Shown here: positions 1-64,000 of the stretch, one piece after another | How positions within the stretch are numbered: the first letter of the stretch is position 1 | Layout of the letters: every line of letters starts with the position of its first letter | Source: an uncultured Winogradskyella sp. | GTDB lineage: Bacteria > Bacteroidota > Bacteroidia > Flavobacteriales > Flavobacteriaceae | DNA: 64,000 bases | NCBI GenBank assembly: GCA_913055905.1 | Contig: CAJXLB010000009.1 | Coordinates: forward strand, 1-64,000 | Reading direction: 5' to 3' | Notes under the pieces: model-generated | Told to the model about the DNA's origin: nothing | Database searches by the model: none | The model's input: the letters and a program-made list of their open reading frames with translations, nothing else | Position numbers and translations under genes: made by a program

Positions 1-182
1 TGGCTACAGCTACTATTGAATATAAGATTATTGAAAACGGAGTTGAAGTTTTGAAAACCGAAACTTTTGAAGGGACAGAGAAAGCCGTTGAAGAGAAACT
101 AAAGGCATTTGAGAAGAATTTAGAAAATAATAAAGATAACCTAGTAATTGAAATAGATAAGACAGAGGTAACGAAAAGTTAG
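1..182 (+). CDS. small hypothetical protein, 3' part
   Basis: An open frame runs from base 3 (GCT ACA GCT ACT) to a TAG at 180-182, giving 59 residues. The two bases before it are TG, so the ATG may start just one base outside the window and the gene may be almost complete at about 60 residues. The product is charged and lysine/glutamate-rich, with a likely helical stretch around residues 24-45 and no signal peptide or cysteine. I do not recognise the family. A strong hairpin terminator follows 33 bases after the stop, which supports a real gene end. Confidence 0.55.
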   Translation, partial: ATATIEYKIIENGVEVLKTETFEGTEKAVEEKLKAFEKNLENNKDNLVIEIDKTEVTKS

Positions 183-215
183 CTCTCTTAATATCTAAAT
201 AACACTCTTAACATA

Positions 216-244
216 AGCACCTTTTTGAGGTGCTTTTTGTTTTA
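216..244 (+). terminator. rho-independent terminator
   Basis: AGCACCT (216-222) and AGGTGCT (228-234) form a 7-bp stem with a 5-base loop, followed by a T-rich run. It ends the transcript of the small gene at the left edge and separates it from the large secreted protein. Confidence 0.8.
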
Positions 245-331
245 CTTTATAATAATGAAGGATTTACGTTACTCTTGGATTGGGGCTTTAATTTTATGAA
301 TCAAATTAATCCAACACAAAAAACCATTCCA

Positions 332-3300
332 ATGAAAAACATTTACACAAAAAAAATCACAATGTTAGTTGTGATTTTTTTTATGTTTTGCGGTGCAAAT
401 TTAATGGCCCAAAACTTCGAGTTACAATTATTACATTATGCAGATGTTGATGGCAATGAAGAGAGTGCCCTTGATGCAGTTGACGAGTTTTCCGCTCTTG
501 TGGACTTTTTCCAGAACGATCCAGTTTTCGGCAGCAATACCCTTACCGTTACCTCTGGTGACATTATGATACCTGGCCCGAGATATTTTGCCGCTGAGAA
601 CAGTGCGGTCAGAAGCCTTTCGGGAAGCAATGAACCTGGCCATTTAGAGGTAGCCTTCGCCAACGCCTTCGGTGTTCAGGCTGCAACATTTGGTAATCAC
701 GAATTCGATCAAGGTCCTGGTGAGCTTTTCGATGCGGCCTTCAGCAGTGAGTCCAGCGGTGGTGTGACCTTCCCTGGTTCAAACTTCCCGTGGTTGTCAA
801 CCAACCTAGACTTTTCCCAGGATGGTGATTTCTCCGGAATCATCGGAACTGATGGTAATGACATATCCACTTTAAATAGTCAAGTAGCCAAATACGCTGT
901 AGTCACAATTGATGGCGAGACCATCGGTATTGTAGGTGCAGTGGCTCCAAGCTTCCCAAATATTACCACGATGGGCAGTGTAACGGTTTCACCGGATCCT
1001 AGCGCTACAGTTAACCAATTGGCCGCTGAAATTCAGCCCAGCATTGATGCCCTTACAAACAGCGGTGTGAACAAGATTATCCTATTGGCGCACATGCAGT
1101 CCATCGCCATTGAGAAGCAGCTGGCAACTCTTTTAGATGGTGTCGATATCATTGTTGCTGGTGGTTCTAATACAAGAATGGGCGATAGCAACGACACATT
1201 ATTTAGCAACACGTTTGTTACGGATACGGCCTTTGATGAAAACTATCCGTTCCAAACCACCGATGCTGGCGGTAACCCTGTGCTAGTTGTGAATGTGGAC
1301 GGTGACTACAAATATCTTGGAAGATTGGTCGTTGAGTTCGATACCAATGGTGTACTGGATCTAACTGCACTGGACGACACCATCAATGGGGTCTATCCCG
1401 CTACCGAGGCCTTGGTGACCTCCCTGAGTGCAACGCCCAATCCAACCGTGGTTGCCCTAAGGGATGCCGTTCAAGGTATCATATCCGCACAGTTCAGTAA
1501 TGTTGTGGGCTTTTCTAGCGTTTATCTTGATGGAAGAAGAGAGCAGGTAAGAACGCAGGAAACCAACCTGGGCAACCTTACCGCTGATGCCAATCTATGG
1601 TATGCGAATCTATTGAATCCTCCTGCCGATGCAGGTGTAGATATTTCCTTGAAGAATGGTGGTGGCATAAGAAGTGGAATTGGATCTGCAGTTCTTCCAG
1701 GCGGATCAAACGATCCCGACGACATCGTATTCTCGCCGCCTAGCAACAACGAGGTCTCAGAGGGCAACCTCAGGGCTACACTGCGTTTTGATAACGGTCT
1801 TGTAAGATTGACCGTGACACCCGCAGAATTGATAACCCTTTTAGAGCACGGACTCGAGGAAGTGGCACCTGGCGAAACCCCTGGCCGTTTCCCACAAATT
1901 GGTGGTATGAGCTTTGTCTATGACCCCAACCTTCCACCGGGAAGCAGGCTTGTTAGCTTGGTGGTTGATAGAGGTGATACTGACCCCTCCAATGACGTTG
2001 TAGTTGTGGATAACGGCGTGAACGTGGCGCCAGGTGGCACTACCTTCAATATGGTGACGCTAAACTTTTTGGCAAACGGTGGCGATGGCTATCCGTTCGA
2101 CCAGCTCTCGGCACCGAACAGGATAAATTACTATGCAGGTCTGGGATTCGGCGAGACTACAGACTTCCCTGACGGAGTCCTGGCCAATGATCCAGGGAAC
2201 AACACCACGTTTAGCGGTACAGGAGGCGAACAGGACGCCTTGGCCGAATTCATGTTCGCATTCCACCCTGATAACGCCTCGGCTTACAATATTGCAGAAA
2301 CACCGGCAGATCAGGATACAAGGATTGTTATTGGATCTTTTCCAGTTGTGGCTTTTGACACTGAGTTCGATTCTATTTCTGAAAATGAATCAAGTATTAC
2401 CTTGACAGCAACTATTTCTGAAGCACCTTCTTCTAATGTAACAGTTGATGTTGTTTTGGTTTCTGGAGGTTCGGCTGTTGAGGGTTCAGACTTTTCATAT
2501 CCTATAACACAAACTATAACTTTCCCTTCAGGAGTTGCGGCGGATCAAACGATTACTATTCCAATTATAGATAATGGAGACGATGGCTCGGATGTATTCT
2601 TTGTTGTAGAGCTGCAGAATGCAAGTAATGCGGCTATTGGTATGAATGATACGTTTTCGGTCTATATTCTTGATGATGATACGGTTGTTCCTTCTGCTAA
2701 CGCAACTGTGTTAAATGCTAATTATTTGACAAGTTATTTGGTCGATGCTAGTGGAACTGCAGAAATAACAGCCTACGATGCAGCTACTCAGCGCTTATTT
2801 GTTACGAACAGCACCTCAATCGAGGTTTTAGATTTTTCTGACCCAAGTAATATCACCCCAATAACCAGTATTTCCTTGCCACCCAATACAGATGGTGTCC
2901 AAAGTGTTGCTGTGAGTAATGGGATATTAGCGGCAGCTATATCAGCAAACCCTAAAACAGACCCAGGGATGGTGATGTTCTCTGATACAGATGGTAATAA
3001 TCAAGTTATGGTAACGGTAGGAGCTTTGCCTGATATGATAACCTTTACACCTGATGGTACTAAATTGTTATCAGCAAACGAAGGTGAACCCAATAGCGAT
3101 TATACAATTGACCCTGAAGGTGGCGTTTCTATTATAGATGTGACAGGTGGCTTAGGTGCTATTGATCAAAGTGATGTCACTAACTTAGGATTTACAGCCT
3201 TTAATGGAGATTTGGCAGCACTACTAGCTGCTGATGTAAGAATTTTTGGACCTGGTGCAACAGTTGCACAAGACTTGGAGCCTGAGTATATTGCTGTTTC

Positions 3301-4429
3301 GGATGATAGTAATACGGCCTACGTAGCACTTCAAGAGAATAATGCTTATGCCATAGTAGATCTTACCGTGCCGACTATCACTCAGATTGTTCCATTCGGT
3401 CTTAAGGATCATAGTATTGCATCAAATTCTCTTGATACGAGCGATGAACCCGACTTTATTTTTAATGCCTCATGGCCAATTTTTGGAATGTACATGCCAG
3501 ACGGAATTGACTACTATAATGTTGGTGGAACGGGTTACATTGTTACGGCAAACGAAGGCGATGCGCGTGAGTATAATACCTTTGTGGAGGAACGCAAATT
3601 AGATGACTCAGATTATAATTTAGATCCAGCAGTTTTTCCAAATGCGGCTATATTGGAATTAGAGAATAACCTAGGTGACATAAATATTTCGAATGCTTCT
3701 GGTAATACCGATGGCGATCCAGAATTTGAGGAAATACATGTTTATGGCGGTCGTTCTTTCAGTATTTTTGAGGCGAATTCTGGAAATATTATCTATGACA
3801 GCGGCAACGACTTTGAGGTGATTACTGCGGCAGACGCCACCTATGGAGGTATTTTCAATGCAAGTAATAGTAATAACAGCTTTAAAAACAGAAGTGATAA
3901 TAAAGGGCCAGAGCCAGAAGCGGTTATTGTAGAGGAAATAGAAGGTTCTTTCTACGCTTTTGTATTATTAGAAAGGGTTGGCGGTGTTATGATTTACGAT
4001 GTGACTGATCCAAATGCACCTGTCTTCTTGCAATATTTGAATAATCGTGGTAATGTGGAAGGAGCTCAGGAAAGTGGAGACCTTGGTCCTGAAGGTATCG
4101 TTTATATCAATCCTACTGATAGCCCAACAGGAACTGCATTAATTGTGATATCTAACGAAGTGAGTGCCACTTTGAGCGTCTACTCATTAGACAATATTTT
4201 GAGTATTGAAGAGAACACAATAGCTTCCAACGATTTTAGGATGTTCCCTAATCCAGCGAAAGATAAAGTTAACTTTAGTCATACGAGTGATTATAAAGTT
4301 TTTGATATTTCTGGACGAATGGTCATCGAAGTTAAGAATACGAATACCATTGATTTACAAAATGTGAGACCTGGGCTTTATGTAATTGAAAATGCCTTAG
4401 GTATTACAAAGAAGTTACTCGTTGAATAA
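332..4429 (+). CDS. secreted 5'-nucleotidase / Calx-beta / beta-propeller protein with T9SS sorting domain
   Basis: This is a 1365-residue multidomain exported protein. I chose the ATG at 332 because it begins a signal peptide ending near residue 27 (ANLMAQ). Upstream in-frame starts at 296 or earlier add a hydrophilic tail, and the frame itself opens inside the preceding terminator. Seen in order: metallophosphatase domain (GNHEFD at 121-126); 5'-nucleotidase C-terminal domain (GNLTADAN at 414, KNGGGIRSG at 441); Calx-beta-like domain, about 675-785; a long repeat region with LVIVD / choice-of-anchor-like propeller character, about 790-1280; and a C-terminal T9SS type A sorting domain (FRMFPNPA at 1302). 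The first metal motif is D-V-D-G (38-41) where classical enzymes have D-x-H. Inferred role: surface or secreted nucleotide or phosphoester hydrolysis for phosphate and nucleoside scavenging. GC falls sharply near base 2340, at the join between the nucleotidase and the rest. Confidence 0.88.
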   Translation: MKNIYTKKITMLVVIFFMFCGANLMAQNFELQLLHYADVDGNEESALDAVDEFSALVDFFQNDPVFGSNTLTVTSGDIMIPGPRYFAAENSAVRSLSGSNEPGHLEVAFANAFGVQAATFGNHEFDQGPGELFDAAFSSESSGGVTFPGSNFPWLSTNLDFSQDGDFSGIIGTDGNDISTLNSQVAKYAVVTIDGETIGIVGAVAPSFPNITTMGSVTVSPDPSATVNQLAAEIQPSIDALTNSGVNKIILLAHMQSIAIEKQLATLLDGVDIIVAGGSNTRMGDSNDTLFSNTFVTDTAFDENYPFQTTDAGGNPVLVVNVDGDYKYLGRLVVEFDTNGVLDLTALDDTINGVYPATEALVTSLSATPNPTVVALRDAVQGIISAQFSNVVGFSSVYLDGRREQVRTQETNLGNLTADANLWYANLLNPPADAGVDISLKNGGGIRSGIGSAVLPGGSNDPDDIVFSPPSNNEVSEGNLRATLRFDNGLVRLTVTPAELITLLEHGLEEVAPGETPGRFPQIGGMSFVYDPNLPPGSRLVSLVVDRGDTDPSNDVVVVDNGVNVAPGGTTFNMVTLNFLANGGDGYPFDQLSAPNRINYYAGLGFGETTDFPDGVLANDPGNNTTFSGTGGEQDALAEFMFAFHPDNASAYNIAETPADQDTRIVIGSFPVVAFDTEFDSISENESSITLTATISEAPSSNVTVDVVLVSGGSAVEGSDFSYPITQTITFPSGVAADQTITIPIIDNGDDGSDVFFVVELQNASNAAIGMNDTFSVYILDDDTVVPSANATVLNANYLTSYLVDASGTAEITAYDAATQRLFVTNSTSIEVLDFSDPSNITPITSISLPPNTDGVQSVAVSNGILAAAISANPKTDPGMVMFSDTDGNNQVMVTVGALPDMITFTPDGTKLLSANEGEPNSDYTIDPEGGVSIIDVTGGLGAIDQSDVTNLGFTAFNGDLAALLAADVRIFGPGATVAQDLEPEYIAVSDDSNTAYVALQENNAYAIVDLTVPTITQIVPFGLKDHSIASNSLDTSDEPDFIFNASWPIFGMYMPDGIDYYNVGGTGYIVTANEGDAREYNTFVEERKLDDSDYNLDPAVFPNAAILELENNLGDINISNASGNTDGDPEFEEIHVYGGRSFSIFEANSGNIIYDSGNDFEVITAADATYGGIFNASNSNNSFKNRSDNKGPEPEAVIVEEIEGSFYAFVLLERVGGVMIYDVTDPNAPVFLQYLNNRGNVEGAQESGDLGPEGIVYINPTDSPTGTALIVISNEVSATLSVYSLDNILSIEENTIASNDFRMFPNPAKDKVNFSHTSDYKVFDISGRMVIEVKNTNTIDLQNVRPGLYVIENALGITKKLLVE

Positions 4430-4451
4430 TTCTGCTTAATTAAATAATTAA

Positions 4452-4484
4452 AAGCCTTGTCATTGACAGGGCTTTTTTATTTTT
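4452..4484 (+). terminator. rho-independent terminator
   Basis: AAGCCTTGTC (4452-4461) pairs with GACAGGGCTT (4465-4474), one G-T wobble, loop ATT, followed by a T-rich run. It closes the large secreted-protein gene. Confidence 0.85.
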
Positions 4485-4511
4485 ACGTTAGTTAATTCAC
4501 AGATAATAATA

Positions 4512-5510
4512 GTGCTAAGAAAAGATCCGCTACAAATTATCCCCTTTTCAACTTATGGAACATCTACCCATGTGTATCTCAAGGGTAGAGCTCTAGAAGA
4601 TGAAGATATAGACCTAAATGATAAAAATTGGTGGAGCTTAGTAGTTAATTCATGGAAACGTTTTGAGACCGATGAAATTAGGGAAACACCTCTAAACATA
4701 ACCATCGGAGAGAGTAACATTGTTCCGTGCAAAACAGATAAGGAAGGGTATTATTTATTGGATAAATCTATTAAAAATTTGGCTTTGCCCATCGATAATG
4801 AGGGCTGGTTTCATTATGAAGTGAGTTTTGATACTGGTACTATAAAGCGAGAAATTCAGCAGAACAATAAATTTAAGGGTCAAATGCTTATTCCTTCTCA
4901 AAATGCAGTTTTTGGAGTTATAAGCGATATTGATGATACCATTTTACAAACTGGAGTGGCCTCGCCCTTAAAATGGCGTGTAGCGGTAAATACATTTTTA
5001 AAAACACCTCAAAAACGTAAGGCTTTGGAGGGGTCTTCAGAGTTTTATGCTGCCTTGCATCTGGGTAAGACCTTAACTGAGGCGAATCCTATCTTTTACG
5101 TGAGTAACAGCCCTTGGAATCTATATCGGTATCTAGATGTTTTTCTAACCCAGAACCAATTTCCTAAGGGACCTGTTCTGCTTCGGGATTTTAGAACTCC
5201 TTTTGATAAAACCCCTAAAACCGAATTGGCACATAAGTACCACGAGATTTATAATATTTTAAAAACCTACCCTCATTTAAATTTCATTCTCATCGGAGAC
5301 TGTGGTGAAAAGGATGCGTATATCTATCGAGACGTGGTAAGGCAATTTCCTAATAGAATTGAGGCTATTTATCTCAGAGCTGTTGAGCATTCTAAGAAAA
5401 TGAACAGAATCGCAAATCTTTTCTCTGATTACAGGGAAGTTCCAGTTCAAATTGTAGAAAAAAGTAAGGAGGCCTTTACTCATGCTAAAAAGCATGGCTT
5501 TATCCCTTAA
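4512..5510 (+). CDS. App1 / DUF2183 family phosphatidate phosphatase-like protein
   Basis: This is a 332-residue cytosolic protein. The HAD-type motif DIDDTI (about residues 139-144) and the downstream FYVSNSPWNLY segment (about 197) are the signature of the APP1 catalytic domain, known from yeast phosphatidate phosphatase App1. IGDCGEKD (about 260) matches the later HAD acidic motif. The only plausible start is GTG at 4512; the next in-frame ATG lies inside the domain. The bacterial substrate is unknown, so phosphatase is a family-level call. The gene ends in TTAA, sharing those four bases with the convergent deoxynucleoside kinase. Confidence 0.82.
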   Translation: MLRKDPLQIIPFSTYGTSTHVYLKGRALEDEDIDLNDKNWWSLVVNSWKRFETDEIRETPLNITIGESNIVPCKTDKEGYYLLDKSIKNLALPIDNEGWFHYEVSFDTGTIKREIQQNNKFKGQMLIPSQNAVFGVISDIDDTILQTGVASPLKWRVAVNTFLKTPQKRKALEGSSEFYAALHLGKTLTEANPIFYVSNSPWNLYRYLDVFLTQNQFPKGPVLLRDFRTPFDKTPKTELAHKYHEIYNILKTYPHLNFILIGDCGEKDAYIYRDVVRQFPNRIEAIYLRAVEHSKKMNRIANLFSDYREVPVQIVEKSKEAFTHAKKHGFIP

Positions 5511-6121
5511 AATAAACCGTGGATTTCGGCGTCAATTTTATTGATTATGCCACCCAGGTCTTCAGGATTGTCAACAAAGTCTAGTTTGTCTACATCAATA
5601 ATTAAAAGATTGCCCTTGTCGTAACCGTGTATCCAAGCCTCATAACGTTCATTAAGACGACTTAGATAATCTATACTGATAGAGTTTTCATAATCGCGTC
5701 CTCGTTTGTGGATTTGAGAAACCAAATTAGGAATAGTGCTTCGTAAATAAATAAGTAAATCTGGACCTTTTACAAAGGATTCCATGAGTTCAAATAAGGA
5801 CGAATAATTTTCAAAATCGCGATTGGTCATGAGACCCATGGCATGAAGGTTAGGTGCAAAAATATGCGCATCTTCATAAATGGTGCGATCTTGAATGATG
5901 TCTCTACCGCTATTTCTAATCTGTTTGATTTGTCTGAAACGACTATTTAAAAAATAGACCTGCAAATTAAAACTCCACCGTTCCATCTGATTGTAAAAAT
6001 CGTCTAGGTATGGATTGTCAACCACATCTTCTAGCTGGGCTTCCCATTTATAATGTTTGGCCAATAATTTAGTCAATGTTGTTTTACCAGCACCGATATT
6101 TCCGGCCACAGCAATATGCAT
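5507..6121 (-). CDS. deoxynucleoside kinase (dNK/dGK-dAK family)
   Basis: A 204-residue enzyme of the deoxynucleoside kinase family, which phosphorylates salvaged deoxynucleosides with ATP. Seen: P-loop GNIGAGKTT at residues 7-15, the DRTIYED motif near 97-103 (the family's DRS-type motif) and the arginine-rich lid RGRDYE near 142. Length is normal for the family. The ATG at 6121 gives the usual short N-terminus before the P-loop. The stop overlaps the convergent App1 gene by four bases (TTAA). A secreted unknown starts just upstream on the same strand, so they are probably co-transcribed. Substrate preference cannot be read from the sequence. Confidence 0.9.
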   Translation of the reverse strand: MHIAVAGNIGAGKTTLTKLLAKHYKWEAQLEDVVDNPYLDDFYNQMERWSFNLQVYFLNSRFRQIKQIRNSGRDIIQDRTIYEDAHIFAPNLHAMGLMTNRDFENYSSLFELMESFVKGPDLLIYLRSTIPNLVSQIHKRGRDYENSISIDYLSRLNERYEAWIHGYDKGNLLIIDVDKLDFVDNPEDLGGIINKIDAEIHGLF

Positions 6122-6124
6122 AAT

Positions 6125-6907
6125 CTATTCTAATTTTAGTTGATAGCGACTGAGCATTCCGTCGTTGTAAATATACAAGGTTTCATTTGTTACCAAAAAC
6201 TGATTTATTAACAAATTAGGGTGCTCAATTGGCATGATCTCAGAGGTGTTTTTTGGAAGAATATAAAGTTTATTCTCTTTCTTAAGAATTAAATAAGCCT
6301 TACTAAAAGCCATTTTTTCAAAACCTGGGTTAATGTGTTTTTCTACTAAGCTTCCGAAATAATTGTATATGTATAAATACTTTTCGGTTAGCATGTAACA
6401 ATAATTGTAGTCACTTTTCAAATCTAAAATCTGGGATTGTATGGGTACTGTTTTTAGGCGAATTTTGTTAGTAATGTAATCGTATAGCTCTAGCTGCTGT
6501 AAATCTTGATTGAAAATCCAAAGGGTATTATCAAATCCGGTTGAGATAAACGAAACATTTTTGTAAGGCAATATGGTATTGAAGTCAATTTTAAAGATTT
6601 CTGCTAATCGATTATCAAGTATGATAGCGGTGTTAAAATCTTCGTAGAATAAATTAATCTTTAACGGATTAAACGTATTGGCAGTGGTGATTTCATTCAG
6701 TTGAAAGTTGGTGTACGTTACAATAGTGTCCTTCGTTTTTTTGTAGAAGGTGTTGTCTTCCGTTGTGTAATAAAATGTACCAAAGGTGTCTACGCCAAAT
6801 ATTGATTTGGCATCAATTTTAGTGGAATCCTTAAAAACGGCCTTAGGTGCAATCTGGGCATTTAATAAATAGCCTAAGCCTAGAATAATGTAAAGTAATA
6901 TGCGCAT
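6125..6907 (-). CDS. secreted hypothetical protein, propeller-like
   Basis: A 260-residue protein with a hydrophobic N-terminal signal ending in LLNAQ. I start it at the ATG at 6907; a start at 6949 would put a cysteine-rich, non-signal extension in front. The mature part is rich in aromatic, Asn and Thr residues, with short strand-turn repeats such as DNTLWIFNQDL and NKLYILPK. This suggests a small beta-propeller, but no named domain is visible. It lies between the response regulator and the kinase gene, three bases from the latter, so it is probably translated from the same message. No function is proposed. Confidence 0.75.
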   Translation of the reverse strand: MRILLYIILGLGYLLNAQIAPKAVFKDSTKIDAKSIFGVDTFGTFYYTTEDNTFYKKTKDTIVTYTNFQLNEITTANTFNPLKINLFYEDFNTAIILDNRLAEIFKIDFNTILPYKNVSFISTGFDNTLWIFNQDLQQLELYDYITNKIRLKTVPIQSQILDLKSDYNYCYMLTEKYLYIYNYFGSLVEKHINPGFEKMAFSKAYLILKKENKLYILPKNTSEIMPIEHPNLLINQFLVTNETLYIYNDGMLSRYQLKLE

Positions 6908-6977
6908 AAACCATTGAAAAGTACAAAAAAATGTACCATTACATAACAAATAAACGAGAGCATTTATTGTTTAGAAC

Positions 6978-7661
6978 CTACATGGTGAGTTTATAGCCAT
7001 AGCCCCGCACATTTATAATTTGAATGCGCTCATCAGCTTTGAGTTTTTTTCTTAATTTGGAGATAAACACATCCATACTCCTTGCTGCAAAGAAATCGTC
7101 ATTGCCCCAAAGTTTGTTTAAGATAAGAGATCGGTCTAACACCTGATTTTTGTTTTTAATAAGATGATAAAGCAAGTGCGCTTCCCTGTGTGTGAGCTGA
7201 ATGTCATCGTTATCCTTGTATTTCAATAGTTGTCTTGGAAAATCAAAAGAAAAGTCACCAAGTTCAATAATTTCAGTTTGCTTTTGAAGTTTAGCACGAT
7301 TTAGAAGATTGTGAATACGAACAATGAGTTCTTCCATACTAAAGGGCTTTTTCAAATAGTCGTTTCCACCAATAGAGAACCCTTCTACAACATCTGCTGT
7401 TTGCGATTTTGCCGTGAGAAATATGATGGGCACAGTATCGTCAATGGCACGGATTTCTTTTGCTAACGTAAACCCATCCTTTTTAGGCATCATCACATCC
7501 AAAACCAAGACATCAGGAGATTCAGATTGGTATTTTTCCATCGCTTGTACGCCGTCTTCGCAAAGTATAACGTTAAAATCTCTGGTTTCAAGACTTTCCT
7601 TAATAATTTGCCCTAAGGCGGCTTCATCTTCTGCCAGTAATATGGTTATGTTTTCAGCCAT
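6978..7661 (-). CDS. OmpR-family response regulator (RprY-like)
   Basis: A 227-residue regulator. The receiver domain has acidic residues E11-D12, phosphoacceptor D55 (LVLDVMMPKKDG), T83 and K105, all intact. The C-terminal winged helix (about 130-225) contains the LTHREAHLLYHL and INVRGYGYKL segments of OmpR/PhoB proteins. I chose the ATG at 7661 over a GTG at 7670. With this start the gene overlaps the kinase stop by 8 bases (ATGGCTGA), typical of translational coupling. The pair resembles Bacteroides RprX/RprY. Its likely operator is the GTTAAC triplet in the divergent promoter region at 9251-9276. Confidence 0.93.
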   Translation of the reverse strand: MAENITILLAEDEAALGQIIKESLETRDFNVILCEDGVQAMEKYQSESPDVLVLDVMMPKKDGFTLAKEIRAIDDTVPIIFLTAKSQTADVVEGFSIGGNDYLKKPFSMEELIVRIHNLLNRAKLQKQTEIIELGDFSFDFPRQLLKYKDNDDIQLTHREAHLLYHLIKNKNQVLDRSLILNKLWGNDDFFAARSMDVFISKLRKKLKADERIQIINVRGYGYKLTM

Positions 7662-9210
7662 TTGGTACACTAATTTTAAATGTGGTTAAGGCATTGTTTA
7701 AGTCAACCTTAATGGTTCCGCCATGCTTTTCTATGATGGTTTTGGTGTAAAACAAACCAATTCCAAAGCCTTTGACATCATGGGTGTTGCCTTTGGGTAC
7801 ACGGTAAAATTTTTCAAAAATACGGTCTTTATTTGCTTTAGACAGGTTGTTCCCGTTATCAGAAATTATTATTTCAAAAGAATTTGTTTTAGCTACCAAC
7901 TCAAAGGAAATATTGGCTCCTCCATATTTTACAGCGTTATCTAAAATGTTATTAATGGCATTTTCAAAGTGGAATACATCTACTGAAGCCATAATAGGTT
8001 CCGCTTCTAAATTGAGGCTAAAGTTTTTATTTGGAAATTGCAGTTCGTAACGCTTAAATAGGTCTGTCACAAGCTTGGTGATATCAACAGTTTCTTTTTT
8101 CAAGTCAAGCTTGTCACTATCTAATGTTGCCGTCTCTAAAAGTTTTTCCACCATCATATTAAGTTTCTCTAATTGCTGGGACGACATGTTGATGTATTTC
8201 TTGGTTTTTTCTTTATCATCTATGCCGTTAAAACTGCTTATACCTTCTAGCGCTGCACTTACGGTCGCAATCGGTGTCTTAAATTCGTGGGTAATATTAC
8301 TTATGAGGTCATTTTTTACTTCGGCCAATTGTTTCTGATGCTTAATAATGTTAAGTAGATAGAACAAACAGCTTATTACCGCTAATACAAGAATTGTAGA
8401 AATGAGAATGCCTCCAAGACTACGTTTTAAAACAGTCTGGGTTTCGTTGCGATATTTAAGCTCTAGGATACTTCCTTTGGGTAAAAGTGTGGATTTTGAA
8501 ATTGCACTTAATTCATAAGCCTTGTTTTCAAACTTAACACCATTTTTCACTGCCTTCAGTGAATCTTTGATTCTTGCTACTTGTTTTGCTACGCTCGACT
8601 TAAAGAAAACCAATTCTTTGTCTAAATTTATCTGTTTTCTTCTAAACTCTTCCATTAGCAAGCTATCCACTTCCTCTACATTGAGGCTGTCATTTCTTAT
8701 AGATACAACAATTTTTGATGTAAGAAATTCTATGCTTTTAAAATCGGAGAGAGAGTCATTATTTTTTAGACTATCTATTTTCAATTGAAATTCCTCTTGG
8801 GATAGTGACGGATTTTTTTTCTTGATAATTTGTTCCATCGAGTCTACTGCCATTCCCTTTAGAACGGTTATTCCTTTGATGTCTTCAAAAACAAGTGAAT
8901 CAGGAACATTAAATTCCTTTTTCGTTTCATCTATACTATCAAATTGCATCATTAACTCTTCAACAGGGCCACCTTCAGCAAGAGCGTTTTTTTGTTTGTC
9001 GCCTTCGAGATAAATACCATAGGTGGTTCGCTCTGCCAATCTAGTGTAGTAATCATCCACAGCTTTGTCTAAACTGGTTTGAACGTCACTGATCAACTGC
9101 TGTTTGTTGTTGATGTAATTTTTGTAATTCCAATAGACTTGGATAACAATTGTAGCGAATATTACTGCAACGATTATATATAAGATGTATGTATAGCGTT
9201 TGTTGTTCAT
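7654..9210 (-). CDS. sensor histidine kinase (RprX-like)
   Basis: A 518-residue membrane kinase. TM1 is at about residues 8-27; a long periplasmic region rich in charged coiled-coil segments follows (about 30-262); TM2 is at about 265-290. Then come the dimerisation domain with H-box NITHEFKTP (H308), an N-box NAINNILDNAVKYGG (about 430), and the D-x-G and G-rich ATP-lid motifs (IIISDNG; KGFGIGLFYTK). All catalytic boxes are present, so it should be active. It is translated just ahead of its regulator and diverges from the GLPGLI/outer-membrane cluster. The signal sensed is unknown; the target cluster suggests an envelope cue. Confidence 0.93.
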   Translation of the reverse strand: MNNKRYTYILYIIVAVIFATIVIQVYWNYKNYINNKQQLISDVQTSLDKAVDDYYTRLAERTTYGIYLEGDKQKNALAEGGPVEELMMQFDSIDETKKEFNVPDSLVFEDIKGITVLKGMAVDSMEQIIKKKNPSLSQEEFQLKIDSLKNNDSLSDFKSIEFLTSKIVVSIRNDSLNVEEVDSLLMEEFRRKQINLDKELVFFKSSVAKQVARIKDSLKAVKNGVKFENKAYELSAISKSTLLPKGSILELKYRNETQTVLKRSLGGILISTILVLAVISCLFYLLNIIKHQKQLAEVKNDLISNITHEFKTPIATVSAALEGISSFNGIDDKEKTKKYINMSSQQLEKLNMMVEKLLETATLDSDKLDLKKETVDITKLVTDLFKRYELQFPNKNFSLNLEAEPIMASVDVFHFENAINNILDNAVKYGGANISFELVAKTNSFEIIISDNGNNLSKANKDRIFEKFYRVPKGNTHDVKGFGIGLFYTKTIIEKHGGTIKVDLNNALTTFKISVPNG

Positions 9211-9250
9211 ACTTCAAATGTAGGTGTAATATCATTAGGAATGCCAATCG

Positions 9251-9306
9251 GTTAACACACGTTAACACTGGTTAACCCAAATCTTCAGCATTGGTTCTCA
9301 TCTTTG
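9251..9306 (+). promoter_or_regulatory. three phased GTTAAC sites upstream of a -7 element
   Basis: GTTAAC occurs at 9251, 9261 and 9271, exactly 10 bp apart, in the divergent region between the kinase gene and the small secreted protein. Then come 22 bases and CATCTTTG (9299-9306), a 7-of-8 (counting free positions) match to the Bacteroidota -7 element TAnnTTTG. No TTG is seen where the -33 element should be; the repeats occupy that place. Inference: binding sites for the adjacent OmpR-family regulator acting as activator of the rightward genes. GTTAAC is itself a palindrome, so it could also act on the leftward operon. Confidence 0.6.
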
Positions 9307-9337
9307 TGTTGTATTAATCATTAAATCATTAGAAATC

Positions 9338-9709
9338 ATGAAAAATTTAATTTTACCTTTAGTATTGTTGATCGGAATTGCAGGATTTAGTCAGACTAAG
9401 TCCTTTGAAGAGTTAGAAGTTAAAAAAGAAGTTAGGGCAGAACGTGTAGATGTTGTGGTAGAAGTTGATTCTCTGGAAGAACTAGAGTCCACATTTACGG
9501 TAGAAGATGTTAAAAGCGTTTTTGAACTAACCTCAGAAGACAAGGACGTGTCCTTTAAGTTGGTTTGTAATGGAGAAGTAATGTCTAACGGAAAGAAATC
9601 TCATATGTCCTACAAGATAGAAGGGACATCATCAGATCAGGAGGATTTTTTAGAGCGTATAGATGTTATAAGAAAAGCTGCCATTAACTACTACAAAAAT
9701 AAAAAGTAA
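9338..9709 (+). CDS. small secreted hypothetical protein
   Basis: A 123-residue protein with a clear signal peptide (MKNLILPLVLLIGIAGFSQ). The mature part is strongly acidic, with a central strand-rich region and a C-terminal NYYKNKK. It contains no recognised domain. It is the first gene after the phased GTTAAC sites and sits 20 bases ahead of a GLPGLI gene, so it is probably the lead gene of a regulon controlled by the divergent two-component system. Function unknown. Confidence 0.8.
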   Translation: MKNLILPLVLLIGIAGFSQTKSFEELEVKKEVRAERVDVVVEVDSLEELESTFTVEDVKSVFELTSEDKDVSFKLVCNGEVMSNGKKSHMSYKIEGTSSDQEDFLERIDVIRKAAINYYKNKK

Positions 9710-9729
9710 AGAAATAAATCAATCATCAA

Positions 9730-10584
9730 ATGGCAACAGTTATTAGGATAGTAATTTTGGTATTGGCAGCAGCATTCTCTGCTGCTAATGCTCAAGATTT
9801 TCAGGGTATAGCTACTTATAAAACCAAGCGTAAAGTAGATTTAAAAATAGACAGTACCAACACGAGTATTTCTTCGGACATGCAAAAGAAAATGGCCGAA
9901 ATGCTTAAAAAGCAATTTGAAAAAACCTTTTTGTTAACGTTTAACAAGGCGGAGTCCATTTACAAAGAAGACGTGTCTTTGGAAACTCCGGGCTCCGGCA
10001 TAACCATGGATGGCGTATCTATTAGAGCTTTTGGCGGTGGCGGTTCTGATATATTGTATAAAAATACCCAAAAGGGTTCTTTCATCAATCAAAATGAACT
10101 TTTTGGAAAAGTGTTTTTGGTTAAGGATAGCCTACCAACCTATAATTGGACCTTGCACAGCGATACCAAAAATATAGGCAAATTCACCTGTTACAAAGCC
10201 ACCTTTACCGAAGAGATAGAAGTAATGGTGAGTAATTCTGGCACTGGTAACGACCAAGACAATGAAACTAAAACCGAGACCCAAACAAGGACAGTAACTG
10301 CATGGTACACAACTCAAATTCCGATCAGTAATGGACCTGAGCGCTATCAAGGTTTGCCTGGTTTAATACTGGAAATCAATGACGGCAAGCAACAAATGAT
10401 TTGCAGCCAGATTGTCTTAAATCCAGAAAATGAGGTAAATATTAAAGTACCTTCAAAAGGGAAAGAGGTTAATCAATCTGAGTTTGATGAGATAAGGGAT
10501 AAAAAGTTAAAGGAATTTCAAGAGCAACATCGTCCAACTGGCAGGGAACGAGGAGAATCCATTCAAATTAGAATTGGAGGCTAA
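9730..10584 (+). CDS. GLPGLI family protein 1
   Basis: A 284-residue exported protein, signal peptide ending at NAQ (residue 22). It carries the defining motif GLPGLI at residues 208-213, preceded by the usual WYTTQIPISNGPERYQ context and followed by LEINDG. The family is Bacteroidota-specific and functionally uncharacterised, often found beside TonB-receptor-like outer-membrane proteins, as here. A long amphipathic helix, about residues 48-65, precedes the strand-rich body. Paralogous to the next gene. Confidence 0.9.
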   Translation: MATVIRIVILVLAAAFSAANAQDFQGIATYKTKRKVDLKIDSTNTSISSDMQKKMAEMLKKQFEKTFLLTFNKAESIYKEDVSLETPGSGITMDGVSIRAFGGGGSDILYKNTQKGSFINQNELFGKVFLVKDSLPTYNWTLHSDTKNIGKFTCYKATFTEEIEVMVSNSGTGNDQDNETKTETQTRTVTAWYTTQIPISNGPERYQGLPGLILEINDGKQQMICSQIVLNPENEVNIKVPSKGKEVNQSEFDEIRDKKLKEFQEQHRPTGRERGESIQIRIGG

Positions 10585-10722
10585 AAGTTTAAGAAACTTT
10601 TAACGAAACCTGATTAAACGTTAGAGGCATGGTGAAGGTCTAAAAGGGTATTAATAAGTCTTAGCCTTTAGTTTAGAGTGTTAATGTTATAATAAAGAGA
10701 TTTAATTTGTTGAAACATTAAA

Positions 10723-10730
10723 TACATTTG
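10723..10730 (+). promoter_or_regulatory. -7 promoter element TACATTTG
   Basis: TACATTTG matches TAnnTTTG exactly and lies 32 bases before the second GLPGLI gene, in a 178-base gap. A well-spaced TTG at -33 is not seen. An AT-rich hairpin (AAAAGTTT 10583-10590, AAACTTTT 10594-10601) lies right at the stop of the first GLPGLI gene. Together they suggest that the second GLPGLI gene and the receptor have their own transcript. Confidence 0.45.
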
Positions 10731-10762
10731 TTAGGTAAGGTTATAGCTATAAATCAACACCT

Positions 10763-11620
10763 ATGAAACTTTTACTACTCAAAATCAGCATTTTTGTTTT
10801 AGCACTAACATCCTTTACGCTTCATAAACCACCGGTTCAAGACTTTCAGGGACAGGCTGTTTATTTTTCTAAAACCGCTATGGATTTAGGTCGCTGGGGC
10901 GCAAGATTTAGTGAAGCGCAGAAAAAACAAATTAAAGAACGGATGAAAAGTCAATTGGAAAAGACCTACATCCTTAATTTCAACAAAGAAGAGTCTTTAT
11001 TCTATGAGGAAGATAAACTAGACGCTATGTCTGGAGCGACGAATTCTTGGGGAAAGAACTTTGCTGCTGGAGAAAGCTATAAAAACGTAAAGACAAACAC
11101 GCAAATCCAGGATCAAGAGTTTTACGGTAAACAATTTCTAGTTAAGGACAATTTGCAGCCTATACAATGGACTATGGGAAAAGAGTCTAAGCAAATAGGG
11201 AATTACATGTGTTTTAAGGCAACGGCAATTATACCAACAAAGGAATTAACGTGGTACACGTTTAGTTGGAATGAACTTCGTGACATGGAACGCAACCAAA
11301 AAATTAAGGACTCACTTTTAGCTATTGGAGAAGAGCCAAAAGAAGAGGAACCAATGACAATGGTAGAAGCGTGGTACACGCCACAAATACCTGTGAGTCA
11401 TGGTCCATTGGAGTACTGGGGCTTACCGGGTTTAATTTTAGAGGTTAGTGCTGGTAATACGACCATGTTATGTTCAAAAATAACCTTAAACCCTAAAGAA
11501 AAAGTAAAGATTGAGGCACCTTCTAAAGGGAAGGAAATCACAAAAAAAGAGTACAAAGAGACCATTATATCTAAAATGCAGGAGTTTAGAGATAATCGAG
11601 GACGTCGTAGACGCGGGTAA
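10763..11620 (+). CDS. GLPGLI family protein 2
   Basis: A 285-residue exported paralogue of the preceding gene. Both share QDFQG at the mature N-terminus, the EKTY/F-I/L-LNFNKxES segment near residue 70, WYTPQIPVSHGP, and GLPGLI at 220-225, so a tandem duplication is likely. It ends in an arginine-rich tail (GRRRRG) absent from the first copy. It lies 46 bases upstream of the outer-membrane receptor gene; the pairing suggests a surface or periplasmic partner. Biochemical role unknown. Confidence 0.9.
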   Translation: MKLLLLKISIFVLALTSFTLHKPPVQDFQGQAVYFSKTAMDLGRWGARFSEAQKKQIKERMKSQLEKTYILNFNKEESLFYEEDKLDAMSGATNSWGKNFAAGESYKNVKTNTQIQDQEFYGKQFLVKDNLQPIQWTMGKESKQIGNYMCFKATAIIPTKELTWYTFSWNELRDMERNQKIKDSLLAIGEEPKEEEPMTMVEAWYTPQIPVSHGPLEYWGLPGLILEVSAGNTTMLCSKITLNPKEKVKIEAPSKGKEITKKEYKETIISKMQEFRDNRGRRRRG

Positions 11621-11666
11621 AGAAATGAGGTCTTTTTAATTAAACCAACCATTATTTAAGCACATT

Positions 11667-14366
11667 ATGAAATACGTTGTAATTGTAGCGTTTTTATGCG
11701 CTACTAGTCTATCTTTTGCTCAAATCACAATGAGTGGCGTGGTAAAAGACAGTATCGGGACTCCTCTAGAATTAACCAATGTCATTGCTATAGACCCAGA
11801 AAGTGGAGGTCTGGAGTCTTACAGTATTACAGATTCTAAGGGATATTACAGATTATCACTAGCCAAAAATTCAAAATTCAAATTACAGATTACCGCGATT
11901 GGGTTTAAGTCAATCCAAGAAGAAATAATTACGAAGGAAGACGATATCGCTAGGGATTTTGTTATGAAAATTGATGACGCTTTAGATGAGGTAGAACTTA
12001 CTTATGAGATGCCTGTACAGGTCAAAGGAGATACTTTAATTTACAACGCGGACTCTTTTAAAAATGGTACCGAAAGAAAACTGGAAGATGTTCTTGAAAA
12101 ATTGCCAGGTGTTGAGGTTACTGAAGATGGAGGTATCGAAGTTGAAGGGCAACGCGTGCAAAAAGTAATGGTTGATGGCAAGGACTTTTTTGATGGCGAT
12201 ACAAGAATTGCTACTAAGAATATACCTTCTAACGTTGTTGATAAAATTCAGGTACTTAAAAATTACTCAGAGCAACGTCAGTTAAGCGGCGTGAGAAACA
12301 ATCAAGATAACGTAGCTATAAATATTAAGCTTAAGGAAGGGAAAACCAACTTTTGGTTTGGTGAAGTTAAAGTGGGAGGAGGTGCCTCAACAGACGAAGC
12401 CTTATATGTAGCGCAACCAAAATTGTTCTATTACAGTCCCAAATACAGTTTAAATTTTATTGGGGATTTAAATAACATTGGAGAACCAGCTTTAAATGGG
12501 CGCGACCTCAGGAATTTTGGAGGAGGTTTTAGGCCTCCAAGCACAGGAAGTGGTACCAATCTTAATTTAGGTACTAATGTGGGGAATTTTCTAAATACCA
12601 ACAGAAATAGGGTAGAGCGCATTGAGTCCAAGTTGTTGGCAGGTAACTTTAGTTATTCTCCTAAGGAAACCTTGGATTTTAGCGGGTTTGCCATATACAA
12701 TACCAATCGGGTTGATGTAAGGGAAAGAAATTCTATTCAATATACAGACCCAGAACTTGGAATACCAGATGAAAACACAAGTCAAGATGCGAGGCAAGGC
12801 ACAGACAACGGTATATTAAAATTTAGTACACGTTATATCCCAAATGTAAATAACCAATTGGATTATGATATTTTGGGACGATATACTAAAGAATACCAGC
12901 GCCAGAGATTTGAGTCTTCGGTTCTAGGAGGAACATCACAATTTGACGAAAATGATCCTTACAGCATTAACCAAAACCTCAATTATTACCTAACATTAAA
13001 CGAAACCAATATTTTTGCTTTTGAGGCTCAGCACCTCTTTCAGAATGAAAATCCGTTTTACAATGCCATTATTGAGGAAAAATCTACCTATGACGCAACA
13101 GCTCAAGATATTGGTCTAGATTTAAACCAAGCTAATTATGATGTTGCACAGGATCGCCGGATTAAAACCAATCAGTTTGACGGCAAGTTGGATTATTACA
13201 AGGTTCTCAACAATAAAAGCAACCTTAACCTCTTTTTAGGAACCATATTTAGCCGCCAGGATTTTGATTCTAGAATTTTTCAATTTTTAGATGACAGTAA
13301 TACTTTTGACCCAACACCAGATGGAGACCTCAGTGCCACCAATGATGTGCGATACAACTTTAGTGATGTATATGCTGGTGTGCGTTACACAGCTAAAGTA
13401 GGCGCATTTACTTTTCAACCAGCGGTATCATTCCATGCTTATGGGAATAAAAACTTTCAGAATGGCCAGGAATTTGGAGAGGACTTTTACAGGATACTTC
13501 CCGATGTTGAAATTCGTTGGGATATTAAGAACAGTGAGACGTTGAGGTTAACCTATAATATGCAAAACCAGTTTACGGATGTAGCAAACTTGGCCCAAGG
13601 ACTGGTATTGAACAATTTTAATAGTTTGTTTGTTGGTGAGCCCACTTTAGAAAATGGACTATCCCAAAATGTCAATTTGAGATATACCAATTTTAACTTA
13701 TTCAACTTTACCAACATTTTCGCCTTTTTAACATACAGCAAACGAGAAGATCAAATTAGAAATAAAGTAGATTTTGAAAGTGTAGTGAGAAATTCAACCG
13801 TATTTAATTCGCCATTTGCAGATGAAACCTTTACCGCTTTCGGAAGGTATCAGCGTACCTTTGGCAAAATAAGGGCAGAATTTCAGGCCAATTTTAATTA
13901 TGCCAAATTCAACCAGATAATTGGAGGCAACCGCTCTACGAACGAAAATTACACGCAGACATATAGACCTGGTGTTAGAACCAACTTTAGGGAAGCGCCC
14001 AACTTTAGTATAAGATGGGCCTATACCATTCAAGATGTGGATCAAGGAACGCGTCGAAATCAGGTGTATACCAACGCACCACAGGTAGACTTCGATGCTT
14101 ATATTTGGGACTCGCTCACGCTTCGTACCGATTACACCTATAATAGTGTAAATGATGGTACTAATGTAAATACCTTTGATATTTGGAATGCAACGCTTTC
14201 CTACAGAAAAGAAAGAGCTTCTAAATGGGAATACGAGATTAGGGCAACCAACCTTCTAAATACGCAATCCCGAATCAATACCAACGCTGGGAATATTTCC
14301 TTCAGTTTACAAGAAACCTTTATACAGCCAAGATTTATCAGTTTTAGGGTAGTATATACCCTCTAA
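11667..14366 (+). CDS. TonB-dependent-receptor-like outer-membrane beta-barrel protein
   Basis: An 899-residue protein: signal peptide ending at SFAQ (about residue 19); a carboxypeptidase-regulatory-like domain (about 20-105: GVVKDSIGTPLELTNV, GYYRLSL); a plug-like region (about 125-235) with KLEDVLEKLPGVEV and VDGKDFFDGD; then a long barrel of alternating aromatic and Asn-rich strands to the C-terminus (ISFRVVYTL). No TonB box is obvious to me. Inferred to sit in the outer membrane and work with the two GLPGLI proteins under the divergent two-component system. The substrate is unknown. Confidence 0.88.
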   Translation: MKYVVIVAFLCATSLSFAQITMSGVVKDSIGTPLELTNVIAIDPESGGLESYSITDSKGYYRLSLAKNSKFKLQITAIGFKSIQEEIITKEDDIARDFVMKIDDALDEVELTYEMPVQVKGDTLIYNADSFKNGTERKLEDVLEKLPGVEVTEDGGIEVEGQRVQKVMVDGKDFFDGDTRIATKNIPSNVVDKIQVLKNYSEQRQLSGVRNNQDNVAINIKLKEGKTNFWFGEVKVGGGASTDEALYVAQPKLFYYSPKYSLNFIGDLNNIGEPALNGRDLRNFGGGFRPPSTGSGTNLNLGTNVGNFLNTNRNRVERIESKLLAGNFSYSPKETLDFSGFAIYNTNRVDVRERNSIQYTDPELGIPDENTSQDARQGTDNGILKFSTRYIPNVNNQLDYDILGRYTKEYQRQRFESSVLGGTSQFDENDPYSINQNLNYYLTLNETNIFAFEAQHLFQNENPFYNAIIEEKSTYDATAQDIGLDLNQANYDVAQDRRIKTNQFDGKLDYYKVLNNKSNLNLFLGTIFSRQDFDSRIFQFLDDSNTFDPTPDGDLSATNDVRYNFSDVYAGVRYTAKVGAFTFQPAVSFHAYGNKNFQNGQEFGEDFYRILPDVEIRWDIKNSETLRLTYNMQNQFTDVANLAQGLVLNNFNSLFVGEPTLENGLSQNVNLRYTNFNLFNFTNIFAFLTYSKREDQIRNKVDFESVVRNSTVFNSPFADETFTAFGRYQRTFGKIRAEFQANFNYAKFNQIIGGNRSTNENYTQTYRPGVRTNFREAPNFSIRWAYTIQDVDQGTRRNQVYTNAPQVDFDAYIWDSLTLRTDYTYNSVNDGTNVNTFDIWNATLSYRKERASKWEYEIRATNLLNTQSRINTNAGNISFSLQETFIQPRFISFRVVYTL

Positions 14367-14370
14367 ATAA

Positions 14371-14405
14371 AAACGCCTTATCAAATCAGATAAGGCGTTT
14401 GTTTT
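14371..14405. terminator. bidirectional terminator between receptor gene and metK
   Basis: AAACGCCTTATC (14371-14382) and GATAAGGCGTTT (14389-14400) make a perfect 12-bp stem with a 6-base loop. It is flanked by A-runs on the left and T-runs on the right, so it can stop transcription from both convergent genes. Confidence 0.9.
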
Positions 14406-14418
14406 ATATTTCAAAGAA

Positions 14419-15672
14419 TTAAAGTCCAAAAGCTTCTTTAACCTTGTCGACATAATCCAATTTTTCCCAAGTGAACAATTCTACATCCAAGGTAATAGTC
14501 TGACCGTTAGGTTGTTCAAAGGTTTTGGAGACAACTTCGTTTTTCCGACCCATATGGCCATAGGCTGCGGTTTCGCTATACATCGGCTGGCGTAATTTTA
14601 AACGTTCTTCAATCGCTGCCGGACGCATATCAAATAATTCTGAAACTTTTTGGGCTATTTCACCATCAGTCAAATTAAATGGGCAAGTGCCGTAGGTTTC
14701 AATAAATATTCCCATGGGCTCAACTACGCCAATAGCATAAGATACTTGCACTAAAACTTCATCACATAAGCCTGCGGCAACCAAATTTTTGGCAATATGC
14801 CTAGTGGCATAAGCAGCACTGCGGTCCACTTTGCTTGGGTCTTTACCCGAAAAAGCGCCGCCACCATGTGCGCCCTTACCGCCATAAGTGTCTACAATAA
14901 TCTTGCGGCCGGTTAATCCTGTATCACCATGAGGTCCACCAATAACAAATTTACCTGTAGGATTGATGTGGTATTTAATGCTATCTGTGAATAAAGGTTT
15001 TATGTGATCTGGTACCTTTTGAATCACCCTAGGAATGAGAATGGTTTTAATATCATCCCTAATTCTTTGAAGCATAGCTTCTTCCTCATCGAATTCATCA
15101 TGCTGGGTAGAAATTACGATGGTATCTATACGTTGAGGTGTATTGTCGTCGCTATATTCAATGGTAACCTGGCTTTTGGAGTCGGGTCTTAAATAGGTAA
15201 TTTCTTTGTTTTCCCGCCTCAGTGCAGCAAGTTCTTTAAGGATAAGGTGGGAAATATCCAAAGCTAAAGGCATGTAATTATTGGTCTCATTCGTAGCATA
15301 GCCAAACATCATACCTTGGTCGCCAGCACCTTGCTCTTCTTTGGTAGCTCTGTCAACACCGCGATTTATATCTTCAGACTGTTCGTGGATAGCAGAGAAT
15401 ACGCCACAGGAATTACCATCAAACATATATTCCCCTTTGGTATAGCCTATTCTGTTAATGGTGTCTCTGGCTATCTTTTGAACGTCGAGATACGTGTCCG
15501 ATTTAACCTCTCCTGCTAGCACTACTTGTCCTGTGGTTACTAAAGTTTCACACGCTACTTTAGAGTTTGGGTCAAAGGCCAAAAAGTTATCAATTAAAGC
15601 ATCACTGATTTGATCGGCAACTTTATCTGGGTGTCCTTCAGAAACGCTTTCTGAGGTAAATAAATATGACAT
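14419..15672 (-). CDS. metK: S-adenosylmethionine synthetase
   Basis: A 417-residue enzyme making SAM from methionine and ATP. Seen: [13 protein letters not shown] (residues 13-25) at the ATP/Mg site, [12 protein letters not shown] near 116-127, and [19 protein letters not shown] near 270-288, all hallmark MetK motifs; length is close to bacterial MetK. The ATG at 15672 gives the normal N-terminus ([14 protein letters not shown]). A SAM-II-type riboswitch and a good promoter lie directly upstream, so expression should drop or rise with SAM level. It ends at a bidirectional terminator. Confidence 0.98.
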
Positions 15673-15738
15673 AATTTTTAAATCTTTAAGAAGGAAAGAT
15701 TTTGAATGCTTGGAAATATGCTAGAGTAGTGGTCTAAA

Positions 15739-15811
15739 CTGCTTTAGCATTTTTGTTTCCGTTAGTTCTGCTAACTTCAGAGGTTGCAATCAGATCAAAT
15801 CTTTCCTCTAA
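15739..15811 (-). ncRNA. SAM-II-type riboswitch, long-loop form, in the metK leader
   Basis: Read on the minus strand: P1 is UUAGAGG (15811-15805) with CCUCUGA (15783-15777), 7 bp with one wobble. The loop contains GAUUUGAUCUGAUUGCAA, which lines up with the SAM-II core (…GAUUUAA…UUGCAA before the closing arm). A 5-bp extra hairpin, GUUAG-CAGAA-CUAAC (15775-15761), sits in the connector. Then comes the conserved AUGCUAAAGCAG (15750-15739), whose CAG can pair with CUG in the loop to close the pseudoknot. As I recall, long-loop SAM-II variants are known in Bacteroidota. AUGCUA (15750-15745) is also complementary to UAGCAU (15723-15718), a possible switching helix, and a perfect 8-bp hairpin (15702-15695 with 15687-15680) lies just before the start codon. 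Confidence 0.82.
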
Positions 15812-15823
15812 TTTCAATGATCG

Positions 15824-15850
15824 CAAAAATAGGTAATTTGTTAGAATCAA
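15824..15850 (-). promoter_or_regulatory. metK promoter
   Basis: On the minus strand TTG (15850-15848), 16 bases, then TATTTTTG (15831-15824), a full match to TAnnTTTG. Transcription would start about 5-8 bases on, just before the riboswitch P1, which fits a compact leader. Confidence 0.7.
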
Positions 15851-15937
15851 CCATGTAAGCTCATAGAATTATAATTTTATTAGGATTCTCAAAAAACATT
15901 CCTGCAGGCAAGACATAGGTCAATCTGTTAATTATTT

Positions 15938-15945
15938 TATTTTTG
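15938..15945 (+). promoter_or_regulatory. -7 promoter element TATTTTTG
   Basis: A full match to TAnnTTTG, 17 bases before the acyloxyacyl hydrolase-like gene. No convincing -33 TTG is visible. Confidence 0.45.
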
Positions 15946-15962
15946 TCGTCGTCAATAATTCG

Positions 15963-17060
15963 ATGAAAAGAAATTTATTTGTCTTACTGTCTATTTTGGG
16001 AATTTTTGTTTTGAACTCCCAAGACAATGAAGAGCCTCGGTCTTATCTTGATATTTCCTACTTTAAGGGTAATATTGCGCTGCACAATAGCGATGTTTTG
16101 CATCTCATCTCAGGAAGACCTGAAGGCTTTATCCTCAGCTATAACCGCAAGACCTTTGGTGAAGAAAAATGGGAACAACGCTATAATTATCCAGATTATG
16201 GTGTATCCTTTTCATATCAAAACCTTAAGGATAATAGGTTGGGCGAAAACTTAGCATTGTATGCGCATTATAATTTTTACTTTTTTGAGCGAAGATTGAT
16301 GCTCCGCATAGGCCAAGGCATTGCTTATACAACCAATCCTTACGACAAAATTGAAAATCCCAAGAATAATGCTTTTGGTTCCGAGCTTTTGAGCTCAACG
16401 TATTTAATGTTTAATTACAAAAGGGAACGTGTCTTTGGTCCCATTGGCCTACAAGCTGGGTTGTCATTAATTCATTATTCCAACGCTAATGTGAAGGCTC
16501 CTAACACTAGCATTAATACGGTAGCGTTGAATGTAGGTTTAAACTACAATTTACAGGACGAAGACAAAGCATATATTAAGGAGGTGGATACCACCAGATT
16601 TAAAGAGCCGATAAGATATAATATTGCTTTTCGTTCTGGAATAAATGAAAGCGATGTCATAGGAAGTGGTCAGTTTCCTTTCTATATACTTTCGGCTTAT
16701 GCGGATAAGCGCCTTAGTCATACCAGTGCTCTTCAATTTGGAGCAGATCTGTTCTTTTCAAATTTCTTAAAGGAATTGATTTATTACAAATCGGTCTCAT
16801 TTCCTGAGGAGAACGTATCAGGTGATGAGGACTACAGGCGTGTAGGTATTTTTGTTGGGCATGAACTTTTTATAAATAGAATGTCTATTGTAGGCCAGTT
16901 GGGTTATTACGTTTACTATCCTTTTGATTTTGAAGGAAGGATTTATCTCCGCGTGGGATTAAAGCGTTATTTTGGCAATAAGTTTTTTGGTACCATTACT
17001 TTAAAATCACACGGAGCAAAAGCAGAGGCCGTAGAATTTGGTATTGGAGTTAGATTATGA
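15963..17060 (+). CDS. acyloxyacyl hydrolase / PagL-like outer-membrane protein
   Basis: A 365-residue exported protein (signal peptide to about residue 20, NSQ). Strands alternate through the whole length. The LIHYSNAN segment (about residues 168-175) matches the H-x-S-N active-site pattern of lipid A 3-O-deacylase PagL. Known family role: removal of an acyl chain from lipid A in the outer membrane, changing envelope surface charge and host recognition. It is longer than classical PagL (about 185 residues), as in the Bacteroidota family. The ATGA overlap with the head-GIN lipoprotein implies co-translation. Specific substrate is inferred, not shown. Confidence 0.75.
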   Translation: MKRNLFVLLSILGIFVLNSQDNEEPRSYLDISYFKGNIALHNSDVLHLISGRPEGFILSYNRKTFGEEKWEQRYNYPDYGVSFSYQNLKDNRLGENLALYAHYNFYFFERRLMLRIGQGIAYTTNPYDKIENPKNNAFGSELLSSTYLMFNYKRERVFGPIGLQAGLSLIHYSNANVKAPNTSINTVALNVGLNYNLQDEDKAYIKEVDTTRFKEPIRYNIAFRSGINESDVIGSGQFPFYILSAYADKRLSHTSALQFGADLFFSNFLKELIYYKSVSFPEENVSGDEDYRRVGIFVGHELFINRMSIVGQLGYYVYYPFDFEGRIYLRVGLKRYFGNKFFGTITLKSHGAKAEAVEFGIGVRL

Positions 17061-17830
17061 GAAAGAGAAATTTCTTAATTAAGATAAAGCACATACTACT
17101 ATGGATTACCGTAAGTTTGCTTTGGTGCTGCGACTCGGAAAATGCGCTCGATTGTTTTCAAACTTCAGGGCCAACAGTTACTCGAGAGTTGGATTTGGGT
17201 CCATTCGATAGAATTTTAGTGAATAGGGATATCACCCTTAAAATCAAAGAAGCTCCAGATTATAAGGTAATCATTCAGACAGGGGAAAATCTTTTAAACG
17301 ATGTTCATACCCAAATCATTGGTGACAGACTGATTCTAACAGATAACAATACGTGTAACTTGGTTAGGGATTTTGGTATTACGCAGATAACGGTAGAGGC
17401 GCCAAATATTTCAGAAATAAAATCATCGACTCAATATGAAATTGAATCCGCTGGAACCTTAAACTTCCCAGAACTGACTTTAATTTCCGAGGATTTTAAT
17501 GAACCCTCGGAATTTACGGTCGGAGATTTTAGGATGTCATTAAATGCTGAAAGCGTCACTATTATCTCAAATAATATTTCATTCTTTTATTTAGAAGGTG
17601 ATGTAGAGAACTTATCGGTAAATTTCTTCTCGGGTTCAGGTCGTTTTGAAGGCGCATCTCTTACCGCCCAAAATGTAGATGTCTTTCATAGAGGGAGTAA
17701 TGATATGGTGGTAAATCCACAACAGTCTTTAACAGGGGAAATGTATGGCACGGGTGATCTTATTTCGGTTGCTGTGCCGCCAGTTATAGAGGTTGATCAG
17801 TTCTACACAGGTCAACTCATTTTTAACTAG
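17057..17830 (+). CDS. head-GIN domain (DUF2807-type) lipoprotein
   Basis: A 257-residue putative lipoprotein: hydrophobic signal then LLWCC near residue 25, a possible lipobox. The mature part has the DLGPFDRILVNRDITLKIKEA opening and the repeated strand-turn pattern (SAESVTIISNN, LTAQNVDVFHRGSNDM) of the DUF2807 / putative auto-transporter adhesin head-GIN fold. Overlaps the PagL-like gene by 4 bases (ATGA), and the convergent gldA by 8 bases at its end. Role unknown; envelope-associated. Confidence 0.78.
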   Translation: MRKRNFLIKIKHILLWITVSLLWCCDSENALDCFQTSGPTVTRELDLGPFDRILVNRDITLKIKEAPDYKVIIQTGENLLNDVHTQIIGDRLILTDNNTCNLVRDFGITQITVEAPNISEIKSSTQYEIESAGTLNFPELTLISEDFNEPSEFTVGDFRMSLNAESVTIISNNISFFYLEGDVENLSVNFFSGSGRFEGASLTAQNVDVFHRGSNDMVVNPQQSLTGEMYGTGDLISVAVPPVIEVDQFYTGQLIFN

Positions 17831-18716
17831 TTAGTTCTCTAAATAAGGTTTCTAGGCTCACGTTTTTTTGGTAGAGCTGAAGGATTTTTAAATCATTATC
17901 ATGAGCAAAATCAAACACGTGCGATCGCATATCCTTTGATGCCGAAAATGTGATTTCGTAGACAAAGTCGTGTGTATTTTTAACATGGGTCGCTTGTGGT
18001 AATTTAAGAAGAAAAGCATCTTCAACTCTATAATCAAATTCTGCTACTACGATTTGAGATGTTCCGTCCTGTAGATCATTTAAATATTTGTCTGCAACGA
18101 TTTTCCCCTTGTTAATAATGATAACCCTATCGCACATTGCTTCTACCTCTTGCATGATGTGTGTAGACAGAAACACCGTTTTAGTCTTGCCAAGTGATTT
18201 AATAAGTTGTCTTATATCAATGAGTTGGTTTGGGTCTAAGCCTGTAGTTGGCTCGTCTAAAATCAAAACTTCAGGATCGTGGAGCAAGGCAGCTGCTAAA
18301 CCCACACGTTGCCTGTAGCCCTTTGATAATTGTCCTATTTTTTTATGGCATTCAGGTGTTAGACCTGTTAGTGCAATAACATCTTCTATTCTCTGTTGAG
18401 GTACCTTGTATATTTGAGCATTGAACTTTAGATATTCCTTTACGTACATGTCCAAGTATAACGGATTGTGCTCCGGAAGGTAGCCCACACGTTTTTGCAC
18501 CTCTTGTTTGGCATTAAGGGTGTTGTAGCCATTAATGCTAGCAGTGCCATGAGTTGGGTCTAGATAGGCGGTTAAGATTTTCATCATGGTAGACTTGCCT
18601 GCGCCATTGGGACCTAAAAAGCCAACGACTTCCGCAGAATTAACAGAAAAGGATACTTGGTCTAGAGCCTTTTGTGTGCCGTACAATTTGGTAATATCCT
18701 TTACATTAATAGACAT
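17823..18716 (-). CDS. gldA: gliding-motility ABC transporter ATP-binding protein GldA
   Basis: A 297-residue ATPase, the same size as GldA of Flavobacterium johnsoniae. Walker A GPNGAGKST is at residues 35-43, signature LSKGYRQRVGLA near 137, Walker B LILDEPTTGLD near 158-168, H-loop STHIMQEVEAMCDR near 190. I chose the ATG at 18716 because an earlier in-frame start adds ten untypical residues. Known role: GldA works with GldF and GldG, which are not in this window, in a membrane ABC complex needed for gliding. The stop overlaps the convergent lipoprotein gene by 8 bases. Confidence 0.9.
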   Translation of the reverse strand: MSINVKDITKLYGTQKALDQVSFSVNSAEVVGFLGPNGAGKSTMMKILTAYLDPTHGTASINGYNTLNAKQEVQKRVGYLPEHNPLYLDMYVKEYLKFNAQIYKVPQQRIEDVIALTGLTPECHKKIGQLSKGYRQRVGLAAALLHDPEVLILDEPTTGLDPNQLIDIRQLIKSLGKTKTVFLSTHIMQEVEAMCDRVIIINKGKIVADKYLNDLQDGTSQIVVAEFDYRVEDAFLLKLPQATHVKNTHDFVYEITFSASKDMRSHVFDFAHDNDLKILQLYQKNVSLETLFRELTS

Positions 18717-18783
18717 AACGGTGGTAATTTTTGTAAAAATAATCAATTGCTAAAACAACCTTGCAAAAATTAAATAGTAGAGT

Positions 18784-18813
18784 TTTGTTTTTACAGATTA
18801 TTAACTACTTTAG
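18784..18813 (+). promoter_or_regulatory. pheA: promoter of the aromatic amino-acid operon leader
   Basis: TTTG (18784-18787), 18 bases, TACTTTAG (18806-18813), one mismatch to TAnnTTTG. The leader-peptide ATG is 20 bases downstream. Confidence 0.55.
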
Positions 18814-18833
18814 CCAATATATTATTGAACATA

Positions 18834-18899
18834 ATGTTTAAACACGAAACATATTATAGCTGGTTTTATTTCTTTTTTACCAAAAGGAACGAGGCTTAG
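18834..18899 (+). CDS. aromatic-residue-rich leader peptide of the pheA operon
   Basis: ATG at 18834 to TAG at 18897-18899, 21 residues: MFKHETYYSWFYFFFTKRNEA. Nine of 21 are aromatic (F2, Y7, Y8, W10, F11, Y12, F13-F15). It lies 55 bases before pheA and 24 bases before a terminator hairpin. By analogy with classical pheA and trp attenuators, translation through the aromatic codons would measure charged tRNA-Phe/Tyr/Trp. The end of the reading frame (CGAGGCTT, 18890-18897) can pair with AAGGTCTCG (18924-18932), with one bulged G, giving a candidate antiterminator that a stalled ribosome would leave free. Confidence 0.85.
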   Translation: MFKHETYYSWFYFFFTKRNEA

Positions 18900-18923
18900 T
18901 ATGTTTTATTTAAGATAAATTGT

Positions 18924-18951
18924 AAGGTCTCGAGGTAATCGAGACCTTTTT
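18924..18951 (+). terminator. attenuator terminator upstream of pheA
   Basis: AAGGTCTCGA (18924-18933) and TCGAGACCTT (18939-18948), a perfect 10-bp stem with loop GGTAA, followed by TTTTTG. It ends four bases before the pheA ATG at 18955, inside the operon's own leader, so its job must be conditional. Confidence 0.88.
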
Positions 18952-18954
18952 GTT

Positions 18955-19782
18955 ATGGGGAAACCGGTTGCAATACAAGGAATAAGAGGGTCATTTCATC
19001 ATCAGGTGGCACAAGACTATTTTGAGGAAAATCAAATTGTTTTGGAATGTAACACTTTTGATAGTACCATTGATAGCTTAATCTCTGGAAAGTCTGATTA
19101 CAGTATCATTGCTTTGGAGAACTCTATCGCTGGCTCTATAATCCCTAATTACGCTTTAATCGATTCCAATGATTTAGAAATTAGTGGTGAGTATTACTTA
19201 GACGTACAACACCATTTAATGGCTTTGCCCAACCAAACAATTGAAGATATAAAAGAGGTGCAGTCGCATCCTATGGCGTTATTGCAGTGCAAAGTTTTTT
19301 TAAAGACGCTGCCTTGGATTAAGCTGGTAGAGGCTAAGGATACTGCGGCAGTTGCTATGGAAATACGCGATGCTAATCTTAAGGGAGTTGCAGCAATAGG
19401 AAGTAAATCTGCAGCTGCTCTATTTGGTCTTAATATTTTGGCTCAAAGTATTCAAACCATTAAGCACAACGAAACACGTTTTGCCATAGTACAGCGAAAA
19501 GATAATAACGCAGGTTCAAAACCATTTAATAAGGCTTCCTTAAAATTTACCTTAGACCACAAACGAGGTAGTTTGGCCACTATTTTAAATGTTATGAGCG
19601 ACTGCAAACTCAATTTAACCAAAATACAATCGGTGCCAATAATAGATGTCCCATGGAAGTATGCCTTTTTTGTGGATGTTACTTTTGCCGATAAGAAAGA
19701 TTACATAAAGGCAAAGTCCATATTGCAGATTATGGCTGAAAAGTTTAAGGTTTTGGGAGAATATAAAAATGCCAAACTATGA
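18955..19782 (+). CDS. pheA: prephenate dehydratase
   Basis: A 275-residue enzyme converting prephenate to phenylpyruvate. The N-terminal PDT domain (about 5-180) has the ALENSIAGSI segment and the ETRF segment near 178-181 (TRF motif). The C-terminal ACT domain (about 195-272) contains SLATILNVMSDCKLNLTKI, the phenylalanine-binding regulatory fold. No chorismate-mutase domain is fused here; that activity is on the fourth gene. First structural gene of the operon, behind the leader peptide and terminator. Overlaps the aminotransferase by ATGA. Confidence 0.95.
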   Translation: MGKPVAIQGIRGSFHHQVAQDYFEENQIVLECNTFDSTIDSLISGKSDYSIIALENSIAGSIIPNYALIDSNDLEISGEYYLDVQHHLMALPNQTIEDIKEVQSHPMALLQCKVFLKTLPWIKLVEAKDTAAVAMEIRDANLKGVAAIGSKSAAALFGLNILAQSIQTIKHNETRFAIVQRKDNNAGSKPFNKASLKFTLDHKRGSLATILNVMSDCKLNLTKIQSVPIIDVPWKYAFFVDVTFADKKDYIKAKSILQIMAEKFKVLGEYKNAKL

Positions 19783-20921
19783 TTGAAGTAGCAAATAGAT
19801 TAAAAGCTGTTGAGGAATATTACTTCTCAAAGAAGTTAAGAGAGGTAGCGTTACTAAAATCGCAAGGAAAGCCTATAATAAATTTAGGTATTGGCAGTCC
19901 AGACTTAGAGCCACCTTTTAAAGCAACAATGTCGCTTCAAGATAGTTTGATGGACGAAGGAGCGCATAAGTATCAAAGCTATCAAGGCATTCCAGAATTA
20001 AGGGAAGGAATCGCAAATTTTTACAAGAAGCAGTACAAGGTCAATCTCAGCTACCAAACTGAAATATTGCCGTTGCTAGGAAGTAAAGAAGGGATTATGC
20101 ACATTTCCATGGCATTTTTAAACCCTAGTGATGAGGTCCTTATTCCTAACCCAGGTTATCCAACATATTCGGCTGTAACAAAGCTATTGGAAGCCAAACC
20201 AGTCTATTATGATTTATTGGAGAATAATCATTGGCTGCCAGATTTTATAGCTCTGGAGCGCATGGATTTGAGCAAAGTGAAAATTATGTGGATTAGCTAT
20301 CCGCATATGCCCACAGGAGCTAATGCGCCCAATAAGTTTTATGATGATGTCATTGCCTTTGGGAAACGCCATAATATCTTAATCGTTAATGATAATCCTT
20401 ACAGTTTTATACTAAACAACAAGCCTATAAGTATAATGCGCTATAGAGGTGCCAAAGAGGTCTGTTTGGAGTTAAACTCTTTAAGTAAAACCTTTAATAT
20501 GGCAGGTTGGCGCGTAGGCATGCTTTTAGGCCATTACGATTATATCAGTGCTGTCTTAAGAGTGAAAAGCAACATGGACTCTGGTATGTTTTATGCCATT
20601 CAAAAAGGGGCCATTGAAGCTTTGAAATCTTCTAATTTATGGTATGGCAGTTTAAATAGTGTATATAAAAGTAGAAGAGAACTTATCTGGAAATTAGCAG
20701 AAGCATTAAACTGTACATATGATAAGGACGCTTCTGGGTTATTTGTTTGGGCTAAATTACCACCACATATCAAATCGGAGGAGTTTACGGATACGGTGTT
20801 AAAAGATCATTCTATTTTCATCGCGCCAGGTACGGTCTTTGGTAGTAATGGAGAGGGCTATGTAAGGTTTTCCCTTTGTGCGCAAGAAGAAGATATTAAC
20901 GAAGCTTTGGCAAGGGTTTAA
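19779..20921 (+). CDS. class I/II aminotransferase, probably aromatic
   Basis: A 380-residue PLP enzyme. NLGIGSPDLEPP near residue 35, the NPGYPTYS loop near 125, and SLSKTFNMAGWRVG near 236 with the PLP lysine. It is placed between pheA and tyrA with an ATGA overlap, so the likely reaction is transamination of phenylpyruvate and 4-hydroxyphenylpyruvate to Phe and Tyr. Sequence alone does not exclude other keto acids; the family also includes DapL- and AspC-like members. Confidence 0.85.
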   Translation: MIEVANRLKAVEEYYFSKKLREVALLKSQGKPIINLGIGSPDLEPPFKATMSLQDSLMDEGAHKYQSYQGIPELREGIANFYKKQYKVNLSYQTEILPLLGSKEGIMHISMAFLNPSDEVLIPNPGYPTYSAVTKLLEAKPVYYDLLENNHWLPDFIALERMDLSKVKIMWISYPHMPTGANAPNKFYDDVIAFGKRHNILIVNDNPYSFILNNKPISIMRYRGAKEVCLELNSLSKTFNMAGWRVGMLLGHYDYISAVLRVKSNMDSGMFYAIQKGAIEALKSSNLWYGSLNSVYKSRRELIWKLAEALNCTYDKDASGLFVWAKLPPHIKSEEFTDTVLKDHSIFIAPGTVFGSNGEGYVRFSLCAQEEDINEALARV

Positions 20922-20924
20922 GTC

Positions 20925-21779
20925 ATGATAAACAACGTTTTTATAATCGGAATTGGGTTAATAGGAGGAAGTTTTGCGCTGGACTTAAGGCAAAAATATC
21001 CAAGTCTCAAGATTTATGGCATAGATAAAGACGAAAATCACTTAGATGAAGCAGTAAATCTGGGCTTAATTGATGAAAAGGCCAGTATGGAGACGCTTAA
21101 TAAGGCTGAGGTCGTCATCCTTTCTACTCCAGTAGATGCAGCTTTAGAGGTATTACCTTCGGTATTAAATAACATTTCCGAAGAAACCATCGTATTCGAT
21201 GTTGGGTCAACCAAAGAAGATATTTGTGCTGTTGCTAAGAACCATCCAAGAAGACGAAACTTCTTGGCAGCGCATCCCATTGCAGGTAACGAATTTTCAG
21301 GGCCTTCTGCAGCTATCAAAGGACTTTTTCACAACAAGACAAATATTATATGCGAAGTAGAAGAAACGGCTTTCAAACTGCAAGAGAAAGCACTTTCAAT
21401 ATTCGCCAATTTAGGAATGCGTATTCGGTATATGAACCCAAAGGCTCATGATAAGCATATTGCTTACGTATCACACTTATCACACATAAGTTCGTTTATG
21501 CTTGGAAAGACCGTTATTGAAAAGGAAAAAAATGAACGCGATATTTTTGATATGGCAGGGAGTGGTTTTGAAAGTACGGTGCGTCTAGCCAAAAGTTCAC
21601 CTGCAATGTGGACGCCTATATTCCGACAAAACAAAGCCAATGTCATAGAAACCTTGGAAGAGTACATTGCCAATCTGGTGTATTTCAAAAATTTAATGAA
21701 GGAAGATAATTTTGAAGCCGTTTATGAGGAAATGGAATCTACAAATCACATTAAGAATATTTTAAAAGGTATAGAATAG
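20925..21779 (+). CDS. tyrA: prephenate dehydrogenase
   Basis: A 284-residue NAD(P)-dependent enzyme that turns prephenate into 4-hydroxyphenylpyruvate. Rossmann motif GIGLIGGS (residues 9-16) near the N-terminus, DVGSTKEDI near 87, AHPIAGNEFSG near 108, and HIAYVSHLSHISSF near 180 with the catalytic histidine region. No ACT or mutase domain. It follows the aminotransferase stop by three bases. Confidence 0.95.
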   Translation: MINNVFIIGIGLIGGSFALDLRQKYPSLKIYGIDKDENHLDEAVNLGLIDEKASMETLNKAEVVILSTPVDAALEVLPSVLNNISEETIVFDVGSTKEDICAVAKNHPRRRNFLAAHPIAGNEFSGPSAAIKGLFHNKTNIICEVEETAFKLQEKALSIFANLGMRIRYMNPKAHDKHIAYVSHLSHISSFMLGKTVIEKEKNERDIFDMAGSGFESTVRLAKSSPAMWTPIFRQNKANVIETLEEYIANLVYFKNLMKEDNFEAVYEEMESTNHIKNILKGIE

Positions 21780-21800
21780 AAAAAGAGAAATTATACGATT

Positions 21801-22883
21801 ATGGAAAACAAAAAAGAATTGCGCAATTGGTTAGATGCCTTTAATTTAAGTCACCCTTTGGTCATAGCAGGGCCATGCAGTGCAGAAACTGAAGACCAGG
21901 TGCTTAATATTGCACATCAACTTAAAGATAGTGATGCTACCGTGTTTAGGGCAGGTATTTGGAAACCGAGGACACGTCCAGGCAACTTTGAAGGCGTTGG
22001 TGCTCTGGGCTTAAAGTGGTTGCAGCGTGCTAAGGAAGAGACAGGACTCATGATAACCACCGAAGTTGCTAATCCGCACCATGTAGAACTGGCACTGGAG
22101 CACGATGTAGACATTCTTTGGATTGGTGCTAGGACTACAGTAAGCCCGTTCATTGTTCAGGACATAGCAGATGCCCTTAAAGGTACCAATAAACCGGTTT
22201 TAATAAAGAATCCAGTTAATCCAGATTTGTCCTTGTGGTTGGGAGCTGTGGAACGTTTTTATAAAGCAGATGTGTCTAATTTAGGTGTCATACACAGAGG
22301 CTTTTCAACATACGAGAAAACGAGATACAGAAATAATCCCGAATGGCAAATTGCTGTAGACTTGCAAAATCGTTTTCCCGATTTGCCTTTAATTTTAGAT
22401 CCTTCCCATATCGCAGGTCGAAGGGATATTATTTTTGATTTGAGCCAAACAGCACTAGACCTCAATTATGATGGTTTAATGATTGAAACGCACCACGACC
22501 CAGACAATGCTTGGAGTGATGCCGCCCAGCAGATAACACCCGATGCCTTAATTAAATATACTGAAGATTTAAGAATTAGAAAGGAAGTCGGAGATGATGC
22601 TGCCTTTAAAAATAAAATTAATACGCTGCGGACTAAAATCGATGTTATTGATCATCAGTTGATCGAAATTTTAGGTAAACGTATGAAGGTTGCAGATGAG
22701 ATTGGCGAACTTAAAAAAGCTCACAATGTCGCGGTATTACAATCCAAACGTTGGAATGAGATTCTAGGAAAGATGATTTTGGAAGGTGAGGAGAAAAACC
22801 TTAGCGAAGAGTTTATTTTAAGAATGTTTAAGGCCATTCATCAAGAGTCCATCAATCACCAAGAGGAGATTATCAATCATTAA
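21801..22883 (+). CDS. bifunctional DAHP synthase / chorismate mutase type II
   Basis: A 360-residue fusion. Residues about 1-260 are a KDSA/type I-beta DAHP synthase: AGPCSAETEDQV near 24, RAGIWKPRTRPGNFEG near 50, LIKNPVNPDLSLW near 134, DPSHIAGRR near 197. Residues about 268-352 are an AroQ-type chorismate mutase (INTLRTKIDVIDHQLIEILGKRM, then KKAHNVAVLQSKRW). It supplies both the first shikimate-pathway step and the chorismate-to-prephenate branch, so the operon runs from the pathway entrance to Phe/Tyr. The feedback target may be the mutase domain (inference). A strong terminator follows. Confidence 0.95.
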   Translation: MENKKELRNWLDAFNLSHPLVIAGPCSAETEDQVLNIAHQLKDSDATVFRAGIWKPRTRPGNFEGVGALGLKWLQRAKEETGLMITTEVANPHHVELALEHDVDILWIGARTTVSPFIVQDIADALKGTNKPVLIKNPVNPDLSLWLGAVERFYKADVSNLGVIHRGFSTYEKTRYRNNPEWQIAVDLQNRFPDLPLILDPSHIAGRRDIIFDLSQTALDLNYDGLMIETHHDPDNAWSDAAQQITPDALIKYTEDLRIRKEVGDDAAFKNKINTLRTKIDVIDHQLIEILGKRMKVADEIGELKKAHNVAVLQSKRWNEILGKMILEGEEKNLSEEFILRMFKAIHQESINHQEEIINH

Positions 22884-22885
22884 AA

Positions 22886-22915
22886 AAGGCTCGCAAAATG
22901 CGAGCCTTTTTTGTT
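22886..22915. terminator. bidirectional terminator after the aromatic operon
   Basis: AAGGCTCGCA (22886-22895) and TGCGAGCCTT (22899-22908), perfect 10-bp stem, loop AAA, flanked by A- and T-runs. It serves the rightward operon and the convergent small secreted-protein gene. Confidence 0.92.
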
Positions 22916-23374
22916 TTACTGCTTGTTACGTTTAAAAATATAGCGTGTTACAAAGATGCCTTGTCCATCACCTTTTCCAGCATCACTTTCAGAACTGCTG
23001 CTAACAAAAGCGAGCTCCCAGCCATCTTCGGCCATGGCATTCAATTTTGAGGTAACAACCGCATCATTGGCTACGATATTTTGAAATCTAATCCCTCCAA
23101 GATTATAAAAGTTAAGTAATTTGGTTTCTTCGAAATCCTTAACGCGGATATCGCTTCGTTTTGATTTATTGCGCTTGTCTTCGTCCTTATCGCTAGAGCG
23201 TTCAGAGGTAAACTCATCATAATCTCTAGAAACATTAGCAGAAATTAATCTAGACCGACCTAGACCATTTGGAACAATAGATTCTACACTAGTAACGACC
23301 ATATATTCTACTTGTGCTGTTACTTCTGAAAACATAAGGCTTATAAAGGTAGCCAGGAAAAGGAATTTTTTCAT
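22916..23374 (-). CDS. small secreted hypothetical protein
   Basis: A 152-residue protein with signal peptide (ending TAQ, residue 21). A charged low-complexity middle (ERSSDKDEDKRNKSKRSD, about 58-75) is followed by a C-terminal part with LNAMAEDGWELAFVSSSS, reminiscent of DUF4177-type domains, and ending in VTRYIFKRN. Function unknown. It is convergent with the aromatic operon. Confidence 0.78.
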   Translation of the reverse strand: MKKFLFLATFISLMFSEVTAQVEYMVVTSVESIVPNGLGRSRLISANVSRDYDEFTSERSSDKDEDKRNKSKRSDIRVKDFEETKLLNFYNLGGIRFQNIVANDAVVTSKLNAMAEDGWELAFVSSSSESDAGKGDGQGIFVTRYIFKRNKQ

Positions 23375-23453
23375 GTGATTTGATTTTTGAATATGAGGTC
23401 AAAGTAGCGAATTTTTACGAAATGTCGTTTCTTTGTTGTTGTTTTAATAGATA

Positions 23454-24404
23454 ATGACAGGAATCGTTTACAAATCTACGGGTAGCTGGTATGTGGTTAA
23501 GACCTTAAATGGCCATTTCTACGAGTGCAGAATCAAGGGTAAATTACGACTAAAAGACATCAAAAGCACCAACCCAATTGCTGTAGGCGATAAGGTTCAG
23601 TTTGAGCTAGAGACCAAAAACAACAAGGAAACAGGTGTTATTACTGGTATAGACGAGCGCAAAAACTATATCATAAGAAAATCTGTAAATCTCTCTAAAC
23701 AAACCCATATCATTGCCGCCAATATCGATCAGGTTTTTTTGCTTGTAACACTTAATAACCCACCAACCTTAACAAGTTTTATAGATAGGTTCCTGGTTAC
23801 AGCTGAGGCGTATTCCATAGACACCATCTTGCTGTTTAATAAAATTGATTCTTATAATGAAGAAGAGCTATTGGAAATTAAGTATTTAGAAAGTATCTAC
23901 AGTAAAATAGGATATCCTACTATTCAAATTTCAGCCCTAACGGGTAAGAATATTGATAAGGTAAAACAGCTCATGGAAGGGAAAGTGAATATGTTTGCTG
24001 GACACTCTGGTGTTGGAAAATCTACGTTGATTAATACGATTGAACCTTCTTTGGATCTTAAAACAAAGGAAATTTCTGAACAGTACCTCCAAGGTCGGCA
24101 CACTACGACCTTTGCTGAAATGTTCGACTTAAGTTTTGATGCCAAGATTATTGATACGCCTGGCATCAAGGGCTTTGGTGTCGTTGATATGGATAAGGAA
24201 GAAGTCGGTGATTATTTTCCTGAGTTTTTTAGATTAAAGCAAGATTGCAAATTCAACAATTGTCTCCATGTTAAGGAGCCTAAATGCGCAGTAAAGCAGG
24301 CTTTGGAGAATGATGAGATATCCTATTCGCGCTATCGAAGTTATCTTCAGATTTTAGAGGGCGACGAAGAAAATTATAGAACCGATAATTGGGATACGGA
24401 ATGA
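23454..24404 (+). CDS. rsgA: ribosome small-subunit-dependent GTPase A
   Basis: A 316-residue circularly permuted GTPase that helps 30S maturation. Order seen: N-terminal OB-fold (about 1-70), NKID G4 motif near 126, SALTG G5 near 162, G1 GHSGVGKST near 183, G3 DTPGIKG near 235, then a C-terminal zinc motif with C-x4-C-x-H and a later Cys (DCKFNNCLHVKEPKC). The G4-G5-G1-G3 order is diagnostic for RsgA/YjeQ. It overlaps dtd by ATGA. Confidence 0.97.
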   Translation: MTGIVYKSTGSWYVVKTLNGHFYECRIKGKLRLKDIKSTNPIAVGDKVQFELETKNNKETGVITGIDERKNYIIRKSVNLSKQTHIIAANIDQVFLLVTLNNPPTLTSFIDRFLVTAEAYSIDTILLFNKIDSYNEEELLEIKYLESIYSKIGYPTIQISALTGKNIDKVKQLMEGKVNMFAGHSGVGKSTLINTIEPSLDLKTKEISEQYLQGRHTTTFAEMFDLSFDAKIIDTPGIKGFGVVDMDKEEVGDYFPEFFRLKQDCKFNNCLHVKEPKCAVKQALENDEISYSRYRSYLQILEGDEENYRTDNWDTE

Positions 24405-24853
24405 GAGTGGTAATTCAAAGGGTTTCAGAAGCAGCTGTAACCATAAATCAAAAAATAGAAGGCAAAATAGCATTAGGTTTAGTGGTATTGTTGGGAATTG
24501 AAGAAAGCGATGGCCCAGAAGACATTGAATGGCTCTGCAATAAAATAGTTAATCTTAGGATATTTCCAGACGATAAAGGCCAAATGAATAAATCTATTCT
24601 TCAGGCTGGTGGCGATATCCTTTTAATAAGCCAGTTTACGCTGCATGCTAGTACCAAGAAAGGCAACAGACCAAGTTATATAAAAGCAGCAAAACCTAAT
24701 ATCGCAATCCCGCTTTACGAAACGTTCATTGAGACGCTTCAACATCAGCTGGGCAAGCCCATTTACACAGGAATATTTGGTGCAGATATGAAGGTGGCCT
24801 TAGTTAACGACGGACCCGTTACCATAAGCATTGACTCCAAAAACAGGGAATAG
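24401..24853 (+). CDS. dtd: D-aminoacyl-tRNA deacylase
   Basis: A 150-residue enzyme that hydrolyses D-amino acids from tRNA. I use the ATG at 24401 (MRVVIQRVSEA), the family's normal N-terminus, overlapping the rsgA stop; an upstream TTG at 24389 is less likely. SQFTL near 78, NRPSYIKAA near 89 and GPVTISID near the end are the Dtd active-site motifs. Translation is probably coupled to rsgA. Confidence 0.95.
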   Translation: MRVVIQRVSEAAVTINQKIEGKIALGLVVLLGIEESDGPEDIEWLCNKIVNLRIFPDDKGQMNKSILQAGGDILLISQFTLHASTKKGNRPSYIKAAKPNIAIPLYETFIETLQHQLGKPIYTGIFGADMKVALVNDGPVTISIDSKNRE

Positions 24854-24963
24854 ACCATTTTCTTTTGATTTCTATCCCTAAACACCCTTTGATTTATTTT
24901 GTAAGAAAGTATTTCATCGAAAAATTATGGGATTAACGGATTTTATGAGATTTGTCAGGTTTA

Positions 24964-24990
24964 AGTAATAATTTAAATAGTATTATTACT
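24964..24990. repeat. inverted repeat before the DUF3857 genes
   Basis: AGTAATAAT (24964-24972) and ATTATTACT (24982-24990), perfect 9-bp arms with a 9-base spacer, 24 bases before the next start codon. It could be an operator; the AT-rich sequence makes chance more likely than for GC-rich repeats. Nothing else stands out in the 161-base gap. Confidence 0.35.
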
Positions 24991-25014
24991 ACGTGTTAAT
25001 ATAAATAAAATCAT

Positions 25015-26919
25015 ATGGTTGCAGGCAGTAAAAAGGTCCTGCTTTTATTTCAGATTGTTTGCCTTTCGATTTTTTCTCAGGATTCTTACCTCTATAAATC
25101 TAGTACGGTTCCCGCTGTTTTAAAACAAAATGCCAATGCTACGGTTAGGTATGACCATACGGAATTGGAAATCCAAGATTTTGATAGAATACTAGTAAAA
25201 ACTCACAGGATTGTTAGCATTTACAATGAATATGGAGAGCGACACCACAATGCTGTTGAGTTTTACGACGATAAAACGAAAATTAAGGAGTTGGAAGCTC
25301 GAATTTATGATGCTTCAGGAAATCAAATAAAACGTATTAAAGAAAGGGATTTTGCAGATGAAAGCGCCGTAGACGGAGGTACGCTATACTCGGACAATAG
25401 AGTGAAATATCTCAACTATACAACACCGAGCTATCCTTATACCGTAGAGTTTAAAAGTGAAATTGAATTAAGGAGTACCGCATTTGTACCGAGTTGGTAT
25501 CCTGTAGATGATTTTTATTTGTCTGTCCAACATTCAGAATTCCAAATAATCAATAATTCTGGAATTGAATTGCGCACCAAGCCCGAACGTTTTGAACACT
25601 TTAATATTTCAAAAAAAGCGCCTTTGCATTATGTTGCCAATAATATCCCTGGCATAAAATACGAAGTCTACAATGAAGGCATTAAAAACATAGTCCCTCA
25701 ATTTAAATCAGCCCTAGTTAGGTTCAGTATGGAAGGTGTAGAAGGCCAAAACAATAACTGGAATGATTTTGGGCAATGGATGTACAACAAGCTTTTGCAC
25801 GGTACAACTGAAATTCCAGAAAGTGTTGTTAGGGAGGTTAAAGCGCTTACGGATGACCTCAGTACAAATAAGGAAAAGGCGAAGGCAATTTACAAGTACA
25901 TGCAAGAAAAAACACGTTATATCAGTGTGCAAGTAGGCATTGGTGGCTGGAAACCAACTGAAGCAAATGACGTAGATAGATTAGGTTACTCAGATTGCAA
26001 AGGGCTTACTAATTATACTAGAGCGTTACTTGATGCCATTGGAATTCCCTCTTATTATACCGTGGTTTGGGGTGGAGATGATATTAGGAATATAGACAAG
26101 AGTTTTTCTGTCACAGAGGGTAACCACGTTATCTTGTGCTTGGCCGATGAAGAGGAGAATATATTTTTGGAGTGTACCAGCCAGACCAATCCTTTTGGAT
26201 TCACCGCTGGTTTTACTGATGATAGGGATGTGCTTTTAATAACACCCAACGGTGGGCAAATAACGCATACCAATGTCTATAATGCTGATGACAGCCAGCA
26301 AATCACGACATCCGAGCTAATACTAGATGAGACAGGCTCTTTAAAAGCAAACCTGACACGAAAGTATACAGGCTATCAATATGCACTACATTCAGATGCT
26401 GCGTCTAAGCTGGACAAAGAACACAAGATGCAACATCATTCAGATTGGGGTTATATCAATGCTTTTAAAATAAGTAACCTTGTGGTAGAGAATAATAAGG
26501 ACGCTGTAAGTATTGCCGAGGAACTTGACATGACTGCCTTAAGCTATGCATCAAAAAGTGGAGCTCGTTTAATTTTTCAACCAAACGTATTTAATCGTAT
26601 AGAAACTATCCCTCCGCGCTATGCTAAAAGAACTTTAGATTTTAAGATACATCGTGCTTACAAGGATGTAGACACCTATGTCTTTTCCCTTCCTGAAGGT
26701 TATTCGCTGGAAGCAATGAACCCAAGTGCGACCATAGAAACCGTTTTTGGGTCTTACCACTATAGCCTCGAATTACTCGCCAACGATAAAATAAAGTATC
26801 ACCGAAGACTTACAATAAATAAAGGCCTTTACACTAAAGAGGAATATTCAAAATATAGGGATTTCCTAAAGCAGGTCTCAAAACAAGATAAGACCAAAAT
26901 AATTTTACTTAAAGAATAA
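25015..26919 (+). CDS. DUF3857 / transglutaminase-like exported protein, intact triad
   Basis: A 634-residue protein with signal peptide (to FSQ, residue 22). N-terminal DUF3857 domain (about 45-225), transglutaminase-like core (about 280-400), then a C-terminal DUF3858-like region. In the core C328 (GYSDCKGL), H371 (GNHVIL) and E386 (LECTSQ) occupy the Cys-His-Asp/Glu positions, so it may be an active cysteine protease or transglutaminase. Substrate unknown; probably periplasmic or outer-membrane-associated. It is followed after 10 bases by a paralogue. Confidence 0.85.
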   Translation: MVAGSKKVLLLFQIVCLSIFSQDSYLYKSSTVPAVLKQNANATVRYDHTELEIQDFDRILVKTHRIVSIYNEYGERHHNAVEFYDDKTKIKELEARIYDASGNQIKRIKERDFADESAVDGGTLYSDNRVKYLNYTTPSYPYTVEFKSEIELRSTAFVPSWYPVDDFYLSVQHSEFQIINNSGIELRTKPERFEHFNISKKAPLHYVANNIPGIKYEVYNEGIKNIVPQFKSALVRFSMEGVEGQNNNWNDFGQWMYNKLLHGTTEIPESVVREVKALTDDLSTNKEKAKAIYKYMQEKTRYISVQVGIGGWKPTEANDVDRLGYSDCKGLTNYTRALLDAIGIPSYYTVVWGGDDIRNIDKSFSVTEGNHVILCLADEEENIFLECTSQTNPFGFTAGFTDDRDVLLITPNGGQITHTNVYNADDSQQITTSELILDETGSLKANLTRKYTGYQYALHSDAASKLDKEHKMQHHSDWGYINAFKISNLVVENNKDAVSIAEELDMTALSYASKSGARLIFQPNVFNRIETIPPRYAKRTLDFKIHRAYKDVDTYVFSLPEGYSLEAMNPSATIETVFGSYHYSLELLANDKIKYHRRLTINKGLYTKEEYSKYRDFLKQVSKQDKTKIILLKE

Positions 26920-26929
26920 ACCACTAATC

Positions 26930-28960
26930 ATGAAATCAATCACTTCACTTCTTATTATCTTCTTTCTCGGGTTTTCCCTGACATCATTCAGTCAAAACTA
27001 TAAGTTTGGCAAGGTCTCTAAGGCAGAGGTTGAAGAAGCTTTATATCCTTTGGATTCAAACGCTAATGCAGCTATCCTTTATAAAAAGGAATATATAAAC
27101 TTTGATTTTATTAAGGGTGAAGGTTGGCAACAAACCAGAACAGTACACAAACGGATTAAGATTTACAATAAAGAAGGCTATAAATGGGCTACTCATGAGT
27201 TACTCTTATACACTGGCGGATCAGGGAATAGAGAGAAAATTTCAAATATAAAAGGCTACACATTTACTTTGGACCAAGGTAAATTAGACAAGACGAAACT
27301 AAGGAACGAAAGTATTTTTGAAGAAGAATACAGCGAGTACAGAAATAAAACGTCTATTACCATGCCAAACGTTGCTGAAGGCGCTGTAATTGAATTATCC
27401 TATAAAATCACATCACCGTTTTTAGAGATTGATGATATCGTTTTTCAATATGAGATTCCTGTTAAGGAATTGGAAGTCAATGTCGCCATTCCGCAATTTT
27501 TAGTCTACAATGAGTATTTTAATCCTAGAGCTTCGTTTTATCCAAATGTGGTTAGGGAAAAAATGAAAAGGACATACATTTCCACCAATAGGAGTCGCAA
27601 TATAGATGAGCTTAGCGCTAATACGTCATATTCAACCAATAAGACCGATTACCTAGACAACATAATGCGCATTTCGGAACAAAACGTTCCAGCCATTAAG
27701 GACGAACCTTACATTGGTAACATAAACAACTATAAAGGTGTTTTAACTTTAGAGCTTTCTGCCTTTGTGGATGACATGGGTGTAATCGAAAAATCATTTT
27801 CATCTTCTTGGGATGCCGTTTCAAAAACCATCAATGAAAGCAGAGACTTTGGCGACCAACTGGGGAAAAATGGCTTTTTTAAAGACGATATCGAAACGTT
27901 GGTATCAGAGGTTGCAGATCCTTTTAAAAAGGCGGTAATGTTGCATGCTTTTGTTAAGTCTAAGGTTAAGTGGAATAACTACAATGGCTATTCGGCTATG
28001 AGAGGAATAAGAAATGCCTACAAAGAGGGTTCTGGAAATATCGCAGATATTAATTTACTTTTAGTGGCAATGTTGAGGTCTCAAGGCGTAGAGGCCAATC
28101 CTGTACTCATAAGTACCAGAGATAATGGTATTCCTCTATTTCCTACGCGTAAAGGCTTTAATTACGTAGTGTGTATGGTGCAGCACCAAAACCAATATAT
28201 CCTTCTCGATGCCTCGGAGCCTTTTACCACGGTAAATGTCTTGCCACAACGTGCACTAAACTGGAAAGGGAGACTAATAAAAAGTGACGGGACCTCTGCT
28301 TGGGTGAACTTAAATGCAAATGAGCATTCGACCGAATCGACAATGATAAATATTGAATTAACGGATAATTTTGAAGCAAAAGGAAGTGTGAGGCAGAGTT
28401 TTTCCAAGCATATAGGGCTAAAATCAAGAAACAACTATGCCAATATCAGTGAAGCGGATGTAATTAAAAGATTAGAGCGAGGTAAAGGCGCCTTAGAAGT
28501 TGGCAATGTAGAGTTTAAAAACTTAAAAGACATATCAAAACCTTTGAGAATGTCTTATGACTATAATCTTTCGGATGCTGCTGATCAAGTTGGAGACAAG
28601 GTCTATTTTTCTCCTATGTTATTCCTGGCCATGACCGAAAACCCATTTAAACTAGAGGAGCGATTTTACCCTATTGATTTTATTTATCCCTATGAAGATA
28701 AATATATGGTAAACATTAAATTACCAGAAGGTTTTGAGGTAGAATATTTGCCTGAAAGTGAAGCCGCTGCTTTTAACCAAAAGGATATGGAGTTTAAATA
28801 TATAATTAAAAATAATGGTGCCTTTTTACAGCTCATGGTAGATTTTAAAATTAATAAAACCATTGTCGGCCCTGAGGATTATGCCGTTTTTAAATCTTTT
28901 TTCAGTAAAATTGTAGACAAACAGGCAGAACAAATAGTGCTTACCAAAAAGGAAATATGA
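26930..28960 (+). CDS. DUF3857 / transglutaminase-like exported protein, probable pseudoenzyme
   Basis: A 676-residue paralogue of the preceding gene with signal peptide (to FSQ, residue 22) and the same layout. Aligning the cores by eye, the nucleophile position falls on I371 (GNIADINLLL) and the histidine position on Y412 (FNYVVCMV), while D427 (LLDAS) is kept. Both catalytic residues therefore appear lost, suggesting a binding or regulatory partner of the active copy. Overlaps the MazG-like gene by ATGA. Confidence 0.82.
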   Translation: MKSITSLLIIFFLGFSLTSFSQNYKFGKVSKAEVEEALYPLDSNANAAILYKKEYINFDFIKGEGWQQTRTVHKRIKIYNKEGYKWATHELLLYTGGSGNREKISNIKGYTFTLDQGKLDKTKLRNESIFEEEYSEYRNKTSITMPNVAEGAVIELSYKITSPFLEIDDIVFQYEIPVKELEVNVAIPQFLVYNEYFNPRASFYPNVVREKMKRTYISTNRSRNIDELSANTSYSTNKTDYLDNIMRISEQNVPAIKDEPYIGNINNYKGVLTLELSAFVDDMGVIEKSFSSSWDAVSKTINESRDFGDQLGKNGFFKDDIETLVSEVADPFKKAVMLHAFVKSKVKWNNYNGYSAMRGIRNAYKEGSGNIADINLLLVAMLRSQGVEANPVLISTRDNGIPLFPTRKGFNYVVCMVQHQNQYILLDASEPFTTVNVLPQRALNWKGRLIKSDGTSAWVNLNANEHSTESTMINIELTDNFEAKGSVRQSFSKHIGLKSRNNYANISEADVIKRLERGKGALEVGNVEFKNLKDISKPLRMSYDYNLSDAADQVGDKVYFSPMLFLAMTENPFKLEERFYPIDFIYPYEDKYMVNIKLPEGFEVEYLPESEAAAFNQKDMEFKYIIKNNGAFLQLMVDFKINKTIVGPEDYAVFKSFFSKIVDKQAEQIVLTKKEI

Positions 28961-29283
28961 ATATAAAAAACGCACAACAAGACGTTGACAATTGGATAAA
29001 GGAACACGGTGTCCGTTATTTTAACGAGCTTACCAATATGGCCCAATTGACCGAAGAGGTTGGTGAGGTGGCAAGAATCATTGCGCGTCGTTATGGTGAG
29101 CAGAGCGAAAAGGAAAGCGATAAAAATAAGGACTTAGGCGAAGAATTGGCCGATGTGGTTTTTGTTGTGCTTTGCCTCGCCAATCAAACGGGGATAGACC
29201 TTCAAGACGCCTTTGATAAAAAAATGCTAAAAAAAGCAAATCGCGATCACGATAGGCACCACAACAATGAGAAATTAAAGTAG
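28957..29283 (+). CDS. MazG-like nucleotide pyrophosphohydrolase
   Basis: A 108-residue all-alpha protein. LTEEVGEVARIIARR (about 31-45) gives the E-E-x-x-E part and EELADVVFVV (about 63-72) the E-x-x-D part of the Mg-binding MazG fold. One domain only, about the size of the MazG-like/dCTPase group. Known role: hydrolysis of (d)NTPs to monophosphates, often for house-cleaning. Translationally coupled to the gene before it and followed closely by aroA. Confidence 0.9.
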   Translation: MNIKNAQQDVDNWIKEHGVRYFNELTNMAQLTEEVGEVARIIARRYGEQSEKESDKNKDLGEELADVVFVVLCLANQTGIDLQDAFDKKMLKKANRDHDRHHNNEKLK

Positions 29284-29311
29284 CTTTGTAGCTAAAGCCT
29301 AACTTAAGCTC

Positions 29312-30541
29312 ATGTTATTATCTCTTCAAAAATCGAAACTCGTTTCAGGAAAAACCTTGCAAATAACAGGGTCTAAAAGCGAATCGAATAGGTTGTTGTT
29401 GCTTCAGGCCTTATTTCCTGAAATTAAGATTTTAAACCTATCCAATTCAGATGATACGGTTTTAATGAAAGAAGCATTGTCTTCAGAAGCTGAGGTTGTA
29501 GATATTCATCATGCTGGTACGGCTATGCGGTTCCTCACCGCATTTTTTGCTGTAAAGCCCAAAAGGGAAGTAGTGCTTACAGGCTCGCAACGAATGAAAG
29601 AAAGACCCATAGGCATATTGGTCGAGGCCTTGCAAACCTTGGGTGCGGACATTTCCTATTTGGAAAAACAAGGCTATCCACCGCTAAAAATCAGAGGTAG
29701 AAATATTAACAAATCCCAAGTGCGATTAAAGGCTAATGTCAGTAGTCAGTACATATCGGCATTACTTCTTATTGCGCCAGTATTAAAGCGTGGTCTAACC
29801 ATAGAATTGGAAGGTACTGTAACTTCTGTGCCTTACATAAATATGACACTTAGCCTCTTAAATCAATTAGGCATAGAAACCAGTTTTAATGGACAGTTTA
29901 TAAAGGTGTATCCTTTTAATAAAACTTTGTCCGCTGAGAAAGTAATTGAGGTTGAATCAGATTGGTCATCCGCTTCCTACTTCTATAGTTTCATAGCGCT
30001 GAGTGACGTGGGTACGGAAATAATTTTAAAATCGTATAAATCCAATTCACTTCAAGGTGATGCCATATTAGCAAAATTGTATCGCGAATTTGGTGTTGAA
30101 ACGGTTTTTGAGGGTACAGCGATTAGGTTAAAAAAATCAGACACCGTTGAAGAGGAATCAAGTTTGGAAATAGATTTGAGCAATGCGCCAGATATAGCCC
30201 AAACTATTGCAGTCACCGCATTTGGATTACAAAAGCCAATACATTTAACCGGACTTCATACCTTGAAGATTAAGGAGACGGATCGTCTTGTGGCCTTAAA
30301 AAATGAATTGACCAAATTAGGTGCCCAAATTGAAATTACAGCTAATAGCCTAGAACTTAAGGCTACCCAATCCATAAAGCCAAATGTTGCTATTGCCACT
30401 TACAATGACCATAGGATGGCTATGGCCTTTGCACCCTTAGCATTAAGAACTTCAATTGTTATAGAAGATGCAGACGTGGTGAGTAAATCATACCCTTCAT
30501 TTTGGGACGATTTACAATCTATTGGCATCATTTTAAAATAA
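29312..30541 (+). CDS. aroA: 3-phosphoshikimate 1-carboxyvinyltransferase (EPSP synthase)
   Basis: A 409-residue shikimate-pathway enzyme joining shikimate-3-phosphate and PEP. Seen: GSKSESNR near residue 20, HAGTAMRFLTAF near 67 (in place of the usual GNAGTxMR), SQRMKERPIG near 93, and DHRMAMAFAPLAL near 370. All are core EPSP synthase motifs in the slightly divergent form seen in Bacteroidota. It lies outside the attenuated aromatic operon, so control is probably separate. Confidence 0.95.
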   Translation: MLLSLQKSKLVSGKTLQITGSKSESNRLLLLQALFPEIKILNLSNSDDTVLMKEALSSEAEVVDIHHAGTAMRFLTAFFAVKPKREVVLTGSQRMKERPIGILVEALQTLGADISYLEKQGYPPLKIRGRNINKSQVRLKANVSSQYISALLLIAPVLKRGLTIELEGTVTSVPYINMTLSLLNQLGIETSFNGQFIKVYPFNKTLSAEKVIEVESDWSSASYFYSFIALSDVGTEIILKSYKSNSLQGDAILAKLYREFGVETVFEGTAIRLKKSDTVEEESSLEIDLSNAPDIAQTIAVTAFGLQKPIHLTGLHTLKIKETDRLVALKNELTKLGAQIEITANSLELKATQSIKPNVAIATYNDHRMAMAFAPLALRTSIVIEDADVVSKSYPSFWDDLQSIGIILK

Positions 30542-30554
30542 ACCGTTCAATTAC

Positions 30555-30586
30555 TTGACAAGCCCTCTGTTGAGATTGTATATTTG
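30555..30586 (+). promoter_or_regulatory. queA promoter
   Basis: TTG (30555-30557), 21 bases, TATATTTG (30579-30586), a full match to the Bacteroidota consensus with spacing in the described range. The queA ATG is 24 bases downstream. Confidence 0.75.
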
Positions 30587-30610
30587 CAACTTCAAAAAAA
30601 ATACCAGTTT

Positions 30611-31660
30611 ATGAAATTATCACACTTCAATTTTGACCTTCCACAAGAATTATTAGCCGAGCATCCAGCAGAACACAGAGATGAATCACGATTAATGGTT
30701 TTAAATAGGGAGAAAGAAACCATTGAACACAAATTGTTTAAAGATGTTATCGACTATTTTGACGAAGGTGATGTGATGATCTTAAACAATACAAAAGTTT
30801 TTCCGGCGAGGCTTTATGGCAATAAGGAGAAAACAGGTGCGCGCATCGAAGTTTTCCTATTAAGGGAACTAAATAAAGATCAGCGCCTTTGGGACGTGCT
30901 TGTAGATCCTGCGAGAAAAATTAGAATTGGTAACAAGTTATATTTTGGGGATGACGAAACCCTTGTTGCTGAGGTCATAGATAACACTACATCTCGTGGT
31001 AGAACCTTACGCTTCCTTTATGACGGATCTTACATGGATTTCCGAAGAAAGCTTACCGAGTTGGGAGAGACACCGCTACCTAAATATATAAAGCGCGATG
31101 TTGAGCCAGAAGACGAAGATCGTTACCAAACTATTTTTGCTAAAAATGAAGGTGCTGTGGCAGCACCAACGGCTGGATTGCACTTTTCAAAACATCTACT
31201 AAAACGATTGGAGATAAAAGGAGTTGAAATGGCAGAAGTAACCCTTCATGTAGGTTTGGGTACTTTTAATCCGGTTGAGGTCGAGGATTTATCCAAACAT
31301 AAAATGGATAGTGAAGAAATTAGGATAAGTCAGGCGGCTGCAGATATTGTAAATAAAGGGATTGAAAACAAAAAGCGAGTTTGTGCTGTCGGTACAACCT
31401 CGATGCGTACCATTGAAAGTTCAGTATCTTCTAGTGGAAGACTGAATCCGTACGAAGGGTGGACCAACAAGTTCATTTTTCCACCATATGAGTTTAGCAT
31501 TGCAAACAGTATGATAACCAACTTCCATACGCCAAAGTCTACTTTGCTTATGATGATATCTGCCTTTGCTGGCCACGAATTTGTAAAACATGCCTACGAA
31601 GTAGCCGTTAAGGAGAAATATAGATTTTACTCTTATGGCGATGCTATGCTGATTATATAA
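30611..31660 (+). CDS. queA: S-adenosylmethionine:tRNA ribosyltransferase-isomerase
   Basis: A 349-residue enzyme that transfers and rearranges the ribosyl group of SAM to make epoxyqueuosine in tRNA. I start at the ATG at 30611 ([19 protein letters not shown]), the family's N-terminus; a start at 30584 would lie inside the -7 element. [10 protein letters not shown] near 62, APTAGLHFS near 184, THVGLGTF-like [11 protein letters not shown] near 211 and [12 protein letters not shown] near 303 are strongly conserved in QueA. It has its own promoter and terminator. Confidence 0.97.
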
Positions 31661-31682
31661 ATTTGAATTCAAGAAAATACCA

Positions 31683-31708
31683 AAGCCTCCTAAACGGGAG
31701 GCTTTTTT
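31683..31708 (+). terminator. rho-independent terminator after queA
   Basis: AAGCCTCC (31683-31690) and GGAGGCTT (31697-31704), perfect 8-bp stem, 6-base loop, followed by TTTT. Confidence 0.9.
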
Positions 31709-31731
31709 ATGAGGCAAAGATTTATAATCGT

Positions 31732-31739
31732 TAATTTTG
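31732..31739 (+). promoter_or_regulatory. rlmN -7 promoter element
   Basis: TAATTTTG, full match to TAnnTTTG, only six bases before the rlmN ATG. If used, the message would be leaderless or nearly so. No clear TTG at -33. Confidence 0.5.
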
Positions 31740-31745
31740 CAATCT

Positions 31746-32786
31746 ATGACAAATGGCAAAAAAGATATAAGAGCACTGACTAAAGATCAATTACGAGCTT
31801 TTTTTATAGATCGAGGCGATAAAGCATTTCGTGGAAATCAGGTCTATGAATGGTTGTGGAAAAAATCGGCACACAGTTTTGAGGATATGACCAATATTTC
31901 CTTGGAAACAAGGGCTATGTTAGAAGAGCATTTTGTCATTAATCATATTAAGGTAGATCAGATGCAAAGAAGTTCTGACGGTACTATTAAAAATGCCGTT
32001 CAGCTGCATGATGGACTTATAGTAGAATCTGTTTTAATACCTACATCAACACGTACTACAGCCTGTGTGTCTTCGCAAGTGGGCTGCAGCTTAGATTGTA
32101 AATTCTGTGCTACGGCAAGATTGAAACGTATGCGAAATCTTAATCCTGACGAAATATATGATCAGGTCGTAGCGATAGATAATGAAAGTCGGCTGTATTA
32201 TGATAAACCGTTAAGCAACATTGTGTTTATGGGAATGGGAGAGCCACTCATGAATTACAATAATGTGCTAAAAGCCATTGATAAAATAACCTCTCCTGAA
32301 GGTTTAGGGATGTCTCCCAAGCGAATCGTAGTTTCCACTTCTGGTGTGCCAAAAATGATAAAGAAATTGGCCGATGACGATGTTAAATTTAAACTGGCCG
32401 TGTCATTGCATTCTGCTATTGATGAGGTTAGAACCTCGATTATGCCATTTAATGCTACATTTCCACTAAAAGATTTAAGGGAAGCTTTAGAGTATTGGTA
32501 TGCTAAAACAAAAAAAAGAATCACTTATGAATATGTGGTTTGGGAAGGAATTAACGATAAACGAAAAGATGTTGATGCTCTAGTTCAATTCTGCAAGTTT
32601 GCACCGAGTAAGGTCAATCTCATTGAATATAATCCCATTGACGATGGTGAATTCCAGCAAGCTGATTCTAAAGCCATAGACATGTATCAAGAGGTATTGG
32701 AAGCTAACCATATCACCGTGACGGTGCGCCGAAGTAGGGGAAAAGACATTGATGCGGCTTGTGGGCAATTGGCAAATAAGTCATAA
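31746..32786 (+). CDS. rlmN: 23S rRNA (adenine2503-C2)-methyltransferase
   Basis: A 346-residue radical-SAM enzyme. The Fe-S motif C-x3-C-x2-C is C114, C118, C121 (GCSLDCKFC). GMGEPLMNYNNV near 168 and the C-terminal VRRSRGKDIDAACGQL with the catalytic-loop cysteine are typical of RlmN. I take the ATG at 31746 rather than a TTG at 31737. Modifies A2503 of 23S rRNA (and A37 of some tRNAs). Single-gene unit with its own terminator. Confidence 0.96.
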   Translation: MTNGKKDIRALTKDQLRAFFIDRGDKAFRGNQVYEWLWKKSAHSFEDMTNISLETRAMLEEHFVINHIKVDQMQRSSDGTIKNAVQLHDGLIVESVLIPTSTRTTACVSSQVGCSLDCKFCATARLKRMRNLNPDEIYDQVVAIDNESRLYYDKPLSNIVFMGMGEPLMNYNNVLKAIDKITSPEGLGMSPKRIVVSTSGVPKMIKKLADDDVKFKLAVSLHSAIDEVRTSIMPFNATFPLKDLREALEYWYAKTKKRITYEYVVWEGINDKRKDVDALVQFCKFAPSKVNLIEYNPIDDGEFQQADSKAIDMYQEVLEANHITVTVRRSRGKDIDAACGQLANKS

Positions 32787-32788
32787 AA

Positions 32789-32814
32789 AAAGCGGCCTAT
32801 TGGCCGCTTTATTT
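32789..32814. terminator. terminator after rlmN
   Basis: AAAGCGGCC (32789-32797) and GGCCGCTTT (32802-32810), perfect 9-bp stem, loop TATT, A-run before and ATTT after. Probably serves both convergent genes. Confidence 0.88.
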
Positions 32815-32837
32815 GAAGAATATTTAAAAAGGGGATC

Positions 32838-33773
32838 TTAATTTTTTATAAACTTAAAAGTTTCAGTATCACCATTGATACTCACTTTTGCTAGGTACAT
32901 GCCATCATTTAATGAGCTAACATTGATGGATTCTTCTGTCGCTCTTAATTCTTTCACCAAAACACTCCGTCCCAAAATTGAATAAATTTCAATATGGTTT
33001 AAGGGTAAACCAGAAGATTCTAAATTCAACTTCTCTTGATTTTTATTGTAATGATAAGCGAATTTATTCTGTTCAAAGTCATTAACAGATAGAGGCTCAT
33101 TATTTGTTCTAAAATTATCAATGTAACCGAATCCTGCAAAATTATCATGTGCAAATCGCACTTGTTCAATATCCGTGTCAATTGTGGCTACCGTACCTTG
33201 ATAAATAGAAGTGTTATCAATAAAAAACTCAATTGAATTATTAGTAAGTTCCATTTTAACATTAAACCAGGTAAGAGGCGTCCAATCAACGTTTGTGTCA
33301 TCTAATATTACAGTTCCCATTCCATCATCAACAAGAACGACTATGTTGCCTTCAAACGTAAATCTTATATAGCTTATAAAATTTCCGCTTGTAGTATTTA
33401 CTAGCCCAAATAGGTAATCTGAGGTAGTTGAAGAATCAAACGTGTCTAAATACATATCCGCAGAAAACACAGCGTCTGCAAATGGAACTGCCACCGAATA
33501 ATTATAGAAAGCTCCAACAAAAGGTGATGATTGTCCAGGGAAAGCACTTTCGGTATCTATTTTAAGAGATAAGGTTCCATCACTAGCTTCCTCGTCTGTG
33601 ACGACTTGATTTGTAATAAATGTTCCTGGTCCGGTACCAGTTGTTTCCCATCCGTTTTGCGTATTAATGTCACCTTGGGTATATCCCTCACTAGTTTCAA
33701 ATGAAATTGTTTGTTGAGCGAACATATACATGCCTAAGGTACAACAGATCATTAATAAAGTAATTTTTTTCAT
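32838..33773 (-). CDS. secreted protein with T9SS type A sorting domain
   Basis: A 311-residue protein: signal peptide to MFAQ (about residue 19); a jelly-roll/LamG-like beta-sandwich body (about 22-225), judged from regularly spaced strands and the ISFETSEGYTQGDINTQNGW opening; and a C-terminal sorting domain (about 230-311, IYSILGRSVLVKEL, LNDGMYLAKV). Exported by the type IX system to the surface or medium. The body could bind carbohydrate, but no catalytic site is recognised. Confidence 0.82.
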   Translation of the reverse strand: MKKITLLMICCTLGMYMFAQQTISFETSEGYTQGDINTQNGWETTGTGPGTFITNQVVTDEEASDGTLSLKIDTESAFPGQSSPFVGAFYNYSVAVPFADAVFSADMYLDTFDSSTTSDYLFGLVNTTSGNFISYIRFTFEGNIVVLVDDGMGTVILDDTNVDWTPLTWFNVKMELTNNSIEFFIDNTSIYQGTVATIDTDIEQVRFAHDNFAGFGYIDNFRTNNEPLSVNDFEQNKFAYHYNKNQEKLNLESSGLPLNHIEIYSILGRSVLVKELRATEESINVSSLNDGMYLAKVSINGDTETFKFIKN

Positions 33774-33790
33774 AAGCTAAAAGTTTTATG

Positions 33791-33809
33791 ATTAATTAAT
33801 TAATTAATT
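33791..33809. repeat. ATTA tetranucleotide tract
   Basis: ATTAATTAATTAATTAATT, almost five units of ATTA, 18-36 bases upstream of the leftward secreted-protein start. Slippage here could change promoter spacing or leader length. The rest of the 182-base gap contains TAATTTTG at 33889-33896, a full -7 match on the plus strand for the next gene. Confidence 0.6.
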
Positions 33810-33955
33810 GAAAGTTACAAATAAATTTTGTGCTTTAGGCTTCACCTATAATTTTTATCAATTACGGAATTACGAAGGTCATAATTTGTAATTTTGCAGT
33901 TTAGATTAAAAAATGGTATTTATTTTGTCAAAATCTCAGTTAGTACATTAGGCCG

Positions 33956-34933
33956 TTGAAAATCACCGAACAAATAAAACAACCCATTGCTTACGAAATG
34001 GAGCTTTTTGAGCAAAAGTTCCGACTTTCTATGGCGAGTAAGGTGGCCTTGCTCAACCGTATTACCTATTACATCGTAAATAGAAAAGGTAAGCAAATGC
34101 GGCCTATGTTTGTCTTTTTGGTGGCCAAAATGCTTAATAATGGTGAGATTAGCGAACGCACTTACCGTGGTGCATCGGTAATTGAGCTCATACATACTGC
34201 TACGCTTGTCCATGATGATGTTGTTGATGACAGCAATCGCAGACGTGGATTCTTCTCGGTTAACGCGCTTTGGAAAAATAAAATTGCCGTCCTCATTGGT
34301 GATTATTTATTGTCAAAGGGCTTACTCTTGTCCATCGATAATAACGACTTCGACCTCCTTAAGATTATTTCGGTTGCTGTACGGGAAATGAGTGAAGGCG
34401 AATTACTTCAAATTGAAAAAGCCCGTCAACTGGATATCACGGAAGAGGTGTATTATGACATTATACGTCAAAAAACCGCTACCTTAATAGCTGCCTGTTG
34501 CAGTTTGGGTGCTGCTTCCGTAAAACCAAATTCTTCAGAAGTTGATACCATGAGAAAGTTTGGGGAGCTTATAGGCATGGCGTTTCAAATTAAAGATGAT
34601 TTGTTTGACTATGGCGAACAAAAAATAGGCAAACCAACAGGAATCGATATTAAGGAACAAAAAATGACCTTACCTTTAATTTATACCATTAACAACGCTT
34701 CCAAAAAGGATAGAGCTTGGCTTATAAATTCAGTAAAGAATCATAACAAGGATAAGAATAGGGTAAAAGAAGTCATTGCATTTGTAAAAGCCAATGGTGG
34801 TCTTGAGTATGCTGTTAAAAAAATGAAATCGTTCCAAAACGAAGCTTTGGCCTTATTATCAAACTATCCAGATTCCCCTTACAAGGCCTCATTACAGTTA
34901 ATGGTAGACTATGTTATAGATAGAAAAAAGTAA
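33956..34933 (+). CDS. polyprenyl synthetase (trans-isoprenyl diphosphate synthase)
   Basis: A 325-residue enzyme. First Asp-rich motif HDDVVDDSNRRRG (about 81-93), second QIKDDLFDYG (about 208-217), and GKQMRPMFV near 46. Known role: chain elongation of allylic diphosphates with IPP; in this phylum usually the octaprenyl-type synthase for menaquinone. The start must be TTG at 33956, because an in-frame TAG at 33941 excludes anything earlier and the next ATG is 16 codons in. Product length cannot be read from the sequence with confidence. Confidence 0.92.
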   Translation: MKITEQIKQPIAYEMELFEQKFRLSMASKVALLNRITYYIVNRKGKQMRPMFVFLVAKMLNNGEISERTYRGASVIELIHTATLVHDDVVDDSNRRRGFFSVNALWKNKIAVLIGDYLLSKGLLLSIDNNDFDLLKIISVAVREMSEGELLQIEKARQLDITEEVYYDIIRQKTATLIAACCSLGAASVKPNSSEVDTMRKFGELIGMAFQIKDDLFDYGEQKIGKPTGIDIKEQKMTLPLIYTINNASKKDRAWLINSVKNHNKDKNRVKEVIAFVKANGGLEYAVKKMKSFQNEALALLSNYPDSPYKASLQLMVDYVIDRKK

Positions 34934-34993
34934 TTTAATAATCAATAAATCAATTGGTTATAAATTATTTTAAAAATTTTCACAATCTCATAC

Positions 34994-35017
34994 AACCTTT
35001 TTAACCATATTAGCGTC
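34994..35017 (+). promoter_or_regulatory. candidate ECF-sigma promoter (autoregulatory)
   Basis: AAC (34994-34996), 17 bases, CGTC (35014-35017), inside CAACCTTTTT…GCGTCTATA. This is the classical AAC/CGTC arrangement of ECF sigma promoters. It lies 32 bases before the ECF sigma gene, suggesting self-activation. It does not resemble the TAnnTTTG housekeeping type. Confidence 0.5.
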
Positions 35018-35049
35018 TATACTAATAGAAAACCTTTTGTGTCAAAAAA

Positions 35050-35613
35050 GTGAAAGTTATTCAACTTCATAAAAACGAAACAAAACTCATTCAAAGAGCG
35101 GTTAAGCAGAATAGAGAAGCGCAACATCTCCTCTATGAAATTTATGCTCCTAAAATGCTAAGCGTTTGTAGATATTACATCAATGATGTACACGTCGCAG
35201 AGGAGGTAATGCTCAATGGTTTTTTCAAGGTGTTCAAACGCATAAAAAGTTTTAAGAATGAAGGGAGTTTTGAAGGTTGGATAAGGCGAATAATGGTAAG
35301 GGAAGCAATTTCCTATTTAAGAAAAAAGAAGACCATTGAGTTCAGTACTGATACAGAACACTTCGAAGAGAATTATTCCTATACCATTGAAAGTAATTTA
35401 GCGGTAGCCGAATTACAACAGGTCATAGATAGTCTTCCAGAAGGGTACAAAATGGTTTTTGTAATGTATGCCATCGAAGGCTACAAACATCATGAAATCG
35501 CAGAAATATTGCAGATTTCTGAAGGGACATCCAAATCGCAGTTGTTCAAGGCAAGGCAGATGCTCCAGAAAAAAATTAAACAGTTAAATAGCAGTAGTTA
35601 TGGCACCAATTAA
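35050..35613 (+). CDS. ECF-type RNA polymerase sigma factor
   Basis: A 187-residue sigma-70 family ECF protein. Region 2 (about 22-90) includes QHLLYEIYAPKMLSVCRYYI, EEVMLNGFFKVFKRI and FEGWIRRIMVREAISYLRKK. Region 4 (about 125-180) includes LPEGYKMVFVMYAIEGYKHHEIAEIL and SEGTSKSQLFKARQML. The start is GTG at 35050. The end overlaps the next gene, a membrane-anchored anti-sigma-like protein, by 14 bases, the usual pairing. Confidence 0.93.
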   Translation: MKVIQLHKNETKLIQRAVKQNREAQHLLYEIYAPKMLSVCRYYINDVHVAEEVMLNGFFKVFKRIKSFKNEGSFEGWIRRIMVREAISYLRKKKTIEFSTDTEHFEENYSYTIESNLAVAELQQVIDSLPEGYKMVFVMYAIEGYKHHEIAEILQISEGTSKSQLFKARQMLQKKIKQLNSSSYGTN

Positions 35614-36388
35614 ATTTGAAGATAAAATTAAGGAAACATTAGAGCAGCGCACCATAGAGCCATCTGCTAACAGTTGGTCTAAGTTATCCGAACGATTAGA
35701 CAAGGATGCCTCATCAAAGAACCCAAGATTGTTTTGGTGGTTGGGAATTGCCGCAGGTACAATTATACTGCTGGCTATTGCGATTCAATTTTTTGGAAGC
35801 AATACTACAAAAGAGGTGATGCCTCAAATGGTAGAAGGACAAAAAGTCAAGGAAAAGATAGACGAAACAAATACAATAACTCCTACTCCAATAGAACAAC
35901 AAGAACTGGTTGAAGCATCAGCTGTTAGTGAATTGCCTGAAGAAAAGAAGCATGGTCAAAGTCGTGAAACAAGACCATTAAAAAAGAAGAACAAAACAAC
36001 GTCTTTAGGCAATACAAAAGTAGCTTCCTTGGACCAACCTTTAAAAGGAAAGCAGCAGAATCCGAAAGAAGACACTAAGGAAAATAAAGGTCTTATTAAA
36101 GAGCAATCAATATTAGAAGAGACTGCAGTTGCTGAGGTTTTAAAGGATGTTAATGAAACAACTAAGGAAAACAATCTTGAGAAAGAAGTAGATTCACTTT
36201 TAAAATTAGCCAGTAAGGAGTTGTTTAAAAATAAACTAAAGGACGAAAGCACCAAAACAGTTGATGCCAAGGCTTTATTGGAAAGTGTGCAGGAAGACAT
36301 GGGCCAATCCTTTAGAACAAGAGTTTTTGAAGCGCTCAAGGATAGTTATGTCACTGTACGAACAGCCGTGGCAGAACGCAATAATTAA
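35600..36388 (+). CDS. anti-sigma-factor-like membrane protein
   Basis: A 262-residue protein: cytoplasmic N-terminus (about 1-43, FEDKIKETLEQRTIEPSANSWSKL), one TM segment (about 44-65, LFWWLGIAAGTIILLAIAIQFF), then a long charged, lysine/glutamate-rich periplasmic part. No zinc-binding anti-sigma motif is visible. Position and topology right after the sigma gene, with overlap, make an anti-sigma role likely but unproven. Confidence 0.7.
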   Translation: MAPIKFEDKIKETLEQRTIEPSANSWSKLSERLDKDASSKNPRLFWWLGIAAGTIILLAIAIQFFGSNTTKEVMPQMVEGQKVKEKIDETNTITPTPIEQQELVEASAVSELPEEKKHGQSRETRPLKKKNKTTSLGNTKVASLDQPLKGKQQNPKEDTKENKGLIKEQSILEETAVAEVLKDVNETTKENNLEKEVDSLLKLASKELFKNKLKDESTKTVDAKALLESVQEDMGQSFRTRVFEALKDSYVTVRTAVAERNN

Positions 36389-36435
36389 TAATCAAAATCA
36401 AAGAAGTTTAATAAATCATCAAAAAACGAACAGTT

Positions 36436-37569
36436 ATGACTACAATTACACGATTACTCATTCCACTTGCATTGACATTCATGTTTACTGTTGTTAATGG
36501 GCAGACTAAAGAAGTAGATTCTGTAAAAACTGACACTTCCGAAGTTGTTAAACAGCGCAATGCTTACAAAGAAGAGCAAATTGAAAGATTAAAAGCGCAG
36601 AAAAAGCAGGTTGAAGAACAAGAGCGTGAGTATCTTAAACAAGATATAGAGCGCATCAACAAAAGATTGGATGCCGGTGTCATTTCTGCGGCCGAGGCTG
36701 AGAAGCTAAAAGGGGCTGCGGCTCAATTACGGGCAGAGAACATTGCAGATAAGTTGTTGATAATAGACAAACAAATTGCACTATGGCAGCGAACAGATAA
36801 ACCATATCAGGTGGATATGCCAGATTTAGATGATGGAGGTACTTATATTAGAATTGGAGGTGACGAGGAAACCAGCGAGGCATTTATCTATATTGGCGAG
36901 AGAAAATACGATAAGCCGAAAAAATACGATAGACGAACAACCGAAGATGTGGTGTTTGCCTTTGGCTATAACAATGCTATTATAGATGGGCAGAGTTTAG
37001 GGGATTCTCCTTATGAGTCTAGTGTGTTTGGATTTGTGGAGCTAGGTTACGCATGGAAAACACGTATTTTTAATAACACCAATTTTTGGAGAGTTAAATA
37101 CGGGTTTTCCTTTCAATGGAATAAGCTTAGAATGGAAGACAACAACTATTTGGTCAATAACAATGATAATATTGAATTGCAACAATTTCCTATTGATGTA
37201 GATAAAGTGAAATTCAGAACAACGAATTTGGTCGTCCCAGTACATCTTGAGTTTGGGCCATCAAAGAAAATAGAGCGAGATACCTATTACAGATATTCAA
37301 CACGAAATCAATTAAAGTTTGGTGTTGGTGGCTATGCAGGTTTAAATATTGGCAGTATGCAAAAATTGAAATATGAAGTAGACAACAACAGAATCGAAGA
37401 AAAACAGCGTGGTGGATTTGAGGTAAGTCCGTTTGTTTATGGCCTTAGTGGCTATGTTGCTTGGGGCGGCATTGGTATCTACGCCAAGTATGATTTAAAT
37501 CCCATATTTAAGAATCAGGCAGTAGACCAAAACAACTTTTCCGTTGGCTTGCGCTTCGATATGGATTAA
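36436..37569 (+). CDS. outer-membrane beta-barrel protein with coiled-coil N-terminus
   Basis: A 377-residue exported protein, signal peptide to VNGQ (about residue 23). Residues about 38-122 form a charged coiled coil (EEQIERLKAQKKQVEEQEREYLKQ). The rest (about 160-377) is barrel-like: alternating strands, GFVELGYAWK, FGVGGYAGLNIG and a terminal SVGLRFDMD. It follows the sigma/anti-sigma pair at 47 bases and is probably their regulated target in the envelope. Specific function unknown. Confidence 0.8.
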   Translation: MTTITRLLIPLALTFMFTVVNGQTKEVDSVKTDTSEVVKQRNAYKEEQIERLKAQKKQVEEQEREYLKQDIERINKRLDAGVISAAEAEKLKGAAAQLRAENIADKLLIIDKQIALWQRTDKPYQVDMPDLDDGGTYIRIGGDEETSEAFIYIGERKYDKPKKYDRRTTEDVVFAFGYNNAIIDGQSLGDSPYESSVFGFVELGYAWKTRIFNNTNFWRVKYGFSFQWNKLRMEDNNYLVNNNDNIELQQFPIDVDKVKFRTTNLVVPVHLEFGPSKKIERDTYYRYSTRNQLKFGVGGYAGLNIGSMQKLKYEVDNNRIEEKQRGGFEVSPFVYGLSGYVAWGGIGIYAKYDLNPIFKNQAVDQNNFSVGLRFDMD

Positions 37570-37596
37570 ATGAAATTAATCTAAGAGTATAAGAAA

Positions 37597-37632
37597 AGGT
37601 CTAAAGGCATAAGTCTTTAGACCTATTTTTTA
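37597..37632 (+). terminator. terminator of the sigma-factor cluster
   Basis: AGGTCTAAAG (37597-37606) and CTTTAGACCT (37615-37624), perfect 10-bp stem, 8-base loop, then ATTTTTTAT. The right arm overlaps the stop codon of the convergent amidohydrolase gene. Confidence 0.82.
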
Positions 37633-39335
37633 TATATAGACTTTCCTTCCTTTATGGTTTCAACTACTGTGATCTCCTTTATGGCATCAGGCTCCACTTT
37701 GAGTGGATTGGCGTCTAAAATGACTAAATCTGCCAATTTACCTTCCTCTAGAGTACCTTTTTTGTCCTCTTCAAAATGCTGGTATGCGCTCCAATCCGTT
37801 ATGGCTTTTAGAGCTTCATAAGGTGTTAAACGCTCTTCGGCTCCGATAATTTCCCCGGAACGGGATGTACGTGTAACTGCCGTCCAAACCACGCGCATCA
37901 GATTAGGAAGTGCCACAGGAGCATCAGTATGAATGGTAATATTCAAGCCTTTATTAAGTGCTGTTTTTACTGGGCTGATTTTGTTGCCTAACGAATCACC
38001 TATGATTTGTTTGTGCCAATCGCCCCAATAAAATGTGTGCAAGGGGAATAAAGAGGCAACCACATTAAGCTCCTTAAAACTGTCTAATTGATCTTCCCTT
38101 ATATATTGCCCATGGATTAGTACATTGCGCCTATCGTTGTTGCCATATTTCTCGGCCATGATTTTCTGAGTTCTTATCATCTGGTCCATAGCGGCATCAC
38201 CATTGGCATGGGTTAATATTTGCCAATTATTTTTAAACCCTTTTTTGTAGATAGCGAGAAGATCATCATCATTAGGGATAGCTGGGTAACCACTGTAATC
38301 AGCAGCTGCTCCGTCAGGTGGTAATAAATACGGTTGTGTTCGCCATGCTGTTCTTCCTTGAGGCGAGCCATCCAAGGTCACCTTCATGCCTCCAATGCGG
38401 TATCTATTGTTATAGTTTTTTGAATTCCACTTGGAATCCATGTATTTGTCAAGGAACATATAATCGATATAACTAACCACATCGATTTCTATAAGACTGC
38501 TATCTGCCAATTTTGCCAAAAACTCATGGTTTTGCATGGTCCGGCCATCTTGGACAGTAGTGTATCCGTAAGATTTAGCCATGTCTTGTCCAGCCAAGAA
38601 AAATTTGAGATTAGCTTCTTCTGTTTTGGGCATAAGAGCATCCATCATATATGGAATAGCTGCTAACTCTTCCAATACGCCGTTAGGTTCGTTAGAATTA
38701 GGTTCTCTTCGGATGATACCACCTTCTGGGTCTTTACTATTGGCATCAAGACCTAGTTTCTCCAATCCCTTTGAGTTGACCACCGCAAAATGACCAGAAA
38801 TATGAATAATCATTATGGGATGTTCCGTACTTACCTTATCTAAATCGTGTTTCGTTGGAAATCGTTTTTCTTCAAGAACGGAATCATCAAATCCTGTTCC
38901 CCAAATCCAACCTGTGTAGGCCCTATTTTCAGGTGTGTTCCATTCCTTTAAAATTTCAATCAAGGAATCCATGTTGTTTGCCTTTCCGTCTGGTGAGGGC
39001 AAAAGTAGAGCTCCTATGGCCTGCGAGGAGAAATTGGAAAAATGGGCGTGACCATCAATAAAACCAGGGACCAAGGTTTTACCTTTTAAATCAATCATTT
39101 TATGTCCTGGGCCAGCAACGTTCATTGCTTTAGAGCTTTCGCCAACAAAACTTATTTTACCATCTTTAACCACGAGAGCTTCCACGTATTCTGGAGCATC
39201 TCCTTTCATGGTTAAAATATCGCCACCATAATAAACGGTAGCGTTGTTGTTTTTGTCTTGCGACGTTTCGCTGTTGTCGTTTTTACACGAGACGAAAAAG
39301 ACCAATAGAAAACTTAACAGTATAATGCGTTTCAT
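37623..39335 (-). CDS. amidohydrolase family lipoprotein (YtcJ-like, Amidohydro_3)
   Basis: A 570-residue protein with a lipobox (VFFVSCKN, Cys at about residue 17), hence probably membrane-anchored on the periplasmic side. Metal motif GFIDGHAHF near 92-100, HISGHFAV near 179, THANGDAAMDQ near 373, IHTDAPVALPN near 468 and a C-terminal GTLEEGKLADLVILDANPL, all typical of the YtcJ-like amidohydrolases. These proteins act on N-acyl or imide-like bonds; the substrate here is unknown. Confidence 0.9.
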   Translation of the reverse strand: MKRIILLSFLLVFFVSCKNDNSETSQDKNNNATVYYGGDILTMKGDAPEYVEALVVKDGKISFVGESSKAMNVAGPGHKMIDLKGKTLVPGFIDGHAHFSNFSSQAIGALLLPSPDGKANNMDSLIEILKEWNTPENRAYTGWIWGTGFDDSVLEEKRFPTKHDLDKVSTEHPIMIIHISGHFAVVNSKGLEKLGLDANSKDPEGGIIRREPNSNEPNGVLEELAAIPYMMDALMPKTEEANLKFFLAGQDMAKSYGYTTVQDGRTMQNHEFLAKLADSSLIEIDVVSYIDYMFLDKYMDSKWNSKNYNNRYRIGGMKVTLDGSPQGRTAWRTQPYLLPPDGAAADYSGYPAIPNDDDLLAIYKKGFKNNWQILTHANGDAAMDQMIRTQKIMAEKYGNNDRRNVLIHGQYIREDQLDSFKELNVVASLFPLHTFYWGDWHKQIIGDSLGNKISPVKTALNKGLNITIHTDAPVALPNLMRVVWTAVTRTSRSGEIIGAEERLTPYEALKAITDWSAYQHFEEDKKGTLEEGKLADLVILDANPLKVEPDAIKEITVVETIKEGKSIYKK

Positions 39336-39507
39336 TGTGAAGGATTGTTAGTTGCATTAAAGATATTAATTATACTTAAATTAAACTAGTTTTGTTCACC
39401 GTTAAAATACTGATTGCTACACTTCTAAAATAAAGTATAAACGGACCTCGCAGCTTATTATATAGTTTTATAACTTTACACGGTTTATCGGAAAATGTAA
39501 TTAGGAT

Positions 39508-41475
39508 TTGATTTCGCAAAATACCATATCGCAAGTATTTGAAACCGCTAGAGTAGAGGAGGTTATTGGCGATTTTGTGCAATTAAAACGGGCCGGAAGT
39601 AATTTTAAAGGTCTTAGTCCATTTAGCGATGAGCGCACACCTAGTTTCATGGTCTCTCCAGCAAAACAGATCTGGAAAGACTTTTCCTCAGGGAAAGGTG
39701 GCAATGCGGTTACTTTTCTCATGGAGCATGAACATTTTACCTATCCCGAAGCTATTCGCTATCTAGCAAAAAAATACAATATAGAGATTGAAGAAACTGA
39801 ACGCACCGATGAGGAAAAGGCGCAGGCTGATGCACGCGAAAGTCTCTATTTGGTATCTGAATACGCCAATACATATTTCCAGAAAATCTTACATACAACA
39901 GACCAAGGTAAGGCTATTGGTTTAAGCTATTTTAAAGAACGCGGTTTTACAGAGGAAACAATTAAGAAATTTCAATTAGGATATTCGCTAGATCAATGGC
40001 AGGCATTTTCAGATGAGGCCTTGGGTAAAGGCTATAAAATTGAATTTTTGGAAAAGACAGGTCTTACCATTGTTAAGGACGATAAACATTTCGACCGATT
40101 TAAAGGTAGGGTCATGTTTCCTATTCATAGTATGAGCGGTCGGGTTCTAGGTTTTGGCGGACGTATTTTAACCAATGATAAAAAGGCGGCAAAATATCTT
40201 AATTCGCCCGAAAGTGATATTTACCATAAAAGTAAGGTGCTGTACGGCTTATATTTTGCCAAACAAAGCATAGCGAAAGAAAATAACTGTTATTTGGTTG
40301 AAGGCTACACGGATGTTATTCAATTGTATCAAAAAGGAGTTAAAAATGTGGTTTCTTCTTCGGGTACGGCCTTAACACCCGAGCAGATTAGGCTTATAAA
40401 CAGATTGACCAATAACATTACGGTTTTGTTTGATGGCGATGCAGCTGGTTTGCGTGCCTCTCTCCGAGGAATAGACTTGATTTTAGAACAAGGAATGAAC
40501 GTTAGGGTATGTACTTTTCCAGAGGGAGAGGATCCAGATAGCTTTGCGAGGTCTAACAGCCTTGCCGAACTTCAAGAGTATTTAAGCAGCCATTCTAAGG
40601 ATTTTATTCAGTTTAAGGCTTCTGTTTTAGTTGAAGAAGCTAACAATGATCCCATTAAAAAGGCAGAAACCATTCGTGATATTGTTAATAGTATAGCCAA
40701 GATTCCAGATGCGATAAAACAAGAAGTTTACATCCAGGAGTGTGCCCAGATTATGGACATCAGTGAGAACGTTTTGTTTAGCACACTGGCACAAATCAAT
40801 AAGAGGGAGTTTCAAGAAGCCAATAAAAAACACAAGCAAGAGCAAAAGGCTTTTGACGTTGTTAGGAATACCGAAACGACCAAGCCTAAGATTGATGTTC
40901 AATTTGAGCTTGAAAAGAAGATAATTGAAATTTTGATGCTCTATGGCGATCGCAAGGAAGTTTTCGAGGATTTAATTTTAAAGGAAGATGAGGTTTCCGG
41001 AGATCTAATTTTAGAACCCATAAAGCAAGAGGCAAAGGTGTACGAAAAAATTTACTTAGACTTACAGGAAGATGAAATGCAGTTTTCCAACGAATCTTTT
41101 AAAGCCTTGTACTATTCTATAATGGATCAACTTAATAGGGATGAAAATTTTTCTACAAAGGATTTCATTAACCAACTTGATCAAGACCTTGCCAATACAG
41201 TAACCAGTATCTTAATGGAAGATGAAAAGTACAATTTGCACGATTGGCATCGTAACAACATTATTCCAAAAGAGAAAGGTGACACAATTGCACAATTGGT
41301 CAGCCAAACCATCCTCCACTTAAGAGGGCTATTAATCGAGAAAAAACTTAAAGACCTATCACAGGAAACCCTTAAAGAGGATTATGATTCAAAAGTCGTT
41401 TTGGAGGATAGCCAGTCCTACAATAATTTAAAAGTTCTACTAGCCAGGAAGTTAGGCAGGGTCGTTAATTATTAA
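39508..41475 (+). CDS. dnaG: DNA primase with degenerate zinc-binding domain
   Basis: A 655-residue primase. N-terminal zinc-ribbon-like domain (about 1-95), primase core with Toprim motifs VEGYTDVIQ (about 268) and FDGDAAGLRAS (about 310), and a C-terminal helicase-binding region. The four zinc ligands of classical DnaG (Cys, His, Cys, Cys) fall on S37, S40, D58 and S61, so zinc binding is apparently lost although the surrounding motif is preserved (SPFSDERTPSF, SSGKGGNAVTFLM). The start must be TTG at 39508; a TAG lies two codons upstream. It makes primers for replication. The gene shares a TTAA stop with the convergent regulator. Confidence 0.95.
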   Translation: MISQNTISQVFETARVEEVIGDFVQLKRAGSNFKGLSPFSDERTPSFMVSPAKQIWKDFSSGKGGNAVTFLMEHEHFTYPEAIRYLAKKYNIEIEETERTDEEKAQADARESLYLVSEYANTYFQKILHTTDQGKAIGLSYFKERGFTEETIKKFQLGYSLDQWQAFSDEALGKGYKIEFLEKTGLTIVKDDKHFDRFKGRVMFPIHSMSGRVLGFGGRILTNDKKAAKYLNSPESDIYHKSKVLYGLYFAKQSIAKENNCYLVEGYTDVIQLYQKGVKNVVSSSGTALTPEQIRLINRLTNNITVLFDGDAAGLRASLRGIDLILEQGMNVRVCTFPEGEDPDSFARSNSLAELQEYLSSHSKDFIQFKASVLVEEANNDPIKKAETIRDIVNSIAKIPDAIKQEVYIQECAQIMDISENVLFSTLAQINKREFQEANKKHKQEQKAFDVVRNTETTKPKIDVQFELEKKIIEILMLYGDRKEVFEDLILKEDEVSGDLILEPIKQEAKVYEKIYLDLQEDEMQFSNESFKALYYSIMDQLNRDENFSTKDFINQLDQDLANTVTSILMEDEKYNLHDWHRNNIIPKEKGDTIAQLVSQTILHLRGLLIEKKLKDLSQETLKEDYDSKVVLEDSQSYNNLKVLLARKLGRVVNY

Positions 41476-42101
41476 GTGAGATTGTGATGTTTGGCTTGAT
41501 GAATTAAATCAACAATATTGGTTACGTTTAATTTTTTGAATAAACGCGCTTTGTATGTGCTTACCGTCTTCTCGTTGATATCCAATTCTTCTGCAATTTC
41601 CTTGTTCTTTCGTCCTATGGAGAGCAATTTTAAGACTTCTACCTCTCTAGTGGACAACTTCTTAAACATGCGGCTTCTGCTTTTTCTGGTATCTTCGTAG
41701 CGCATGTGTTTATCCATTTTCTCACTGAGTGAAATCTCACCTTTGCTAACGGTGCGCACTGCCTTTTCAATCGTATCCATACTTGCCGTCTTATTGAGAT
41801 AACCTGATGCACCCGCTTTTAGAGTGCTAATTGCATATATTTCTTCTGGTTGATGACTTAGTATTAAGACGTTAATATTTTTATTCTCCTTTTTAATAGC
41901 TCTTAGTGCTGTTATTCCGTTAAGTTCTGGAAGATCAATTTCAGAAATAATAACATCAACAGGGTGGCGTCTTACAAATTCAAAAATTTCTATGCCACTT
42001 CTCAAACTGCCAACAACTTTAAAATCTGGTTTGTTATTAAAATAGAGTTCTAATCCTGTGCGGACCACGGGATGACTGTCAACGATTAAAATTTGTATCA
42101 T
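41472..42101 (-). CDS. NarL/LuxR-type response regulator with atypical receiver
   Basis: A 209-residue regulator. The receiver (1-120) has V-D8-S9-H where D-D is usual, and E54 (VIISEIDLPELNG) where the phosphoacceptor Asp is expected; K104 is intact. The C-terminal LuxR helix-turn-helix (about 146-205: LSTREVEVLKLLSIGRKNKEIAEELDINEKTVSTYKARL) is complete. The Glu may mimic the phosphorylated state, making a phosphorylation-independent DNA-binding protein (inference). No kinase gene is adjacent. Two near-identical 15-bp direct repeats lie just before its start. Confidence 0.92.
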   Translation of the reverse strand: MIQILIVDSHPVVRTGLELYFNNKPDFKVVGSLRSGIEIFEFVRRHPVDVIISEIDLPELNGITALRAIKKENKNINVLILSHQPEEIYAISTLKAGASGYLNKTASMDTIEKAVRTVSKGEISLSEKMDKHMRYEDTRKSRSRMFKKLSTREVEVLKLLSIGRKNKEIAEELDINEKTVSTYKARLFKKLNVTNIVDLIHQAKHHNLT

Positions 42102-42115
42102 GATTTAGTGTGGTT

Positions 42116-42153
42116 AGGGTTAATACGTTAGTTAAATAAGGGTTAATATGTTA
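42116..42153. repeat. tandem 15-bp direct repeats upstream of the NarL-type regulator
   Basis: AGGGTTAATACGTTA (42116-42130) and AGGGTTAATATGTTA (42139-42153), one mismatch, 23-bp period. They are 15-52 bases upstream of the regulator's start on the minus strand. Likely operator, possibly autoregulatory. Nothing else is obvious in the 154-base gap toward nadE. Confidence 0.5.
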
Positions 42154-42255
42154 AATCAATAACAGTAGTAAAGCTAAGTGCCTACAGAAGATTCGTTAAA
42201 CAAAAATAACGAAAAATCCAAAAGGATTAACGTAAAATTCAATAAAATGTAAGAA

Positions 42256-43044
42256 TTATTTTAAATTTTTGGGGATTTCGCAAATAGGGATAGGGATCAT
42301 TTTGTGTTTGTTTGACGTGTTGTAGCGCATAAAGATTTCAAAAACTTCTTTTTCCCGACCTGTGAAGTCAGCACTGGTTTTTCCCTGTTCTTTCATGGCC
42401 ATCGCCCATTCCAGTTCTGGGTAAGATGCACCTATTTGATCTTCATCGGTGCGGTTATCGCCCCATAAACCATCTGTTGGTGGTGCCTCTAAAATATCCT
42501 TATTGATGTTAAGGAAAGCAGCTAATTCGTAAACTTCGGTTTTTAGTAAATCTGCAATAGGACTTAAATCAACACCGCCATCGCCGTATTTGGTGTAAAA
42601 CCCTACACCAAAATCCTCTACTTTATTTCCGGTTCCGGCAACCAATAACTTTTCTAAGGCAGCGAAGTAATAAAGGGTTGTCATGCGAAGTCTGGCTCTT
42701 GTATTGGCCAAAGACATGTGTCGGCTTTCTTCGTCTTCAACTGCAGGCAAAGCGTCTATTAGACTCGTAAAAACAGGCGTTAAATTTACCGAAGTCATTC
42801 TTACATTAGAATATTGATTCTTTAGCCAGTCTATGTGATTGAGGGCTCTCGAAACTTGCTTTTCAGATTGGTGAATGGGCATTTCTAGACATAATACCTC
42901 TAAACCTGTTTTAGCGCAAAGCGTCGAGGTCAAAGCAGAATCTATACCACCGGAAACTCCAACGACGAAACCATTAACCTTGGCATTCTCAGCATATTCC
43001 TTTAACCAATTAACAATGTGATTGACTACCTTTTCAGTCTGCAT
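42256..43044 (-). CDS. nadE: NH3-dependent NAD+ synthetase
   Basis: A 262-residue enzyme amidating nicotinate adenine dinucleotide to NAD+. PP-loop SGGIDSA near residues 31-37, NTRARLRMTTLYY near 112, GTGNKVEDFGVGFYTKYGDGGVD near 138-160, and DGLWGDNRTDEDQIGA near 190. No nitrilase/glutaminase domain, so it uses ammonia. I chose the ATG at 43044 over the 43098 start, which adds a cysteine-rich nonconserved extension overlapping the divergent promoter. Divergent from gldB, an arrangement I recall from other flavobacteria. Confidence 0.95.
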   Translation of the reverse strand: MQTEKVVNHIVNWLKEYAENAKVNGFVVGVSGGIDSALTSTLCAKTGLEVLCLEMPIHQSEKQVSRALNHIDWLKNQYSNVRMTSVNLTPVFTSLIDALPAVEDEESRHMSLANTRARLRMTTLYYFAALEKLLVAGTGNKVEDFGVGFYTKYGDGGVDLSPIADLLKTEVYELAAFLNINKDILEAPPTDGLWGDNRTDEDQIGASYPELEWAMAMKEQGKTSADFTGREKEVFEIFMRYNTSNKHKMIPIPICEIPKNLK

Positions 43045-43071
43045 AATATGATATTTTAACACAAAGAAGTG

Positions 43072-43079
43072 TACCTTTG
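43072..43079 (+). promoter_or_regulatory. gldB -7 promoter element
   Basis: TACCTTTG, a full match to TAnnTTTG, 36 bases before the chosen gldB ATG in the nadE-gldB divergent gap. No good TTG at -33. Confidence 0.5.
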
Positions 43080-43115
43080 CACAACAAAAATAACGCAATA
43101 CGGTTAGCTTTTAAA

Positions 43116-44090
43116 ATGTTTTGGAATATGCTTCGGGAAAACGGCTTGGTTTTTATTATAGTACTTCTTTTATGGTCCTGTAATACGGATAATAAACTTG
43201 AGGGAGATATCTCAAATGTGGCTATTGACCTTAAGGTTGAACGATTTGATATGGCTATGGAACAGGCCGAACCCAAGGATTTGCCACAGTTAAAATCGGC
43301 CTACCCATTTTTATTTTCCAAGAGCGTAAAGGATTCCGTTTGGATAAAAAAAATGGAAGATTCCCTTCAAGATGAGCTGTTGGGCGAAGTTGTAACAACT
43401 TTTAAGGAATTCAAAGCGGTTGAGCATGATATGAAGCGTTTGTTTCAGCATATAAAGTATTACGATAAAACATTTAAAGAGCCGCGCGTTATCACCTTAA
43501 CAAATGATGTGGCCTACAGAGACAAAACAATTGTAACGGACACCATTGTTTTGGTTGCCTTAGACAACTATTTAGGGCAGGATCATAAGTTTTATCAAAA
43601 TATTCCCAGATATATTGCGGCCAATATGAAAGCGAGCAATATTGTTCCCGATGTAGCTGAAGGTTTCGCAAGAAAATATGCCTACCAATCGCAGAGGCGA
43701 ACTTTCCTTGATGAAATGATTTATCATGGTAAGCTTTTATATTTTAAGGATGTCATGATTCCGTTTGTGCCAGACCACGAGAAAATAGGTTACTCAGAAG
43801 AACAGCTTAAATGGGCACAGGCTAATGAAAGTCCTATTTGGAGCTATTTTGTGGAGCGAGAATTGCTTTACAGCACAGATAGAAAATTGTCTAATAGATT
43901 CATCGCTGATGCACCATTCTCCAAATTTTATTTAGAACTTGATAATGAATCTCCTGGACGATTGGGGCAATACATAGGATGGCAAATTGTAAAAGCATAT
44001 GCCTCAAAAACGGATGAGGATGTGCTATCTATACTTCAAAAAGATCCGGAAGAAATATTTAATAAATCAAAATTTAAACCAAGAAAATAA
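43116..44090 (+). CDS. gldB: gliding motility lipoprotein GldB
   Basis: A 324-residue lipoprotein. Hydrophobic signal ending in LLLWSC with the lipid-attachment Cys near residue 24. The body (VAIDLKVERFDMAMEQ, YPFLFSKSVKDSVW, IPRYIAANMKASNIVPDVAEGFARKYA) matches what I recall of GldB. I prefer the ATG at 43116; 43128 is also possible. Overlaps gldC by one base (TAATG). Known: gldB is required for gliding in F. johnsoniae and is thought to sit in the envelope. Confidence 0.93.
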   Translation: MFWNMLRENGLVFIIVLLLWSCNTDNKLEGDISNVAIDLKVERFDMAMEQAEPKDLPQLKSAYPFLFSKSVKDSVWIKKMEDSLQDELLGEVVTTFKEFKAVEHDMKRLFQHIKYYDKTFKEPRVITLTNDVAYRDKTIVTDTIVLVALDNYLGQDHKFYQNIPRYIAANMKASNIVPDVAEGFARKYAYQSQRRTFLDEMIYHGKLLYFKDVMIPFVPDHEKIGYSEEQLKWAQANESPIWSYFVERELLYSTDRKLSNRFIADAPFSKFYLELDNESPGRLGQYIGWQIVKAYASKTDEDVLSILQKDPEEIFNKSKFKPRK

Positions 44091-44431
44091 TGTCTAAGAC
44101 CATTACCTCTAAAATAGAATTAAACGTAGAATTGGATGAAAACAGAGTGCCGGAAAAATTGCACTGGTCAGCAGAAGATGGTGGTGTCACTAACGAAGAG
44201 GCCAAGGCTATAATGCTTTCTGTTTGGGATAGTAAGGCGCAGGAAACCTTGAAGATTGATTTATGGACCAAGGATATGCCTGTAGACGAGATGAAGCTAT
44301 TTTTTCATCAAACTCTTGTTACCATGAGCGACACCTTTATGAGAGCTACCCAAGATGAAAAAATGACCGCTACAATGAAGGACTTCTGCGACTATTTTGC
44401 TGAGAAACTCGAGCTTAAAAAAAACAATTAA
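44090..44431 (+). CDS. gldC: gliding motility protein GldC
   Basis: A 113-residue cytoplasmic protein (no signal peptide) directly coupled to gldB, as in F. johnsoniae. The IELNVELDENRVPEKLHWSAEDGG opening is characteristic. In F. johnsoniae it makes gliding more efficient without being essential. Its stop shares TTAA with the convergent gene. Confidence 0.93.
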   Translation: MSKTITSKIELNVELDENRVPEKLHWSAEDGGVTNEEAKAIMLSVWDSKAQETLKIDLWTKDMPVDEMKLFFHQTLVTMSDTFMRATQDEKMTATMKDFCDYFAEKLELKKNN

Positions 44432-45150
44432 AGACTGGCTAGGAAAATCTCGGAGTCGTAATAAGGTGTTGTATTAAAAAATGGCGACTCTACTGCTGAT
44501 GAAAAATTGGGATTTATTCTTTTAAACCTTAAAAATCTAGTGGTATCATAAACTTCCCAGATGGTAAGTTTATTTAATTTTCCTTTTACAGATTTTACTT
44601 CCAATTTGTTTTTAGCTACCATTTTGTCCACTAAGGTTTTACTGGCAAATCGCAGGGTTTTGTAAGAGGAATTACCATTACTGATAATATATTCTACCCA
44701 ATACGACTTTACGCTTTTTTCGGGTTTTGGTGCCTCACGTTCCGAAAGATCAATAACATTTGAAGGTTCTGTTGTGTTCTCTGTGTCAATAAAAGATTCA
44801 GCTTCTGCGATTTCAGTGAGTTCATCTCCTTCCGATTGCCTTATGATGGTGAGAATAATGCGTTTGTCCTTGAGCACAACTTCTACAATGAGCTTTCCCA
44901 GTGGTAATTGGTTAAGTGGAACGTTAACCATTTTATTCTCCACTTCAATATGTTTTGAAAAGGAATGGTTATAAATTTCTAGCTTGTGTATGGTCCGAGA
45001 TGCTTCCAGCACAAGTGTATCCTTGGAAGCGTTTAAATCGTGTTTGAGCTCCTTGGCCCTTAAATTCACATTTTTTATCAGTAGGTTGGTTTGCCCATAA
45101 GTGATTGTAGAGGTCAATATCAAAAAGGTGGTGATAAAAATAATTTTCAT
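44428..45150 (-). CDS. secreted hypothetical protein
   Basis: A 240-residue protein with signal peptide (to TYGQ, residue 20). A strand-rich N-terminal part (about 22-105) is followed by an acidic linker (EIAEAESFIDTENTTEPSN) and a second folded part (about 145-240). No domain recognised. Its end overlaps gldC by 4 bases. The 194-base gap on its upstream side holds only a weak GTACT-A-AGTAC palindrome (45299-45309). Confidence 0.75.
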   Translation of the reverse strand: MKIIFITTFLILTSTITYGQTNLLIKNVNLRAKELKHDLNASKDTLVLEASRTIHKLEIYNHSFSKHIEVENKMVNVPLNQLPLGKLIVEVVLKDKRIILTIIRQSEGDELTEIAEAESFIDTENTTEPSNVIDLSEREAPKPEKSVKSYWVEYIISNGNSSYKTLRFASKTLVDKMVAKNKLEVKSVKGKLNKLTIWEVYDTTRFLRFKRINPNFSSAVESPFFNTTPYYDSEIFLASL

Positions 45151-45344
45151 GTCAATACAATTTATAGGGCATTAAATCGACTGTATTTTTGATGATAATA
45201 AAGCTAAGGGAGTTTTTTAAACTTTTAATAAAAGCGGGTTAAGATGCCGTTAAATTAGACAAGTTGGCGATAAAAGACTGAAAATCATAAATGAAAATGT
45301 ACTAAGTACCGTTTTAGGAAGAAGGTATTTTGTTAAATTAGCGC

Positions 45345-45965
45345 ATGAGGAATTTTTTATTAGGTGTTTTAATTACGGTTGTGATTGTGCTGGTGTTCCG
45401 GCAATGTAGCTCTAAACAAGATATCACTGTTAGGGAATCTTCAGAGCTCATTGAAAAGCAGTTGAATCAAGTTAGCAAATTGGTGGTGACCGAAGGTCAT
45501 TTTACAGAGGTTTTTAATTACCAGGATTCCAAAGCCATTTTTGGAGCATATTACAAGGCCAATAAGAAAGCCTTAGTTGTGGTGAATGCTAAGGTTGATG
45601 TACGCTATGATTTAAGTGAGTTAAAGTACCAGGTCAATGAGGACGAAAAAACCATCGAAATTTTGGCCATACCAGAAGAGGAAATAACCATCTCGCCCGA
45701 GCTTGAGTACTATGACATTCAAGCCGATTATTTCAATCCTTTCGAAGCTGAGGATTACAATGCTATTGCTAAAGCTGTAAAAGCTAAAATAAAGGCAAAA
45801 ATTGACAGCTCTTCATTAAAATCCAATGCAAAGAATAGGCTCATAAGCGAATTGGCCAAATTTTATATTTTAACCGAATCTTTTGGCTGGACACTCAAAT
45901 ACCAATCCCAGCCAGTTAGTAGCGAAGGTGATCTCAGTGATATGGTGCTAAAGAGCCGCTTTTAA
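45345..45965 (+). CDS. DUF4230 family membrane-anchored protein
   Basis: A 206-residue protein with a single N-terminal hydrophobic segment (about 4-19) followed by QCSSKQ; the Cys could be a lipidation site, but the segment also works as a membrane anchor. The body (VSKLVVTEGHFTEVFNYQDSK, KKALVVVNAKVDVRYDLSEL) matches DUF4230 as I know it. Function unknown. Overlaps the convergent rhodanese gene by 18 bases. Confidence 0.8.
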   Translation: MRNFLLGVLITVVIVLVFRQCSSKQDITVRESSELIEKQLNQVSKLVVTEGHFTEVFNYQDSKAIFGAYYKANKKALVVVNAKVDVRYDLSELKYQVNEDEKTIEILAIPEEEITISPELEYYDIQADYFNPFEAEDYNAIAKAVKAKIKAKIDSSSLKSNAKNRLISELAKFYILTESFGWTLKYQSQPVSSEGDLSDMVLKSRF

Positions 45966-46253
45966 TTTTCCTATTCCGCCACCGTTGATGGCATCTATGC
46001 CATTCGATTTTAAAAAACTAGCCGCTTTTCCAGAACGCATACCGCTTGCACAATAAGCAATAACAGGCTTCTTCAATACTTTAACCTCGTCAACACGATA
46101 TTCCAGTTCATTCAATGGAATGTGAAGGGCGGATGCAATATGGTTTGATTGATATTCACTATCTGTGCGGACATCCAAAATGACCGCATTTTTCTGAAGA
46201 TATTCTTGAATTTGATGGGTGGTATTCCCAGTTAAAAAATCTAATAATCCCAT
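45948..46253 (-). CDS. rhodanese-like domain protein
   Basis: A 101-residue single rhodanese domain. VILDVRTDSEYQSNHIASALHIPL and the active-site loop YCASGMRSGKA with Cys near residue 69. Known family chemistry: transfer of sulfane sulfur through a cysteine persulfide. No signal peptide. Overlaps the convergent DUF4230 gene by 18 bases. Confidence 0.92.
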   Translation of the reverse strand: MGLLDFLTGNTTHQIQEYLQKNAVILDVRTDSEYQSNHIASALHIPLNELEYRVDEVKVLKKPVIAYCASGMRSGKAASFLKSNGIDAINGGGIGKLKAAL

Positions 46254-46429
46254 AATCTAAATTTTGGGTAAAGATCAATAATTCTCACTTTAGTAATGGT
46301 ATCAAATGTTACAAAACAAAAATAGATTTAGAAAGACTTAAAAATTGAAAAGAGGTTCGATACTTTATCACGTTTTAAAGTGCAGAAATAAGAGTGGATT
46401 TAAAGCATTTTTATATATTCATCCCGTCA

Positions 46430-46999
46430 ATGAAAAAAGAAACACGAAAAGAAGAAATTATTAGAGTTGCAGCTCAACTTTTCAAGCAGAAAGGCTATAG
46501 TGCTGTAACAATGCGCGATTTGGCCAAAGCCATGGACATGCAGGCGGCGAGTTTGTACAATCATATAAATTCAAAACAAGCTATTTTACAAGACATCATA
46601 TTGGAAATTGCCGAAGCGTTCACAGAGGGAATGAACGTTGTGATTTCAGAATCGAATTCTTCTGTGGAAAAGTTAAATGCTCTTATCGCACTCCACGTAA
46701 GAATAGCCATTAACAATCCAGAAGGCCTTGCTGCCCTCAATACCGATTGGATGCATCTCGAAGAAAAGCTCGATTACTATTTGCAGTTGCGCAATGACTA
46801 TGAAAATAATTTTAGAGCCATCATCGTAGAGGGAATTAAAAACGACGAACTAAAACCTGTGGATGTCGAGGTCATTTTGTTTTCCATGCTTTCCACGTTA
46901 AGGTCCTTATACCTCTGGATTCCAAAAAAAGATGCCATTAAGCGACAACAACTGCTAGAAGATTTAACAACGGTCCTCATCCAAGGAATTAACAAATAG
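46430..46999 (+). CDS. TetR-family regulator, probable phenylacetate (PaaR-type) repressor
   Basis: A 189-residue regulator. N-terminal TetR helix-turn-helix (about 5-52: RKEEIIRVAAQLFKQKGYSAVTMRDLAKAMDMQAASLYNHINSKQAIL) and an all-alpha effector domain. I use the ATG at 46430 (MKKETRKEE). It directly precedes the phenylacetate operon, with a palindrome resembling PaaR sites in between. The likely effector is phenylacetyl-CoA, by analogy with Thermus PaaR (inference). Confidence 0.85.
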   Translation: MKKETRKEEIIRVAAQLFKQKGYSAVTMRDLAKAMDMQAASLYNHINSKQAILQDIILEIAEAFTEGMNVVISESNSSVEKLNALIALHVRIAINNPEGLAALNTDWMHLEEKLDYYLQLRNDYENNFRAIIVEGIKNDELKPVDVEVILFSMLSTLRSLYLWIPKKDAIKRQQLLEDLTTVLIQGINK

Positions 47000-47015
47000 T
47001 TTAGAATATATTTTT

Positions 47016-47047
47016 TAAATTTGTAACTAACTAACGATTGTTAGTTA
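47016..47047 (+). promoter_or_regulatory. paa operon promoter and TetR-type operator
   Basis: TAAATTTG (47016-47023) matches the -7 element exactly. Directly after it, at the expected start of transcription, lies TAACTAAC (47028-47035), spacer GATT, GTTAGTTA (47040-47047), a perfect 8-bp-arm palindrome, preceded by a further TAAC. The core CTAACGATTGTTAG fits, with one mismatch, the Thermus PaaR consensus CNAACGNNCGTTNG as I recall it. A bound repressor would block initiation. Confidence 0.72.
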
Positions 47048-47109
47048 ATGGAACAAGTATTGTTTTAGGCACTTTAGTCAAATAAACAATCTGCAAGAAA
47101 AACTATAGA

Positions 47110-48183
47110 ATGGCCCAGTTTTATAACCTGAAAGTAAAGGACATTTATAAGGAAACTGACGATTGTTCGGTAATAACCTTTGATGTACCAGAGCATCTAG
47201 TAAAAGAATTTGATTTTAGTCAGGGGCAACACCTCACTTTAAAGGCCGAAATTGATGGTGAAGATGTTCGTAGGTCCTACTCTCTATGTTCTAGTCCTGT
47301 GGAAAACAAATGGCAAGTTGCTGTAAAGCAAATTCCTGGTGGTAAATTTTCAACCTTTGTAAATGAAGAGCTAAAAGCAGGGCAAGCGTTAGAAGTGATG
47401 GCACCGAGTGGTACTTTCGGTGTAGATGTTAATGCAGAAGCCTCAAAGAATTACTTGTTTTTTGCAGCCGGTAGCGGGATTACACCTGTCATTTCCATGA
47501 TTAAAACCCATTTAAAACAAGAGCCTAATTCAACATGTAAGCTGTTTTATGTGAATAAAACGGCAAAATCCATTATCTTTAAAGAAGAGTTAGAGCAACT
47601 TAGAAATACATACTTTGGCCGTTTAGAGATTTATTATTTCCTAACTCAGGAAAAACGGGATATAGAATTGTTTAATGGTCGGTTTGATGACGATAAGATG
47701 AAAACGCTTACTAAGGTTTTTATCGACATTCCCGATACGAGTGAAGTCTTTCTATGCGGACCTGAAAAAATGGTAAACTACGTCAGCAATTATCTCGTTG
47801 AAGCTGGCCTGCCCAAGGAACTTGTGCATTTCGAGTTGTTTGTAACAGGTTTGTCCGAAGAGGATATAAAGCGACAAGAGCGCTTGGCCCAACAAAATGT
47901 AGAAGGTGTTGAAATTACCATAATTGACGGTGGTAAAGAATTTAACTTTACAATGACCAAAGACTATGATAATATTTTAGATGCTGCCCTAAATGCTGGT
48001 GCCGACTTACCATTTGCCTGTAAGGGAGGCGTTTGTAGTACCTGTAAATGTAAGGTTAAATCGGGCGAAGTAGAGATGAAAATCAATTACGCTTTAGAGA
48101 AAGAGGAAATTGACCAACATTTAGTATTGAGCTGCCAAGCCGTACCAACGACCGATAAAGTGGTTGTAGATTTTGATGTTTAA
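47110..48183 (+). CDS. paaE: phenylacetyl-CoA epoxidase reductase subunit
   Basis: A 357-residue electron-transfer protein: FAD/NAD(P)H ferredoxin-reductase domains (about 1-240: RRSYSLCSSP near 57, FAAGSGITPVISM near 118, FLCGPEKMVNY near 216) and a C-terminal plant-type 2Fe-2S domain (about 265-357: CKGGVCSTCKCKV and a later Cys). Passes electrons from NAD(P)H to the PaaA di-iron site. First gene of the operon, after the TetR operator. Confidence 0.95.
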   Translation: MAQFYNLKVKDIYKETDDCSVITFDVPEHLVKEFDFSQGQHLTLKAEIDGEDVRRSYSLCSSPVENKWQVAVKQIPGGKFSTFVNEELKAGQALEVMAPSGTFGVDVNAEASKNYLFFAAGSGITPVISMIKTHLKQEPNSTCKLFYVNKTAKSIIFKEELEQLRNTYFGRLEIYYFLTQEKRDIELFNGRFDDDKMKTLTKVFIDIPDTSEVFLCGPEKMVNYVSNYLVEAGLPKELVHFELFVTGLSEEDIKRQERLAQQNVEGVEITIIDGGKEFNFTMTKDYDNILDAALNAGADLPFACKGGVCSTCKCKVKSGEVEMKINYALEKEEIDQHLVLSCQAVPTTDKVVVDFDV

Positions 48184-48196
48184 TGAACAAAACAAT

Positions 48197-48218
48197 ATCC
48201 TGAGCGTAGCCTTGGGAT
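48197..48218. repeat. small hairpin between paaE and paaA
   Basis: ATCCTGAG (48197-48204) pairs with CTTGGGAT (48211-48218) with two G-T wobbles, loop CGTAGC. No T-run follows. Similar small GC-rich hairpins occur in other gaps of this operon. Confidence 0.55.
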
Positions 48219-48284
48219 TTTGAGATATAGAAAAAGAAAAATAAAGGCAGTGGGTTTATAGCCAACTGTTAAAAGATTGAAATT

Positions 48285-49241
48285 ATGAGTGAAAATCAGA
48301 TTAAGAATTTAGAAACGGAATTTGAAGCCCGCATAGCGCGCGATGAAAAGATTGAGCCTAAAGATTGGATGCCAGAGAAATACAGGCAAACACACATACG
48401 GCAAATTTCGCAACATGCGCATTCGGAAATCGTGGGAATGTTGCCTGAGGGTAATTGGATTACCAGAGCACCGTCCCTAAGACGTAAGGTGGCTTTATTA
48501 GCAAAAGTTCAGGACGAAGCTGGGCACGGTTTGTATCTATATAGCGCTTGCGAAACTTTGGGTATATCCAGAGAAGAGTTATATGAGCAGTTGCACACAG
48601 GTAAGGCTAAATATTCCAGTATTTTTAATTACCCAACAATCACTTGGGCAGATATGGGTGCCATAGGCTGGTTGGTAGATGGTGCTGCCATTATTAATCA
48701 AGTGCCATTATGTAATACATCCTATGGTCCTTACGCACGTGCTATGATTCGTGTGTGTAAGGAGGAAAGTTTTCACCAAAGACAGGGTTATGAAATAATG
48801 ATGACCTTGGCAAATGGAACACCAGAGCAAAAAGAAATGGCTCAGGATGCTTTAAATCGTTGGTGGTGGCCATCCTTAATGATGTTCGGGCCAACTGATG
48901 CAGAGTCTGTTCATACGGCACAATCCATGAAATGGAAATTAAAGCGTAAAACTAATGATGAACTGCGCCAGCAGTTTGTAGATCAAACCGTTCCACAGGC
49001 GGAATTAATAGGTCTTACCATTCCTGATCCAGATTTAAAGTGGAACGAGGAACGCCAATCTTATGATTTTGGTCCTATCGATTGGGATGAATTCTGGCAA
49101 GTGGTTAAGGGTCATGGACCAATGAATAAGGAGCGTATGAAGGCGAGAGTTTCGGCATGGGAAAATGGAGCTTGGGTTAGAGATGCTGCCGTAGCTTATG
49201 CAGAAAAGAAAAAAGAATACAAATCTAAAGAAGCAGTATAA
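48285..49241 (+). CDS. paaA: phenylacetyl-CoA epoxidase catalytic subunit
   Basis: A 318-residue di-iron subunit that epoxidises the aromatic ring of phenylacetyl-CoA. Carboxylate-bridge motifs DEAGHG (about 85-90) and EESFHQRQG (about 165-173) supply iron ligands. Also typical: [31 protein letters not shown] and the [12 protein letters not shown] segment. Overlaps paaB by one base. Confidence 0.97.
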
Positions 49242-49525
49242 TGAGTAAGAATTGGCCACTTTGGGAAGTTTTCGTAAGAAGTAAAAATGGATTGGAACAT
49301 CGCCATTTCGGAAGTTTGCACGCTGCAGATGCGGAAATGGCACTGGAAAATGCAAGAGATGTCTACACCAGAAGAAACGAGGGCGTTAGCATTTGGGTGG
49401 TGGAATCCAAGTATATCACAGCTTCAAATCCCGTAGATAATGGAGAGCTATTTGAACCTGCACAAGATAAGGTTTATCGTCACCCAACATTTTACGACAT
49501 ACCAGACGAAATAAAACACATGTAA
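49241..49525 (+). CDS. paaB: phenylacetyl-CoA epoxidase subunit B
   Basis: A 94-residue small subunit. WPLWEVFVRSKNGLEHRHFGSLHAADAEMALENARDVYTRR is the recognised PaaB pattern. It bridges the PaaA/PaaC complex in known enzymes. TAATG overlap with paaA. Confidence 0.97.
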   Translation: MSKNWPLWEVFVRSKNGLEHRHFGSLHAADAEMALENARDVYTRRNEGVSIWVVESKYITASNPVDNGELFEPAQDKVYRHPTFYDIPDEIKHM

Positions 49526-49544
49526 TTATATGGTGTTGTTGACT

Positions 49545-49561
49545 AGAATTGTTTCAATTCT
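49545..49561. repeat. small hairpin between paaB and paaC
   Basis: AGAATTG (49545-49551), TTT, CAATTCT (49555-49561), perfect 7-bp arms. AT-rich and without a T-run, so not a terminator. Confidence 0.45.
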
Positions 49562-49576
49562 GCAGAAATCATAACT

Positions 49577-50332
49577 ATGAAAAACAAAACTTTATATAAC
49601 TATATCCTTGGCATAGCAGATAACACCCTAATTTTAGGACAACGGCTCGGTGAATTATGCGGCCATGGCCCAAGTTTGGAAACAGACATTGCTTGTACAA
49701 ATATTTCTTTGGATTTATTAGGACAAACAAGGAGTTACTTTCAGTATGCAGCTAAAATTAAGGGTGAAGATGCCACAGAAGATAGCATTGCGTTTTTAAG
49801 AACGGAGCGACAATATGTGAATGTACTTTTGGTAGAGCAGCCAAACACGGATTTTGCTTATACGATAGGGCGTCAATTTCTTTTTGACGTTTACCACCAC
49901 TTGTTTTTACAAGGCCTCCAACAGAGCAAGGATGTCAACCTTTCGGCTATTGCAAATAAAGCTATAAAGGAAGTAGGTTACCATCAGCGCTTTTCCTCCG
50001 ACTGGGTAAAACGCTTAGGTGATGGCACTGAAGAAAGTAAGCAGCGCATGCAAAATGCCATAGATGACTTGTGGCGCTACACAGACGAATTGTTTCATAC
50101 TACAGAATCAGATGACGAGATGATTTCTGAAGGTGTTGGCGTAAACGTAAGTGAGCTCAAGGAGCCTTACTACAACAAAGTAAAACAGGTATTGGAGGAA
50201 GCTAAATTGAACGTTCCTGAATCAAAATGGTTTCAAAAAGGTGGTAAAAGAGGCATTCATACAGAACATTTAGGATATATCTTAAGCGATATGCAATACA
50301 TGCAGCGTACCTATCCAAATATGACGTGGTAA
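49577..50332 (+). CDS. paaC: phenylacetyl-CoA epoxidase structural subunit
   Basis: A 251-residue ferritin-like, non-catalytic partner of PaaA. DNTLILGQRLGELCGHGPSLETDIACTNISLDLLGQ near the N-terminus and EVGYHQRFSSDWVKRLGDGT near 136 match PaaC. Followed one base later by paaD. Confidence 0.96.
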   Translation: MKNKTLYNYILGIADNTLILGQRLGELCGHGPSLETDIACTNISLDLLGQTRSYFQYAAKIKGEDATEDSIAFLRTERQYVNVLLVEQPNTDFAYTIGRQFLFDVYHHLFLQGLQQSKDVNLSAIANKAIKEVGYHQRFSSDWVKRLGDGTEESKQRMQNAIDDLWRYTDELFHTTESDDEMISEGVGVNVSELKEPYYNKVKQVLEEAKLNVPESKWFQKGGKRGIHTEHLGYILSDMQYMQRTYPNMTW

Positions 50333-50333
50333 T

Positions 50334-50837
50334 ATGACAGTAGTGCAAGGTGTAAACATAGATGATGTGTTATTTCCAATTTTGGAGCAAGTGTCAGATC
50401 CTGAGATTCCAGTCTTGTCTATTCTAGAAATGGGAGTCGTAAGGTCGGCGATTGTAAAAGGAAATCATGTAAAGGTCAAAATAACGCCTACCTACAGTGG
50501 TTGCCCTGCAATGGATGTCATTGGTGATGATATAAAAAAAGCACTTCAAGATCATGGCTACACTTCAGACGTTGAACTTGTGCTCTCACCAGCATGGACT
50601 ACAGATTGGATTACACCTAAAGGACGAAAGGCATTGGAAGATTACGGCATTGCCGCTCCCTTAGAAGCCGAAGCTGATAAAGAAGTGCTCTTAAAAGGCA
50701 AGCGCTTGGTAAAATGTCCGCAGTGCGGTTCTACCAACACGCGAATGGTGAGTCAATTCGGCTCAACGGCCTGCAAAGCACAGTTTCAGTGCGATGATTG
50801 TCAAGAACCCTTTGATTATTTTAAATGTCTAAAATGA
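50334..50837 (+). CDS. paaD: phenylacetate degradation protein PaaD (iron-sulfur assembly)
   Basis: A 167-residue protein: N-terminal DUF59/MIP18-like domain (about 10-85, DPEIPVLSILEMGVVRSA, TPTYSGCPAMDVI) and a C-terminal zinc-ribbon-like part (CPQCGS … CDDCQEPFDYFKC, about 124-165). In known systems it supports assembly of the epoxidase metal centre. Also called PaaJ in some nomenclature. Confidence 0.93.
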   Translation: MTVVQGVNIDDVLFPILEQVSDPEIPVLSILEMGVVRSAIVKGNHVKVKITPTYSGCPAMDVIGDDIKKALQDHGYTSDVELVLSPAWTTDWITPKGRKALEDYGIAAPLEAEADKEVLLKGKRLVKCPQCGSTNTRMVSQFGSTACKAQFQCDDCQEPFDYFKCLK

Positions 50838-50895
50838 CAAAATAGTGTTGTCTCGTCCATGGTTTAGGGCTAACAATTGGTAAAAAGAAACATAA

Positions 50896-51678
50896 ATGAG
50901 CAATTTTATAGAGTCAAAAGTTGAAAATCTTGTCGCATACATCAACCTTAACAGACCAGAGGTTTTCAACAGTTTTAATAGGGAAATGGCGCTAGCACTG
51001 CAAGGTGTTTTGGATGAATGTGAGTCCAACCCAGACGTTCGGGCCATAGTCTTAACAGGTAATGGTAAAGCATTCTGTGCTGGGCAAGACCTTAAGGAAG
51101 TCACTGACCCTGAATTAAATCCTGGATTCAAAAGAATACTGGAAGAACACTATAATCCTATTATTCTCAAAATCCGAAATTTAAAAAAGCCGGTAATTGC
51201 AGCCGTGAATGGCGTGGCTGCTGGTGCAGGTGCCAATATTGCTTTGGCTTGCGACATAGTAATTGCCCATGAAACGGTAAACTTTATTCAAGCGTTTAGT
51301 CTTATAGGGTTGATTCCAGATAGTGGCGGAACATACATTTTACCAAGATTAATTGGTTATCAAAAGGCAACGGCTCTAGCCATGTTGGGCGATAAAGTCA
51401 GTGCAAAGGAAGCTGAACAAATGGGTATGATTTACAAATGTGTATCCCAAGAGGAGTTTGAAGCAACAGTCCATAAATTGGCTATCAAACTTGCCAAAAT
51501 GCCAACAAAAGCGCTGGGCATGATTAAAACCTTATTCAATGCCTCAATGACGAATTCCCTTGAAGAACAATTGGCCATGGAGTCTAAATACCAGATAGAA
51601 GCAGCTCAGTCAGAAGATTATAAGGAAGGCGTGGCCGCTTTCATTGAAAAGCGTAAACCAAATTTCAAAGGCAACTAA
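50896..51678 (+). CDS. paaG: ring 1,2-epoxyphenylacetyl-CoA isomerase (enoyl-CoA hydratase family)
   Basis: A 260-residue crotonase-fold enzyme converting the epoxide to the oxepin. FCAGQDLKEV near 60, NGVAAGAGANIALACDIVIA near 107-126 (oxyanion hole), and GLIPDSGGTYILPRLIG near 137, closely paralleling E. coli PaaG, with the GMIYKCV and EGVAAFIEKRKPNFKG segments also matching. Followed immediately by the PLP enzyme. Confidence 0.93.
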   Translation: MSNFIESKVENLVAYINLNRPEVFNSFNREMALALQGVLDECESNPDVRAIVLTGNGKAFCAGQDLKEVTDPELNPGFKRILEEHYNPIILKIRNLKKPVIAAVNGVAAGAGANIALACDIVIAHETVNFIQAFSLIGLIPDSGGTYILPRLIGYQKATALAMLGDKVSAKEAEQMGMIYKCVSQEEFEATVHKLAIKLAKMPTKALGMIKTLFNASMTNSLEEQLAMESKYQIEAAQSEDYKEGVAAFIEKRKPNFKGN

Positions 51679-52614
51679 TTGGATAAAACTACTTTAATAG
51701 AAGCTTATAAGCGAATAAAGCCTTTTATTCATAAAACACCTGTTCTTACATCTCAACTTTTAGATCTATTAAGTGGTGCTAATCTTTATTTTAAATGCGA
51801 GAATTTCCAGAAAATGGGTGCGTTTAAAATGCGTGGTGCCGCAAATGCTATATTGTCATTATCAGATGAAGAAAGAAGCCGTGGTGTGGTAACACATTCT
51901 TCTGGTAATTTTGCACAAGCGGTTGCACTAGCAGCTAAAAATACTAACACCAAGGCATTTATTGTGATGCCAGAGAATGCGCCACAGGTAAAAAAGAATG
52001 CTGTGAGGGCTTATGGTGGTGAAATCATTGAGTGCGAATCAACGCCTCAAGCTCGTGAAGATAAAGCTGAACAGATAAAGCAGGATAAGGGAGCTACGTT
52101 TTTACATCCCTCTAATCAGGATGAAGTTATTATAGGAAATGCTACCGCGGCAATGGAACTGTTGGAAGACTATCCCAATTTGGATGTCATTCTAGCTCCT
52201 GTTGGCGGTGGAGGATTAATTGCTGGTACAGCCTTGGCGGCACACTATTTAGGGAATAACTGCAAGGTCATTGGCGGCGAGCCTATGGAAGTTGATGATG
52301 CTTACCGCTCCATGCAGTCTGGTAAAATCGAAACAAATACCTCCTTTAATACTGTGGCAGACGGTTTGAGAACGCATTTGGGAGATAGAAACTTCCCGAT
52401 AATTCAAAAGTATGTCGAAAAAATAATACGTGTAGAAGAAGACGAAATTATCCAAGCTATGCAATTGATTTGGGAACGCATGAAAATCATTATAGAGCCA
52501 TCATGCGCTGTTCCTTTTGCGGCAGTGTTAAAAAACGCCGATGAATTCAAAACTAAACAAGTAGGTATTATATTATCGGGTGGAAATGTAGACGTGACAA
52601 AACTACCATTTTAA
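51679..52614 (+). CDS. PLP-dependent threonine/serine ammonia-lyase-like enzyme
   Basis: A 311-residue fold-type II PLP enzyme. FQKMGAFKMRGAANA (about 43-57) carries the Schiff-base lysine, SSGNFAQAVA near 75, PVGGGGLIAGTA near 175 is the phosphate loop, and ends LSGGNVDV. It resembles catabolic threonine/serine dehydratases and serine racemases without an ACT domain. The start is TTG at 51679, directly touching the paaG stop. It has no known step in phenylacetate catabolism, so its presence inside the operon is odd. Confidence 0.88.
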   Translation: MDKTTLIEAYKRIKPFIHKTPVLTSQLLDLLSGANLYFKCENFQKMGAFKMRGAANAILSLSDEERSRGVVTHSSGNFAQAVALAAKNTNTKAFIVMPENAPQVKKNAVRAYGGEIIECESTPQAREDKAEQIKQDKGATFLHPSNQDEVIIGNATAAMELLEDYPNLDVILAPVGGGGLIAGTALAAHYLGNNCKVIGGEPMEVDDAYRSMQSGKIETNTSFNTVADGLRTHLGDRNFPIIQKYVEKIIRVEEDEIIQAMQLIWERMKIIIEPSCAVPFAAVLKNADEFKTKQVGIILSGGNVDVTKLPF

Positions 52615-52622
52615 TATTTTAC

Positions 52623-52645
52623 CATCCTGAATATGTATCGGGATG
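52623..52645. repeat. small hairpin after the PLP enzyme gene
   Basis: CATCCTGA (52623-52630) and TCGGGATG (52638-52645), 8 bp with one G-T wobble, 7-base loop. No T-run. Confidence 0.55.
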
Positions 52646-52720
52646 TTATAATAATTTTACTGTAAGTTCTAGTACCGTCGTAAAAAATGTAAAATTGAAA
52701 TAGAAGTTTAATTAAAAAGA

Positions 52721-52738
52721 TTCCTGCTTTCGCAGGAA
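52721..52738. repeat. REP-like palindrome before paaH
   Basis: TTCCTGC (52721-52727), TTTC, GCAGGAA (52732-52738), perfect 7-bp arms, six bases before the paaH ATG. Shares the CCTGC-TTTC-GCAGG core with the palindrome at 54685. Confidence 0.75.
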
Positions 52739-52744
52739 ATAATT

Positions 52745-53917
52745 ATGAAAATAGGAATCATAGGGTCAGGGACAATGGGAAGCGGTATTGCACAAGTGGC
52801 TGCTACTTCCGGTTGTAACGTAAAATTATATGACACAAATCAGGATGCCTTGGATAAGGCGGAAAGGGCTTTAGAGAAAATATTAGCCCGTTTGATAGAA
52901 AAAGGCCGAATAGATAATGATGAGAAACATAGAATTCAATCCAATATTACCTATGTAAATAGCTTAAAGGATTTAAAGGATTCAGACTTGACCATTGAAG
53001 CCATAGTAGAAAATCTTGACATTAAGAAAAAAGTGTTTTCAGAATTGGAAGGCTATGTTTCACAACAATGTATAATTGCCTCTAATACCTCAAGCTTATC
53101 AATAGCCTCCATTGCTGCGTCTTTACAACGACCAGAACGTTGCATCGGGATTCATTTCTTTAATCCCGCACCGTTAATGAAGTTAGTTGAGGTAATACCT
53201 GCAGTACAAACTTCCGATAGCGTTCTCGATGAAACCGTAAAGATTATCTCTGATTGGAAAAAAACAGTCGCCATTGCTAAAGATACACCAGGCTTTATCG
53301 TAAACAGGGTGGCAAGACCTTTCTATGGAGAATCATTGCGCATTTACGAAGAAGGAATTGCCGATTTCGCAACGATAGATTGGAGTTTGAAAACTGTAGG
53401 TGGTTTTAGGATGGGACCGTTTGAGTTAATGGATTTTATCGGCAATGATGTCAATTATACCGTAACGGAAACCGTATTTGAAGCATTTTATTACGATGCA
53501 AGGTATAAACCGTCATTTACCCAAAAACGCCTTTCAGAAGCAGGATATTTGGGAAGAAAATCTGGTAAAGGATACTACCAATATGATGAAAGTGGCAAAC
53601 CCATTGGTGTATTAAATGGCACTTCGAGCGCAGTAGAGAAGTCTCTAGCAGAGCAAATATTTGATCGTGTTTTGGTCATGCTCATTAATGAAGCCGCAGA
53701 CGCACTGTTTTTAAACATTGCCTCAGCGGAAGATATTGATAATGCCATGACAAAAGGCGTAAATTACCCTAAAGGGCTTTTGGCTTGGGCTGATGAAAAG
53801 GGAATTGATTGGTGTGTAGATGAAATGGATAAATTGTATAATGAGTACCATGAAGACCGTTACCGGTGCAGTCCATTATTACGTCGAATGAAAAGGCAGA
53901 GCAAAACATTTTTTTAA
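52745..53917 (+). CDS. paaH: 3-hydroxyacyl-CoA dehydrogenase
   Basis: A 390-residue NAD-dependent enzyme oxidising the 3-hydroxyadipyl-CoA intermediate. Rossmann motif GSGTMGSGIAQVA (about 7-19), SNTSSLSI near 115, IHFFNPAPLMKLVEVI near 139 with the catalytic His, and DTPGFIVNRVARPF near 182. The C-terminal half holds the usual helical dimerisation repeats. The stop overlaps the start of paaI (TAATG). Confidence 0.94.
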   Translation: MKIGIIGSGTMGSGIAQVAATSGCNVKLYDTNQDALDKAERALEKILARLIEKGRIDNDEKHRIQSNITYVNSLKDLKDSDLTIEAIVENLDIKKKVFSELEGYVSQQCIIASNTSSLSIASIAASLQRPERCIGIHFFNPAPLMKLVEVIPAVQTSDSVLDETVKIISDWKKTVAIAKDTPGFIVNRVARPFYGESLRIYEEGIADFATIDWSLKTVGGFRMGPFELMDFIGNDVNYTVTETVFEAFYYDARYKPSFTQKRLSEAGYLGRKSGKGYYQYDESGKPIGVLNGTSSAVEKSLAEQIFDRVLVMLINEAADALFLNIASAEDIDNAMTKGVNYPKGLLAWADEKGIDWCVDEMDKLYNEYHEDRYRCSPLLRRMKRQSKTFF

Positions 53918-54321
53918 TGAAGGGAGAAGCCATTCCATACAAAATGCTCTCGCAAGATGCTTTTAGTACTTGGCTGGGCATTGAGATTTTAGAATGTGAG
54001 ATTGGGCGCTGTAAGGTTGGTATGCGAATACGACCCGAAATGCTTAATAGCATGAACAAAGCTCATGGTGGTATAAGCTATGCTTTAGCCGATACGGCTT
54101 TTGGATTTGCTGCCAATACCCATGGAAAATATGCGGTTTCTATCGAAACCAGTATCAATCATATTGAAGCACTGGAAGAGGGAGATTATCTCATAGCAGA
54201 GTCGGTCATAGAAAAAGTTAAAAATAAATTAGGATTCAATGTAGTAGAAGTGAAGCGTGGCGAAGAATTAGTAGCTTTGTTTAAAGGCATAGTTTATAGA
54301 ACTCAAAAAGATTGGTATTAA
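53917..54321 (+). CDS. paaI: hotdog-fold acyl-CoA thioesterase PaaI
   Basis: A 134-residue hotdog thioesterase. SMNKAHGGISYALADTAFGFAAN (about 46-68) is the catalytic helix region of PaaI. I use the ATG at 53917, overlapping the paaH stop; an in-frame GTG at 53866 would extend the gene 51 bases into paaH and exceed the usual length. Known role: removing CoA from dead-end ring-hydroxylated intermediates. A palindrome begins on the last base of the stop. Confidence 0.93.
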   Translation: MKGEAIPYKMLSQDAFSTWLGIEILECEIGRCKVGMRIRPEMLNSMNKAHGGISYALADTAFGFAANTHGKYAVSIETSINHIEALEEGDYLIAESVIEKVKNKLGFNVVEVKRGEELVALFKGIVYRTQKDWY

Positions 54322-54340
54322 TTCCTGCGTAGGCAGGAAT
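54321..54340. repeat. REP-like palindrome, left of the first GIY-YIG gene
   Basis: ATTCCTGC (54321-54328), GTAG, GCAGGAAT (54333-54340), perfect 8-bp arms. It begins on the paaI stop codon and ends 16 bases before the GIY-YIG start. Confidence 0.78.
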
Positions 54341-54356
54341 CTCAATATTGACAGGA

Positions 54357-54677
54357 ATGAAACATTGGTATGTCTACGTAATGGCAAATAAACCAAGAGG
54401 AGTGATTTATATTGGAGTTACTGATAATATTGATAAAAGAGTAAAAGAGCATAAACTTAAAGTTTATCCAAAATCTTTTACCTCCAAGTATAATTGTGAT
54501 AAATTGGTATATTTTGAAGCGTTTGAGGATGGTGAAAAGGCTGCGGTTAGGGAAAAACAATTCAAAAAATGGAAAAGACAATGGAAAGTGAATTTGATTG
54601 AAGAAATGAACGCTAGTTGGATTGATTTGAGTTTGAATTGGAATTTAGGAAAGAAGATATTTAGGAATAACATTTAA
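54357..54677 (+). CDS. GIY-YIG nuclease family protein 1
   Basis: A 106-residue single-domain protein. YVYVMANKPRGVIYIGVTDNIDKRVKEHK (about 5-33) carries the GIY-YIG core (here Y-V-Y…Y-I-G, with R and H of the active site), followed by DKLVYFEAF and AAVREKQFKKWKRQWK with the usual Glu. I prefer the ATG at 54357; a TTG at 54348 is possible. It has no link to phenylacetate chemistry. It lies between paaI and the thiolase, bracketed by two palindromes, and is about 50% identical by eye (45 of 89 aligned residues) to the copy at 58511. Confidence 0.9.
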   Translation: MKHWYVYVMANKPRGVIYIGVTDNIDKRVKEHKLKVYPKSFTSKYNCDKLVYFEAFEDGEKAAVREKQFKKWKRQWKVNLIEEMNASWIDLSLNWNLGKKIFRNNI

Positions 54678-54684
54678 TAAGATA

Positions 54685-54698
54685 CCTGCTTTCGCAGG
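54685..54698. repeat. REP-like palindrome, right of the first GIY-YIG gene
   Basis: CCTGC (54685-54689), TTTC, GCAGG (54694-54698), same core as 52721. It is seven bases past the GIY-YIG stop and eight before the thiolase ATG. Confidence 0.72.
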
Positions 54699-54706
54699 CA
54701 TTTATC

Positions 54707-55915
54707 ATGAAAGACGCATATATCATAGACGGAATAAGAACACCAATAGGAAATTATAAAGGCACATTATCTGCTGTGAGAACAGATGATTTAGCAGCCC
54801 TAGTGATTAAGGAAGTTGTTAGTCGTAACCCAAATATTCCTAAAGAAGCATACGATGATGTTATCTTGGGTTGTGCCAATCAAGCTGGCGAGGATAACCG
54901 TAACGTCGCAAGAATGGCTTCGCTACTGGCAGGATTACCATTCACCGTTCCAGGAGAAACGGTTAATAGATTGTGTAGCTCTGGGTTGTCAGCAATAATA
55001 CATGCCAACAGAGCTATTAAAGCAGGCGATGGAGACGTTTTCATTTCTGGTGGTGTTGAGAACATGACACGTGGTCCTTATGTTATTGCAAAACCATCAA
55101 GTGCATTTGGTAACGACTCAAAAATGTACGATTCGAGTTTTGGATGGCGCTTCGTGAATCCTAAAATGCATGAGATGTATGGTACCGATGGCATGGGAGT
55201 CACTGCCGAAAATCTAGTTTCGACATATAAAATTTCACGTGAAGATCAAGATAAGTTCGCGTATTGGAGTCAAATGAAAGCCTCCAAAGCACAAGCTAAT
55301 GGGCGTTTAGCCAAGGAAATCGTAACTGTAGAAATTCCACAGCGCAAGAAAGACCCTATTCACTTTGATACGGACGAATTTGTAAAACCAAATACAACCC
55401 TTGAGGTTTTGGCTAAGCTTCGACCTGCCTTCAAAAAGGATGGAGGCTCCGTAACGGCAGGTAATTCTTCAGGATTAAATGATGGTGCGGCAGCGACCAT
55501 AATTGCTTCAGATGAGGCTATTCAAAAGTACGGTTTAAAACCATTGGCAAGAATTGTAAGTTCTGCCGTAGTTGGCGTAGAACCGCGAATTATGGGTATT
55601 GGTCCTGTAGAGGCCTCCAATAGGGCCTTAAAGAAAGCAGGATTAACCATGAACGATATGGACATCATCGAATTAAATGAAGCCTTTGCGGCTCAAGCTT
55701 TGGCTTGTACTAGGGCTTGGGGATTAGCAGACGATGACCCAAGGTTAAATCCTAATGGCGGCTCCATAGCCATTGGTCACCCTTTGGGTGTAACAGGAAC
55801 ACGAATAGCGTATTCCGCAGCAATGGAATTACACGAACAACAAAAACGCTATGCTTTGGTTACCATGTGTATTGGTGTGGGCCAAGGCTATGCAGCAATT
55901 TTAGAACGCGTTTAA
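54707..55915 (+). CDS. acetyl-CoA acyltransferase (3-oxoadipyl-CoA thiolase type)
   Basis: A 402-residue thiolase. Nucleophile C90 (NRLCSSGLSAI), GGVENMTRGPYV near 118, NEAFAAQALA near 326, GGSIAIGHPLGVTGTR near 352 with catalytic His, and MCIGVGQGYA near 388 with the second Cys. In this operon it should cleave 3-oxoadipyl-CoA to succinyl-CoA and acetyl-CoA (paaJ/pcaF role). Followed one base later by paaZ. Confidence 0.94.
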   Translation: MKDAYIIDGIRTPIGNYKGTLSAVRTDDLAALVIKEVVSRNPNIPKEAYDDVILGCANQAGEDNRNVARMASLLAGLPFTVPGETVNRLCSSGLSAIIHANRAIKAGDGDVFISGGVENMTRGPYVIAKPSSAFGNDSKMYDSSFGWRFVNPKMHEMYGTDGMGVTAENLVSTYKISREDQDKFAYWSQMKASKAQANGRLAKEIVTVEIPQRKKDPIHFDTDEFVKPNTTLEVLAKLRPAFKKDGGSVTAGNSSGLNDGAAATIIASDEAIQKYGLKPLARIVSSAVVGVEPRIMGIGPVEASNRALKKAGLTMNDMDIIELNEAFAAQALACTRAWGLADDDPRLNPNGGSIAIGHPLGVTGTRIAYSAAMELHEQQKRYALVTMCIGVGQGYAAILERV

Positions 55916-55916
55916 T

Positions 55917-58454
55917 ATGAAAAAAATACAACACTACGTTCAAGGTCAATGGACCACAGGAAAGGAAGATGGCTTACCTGTCTATGATGCCATAACTGGG
56001 GAAGCCTTTGCAAAAATTGCGATAGAAGGTTTAGATATACCAGGCGTCCTAGAATATGGAAGGACAAAGGGAGGTGAAGTGTTACGCAAAATGACCTTTC
56101 AGCAACGAGGCAATATGCTCAAAAAATTGGCACTTTATCTCACCAAAAGAAAAGACGCCTTTTACGACTTAAGCTATAGAACGGGTGCAACCAAAGTAGA
56201 TAGTTGGATTGATATTGAAGGCGGATTTGGGAATTTGTTTGCCAATGCTTCGTTACGAAAGCTTTTTCCAAATCAACCTTTCCACGTAGAAGGTGACCCT
56301 ATCGATTTGTCACGAGGCGGCCGCTTTATGGCACATCATATTATGGTGCCAAAAAGAGGTGTAGCTATACACATTAACGCCTTTAATTTTCCCGTTTGGG
56401 GAATGTTGGAAAAGTGCGCCGTTAACTGGATGGCAGGTGTGCCTGCCGTTGTCTTGCCAGCGCCATCGTCATCGTATTTGGCCGAAGCGGTTGCTAGAAC
56501 TATAATTGACTCAGGAATTCTGCCAGAAGGGGCTTTGCAAATCATAAATGGCACAATTACCAATATATTGGATACTGTAGAATCCCAGGATGTGGTAACC
56601 TTCACAGGGTCGGCATCCACAGGGCGTTTACTAAAAGCACATCCAAGATTAATTGAAGAATCGGTACCCTTTACAACCGAAGCAGATTCGCTAAATGCTT
56701 CCATACTTGGAGAAGATGCCGTTCCTGGTACGCCGGAATTCGATTTATTCATTAAGGAAGTTCGTAAGGAGATGACCGTAAAAGCAGGGCAGAAATGTAC
56801 CGCTATAAGGCGAGTCATCGTGCCGGAGAATTTGGTAGAGGATGTTCAAATAGCCTTAGGCAAAGCGCTTGATAAAGTCACTATCGGTGACCCAAGACTT
56901 AAGGAGGTAAGAATGGGTTCTTTGATTAGTCAGCAGCAAGTAAAGGCGGTTCAGGATGCCGTTAACGATTTAGCGAAAGAGGCACAAATAGTCTATGGAA
57001 ACCTTGATAAAATTGAGACAGTTGGTGCTGATGCTAAGAAAGGAGCATTTATTAGTCCAATTCTTCTTAGAACGGACCGTCCATTTGAAAATACTATCGT
57101 TCATGAACGTGAGGCCTTTGGTCCTGTAAGCACTATTATGCCCTATAAGACCATGGAAGAAGCAGTTGCTTTAGCTAAAATGGGTAAAGGGTCATTAGTG
57201 TCCTCAATCGCAACGTTTGATGACAAAATCGCTACTGATTATGTAGTCAACGCTGCTAGCCATCACGGAAGAATTTTAGTGCTAAATAGGGAAAGTGCCA
57301 AAGAGAGTACAGGACATGGTTCGCCACTGCCCTATCTGGTTCATGGTGGTCCAGGAAGAGCTGGAGGTGGTGAAGAAATGGGAGGTCTGCGTGGTATTAA
57401 GCACTATTTGCAACGAACTGCCATTCAAGGTACACCAACGACCATTACAGCAATTACGGGAATCTATCAACAAAACGCTAAATACAAAGAGGCAGAAGAG
57501 CATCCATTTAAATATCATTGGGAAGACATACAACCAGGAATGTCGCTTAAAACCCATAAGCGAACACTGACAGATTCGGATATTATCAACTTTGCCAATC
57601 TCACCTGGGATCATTTCTATGCACACACGGATATTACCTCATTGGATGGCAGTATTTTTAAAAAGCGCACGGCGCATGGGTATTTCATCATTTCTGCAGC
57701 AGCGGGACTGTTTGTATATCCAAATAAAGGACCTGTTGCAGCAAACTATGGTTTGGACAGTATCCGATTTTTGAGGCCTTTGTATCATAATGATACTATT
57801 TATGTGCGTTTGACCTGTAAAGAAAAAGTGGATCGTGATGTCGCTTCGGCAGAACATCCAAGCGGTATTGTAAAATGGCATGTTGAGGTGTTCGATGCAA
57901 ATTTTGAAAACAGACCAGATAGTCAGAAAACAGCTAAGGACAGTCCGCTTGTGGCAGTTGCTACTATTTTAACCATGGTGCAAAAGAAACAAGAAACATT
58001 TGTAGAAATTAATAGAGAAACTATTGAGGGCTATTTAAATAAGCTAACCGAAGACACCAAGCCACTCTGGGGAAGTATGACACCGCAGCACATGGTGGAG
58101 CATTTGGAGTACTCCACTAGAATCTCATCTGGAGAAATTCAGGATTTTGAGTTTTCTACGCCAGAGAAGATTATGGAAAAAGTACATGCGACGCTCTATA
58201 ATTATGAAAAAATGCCAAGGGATTTTGCTGCTCCACCACAATTGGAGGAAGAATTAAAGACCTTAAAGCACGAAAATCTGGAGACTGCCAAGCAAAAGCT
58301 GCTTGAGGCTTATGACGATCACATTGCCTATTTCAAGGAGTATCCAGAGGCTACTTTAAAGAATATCGTATTTGGACATCTCAATCGATATGAATGGAAT
58401 TTGTTCCATAGAAAACATTACAATCATCACTTTGAACAATTCAATCTGTTATGA
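55917..58454 (+). CDS. paaZ: PaaZ: aldehyde dehydrogenase / oxepin-CoA hydrolase with extra C-terminal domain
   Basis: An 845-residue fusion, about 165 longer than E. coli PaaZ. Residues about 1-510 are the aldehyde dehydrogenase domain with E255 (TTEADSL) and nucleophile C294 (GQKCTA). About 525-680 is the MaoC-like hotdog hydratase (FANLTWDHFYAHTD, RTAHGYFIISAAAG) that opens the oxepin ring. The extra part (about 690-845) has MTPQHMVEHLEYSTR and FGHLNRYEWNLFHRKHYNHHFEQF, the His pattern of DUF1569/DinB-like helical bundles. The last codons form one arm of an 18-bp perfect inverted repeat. Confidence 0.94.
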   Translation: MKKIQHYVQGQWTTGKEDGLPVYDAITGEAFAKIAIEGLDIPGVLEYGRTKGGEVLRKMTFQQRGNMLKKLALYLTKRKDAFYDLSYRTGATKVDSWIDIEGGFGNLFANASLRKLFPNQPFHVEGDPIDLSRGGRFMAHHIMVPKRGVAIHINAFNFPVWGMLEKCAVNWMAGVPAVVLPAPSSSYLAEAVARTIIDSGILPEGALQIINGTITNILDTVESQDVVTFTGSASTGRLLKAHPRLIEESVPFTTEADSLNASILGEDAVPGTPEFDLFIKEVRKEMTVKAGQKCTAIRRVIVPENLVEDVQIALGKALDKVTIGDPRLKEVRMGSLISQQQVKAVQDAVNDLAKEAQIVYGNLDKIETVGADAKKGAFISPILLRTDRPFENTIVHEREAFGPVSTIMPYKTMEEAVALAKMGKGSLVSSIATFDDKIATDYVVNAASHHGRILVLNRESAKESTGHGSPLPYLVHGGPGRAGGGEEMGGLRGIKHYLQRTAIQGTPTTITAITGIYQQNAKYKEAEEHPFKYHWEDIQPGMSLKTHKRTLTDSDIINFANLTWDHFYAHTDITSLDGSIFKKRTAHGYFIISAAAGLFVYPNKGPVAANYGLDSIRFLRPLYHNDTIYVRLTCKEKVDRDVASAEHPSGIVKWHVEVFDANFENRPDSQKTAKDSPLVAVATILTMVQKKQETFVEINRETIEGYLNKLTEDTKPLWGSMTPQHMVEHLEYSTRISSGEIQDFEFSTPEKIMEKVHATLYNYEKMPRDFAAPPQLEEELKTLKHENLETAKQKLLEAYDDHIAYFKEYPEATLKNIVFGHLNRYEWNLFHRKHYNHHFEQFNLL

Positions 58455-58471
58455 GATTGAATTGTTCAAAG
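58430..58471. repeat. 18-bp perfect inverted repeat across the paaZ stop codon
   Basis: CTTTGAACAATTCAATCT (58430-58447), loop GTTATG, AGATTGAATTGTTCAAAG (58454-58471). The left arm is coding (last residues of PaaZ), the right arm is noncoding and starts on the stop codon. No T-run follows, so it is not a standard terminator. A second palindrome begins at its end. Confidence 0.85.
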
Positions 58472-58489
58472 CTTCCGAGAAATCGGAAG
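58472..58489. repeat. REP-like palindrome, left of the second GIY-YIG gene
   Basis: CTTCCGA (58472-58478), GAAA, TCGGAAG (58483-58489), perfect 7-bp arms, directly after the 18-bp inverted repeat and 21 bases before the GIY-YIG start. Confidence 0.75.
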
Positions 58490-58510
58490 TCTCTAACAGG
58501 ATAGATTAAT

Positions 58511-58795
58511 TTGAACTTCAATGTCTACATAATAACCAATAGGAAAGATGGCGTTTTATACATCGGTAAAACTAAAAGATTAAAGCAAAGAATCTTTCAG
58601 CACAAGAACAAGGTTCATCCTAACGCTTTTTCTGCCAGATATGGATTAGATAAATTAGTCTATTTTGAGAAGTTTAAATCAGAAGAGGAGGCAAGAATTA
58701 GAGAAAAAAGAATGAAGAAGTGGAATAGAAAGTGGAAAATAGAATTAATTGAAAAAATGAATCCCTATTGGAGGGATTTATCTAAAGATTTATAA
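58511..58795 (+). CDS. GIY-YIG nuclease family protein 2
   Basis: A 94-residue single-domain GIY-YIG protein, homologous to the one at 54357. NVYIITNRKDGVLYIGKTKRLKQRIFQHK (about 3-31), DKLVYFEKF, EARIREKRMKKWNRKWKIELIEKMNPYW. The start must be TTG at 58511, since an in-frame TAG at 58502 precedes it and no ATG occurs before the middle of the domain. It sits between paaZ and the second enoyl-CoA hydratase, with hairpins on both sides. Confidence 0.9.
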   Translation: MNFNVYIITNRKDGVLYIGKTKRLKQRIFQHKNKVHPNAFSARYGLDKLVYFEKFKSEEEARIREKRMKKWNRKWKIELIEKMNPYWRDLSKDL

Positions 58796-58814
58796 ATAAC
58801 AATTAAATAAAAGT

Positions 58815-58832
58815 TTCCCGTTTTCACGGGAA
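58815..58832. repeat. REP-like palindrome, right of the second GIY-YIG gene
   Basis: TTCCCGT (58815-58821), TTTC, ACGGGAA (58826-58832), perfect 7-bp arms with the same TTTC loop as the hairpins at 52721 and 54685. It ends 12 bases before the hydratase ATG. Confidence 0.75.
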
Positions 58833-58844
58833 CACATTAATGTG

Positions 58845-59597
58845 ATGAATAAAGCATACGTAAAACAACATATTGAAAATGGCGTAGGATATATTGAATT
58901 TTTCCATCCTGCGCACAATTCATTGCCAGGGGATATCTTGGCAAAATTGGCAAATACCATTACTGAAGCCGGTAACAATGACAAGATAAAAGTTATTGTT
59001 CTAAAAAGTGGAGGAGATAGGACCTTCTGTGCAGGCGCTAGTTTCAATGAGCTCATAAACATTGATGATGAAGCTACCGGCAAGGTATTCTTTTCGGGTT
59101 TTGCCAATGTTATCAATGCCATGCGCAAGTGCCCCAAATTTATAATAGGTAGGGTTCAAGGAAAAACCGTGGGAGGTGGTGTTGGTGTCGCATCGGCAAC
59201 GGACTACTGCATGGCTACAAAATATGCCTCTATAAAATTAAGTGAACTTAATGTAGGCATTGGTCCTTTTGTGGTAGGTCCTGCAGTTGAGCGTAAATTG
59301 GGCTTAAGTGGCATGTCTCAAATCGCTATAGATGCTAACAGTTTTTATTCTGCCGAGTGGGCTAAAAACAAAGGGCTTTACGCACAGGTATTTGACACCA
59401 CGGAAGCATTGGACGAAGGTGTTAGAACCTTTGCAGAACATTTGTGCACCTATAATCCCGAAGCAATGCGAGAAATGAAAAAAATGTTCTGGACAGGTAC
59501 AGAAGATTGGGATGATTTACTCGCAGAGCGTGCAGCCATTAGTGGTCGCCTAGTCTTAAGCGAATTCACCAAAGAGACTTTAAAACGTTTTAAATAA
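58845..59597 (+). CDS. enoyl-CoA hydratase/isomerase, PaaF-like
   Basis: A 250-residue crotonase-fold protein. TFCAGASFNELINI near 59, GKTVGGGVGVASATDYCMAT near 105 (oxyanion loop), and LSELNVGIGPFVVGPAVERKLG near 132. I use the ATG at 58845, with a GTG codon directly before it. Inferred to hydrate 2,3-dehydroadipyl-CoA. It differs clearly from paaG, so it is not a recent duplicate. The stop touches the paaY start. Confidence 0.86.
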   Translation: MNKAYVKQHIENGVGYIEFFHPAHNSLPGDILAKLANTITEAGNNDKIKVIVLKSGGDRTFCAGASFNELINIDDEATGKVFFSGFANVINAMRKCPKFIIGRVQGKTVGGGVGVASATDYCMATKYASIKLSELNVGIGPFVVGPAVERKLGLSGMSQIAIDANSFYSAEWAKNKGLYAQVFDTTEALDEGVRTFAEHLCTYNPEAMREMKKMFWTGTEDWDDLLAERAAISGRLVLSEFTKETLKRFK

Positions 59598-60194
59598 ATG
59601 ATTTACGAATTTCAAGGGTTTAAACCAGTAGTGCACGAAAGTAGTTTTGTGCATCCACTTGCAGCTGTTACAGGAAACGTTATTATTGGTAAAAATTGCT
59701 ATATAGGTCCAGGAGCTGCCATTCGAGGGGATTGGGGCCAGATTATCCTTGAAGATGGTGTAAATGTACAGGAGAATTGTACGGTTCATATGTTTCCAGG
59801 AAAATCTATTACGCTAAAGGAGAGTGCTCACGTAGGTCATGGCGCTATCATTCACGGCGCGAATTTAGGTCGTAATTGTTTAATTGGTATGAATTCAGTA
59901 ATTATGGATGATGCTGAAATAGGTGATGAGTCCATCGTAGGTGCGATGTCATTTGTTAAGGCGGAAACTATTATCCCAAAGCGCAGTTTGGTTGTTGGAA
60001 ATCCCGCGAAGGTAGTCAAAGAGGTTTCCGATAAGATGATTGCTTGGAAAACCAAGGGCACTCAATTGTATCAGCAATTACCTAAAGAATGTCATGAATC
60101 ACTGAGACAAGTAGAGCCACTTCGTCAAGTTCCTGAAGAGAGAAAAGTTCAGAAAGACGTCTACAAAACATTAAGGGAAACGTTTAGGGACTAA
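59598..60194 (+). CDS. paaY: PaaY-type hexapeptide-repeat thioesterase
   Basis: A 198-residue left-handed beta-helix protein (gamma-carbonic-anhydrase/PaaY group). Repeats such as VIIGKNCYIGPGAAIRGDWG and HVGHGAIIHGANLGRNCLIGMNSVIMDDAEIG, with metal-ligand histidines near residues 57, 76 and 81. Known PaaY: thioesterase acting on CoA dead-end products. Last gene of the operon; begins on the base after the preceding stop. Confidence 0.92.
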   Translation: MIYEFQGFKPVVHESSFVHPLAAVTGNVIIGKNCYIGPGAAIRGDWGQIILEDGVNVQENCTVHMFPGKSITLKESAHVGHGAIIHGANLGRNCLIGMNSVIMDDAEIGDESIVGAMSFVKAETIIPKRSLVVGNPAKVVKEVSDKMIAWKTKGTQLYQQLPKECHESLRQVEPLRQVPEERKVQKDVYKTLRETFRD

Positions 60195-60241
60195 AAGATT
60201 AAGACGAGGTTCAATCTATCGCAAAAAAACCTACTCTCAGT

Positions 60242-60715
60242 TTATAACCTGCTTAAATCAATTTCATTGGTCTCTTTTCCTGTAGATAAGGTGATAAGGC
60301 TTTGTACATTTCCTAGGTATGGGAGAAGGGTTAACTTGGATATAATGAAGGTTTCGTAAGCTTCAATGTCCTCAACCACGAGTTTGAGAAGATAGTCGAA
60401 ATTACCGCTAACGCGATGACATTCCACTATTTCCGGAAAATTATTGATTTCTGCCACAAACTTTTCTAAGTAACTCCTTGTATGCCCCTGAAGGGTGATG
60501 CCAATAAAGACGGTAAGTTTAAGGCCTAGTTTTTTGTTATCTAAAACAGCGACATATTTCTTGATATAACCTTCCTTCTCAAGTTTTTTAATACGTTCAA
60601 AAACAGGAGATGTAGACATGCCTAATTCATTGGCAATGCTTTTTGTGGTGCGATTGCTATTTTTTTGAAGTATCTTTAGTATATGAAGGTCTGTTTTGTC
60701 CAATTCGTATCCCAT
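60242..60715 (-). CDS. Lrp/AsnC family transcriptional regulator
   Basis: A 157-residue regulator: N-terminal helix-turn-helix (about 5-55, LDKTDLHILKILQKNSNRTTKSIANELGMSTSPVFERIKKLEKEGYI) and C-terminal RAM ligand domain (about 70-150, VFIGITLQGHTRSY, VSGNFDYLLKLVVEDIEAYETFI). It is divergent from the E2/ilvE/E1 genes and is convergent with the paa operon end. Likely senses a branched-chain amino acid (inference). Confidence 0.95.
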   Translation of the reverse strand: MGYELDKTDLHILKILQKNSNRTTKSIANELGMSTSPVFERIKKLEKEGYIKKYVAVLDNKKLGLKLTVFIGITLQGHTRSYLEKFVAEINNFPEIVECHRVSGNFDYLLKLVVEDIEAYETFIISKLTLLPYLGNVQSLITLSTGKETNEIDLSRL

Positions 60716-60783
60716 CAGAAAATAATTTGTTATAGATCTTTAAAAATTCAAAATAAAGAAAAAATTACTTCTAAAATGATTAA

Positions 60784-60804
60784 ATAAAGAAAAATAATCT
60801 TTAT
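60784..60804. promoter_or_regulatory. candidate Lrp operator
   Basis: ATAAAGA (60784-60790), seven bases, TCTTTAT (60798-60804), perfect arms, in the 170-base gap between the Lrp gene and the E2 gene. A related AATAAAGAAAAAATTA stretch lies about 32 bases earlier. The gap is otherwise AT-rich without a clear -7/-33 pair. Confidence 0.45.
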
Positions 60805-60885
60805 AAATTCTTTTTATAGGTTTTTAACACAAGTAAAATGAGGTAATAACTACCTTTATTGCTTGAGAATAAACTCTGATTATCG

Positions 60886-62193
60886 GTGGCGAAAATTGAA
60901 TTTAAAATGCCCAAATTGGGCGAAAGTATTACGGAAGCGGCAATCATCACTTGGTTTAAAAATGTCGGTGATACTATAGATAAGGACGAAATGTTGTTAG
61001 AGGTAGCGACAGACAAGGTGGATTCAGAGGTGCCTTCTAACGTTTCTGGTGTGGTTGAGGAAATATTGTATCAGCCTAATGAAGTTATAAAAATAGGTGA
61101 GACCATAGCCATTATAAATAGTAATGGCGAGATGTCTAAACCTTCTGAGAAAAAAGAGAAGGAGTCACCTAAAACACAGCCTCCAAGGGCGAAGCAGGTA
61201 ACTAAAACCAAAAAAGTAGAGGTCCCTGCCCAAGAGCTAAATCAGGAGTTCAGGGTTTCAAATTCAAATACATTTTTTTCACCTTTGGTGGTCTCAATTG
61301 CAAAAGCACACCATATCAGTTTTGAGGAATTGGCACGGATTCCGGCAACTGGAGCGGAAGGCCGATTGCGAAAAAGTGATGTATTTAAATATATCGAAGT
61401 TGGCCGACCCTACAAATTTGCTCAGCCAGCTGCACAATCTGATCCAACAGCGTATAGAATACCACAACTGACCTTTGATAAAGGCAAGGGTAAAATTATT
61501 GAGATGGACCGCATGCGTCAAATGATTGCAGACCATATGGTGTATTCTAAGCACACCTCCCCGCACGTCACGGCGTATGTTGAGGCAGACCTCACAACTA
61601 TGGTAAACTGGAGGAATGCCAACAAAGGCGCATTTCAAGACAAATATGGTGAAAAGCTCACTTTCACACCCTTGTTTATTGAAGCCGTTGCCAAGGCTAT
61701 TCAAGATTTTCCAAATATCAATGCATCCGTAGACGGTAAGAACATTATTGTAAAGGAAGAAATAAACGTTGGCATGGCCACAGCACTTCCAAGCGGTAAT
61801 CTCATTGTGCCTGTTGTTAAAAATGCCGATAAAAAGGGATTACTGGATTTGGCGAAAGAAGTGAATGCATTGGTTATAAAAGCAAGGGAAAACAAACTCA
61901 ATGCAGATGATATAAAGGGCAGTACATTCACTATCTCCAACGTAGGAACTTTTGGTAGCGTGATGGGAACACCAATTATCAATCAACCCGAAGTGGCCAT
62001 ATTGGCCATGGGTATAATAAAAAAGCGTCCTGAAGTGATTGAAACGGATAATGGCGATGAAATAGCTATTAGAAGTATGATGTACTTATCCTTATCATTT
62101 GATCATAGAGTGGTTGATGGTTACTTAGGTGGCAGTTTTGTGCGTCGAGTTGCTGATTATCTAGAACAATTTGATATAAATAGGAAAATATAA
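60886..62193 (+). CDS. 2-oxo-acid dehydrogenase E2 (dihydrolipoyl acyltransferase)
   Basis: A 435-residue E2. Lipoyl domain (about 1-78) with EVATDKVDSEVPS around the lipoylated lysine; lysine/proline-rich linker (about 84-115); E3-binding domain (about 130-170, FFSPLVVSIAKAHHISFEEL, ATGAEGRLRKSDV); catalytic domain (about 205-435) ending in SFDHRVVDGYLGGSF with the active-site His-x-x-x-Asp. GTG start at 60886. With ilvE and the E1 gene downstream, a branched-chain 2-oxo-acid dehydrogenase is the best guess. Confidence 0.93.
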   Translation: MAKIEFKMPKLGESITEAAIITWFKNVGDTIDKDEMLLEVATDKVDSEVPSNVSGVVEEILYQPNEVIKIGETIAIINSNGEMSKPSEKKEKESPKTQPPRAKQVTKTKKVEVPAQELNQEFRVSNSNTFFSPLVVSIAKAHHISFEELARIPATGAEGRLRKSDVFKYIEVGRPYKFAQPAAQSDPTAYRIPQLTFDKGKGKIIEMDRMRQMIADHMVYSKHTSPHVTAYVEADLTTMVNWRNANKGAFQDKYGEKLTFTPLFIEAVAKAIQDFPNINASVDGKNIIVKEEINVGMATALPSGNLIVPVVKNADKKGLLDLAKEVNALVIKARENKLNADDIKGSTFTISNVGTFGSVMGTPIINQPEVAILAMGIIKKRPEVIETDNGDEIAIRSMMYLSLSFDHRVVDGYLGGSFVRRVADYLEQFDINRKI

Positions 62194-62200
62194 AAGTATT

Positions 62201-62224
62201 TCACCTAGAACCGGTTTCGGGTGA
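62201..62224. repeat. imperfect palindrome between E2 and ilvE
   Basis: TCACCTAGAACC and GGTTTCGGGTGA are near-complementary over 12 positions (one mismatch, two wobbles), with no loop at the CCGG centre. Similar in size to the hairpins of the paa operon. Confidence 0.5.
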
Positions 62225-62243
62225 TTATGAATAACAAATAATT

Positions 62244-63311
62244 ATGAGCTACAACATTAGTATAACACCGATTGAAAAATCTAAAATTGACCAACTGGAT
62301 TTTAATAATATTCCGTTAGGAATGTCTTTTACCGATCACATGTTTATATGCGATTATGAAAACGGTCAATGGGTCAATCCCAGAATAGAACCGCTTCAAC
62401 CAATTCCTACCCACCCTGCGGCAATGGCATTGCATTATGGTCAGGCGATATTTGAAGGGATGAAAGCTTATAAAAGTCCAGAAGGTATTCCGTTGTTGTT
62501 CAGACCAGAGCTTAATGCTGAACGATTGAATAAGAGCGCAGAGCGAATGGGAATGCCAGAAGTTCCCAAAGAGCTCTTTTTAGAAGGGCTTAAAGAATTG
62601 GTAGCGCTGGATAAAGCATGGATTCCACCACAACAAGGAAGTGCTTTATACTTAAGGCCATTCATGTACGCTACGGAGGCATTCATTGGAATGCGCGCCG
62701 CCACGAGCTATAAGTTTGTGATTATGGCATCGCCAGCGGGTCCTTATTTTAGCAAACACATTAAACTTTGGGCAGAAAAACAGTACATAAGAGCTGCTGC
62801 AGGTGGGACTGGAGAGGCAAAAGCAGCAGGGAATTACGCTGCGGCCATTCGTCCTACAGAGTTGGCCAAGGCAAAAGGTTATGATCAAGTTTTATGGTTA
62901 GATGCGGCAGAGCACAAATACATTCAGGAGGTTGGGACCATGAACATTTTCTTCAAGATAGGCGGTAATTTCATTACTCCAGAATTAGATGGCTCTGTGT
63001 TGCATGGTATTACGAGATTAAGTGTAATAGAATTGCTTAAATCCATGGGCTATAAAGTTACAGAGCGTAAAATTACAATTGATGAAATTCGGCAAGCATC
63101 GCAAGATGGTACCTTGGAAGAAGCCTTTGGAACGGGTACTGCAGTTGGCATAGCTTATATCAAGGAAATAGGTCTGGAGAACGAAACCATACATGTTTCG
63201 GACGAAAGTCCAGTTGCGGTCAAAGTAAATGACACCTTAAACGCCATAAAAATTGGAAAACTTGAGGATAAGTTCTCTTGGATGACAAAAGTTGAAACAG
63301 AATTAGCGTAA
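62244..63311 (+). CDS. ilvE: branched-chain amino-acid aminotransferase
   Basis: A 355-residue fold-type IV PLP enzyme interconverting Val/Leu/Ile with their keto acids. YGQAIFEGMKAY near 67, LYLRPFMYATE near 136, GEAKAAGNYAAA near 193 with the PLP lysine, and QEVGTMNIFF near 230. Between E2 and E1 genes it would feed keto acids into the dehydrogenase, giving branched acyl-CoA starters for the iso-fatty acids typical of flavobacteria (inference). Confidence 0.96.
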   Translation: MSYNISITPIEKSKIDQLDFNNIPLGMSFTDHMFICDYENGQWVNPRIEPLQPIPTHPAAMALHYGQAIFEGMKAYKSPEGIPLLFRPELNAERLNKSAERMGMPEVPKELFLEGLKELVALDKAWIPPQQGSALYLRPFMYATEAFIGMRAATSYKFVIMASPAGPYFSKHIKLWAEKQYIRAAAGGTGEAKAAGNYAAAIRPTELAKAKGYDQVLWLDAAEHKYIQEVGTMNIFFKIGGNFITPELDGSVLHGITRLSVIELLKSMGYKVTERKITIDEIRQASQDGTLEEAFGTGTAVGIAYIKEIGLENETIHVSDESPVAVKVNDTLNAIKIGKLEDKFSWMTKVETELA

Positions 63312-63316
63312 TTAAA

Positions 63317-64000
63317 ATGCAAACAGAACGTACACATTTTGAAACTAAAACGGTTGTAAATAGGGAAGTCCTAGCTGAGGGCTTCACCAAATTATGCCTT
63401 GCCAAGGCCATGGCAGAATTGTATGAGGCCAATTTCAAGCAGGTTTCAAAATATGTGCATGCCACTTCTCGCGGTCATGAAGCTATACAAGTGGCATTAG
63501 GCTTGCAGTTATTACCACAGGATTATGTCTTTCCTTATTATCGCGATGATGCTATGTTGTTGGCTATTGGTATGCAGCCCTATGATTTGATGTTGCAATT
63601 ATTGGCAAAAAAAGACGACCCTTTTTCAGCCGGCCGAACCTATTATTCGCATCCGAGTTTAAAGGATGATGATAAACCTAAAATACCACATCAGTCTTCG
63701 GCAACAGGGATGCAGGCCATCCCTGCGACTGGCGTAGCCATGGGCCTTCAGTACAAGGAGTTACAAGGATTAAATGATAACTCAATAGAAAACCCGATTT
63801 CAGTGTGCTCATTAGGAGACGCCTCGGTCACTGAAGGGGAAATAGCTGAAGCATTTCAAATGGCAGCGCTTAAGCAAATGCCAATGTTGTATTTGGTTCA
63901 AGATAACGGTTGGGACATTTCTGCTAATGCCGCCGAAACTCGAGCGCAAAACGCCTTCGAATATGCCAAGGGATTTAAAGGGCTAGAAGCTGTTTCCATT
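63317..64000 (+). CDS. 2-oxo-acid dehydrogenase E1 component, 5' part
   Basis: The frame opens at the ATG at 63317, five bases after ilvE, and stays open to the window end (228 codons). Visible: YVHATSRGHEAIQVALGLQL near 49, YYRDDAMLLAIG near 79, HQSSATGMQAIPATGVAMG near 127, and the thiamine-diphosphate region SLGDASVTEGEIAEAFQ followed by DNGWDISA (about 166-205), with GDA in place of the usual GDG. This is an E1-alpha domain; in Bacteroidota it is often fused to E1-beta, which would lie outside. Confidence 0.9.
   Translation, partial: MQTERTHFETKTVVNREVLAEGFTKLCLAKAMAELYEANFKQVSKYVHATSRGHEAIQVALGLQLLPQDYVFPYYRDDAMLLAIGMQPYDLMLQLLAKKDDPFSAGRTYYSHPSLKDDDKPKIPHQSSATGMQAIPATGVAMGLQYKELQGLNDNSIENPISVCSLGDASVTEGEIAEAFQMAALKQMPMLYLVQDNGWDISANAAETRAQNAFEYAKGFKGLEAVSI

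Follow-up and report, generated by a model that had tools for sequence, protein, structure and literature searches.

The window, by which we mean the whole 64,000-nucleotide stretch of DNA analysed here, carries an operon for aromatic amino acid synthesis that is preceded by a short reading frame rich in aromatic codons and by a terminator hairpin. The features of the locus are as follows.

17823-18716, minus strand: gldA, gliding-motility ABC transporter ATPase (TIGR03522 above its cut-off)
18784-18813, plus strand: putative Bacteroidetes-type promoter, TTTG at 18784-18787, an 18-nt spacer and TACTTTAG at 18806-18813
18834-18899, plus strand: leader peptide frame MFKHETYYSWFYFFFTKRNEA, 21 codons and a TAG stop (ORF translation)
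18846-18876, plus strand: region 1, 5' side of the leader hairpin, holding most of the aromatic codons (MFE fold and consensus helix)
18852-18878, plus strand: control region, codons Y7 Y8 S9 W10 F11 Y12 F13 F14 F15
18882-18907, plus strand: region 2, 3' side of the leader hairpin (MFE fold and consensus helix)
18890-18897, plus strand: candidate antiterminator segment, part of region 2, pairing with 18925-18932
18924-18933, plus strand: region 3, left terminator arm, common to antiterminator and terminator (terminator scan, pairing)
18939-18951, plus strand: region 4, right terminator arm and T tract (terminator scan)
18955-19782, plus strand: pheA, prephenate dehydratase (PF00800, 3.2e-53)
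19779-20921, plus strand: class I/II aminotransferase (PF00155, 1.9e-54)
20925-21779, plus strand: tyrA, prephenate dehydrogenase (PF02153, PF20463; NF006307 above its cut-off)
21801-22883, plus strand: DAHP synthase fused to chorismate mutase (PF00793, PF01817)

The gldA gene is divergent from the leader, and the intergenic region is common to both. The order pheA, aminotransferase, tyrA, DAHP synthase was found in all 77 named loci that had at least 4 kb of sequence past the pheA start (80 loci were fetched).

The anatomy of the leader was largely as the preliminary description had read it. The frame runs from ATG to TAG over 21 codons and 9 of its 21 residues are F, Y or W. The terminator has a perfect 10-bp stem (18924-18933 with 18939-18948), a loop of 5 nt and a U tail encoded by the T tract at 18947-18951, and the segment 18890-18897 can form 8 pairs with the left terminator arm at 18925-18932, two of them G-U. 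One measurement was corrected, in that the terminator had been placed four bases before pheA and three bases lie between 18951 and the pheA ATG at 18955. The leader region contained one terminator-like site, compared with 0.3 in shuffles, and its fold was better than that of 200 out of 200 shuffled sequences (z = -3.7).

To follow the leader through the family, we took 149 genomes, one per genus, of the same family (Flavobacteriaceae, judging by the named relatives), found pheA in 130 and used all 130 upstream regions. A leader was scored when a frame of 10-50 codons with an ATG start and at least six F, Y or W in nine codons lay no more than 300 nt upstream of pheA. The aromatic frame, whose absence from close relatives had been named beforehand as the result that would speak against attenuation, was present in 123 of the 130 genera. 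The same rule was satisfied by 44 of 2600 order-1 Markov resamplings of these upstream regions and by 24 of 4628 other 300-nt stretches. Among the named loci 78 of 80 passed, and both failures were cut by a contig end. The seven genera without a scored leader were of several kinds. In one (L005) the contig end truncates the locus, yet the aromatic core is visible and there is a partial match to the covariance model described below; a second (L185) combines a terminator with a weaker leader, aromatic at 5 of 9 positions; in a third (L119) the covariance model matches 518 nt upstream of pheA, and the attenuator appears to have been separated from its operon. The stretch beside pheA in L119 (G013:C21) contains repeated sequence. 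In the remaining four genera (L174, L183, L184 and L197) no leader was found in the 330 nt upstream of pheA, and the three of them whose genomes were searched with the covariance model (L174, L183 and L184) gave no match.

Upstream of these leaders we compared promoter sequences. The Bacteroidetes promoter consensus is TTTG-N17-22-TAnnTTWG, from which the window promoter departs at one place (A for T), and transcription would be expected to start near 18818. In the 90 nt next to the leader start, the full consensus was found in 75 of the 123 genomes, against a control mean of 1.1, and a -7-type motif in 113, against a control mean of 16.7. A scan for sigma-70 promoters found none ahead of the leader, and its sole match lay inside pheA. 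A looser -7 score (5 of 6) was set aside as uninformative, with 119 of 123 genomes and 87 of 123 shuffles reaching it.

The 54 closest sequences were aligned (alignment A1) and their helices compared. The outer helix of the leader hairpin, ACATA/TATGT, was paired in 93.4% of cells, the inner helix, in which the aromatic codons TATTTCTTTTTT pair with AAAAGRAACGAG, in 97.8%, and the terminator helix in 99.3%. Pairs changed on both sides numbered 6, compared with 2.5 in shuffles. The antiterminator helix CGAGAC/GTCTCG was paired in 98.8% of cells and was nearly invariant, and no antiterminator covariation was found within these 54 sequences. The covariation test therefore rests on a comparison of terminator arm classes over the 123 genomes.

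We also built a covariance model from A1 and searched it in the genome of the window and in 100 family genomes, 16 of which had no pheA match. The home genome contained one convincing copy, upstream of pheA (1.5e-15); the runner-up, at 0.0165, was rejected as a further copy. In the family 51 of the 100 genomes had matches, 52 in total, and 51 of these sat immediately 5' of pheA in the same orientation. Deep clades picked up by the leader rule are missed by the model. The sole match away from a found pheA (G048:C240:8607-8756) lies in an assembly with 6% contamination and possibly comes from a second organism.

A permissive scan scored a terminator in all 123 family leaders, which by itself means little since it also found something in 2093 of 4920 shuffles; the genomes' own terminator scores were equalled in just 12 of those 4920. 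The terminator arms fell into classes, with GUCUCG in 69 genomes, GUCCCG in 23, GUCCUG in 13 and the rest smaller. For the comparison of classes, the windows were placed by their distance from the aromatic core, independently of pairing. Antiterminator pairing was above 95% of shuffles in 118 of 123 genomes, and in 115 of 123, a count uncorrected for relatedness, a genome paired better with its own arm than, on average, with arms from other classes. In five of the six arm classes with at least two members the best pairing was with the class's own arm; the exception, GUUCCG, pairs better with the arms of other classes. The antiterminator segment, towards the end of the leader frame, changes in sequence with the class of the terminator arm.

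Counted from the first base of the last aromatic codon, pairing began 12-15 nt further on in 109 of 123 genomes (14 nt in 57, 12 nt in 25, 13 nt in 17 and 15 nt in 10), and shuffled windows fell in this range 17% of the time. A distance of 12-15 nt corresponds approximately to the leading edge of a ribosome that has the last aromatic codon in its A site. On this spacing, a stall on the aromatic codons would leave the pairing segment free and a ribosome nearer the stop would hide it.

We simulated the switch by keeping the bases covered by the ribosome unpaired, with the leading edge at +12, in a nascent RNA extending to 18938. The predicted probability of the window antiterminator was 0.94-0.95 with the ribosome on Y7, Y8, W10, F11, Y12, F13, F14 or F15, 0.00 with the ribosome on K17, N19 or A21 or at the stop codon, and 0.09 in its absence. 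Moving the leading edge to +14 lowered the value at F15 to 0.81. Across the family, a ribosome at the last aromatic codon gave a probability above 0.5 in 117 of 123 genomes and one at the stop did so in 2 of 123, and 115 of 123 were both free at the last aromatic codon and closed at the stop. The ribosome-free prediction varied. The 1:2 hairpin is present in the window and supported in the 54 close sequences, and 79 of 123 genomes, the window not among them, favoured the antiterminator when the nascent RNA carried no ribosome. The untranslated default is therefore not uniform, and it may differ between clades.

The full-length RNA at equilibrium gave a different picture. The terminator won in the window at every tested ribosome position (P 0.95-0.97), and in 101, 120 and 123 of the 123 genomes with the ribosome at mid-core, at the last aromatic codon and at the stop, respectively. 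The computed barrier out of the antiterminator once the terminator is complete was only 6.3 kcal/mol, for a path without a ribosome. In the sequence and in nascent-RNA folding, a ribosome placed on the control codons releases an antiterminator incompatible with the terminator. This did not hold at full-length equilibrium, so the antiterminator would have to act kinetically, or pausing of RNA polymerase would have to help.

The leaders pheL and trpL are textbook attenuators, and we ran E. coli pheL through the same code as a comparison. It gave the same kind of predicted switch, with an antiterminator probability of 0.93 for P5 to T13, 0.70 at F14, 0.05 at P15, and 0 both at the stop and without a ribosome. 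At full-length equilibrium pheL stalls from P5 to F11 retained the antiterminator, unlike the window. The two loci share their layout, with a short leader whose aromatic codons lie on one side of a 1:2 hairpin, an antiterminator, a terminator and then pheA. They differ in that the pheL peptide is without Tyr or Trp, both of which are in the window leader; that the antiterminator segment is past the stop codon in pheL and inside the frame in the window; and that tyrA and aroF are on the other strand in E. coli, whereas tyrA and DAHP synthase lie downstream in the operon of the window.

A ribosome-mediated transcription attenuator is by far the best explanation of the observed anatomy, conservation, co-variation with terminator class and fixed spacing within the family, and we consider it very probable from the sequences and the folding model. 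The translation-coupled attenuation that the preliminary description proposed is strongly supported by the comparison of leaders, terminators, arm classes, promoters and spacing and by the simulation. Transcription would begin near 18818 and a ribosome would translate the 21-codon leader. A shortage of charged Phe-, Tyr- or Trp-tRNA would stall the ribosome on the aromatic codons at 18852-18878, where it would cover region 1 and leave 18890-18897 free to pair with the left terminator arm as that arm emerges, and RNA polymerase would read through into pheA, the aminotransferase, tyrA and DAHP synthase. When all three are plentiful, the ribosome would reach the stop at 18897-18899 and cover the antiterminator segment, and the terminator would form.

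Which amino acids act through such an attenuator is less certain. In a narrower form of the same reading, only starvation for Phe, or for Phe and Tyr, would have an effect, and the Trp codons and perhaps the Tyr codons would do little; we think this quite possible, while leaning against it. Phe is the commonest control residue (665 F, 441 Y and 87 W over the 123 leaders) and is present in all 123, Trp occurs in 85 and is lacking in 38, trpE has a leader of its own in the same genome, and a review reports, in the part concerned, that Tyr is without effect at the AroR leader (PMC11802643). Against the narrower form, every one of the 123 leaders contains Tyr, the model has the antiterminator freed by a stall on each codon tested between Y7 and F15, and the operon contains the first enzyme of the common pathway. 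The suggestion that one leader senses Phe, Tyr and Trp comes from the codons, of which those for Phe and Tyr are general in the family and those for Trp are not; on that basis the window leader may respond to all three.

If the hairpin instead hid the pheA start, the leader would regulate the translation of pheA and not its transcription. The window hairpin, which ends 6 nt ahead of the pheA ATG, would suit such an arrangement. However, the distance from the end of the covariance-model match to pheA ranged from 0 to 104 nt, and was once 518 nt, in 51 genomes, and the hairpins of the 123 aligned sequences, picked by a scan requiring at least four T, have T tracts after them. We regard control of translation as highly improbable.

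The aromatic codons could also be a by-product of a T-rich arm that pairs with an A-rich segment, no amino acid being sensed, and the nearly complete pairing of the inner helix in the 54 closest sequences would agree with this. Deep relatives nevertheless keep the aromatic identity with other sequences, such as FYFYFFF and NWNFYFFFFYFF, and the pairing segment lies at a fixed distance from the last aromatic codon. We also counted the last core aromatic codon and the eight codons before it in each of the 123 leaders (1107 in total) and found TTT 390 times, TTC 179, TAT 223, TAC 72, TGG 54 and AAC 80. The T-rich Leu codons were represented by no TTA and one TTG, and the non-aromatic codons were mainly Asn, Ser, Gly or Thr and not T-rich Leu or Ile, in a count that is biased by the leader rule, which required at least six aromatics in nine and left up to three of the nine codons free. 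A by-product is on these grounds scarcely credible. Action in trans of the leader peptide or of the terminated leader RNA, for which the one point in favour is the reported precedent of peTrpL in Sinorhizobium, is just as hard to credit, since relatives differ in the ends of the peptide and in its length (16 to about 29 residues), as would suit a role in cis.

The attenuator reading was compared with described elements. No Rfam family was above its cut-off at the leader element of the window, and no T-box or other Rfam riboswitch matched there. The Phe_leader family (RF01859, cut-off 55 bits) did not match the window with E allowed up to 10, and among the loci of 14 relatives its best scores, 31.8 and 31.4 bits, were below the cut-off. 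Bacteroid-trp (RF01692, cut-off 49 bits) gave no match in the window and, at E up to 0.001, none anywhere in the genome. Low-threshold Rfam matches near the leader (cyano_het_sRNA at 29.6 bits, RT-18 and others) were below their cut-offs and were rejected as generic likeness to terminator hairpins.

In Corynebacterium glutamicum, the AroR leader ahead of aroF (DAHP synthase) has a Phe-Tyr-Phe motif (PMC11802643, PMC7356990). It resembles the window leader as a single leader that carries both Phe and Tyr codons and precedes DAHP synthase, and differs in belonging to the Actinobacteria and in that the excerpted accounts mention no Trp. One of them, the review, has limitation for Phe but not for Tyr as effective (PMC11802643), and the other describes control by both (PMC7356990). 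The uORFC-13-1 motif of Acholeplasma aroF combines an upstream frame, whose U run codes for Phe, with a terminator before DAHP synthase (PMC8632094); it is from another phylum, and the part of the paper concerned claims at least one Phe codon and no Tyr or Trp.

The statement in the preliminary description that no example was described in this phylum was too strong. In Flavobacterium psychrophilum, clues to leader-peptide attenuation were reported in 2021 upstream of amino-acid operons, together with a structured 5' element ahead of pheA that is conserved across Flavobacteriaceae genera and has no Rfam hit (PMC9723704). That element agrees with ours in gene, family, conservation across genera and absence of an Rfam hit, and is probably the same element; the section of PMC9723704 concerned does not describe it as encoding an aromatic leader. 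Bacteroid-trp is listed among the cis-regulatory RNA motifs of Bacteroidetes (PMC2864571), and leader-like short frames in long 5' UTRs have been described in Bacteroides (PMC7366714), as far as the excerpts of these sources go. Among the open-licence PMC papers that the searches listed, we recognised none on a mixed Phe/Tyr/Trp leader before pheA in Bacteroidota, and the excerpts of PMC4833913, PMC1262725 and PMC1183508 contain none. The window element is a well-supported attenuator of known mechanism that was in part anticipated in print; the mechanism is classical and its widespread Bacteroidota version is little described. For a phylum in which little is known of how amino acid synthesis is regulated, it offers a concrete control mechanism for the aromatic ones, a probable explanation for the conserved and unexplained RNA element before pheA in Flavobacteriaceae, and more than 100 natural attenuator variants whose terminator and antiterminator have co-varied while the ribosome spacing stayed fixed. 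These would be grounds for a new Rfam family and for annotation of the small ORF.

A wider sample covered the class Bacteroidia. A pheA match at 1e-20 was found in 41 of 149 genomes, the remaining 108 being outside the analysis; with the family's own four and L248 (no alignment) set aside, 35 genomes from 20 families were examined. The leader was present in 22 of the 35 genomes and 13 of the 20 families. A terminator was scored in 17 of these 22, and antiterminator pairing was above 95% of shuffles in 14 of the 17. The spacing was looser than within the family, at 12-15 nt in 8 of 17. In L212, a further family 1 genome that was left out of the class count, a leader was also seen.

In the genome of the window, trpE is preceded by a Trp leader of its own, MKLNNQHTWWWYFTTENS, and then by a T-tailed hairpin, both identified by eye. 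This leader (locus L249) lies on the minus strand, upstream of a trpE-like match at G000:C4 195639-196979 that is below its curated cut-off. With a different leader and its own T-tailed hairpin at trpE, the genome seems to contain two aromatic attenuators. We presume from its name that Bacteroid-trp is linked to trp genes. A single leader, ancestral in Bacteroidia and alongside a separate Trp-only leader at trpE, might respond in the manner of an OR gate to starvation for any of the three aromatic amino acids and so control an operon that includes the entry enzyme of the pathway, a proposal that we rate as close to evenly balanced and slightly on the doubtful side. If it were true, ribosome-mediated attenuation would be a main and old mode of amino-acid control in a phylum where such attenuation has received very little study.

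A known regulatory RNA was also seen elsewhere in the window. A SAM-II riboswitch aptamer lies at 15734-15814 on the minus strand (57.8 bits against a cut-off of 44), just upstream of a frame on the same strand at 14419-15672, which we take by eye to be an S-adenosylmethionine synthetase.
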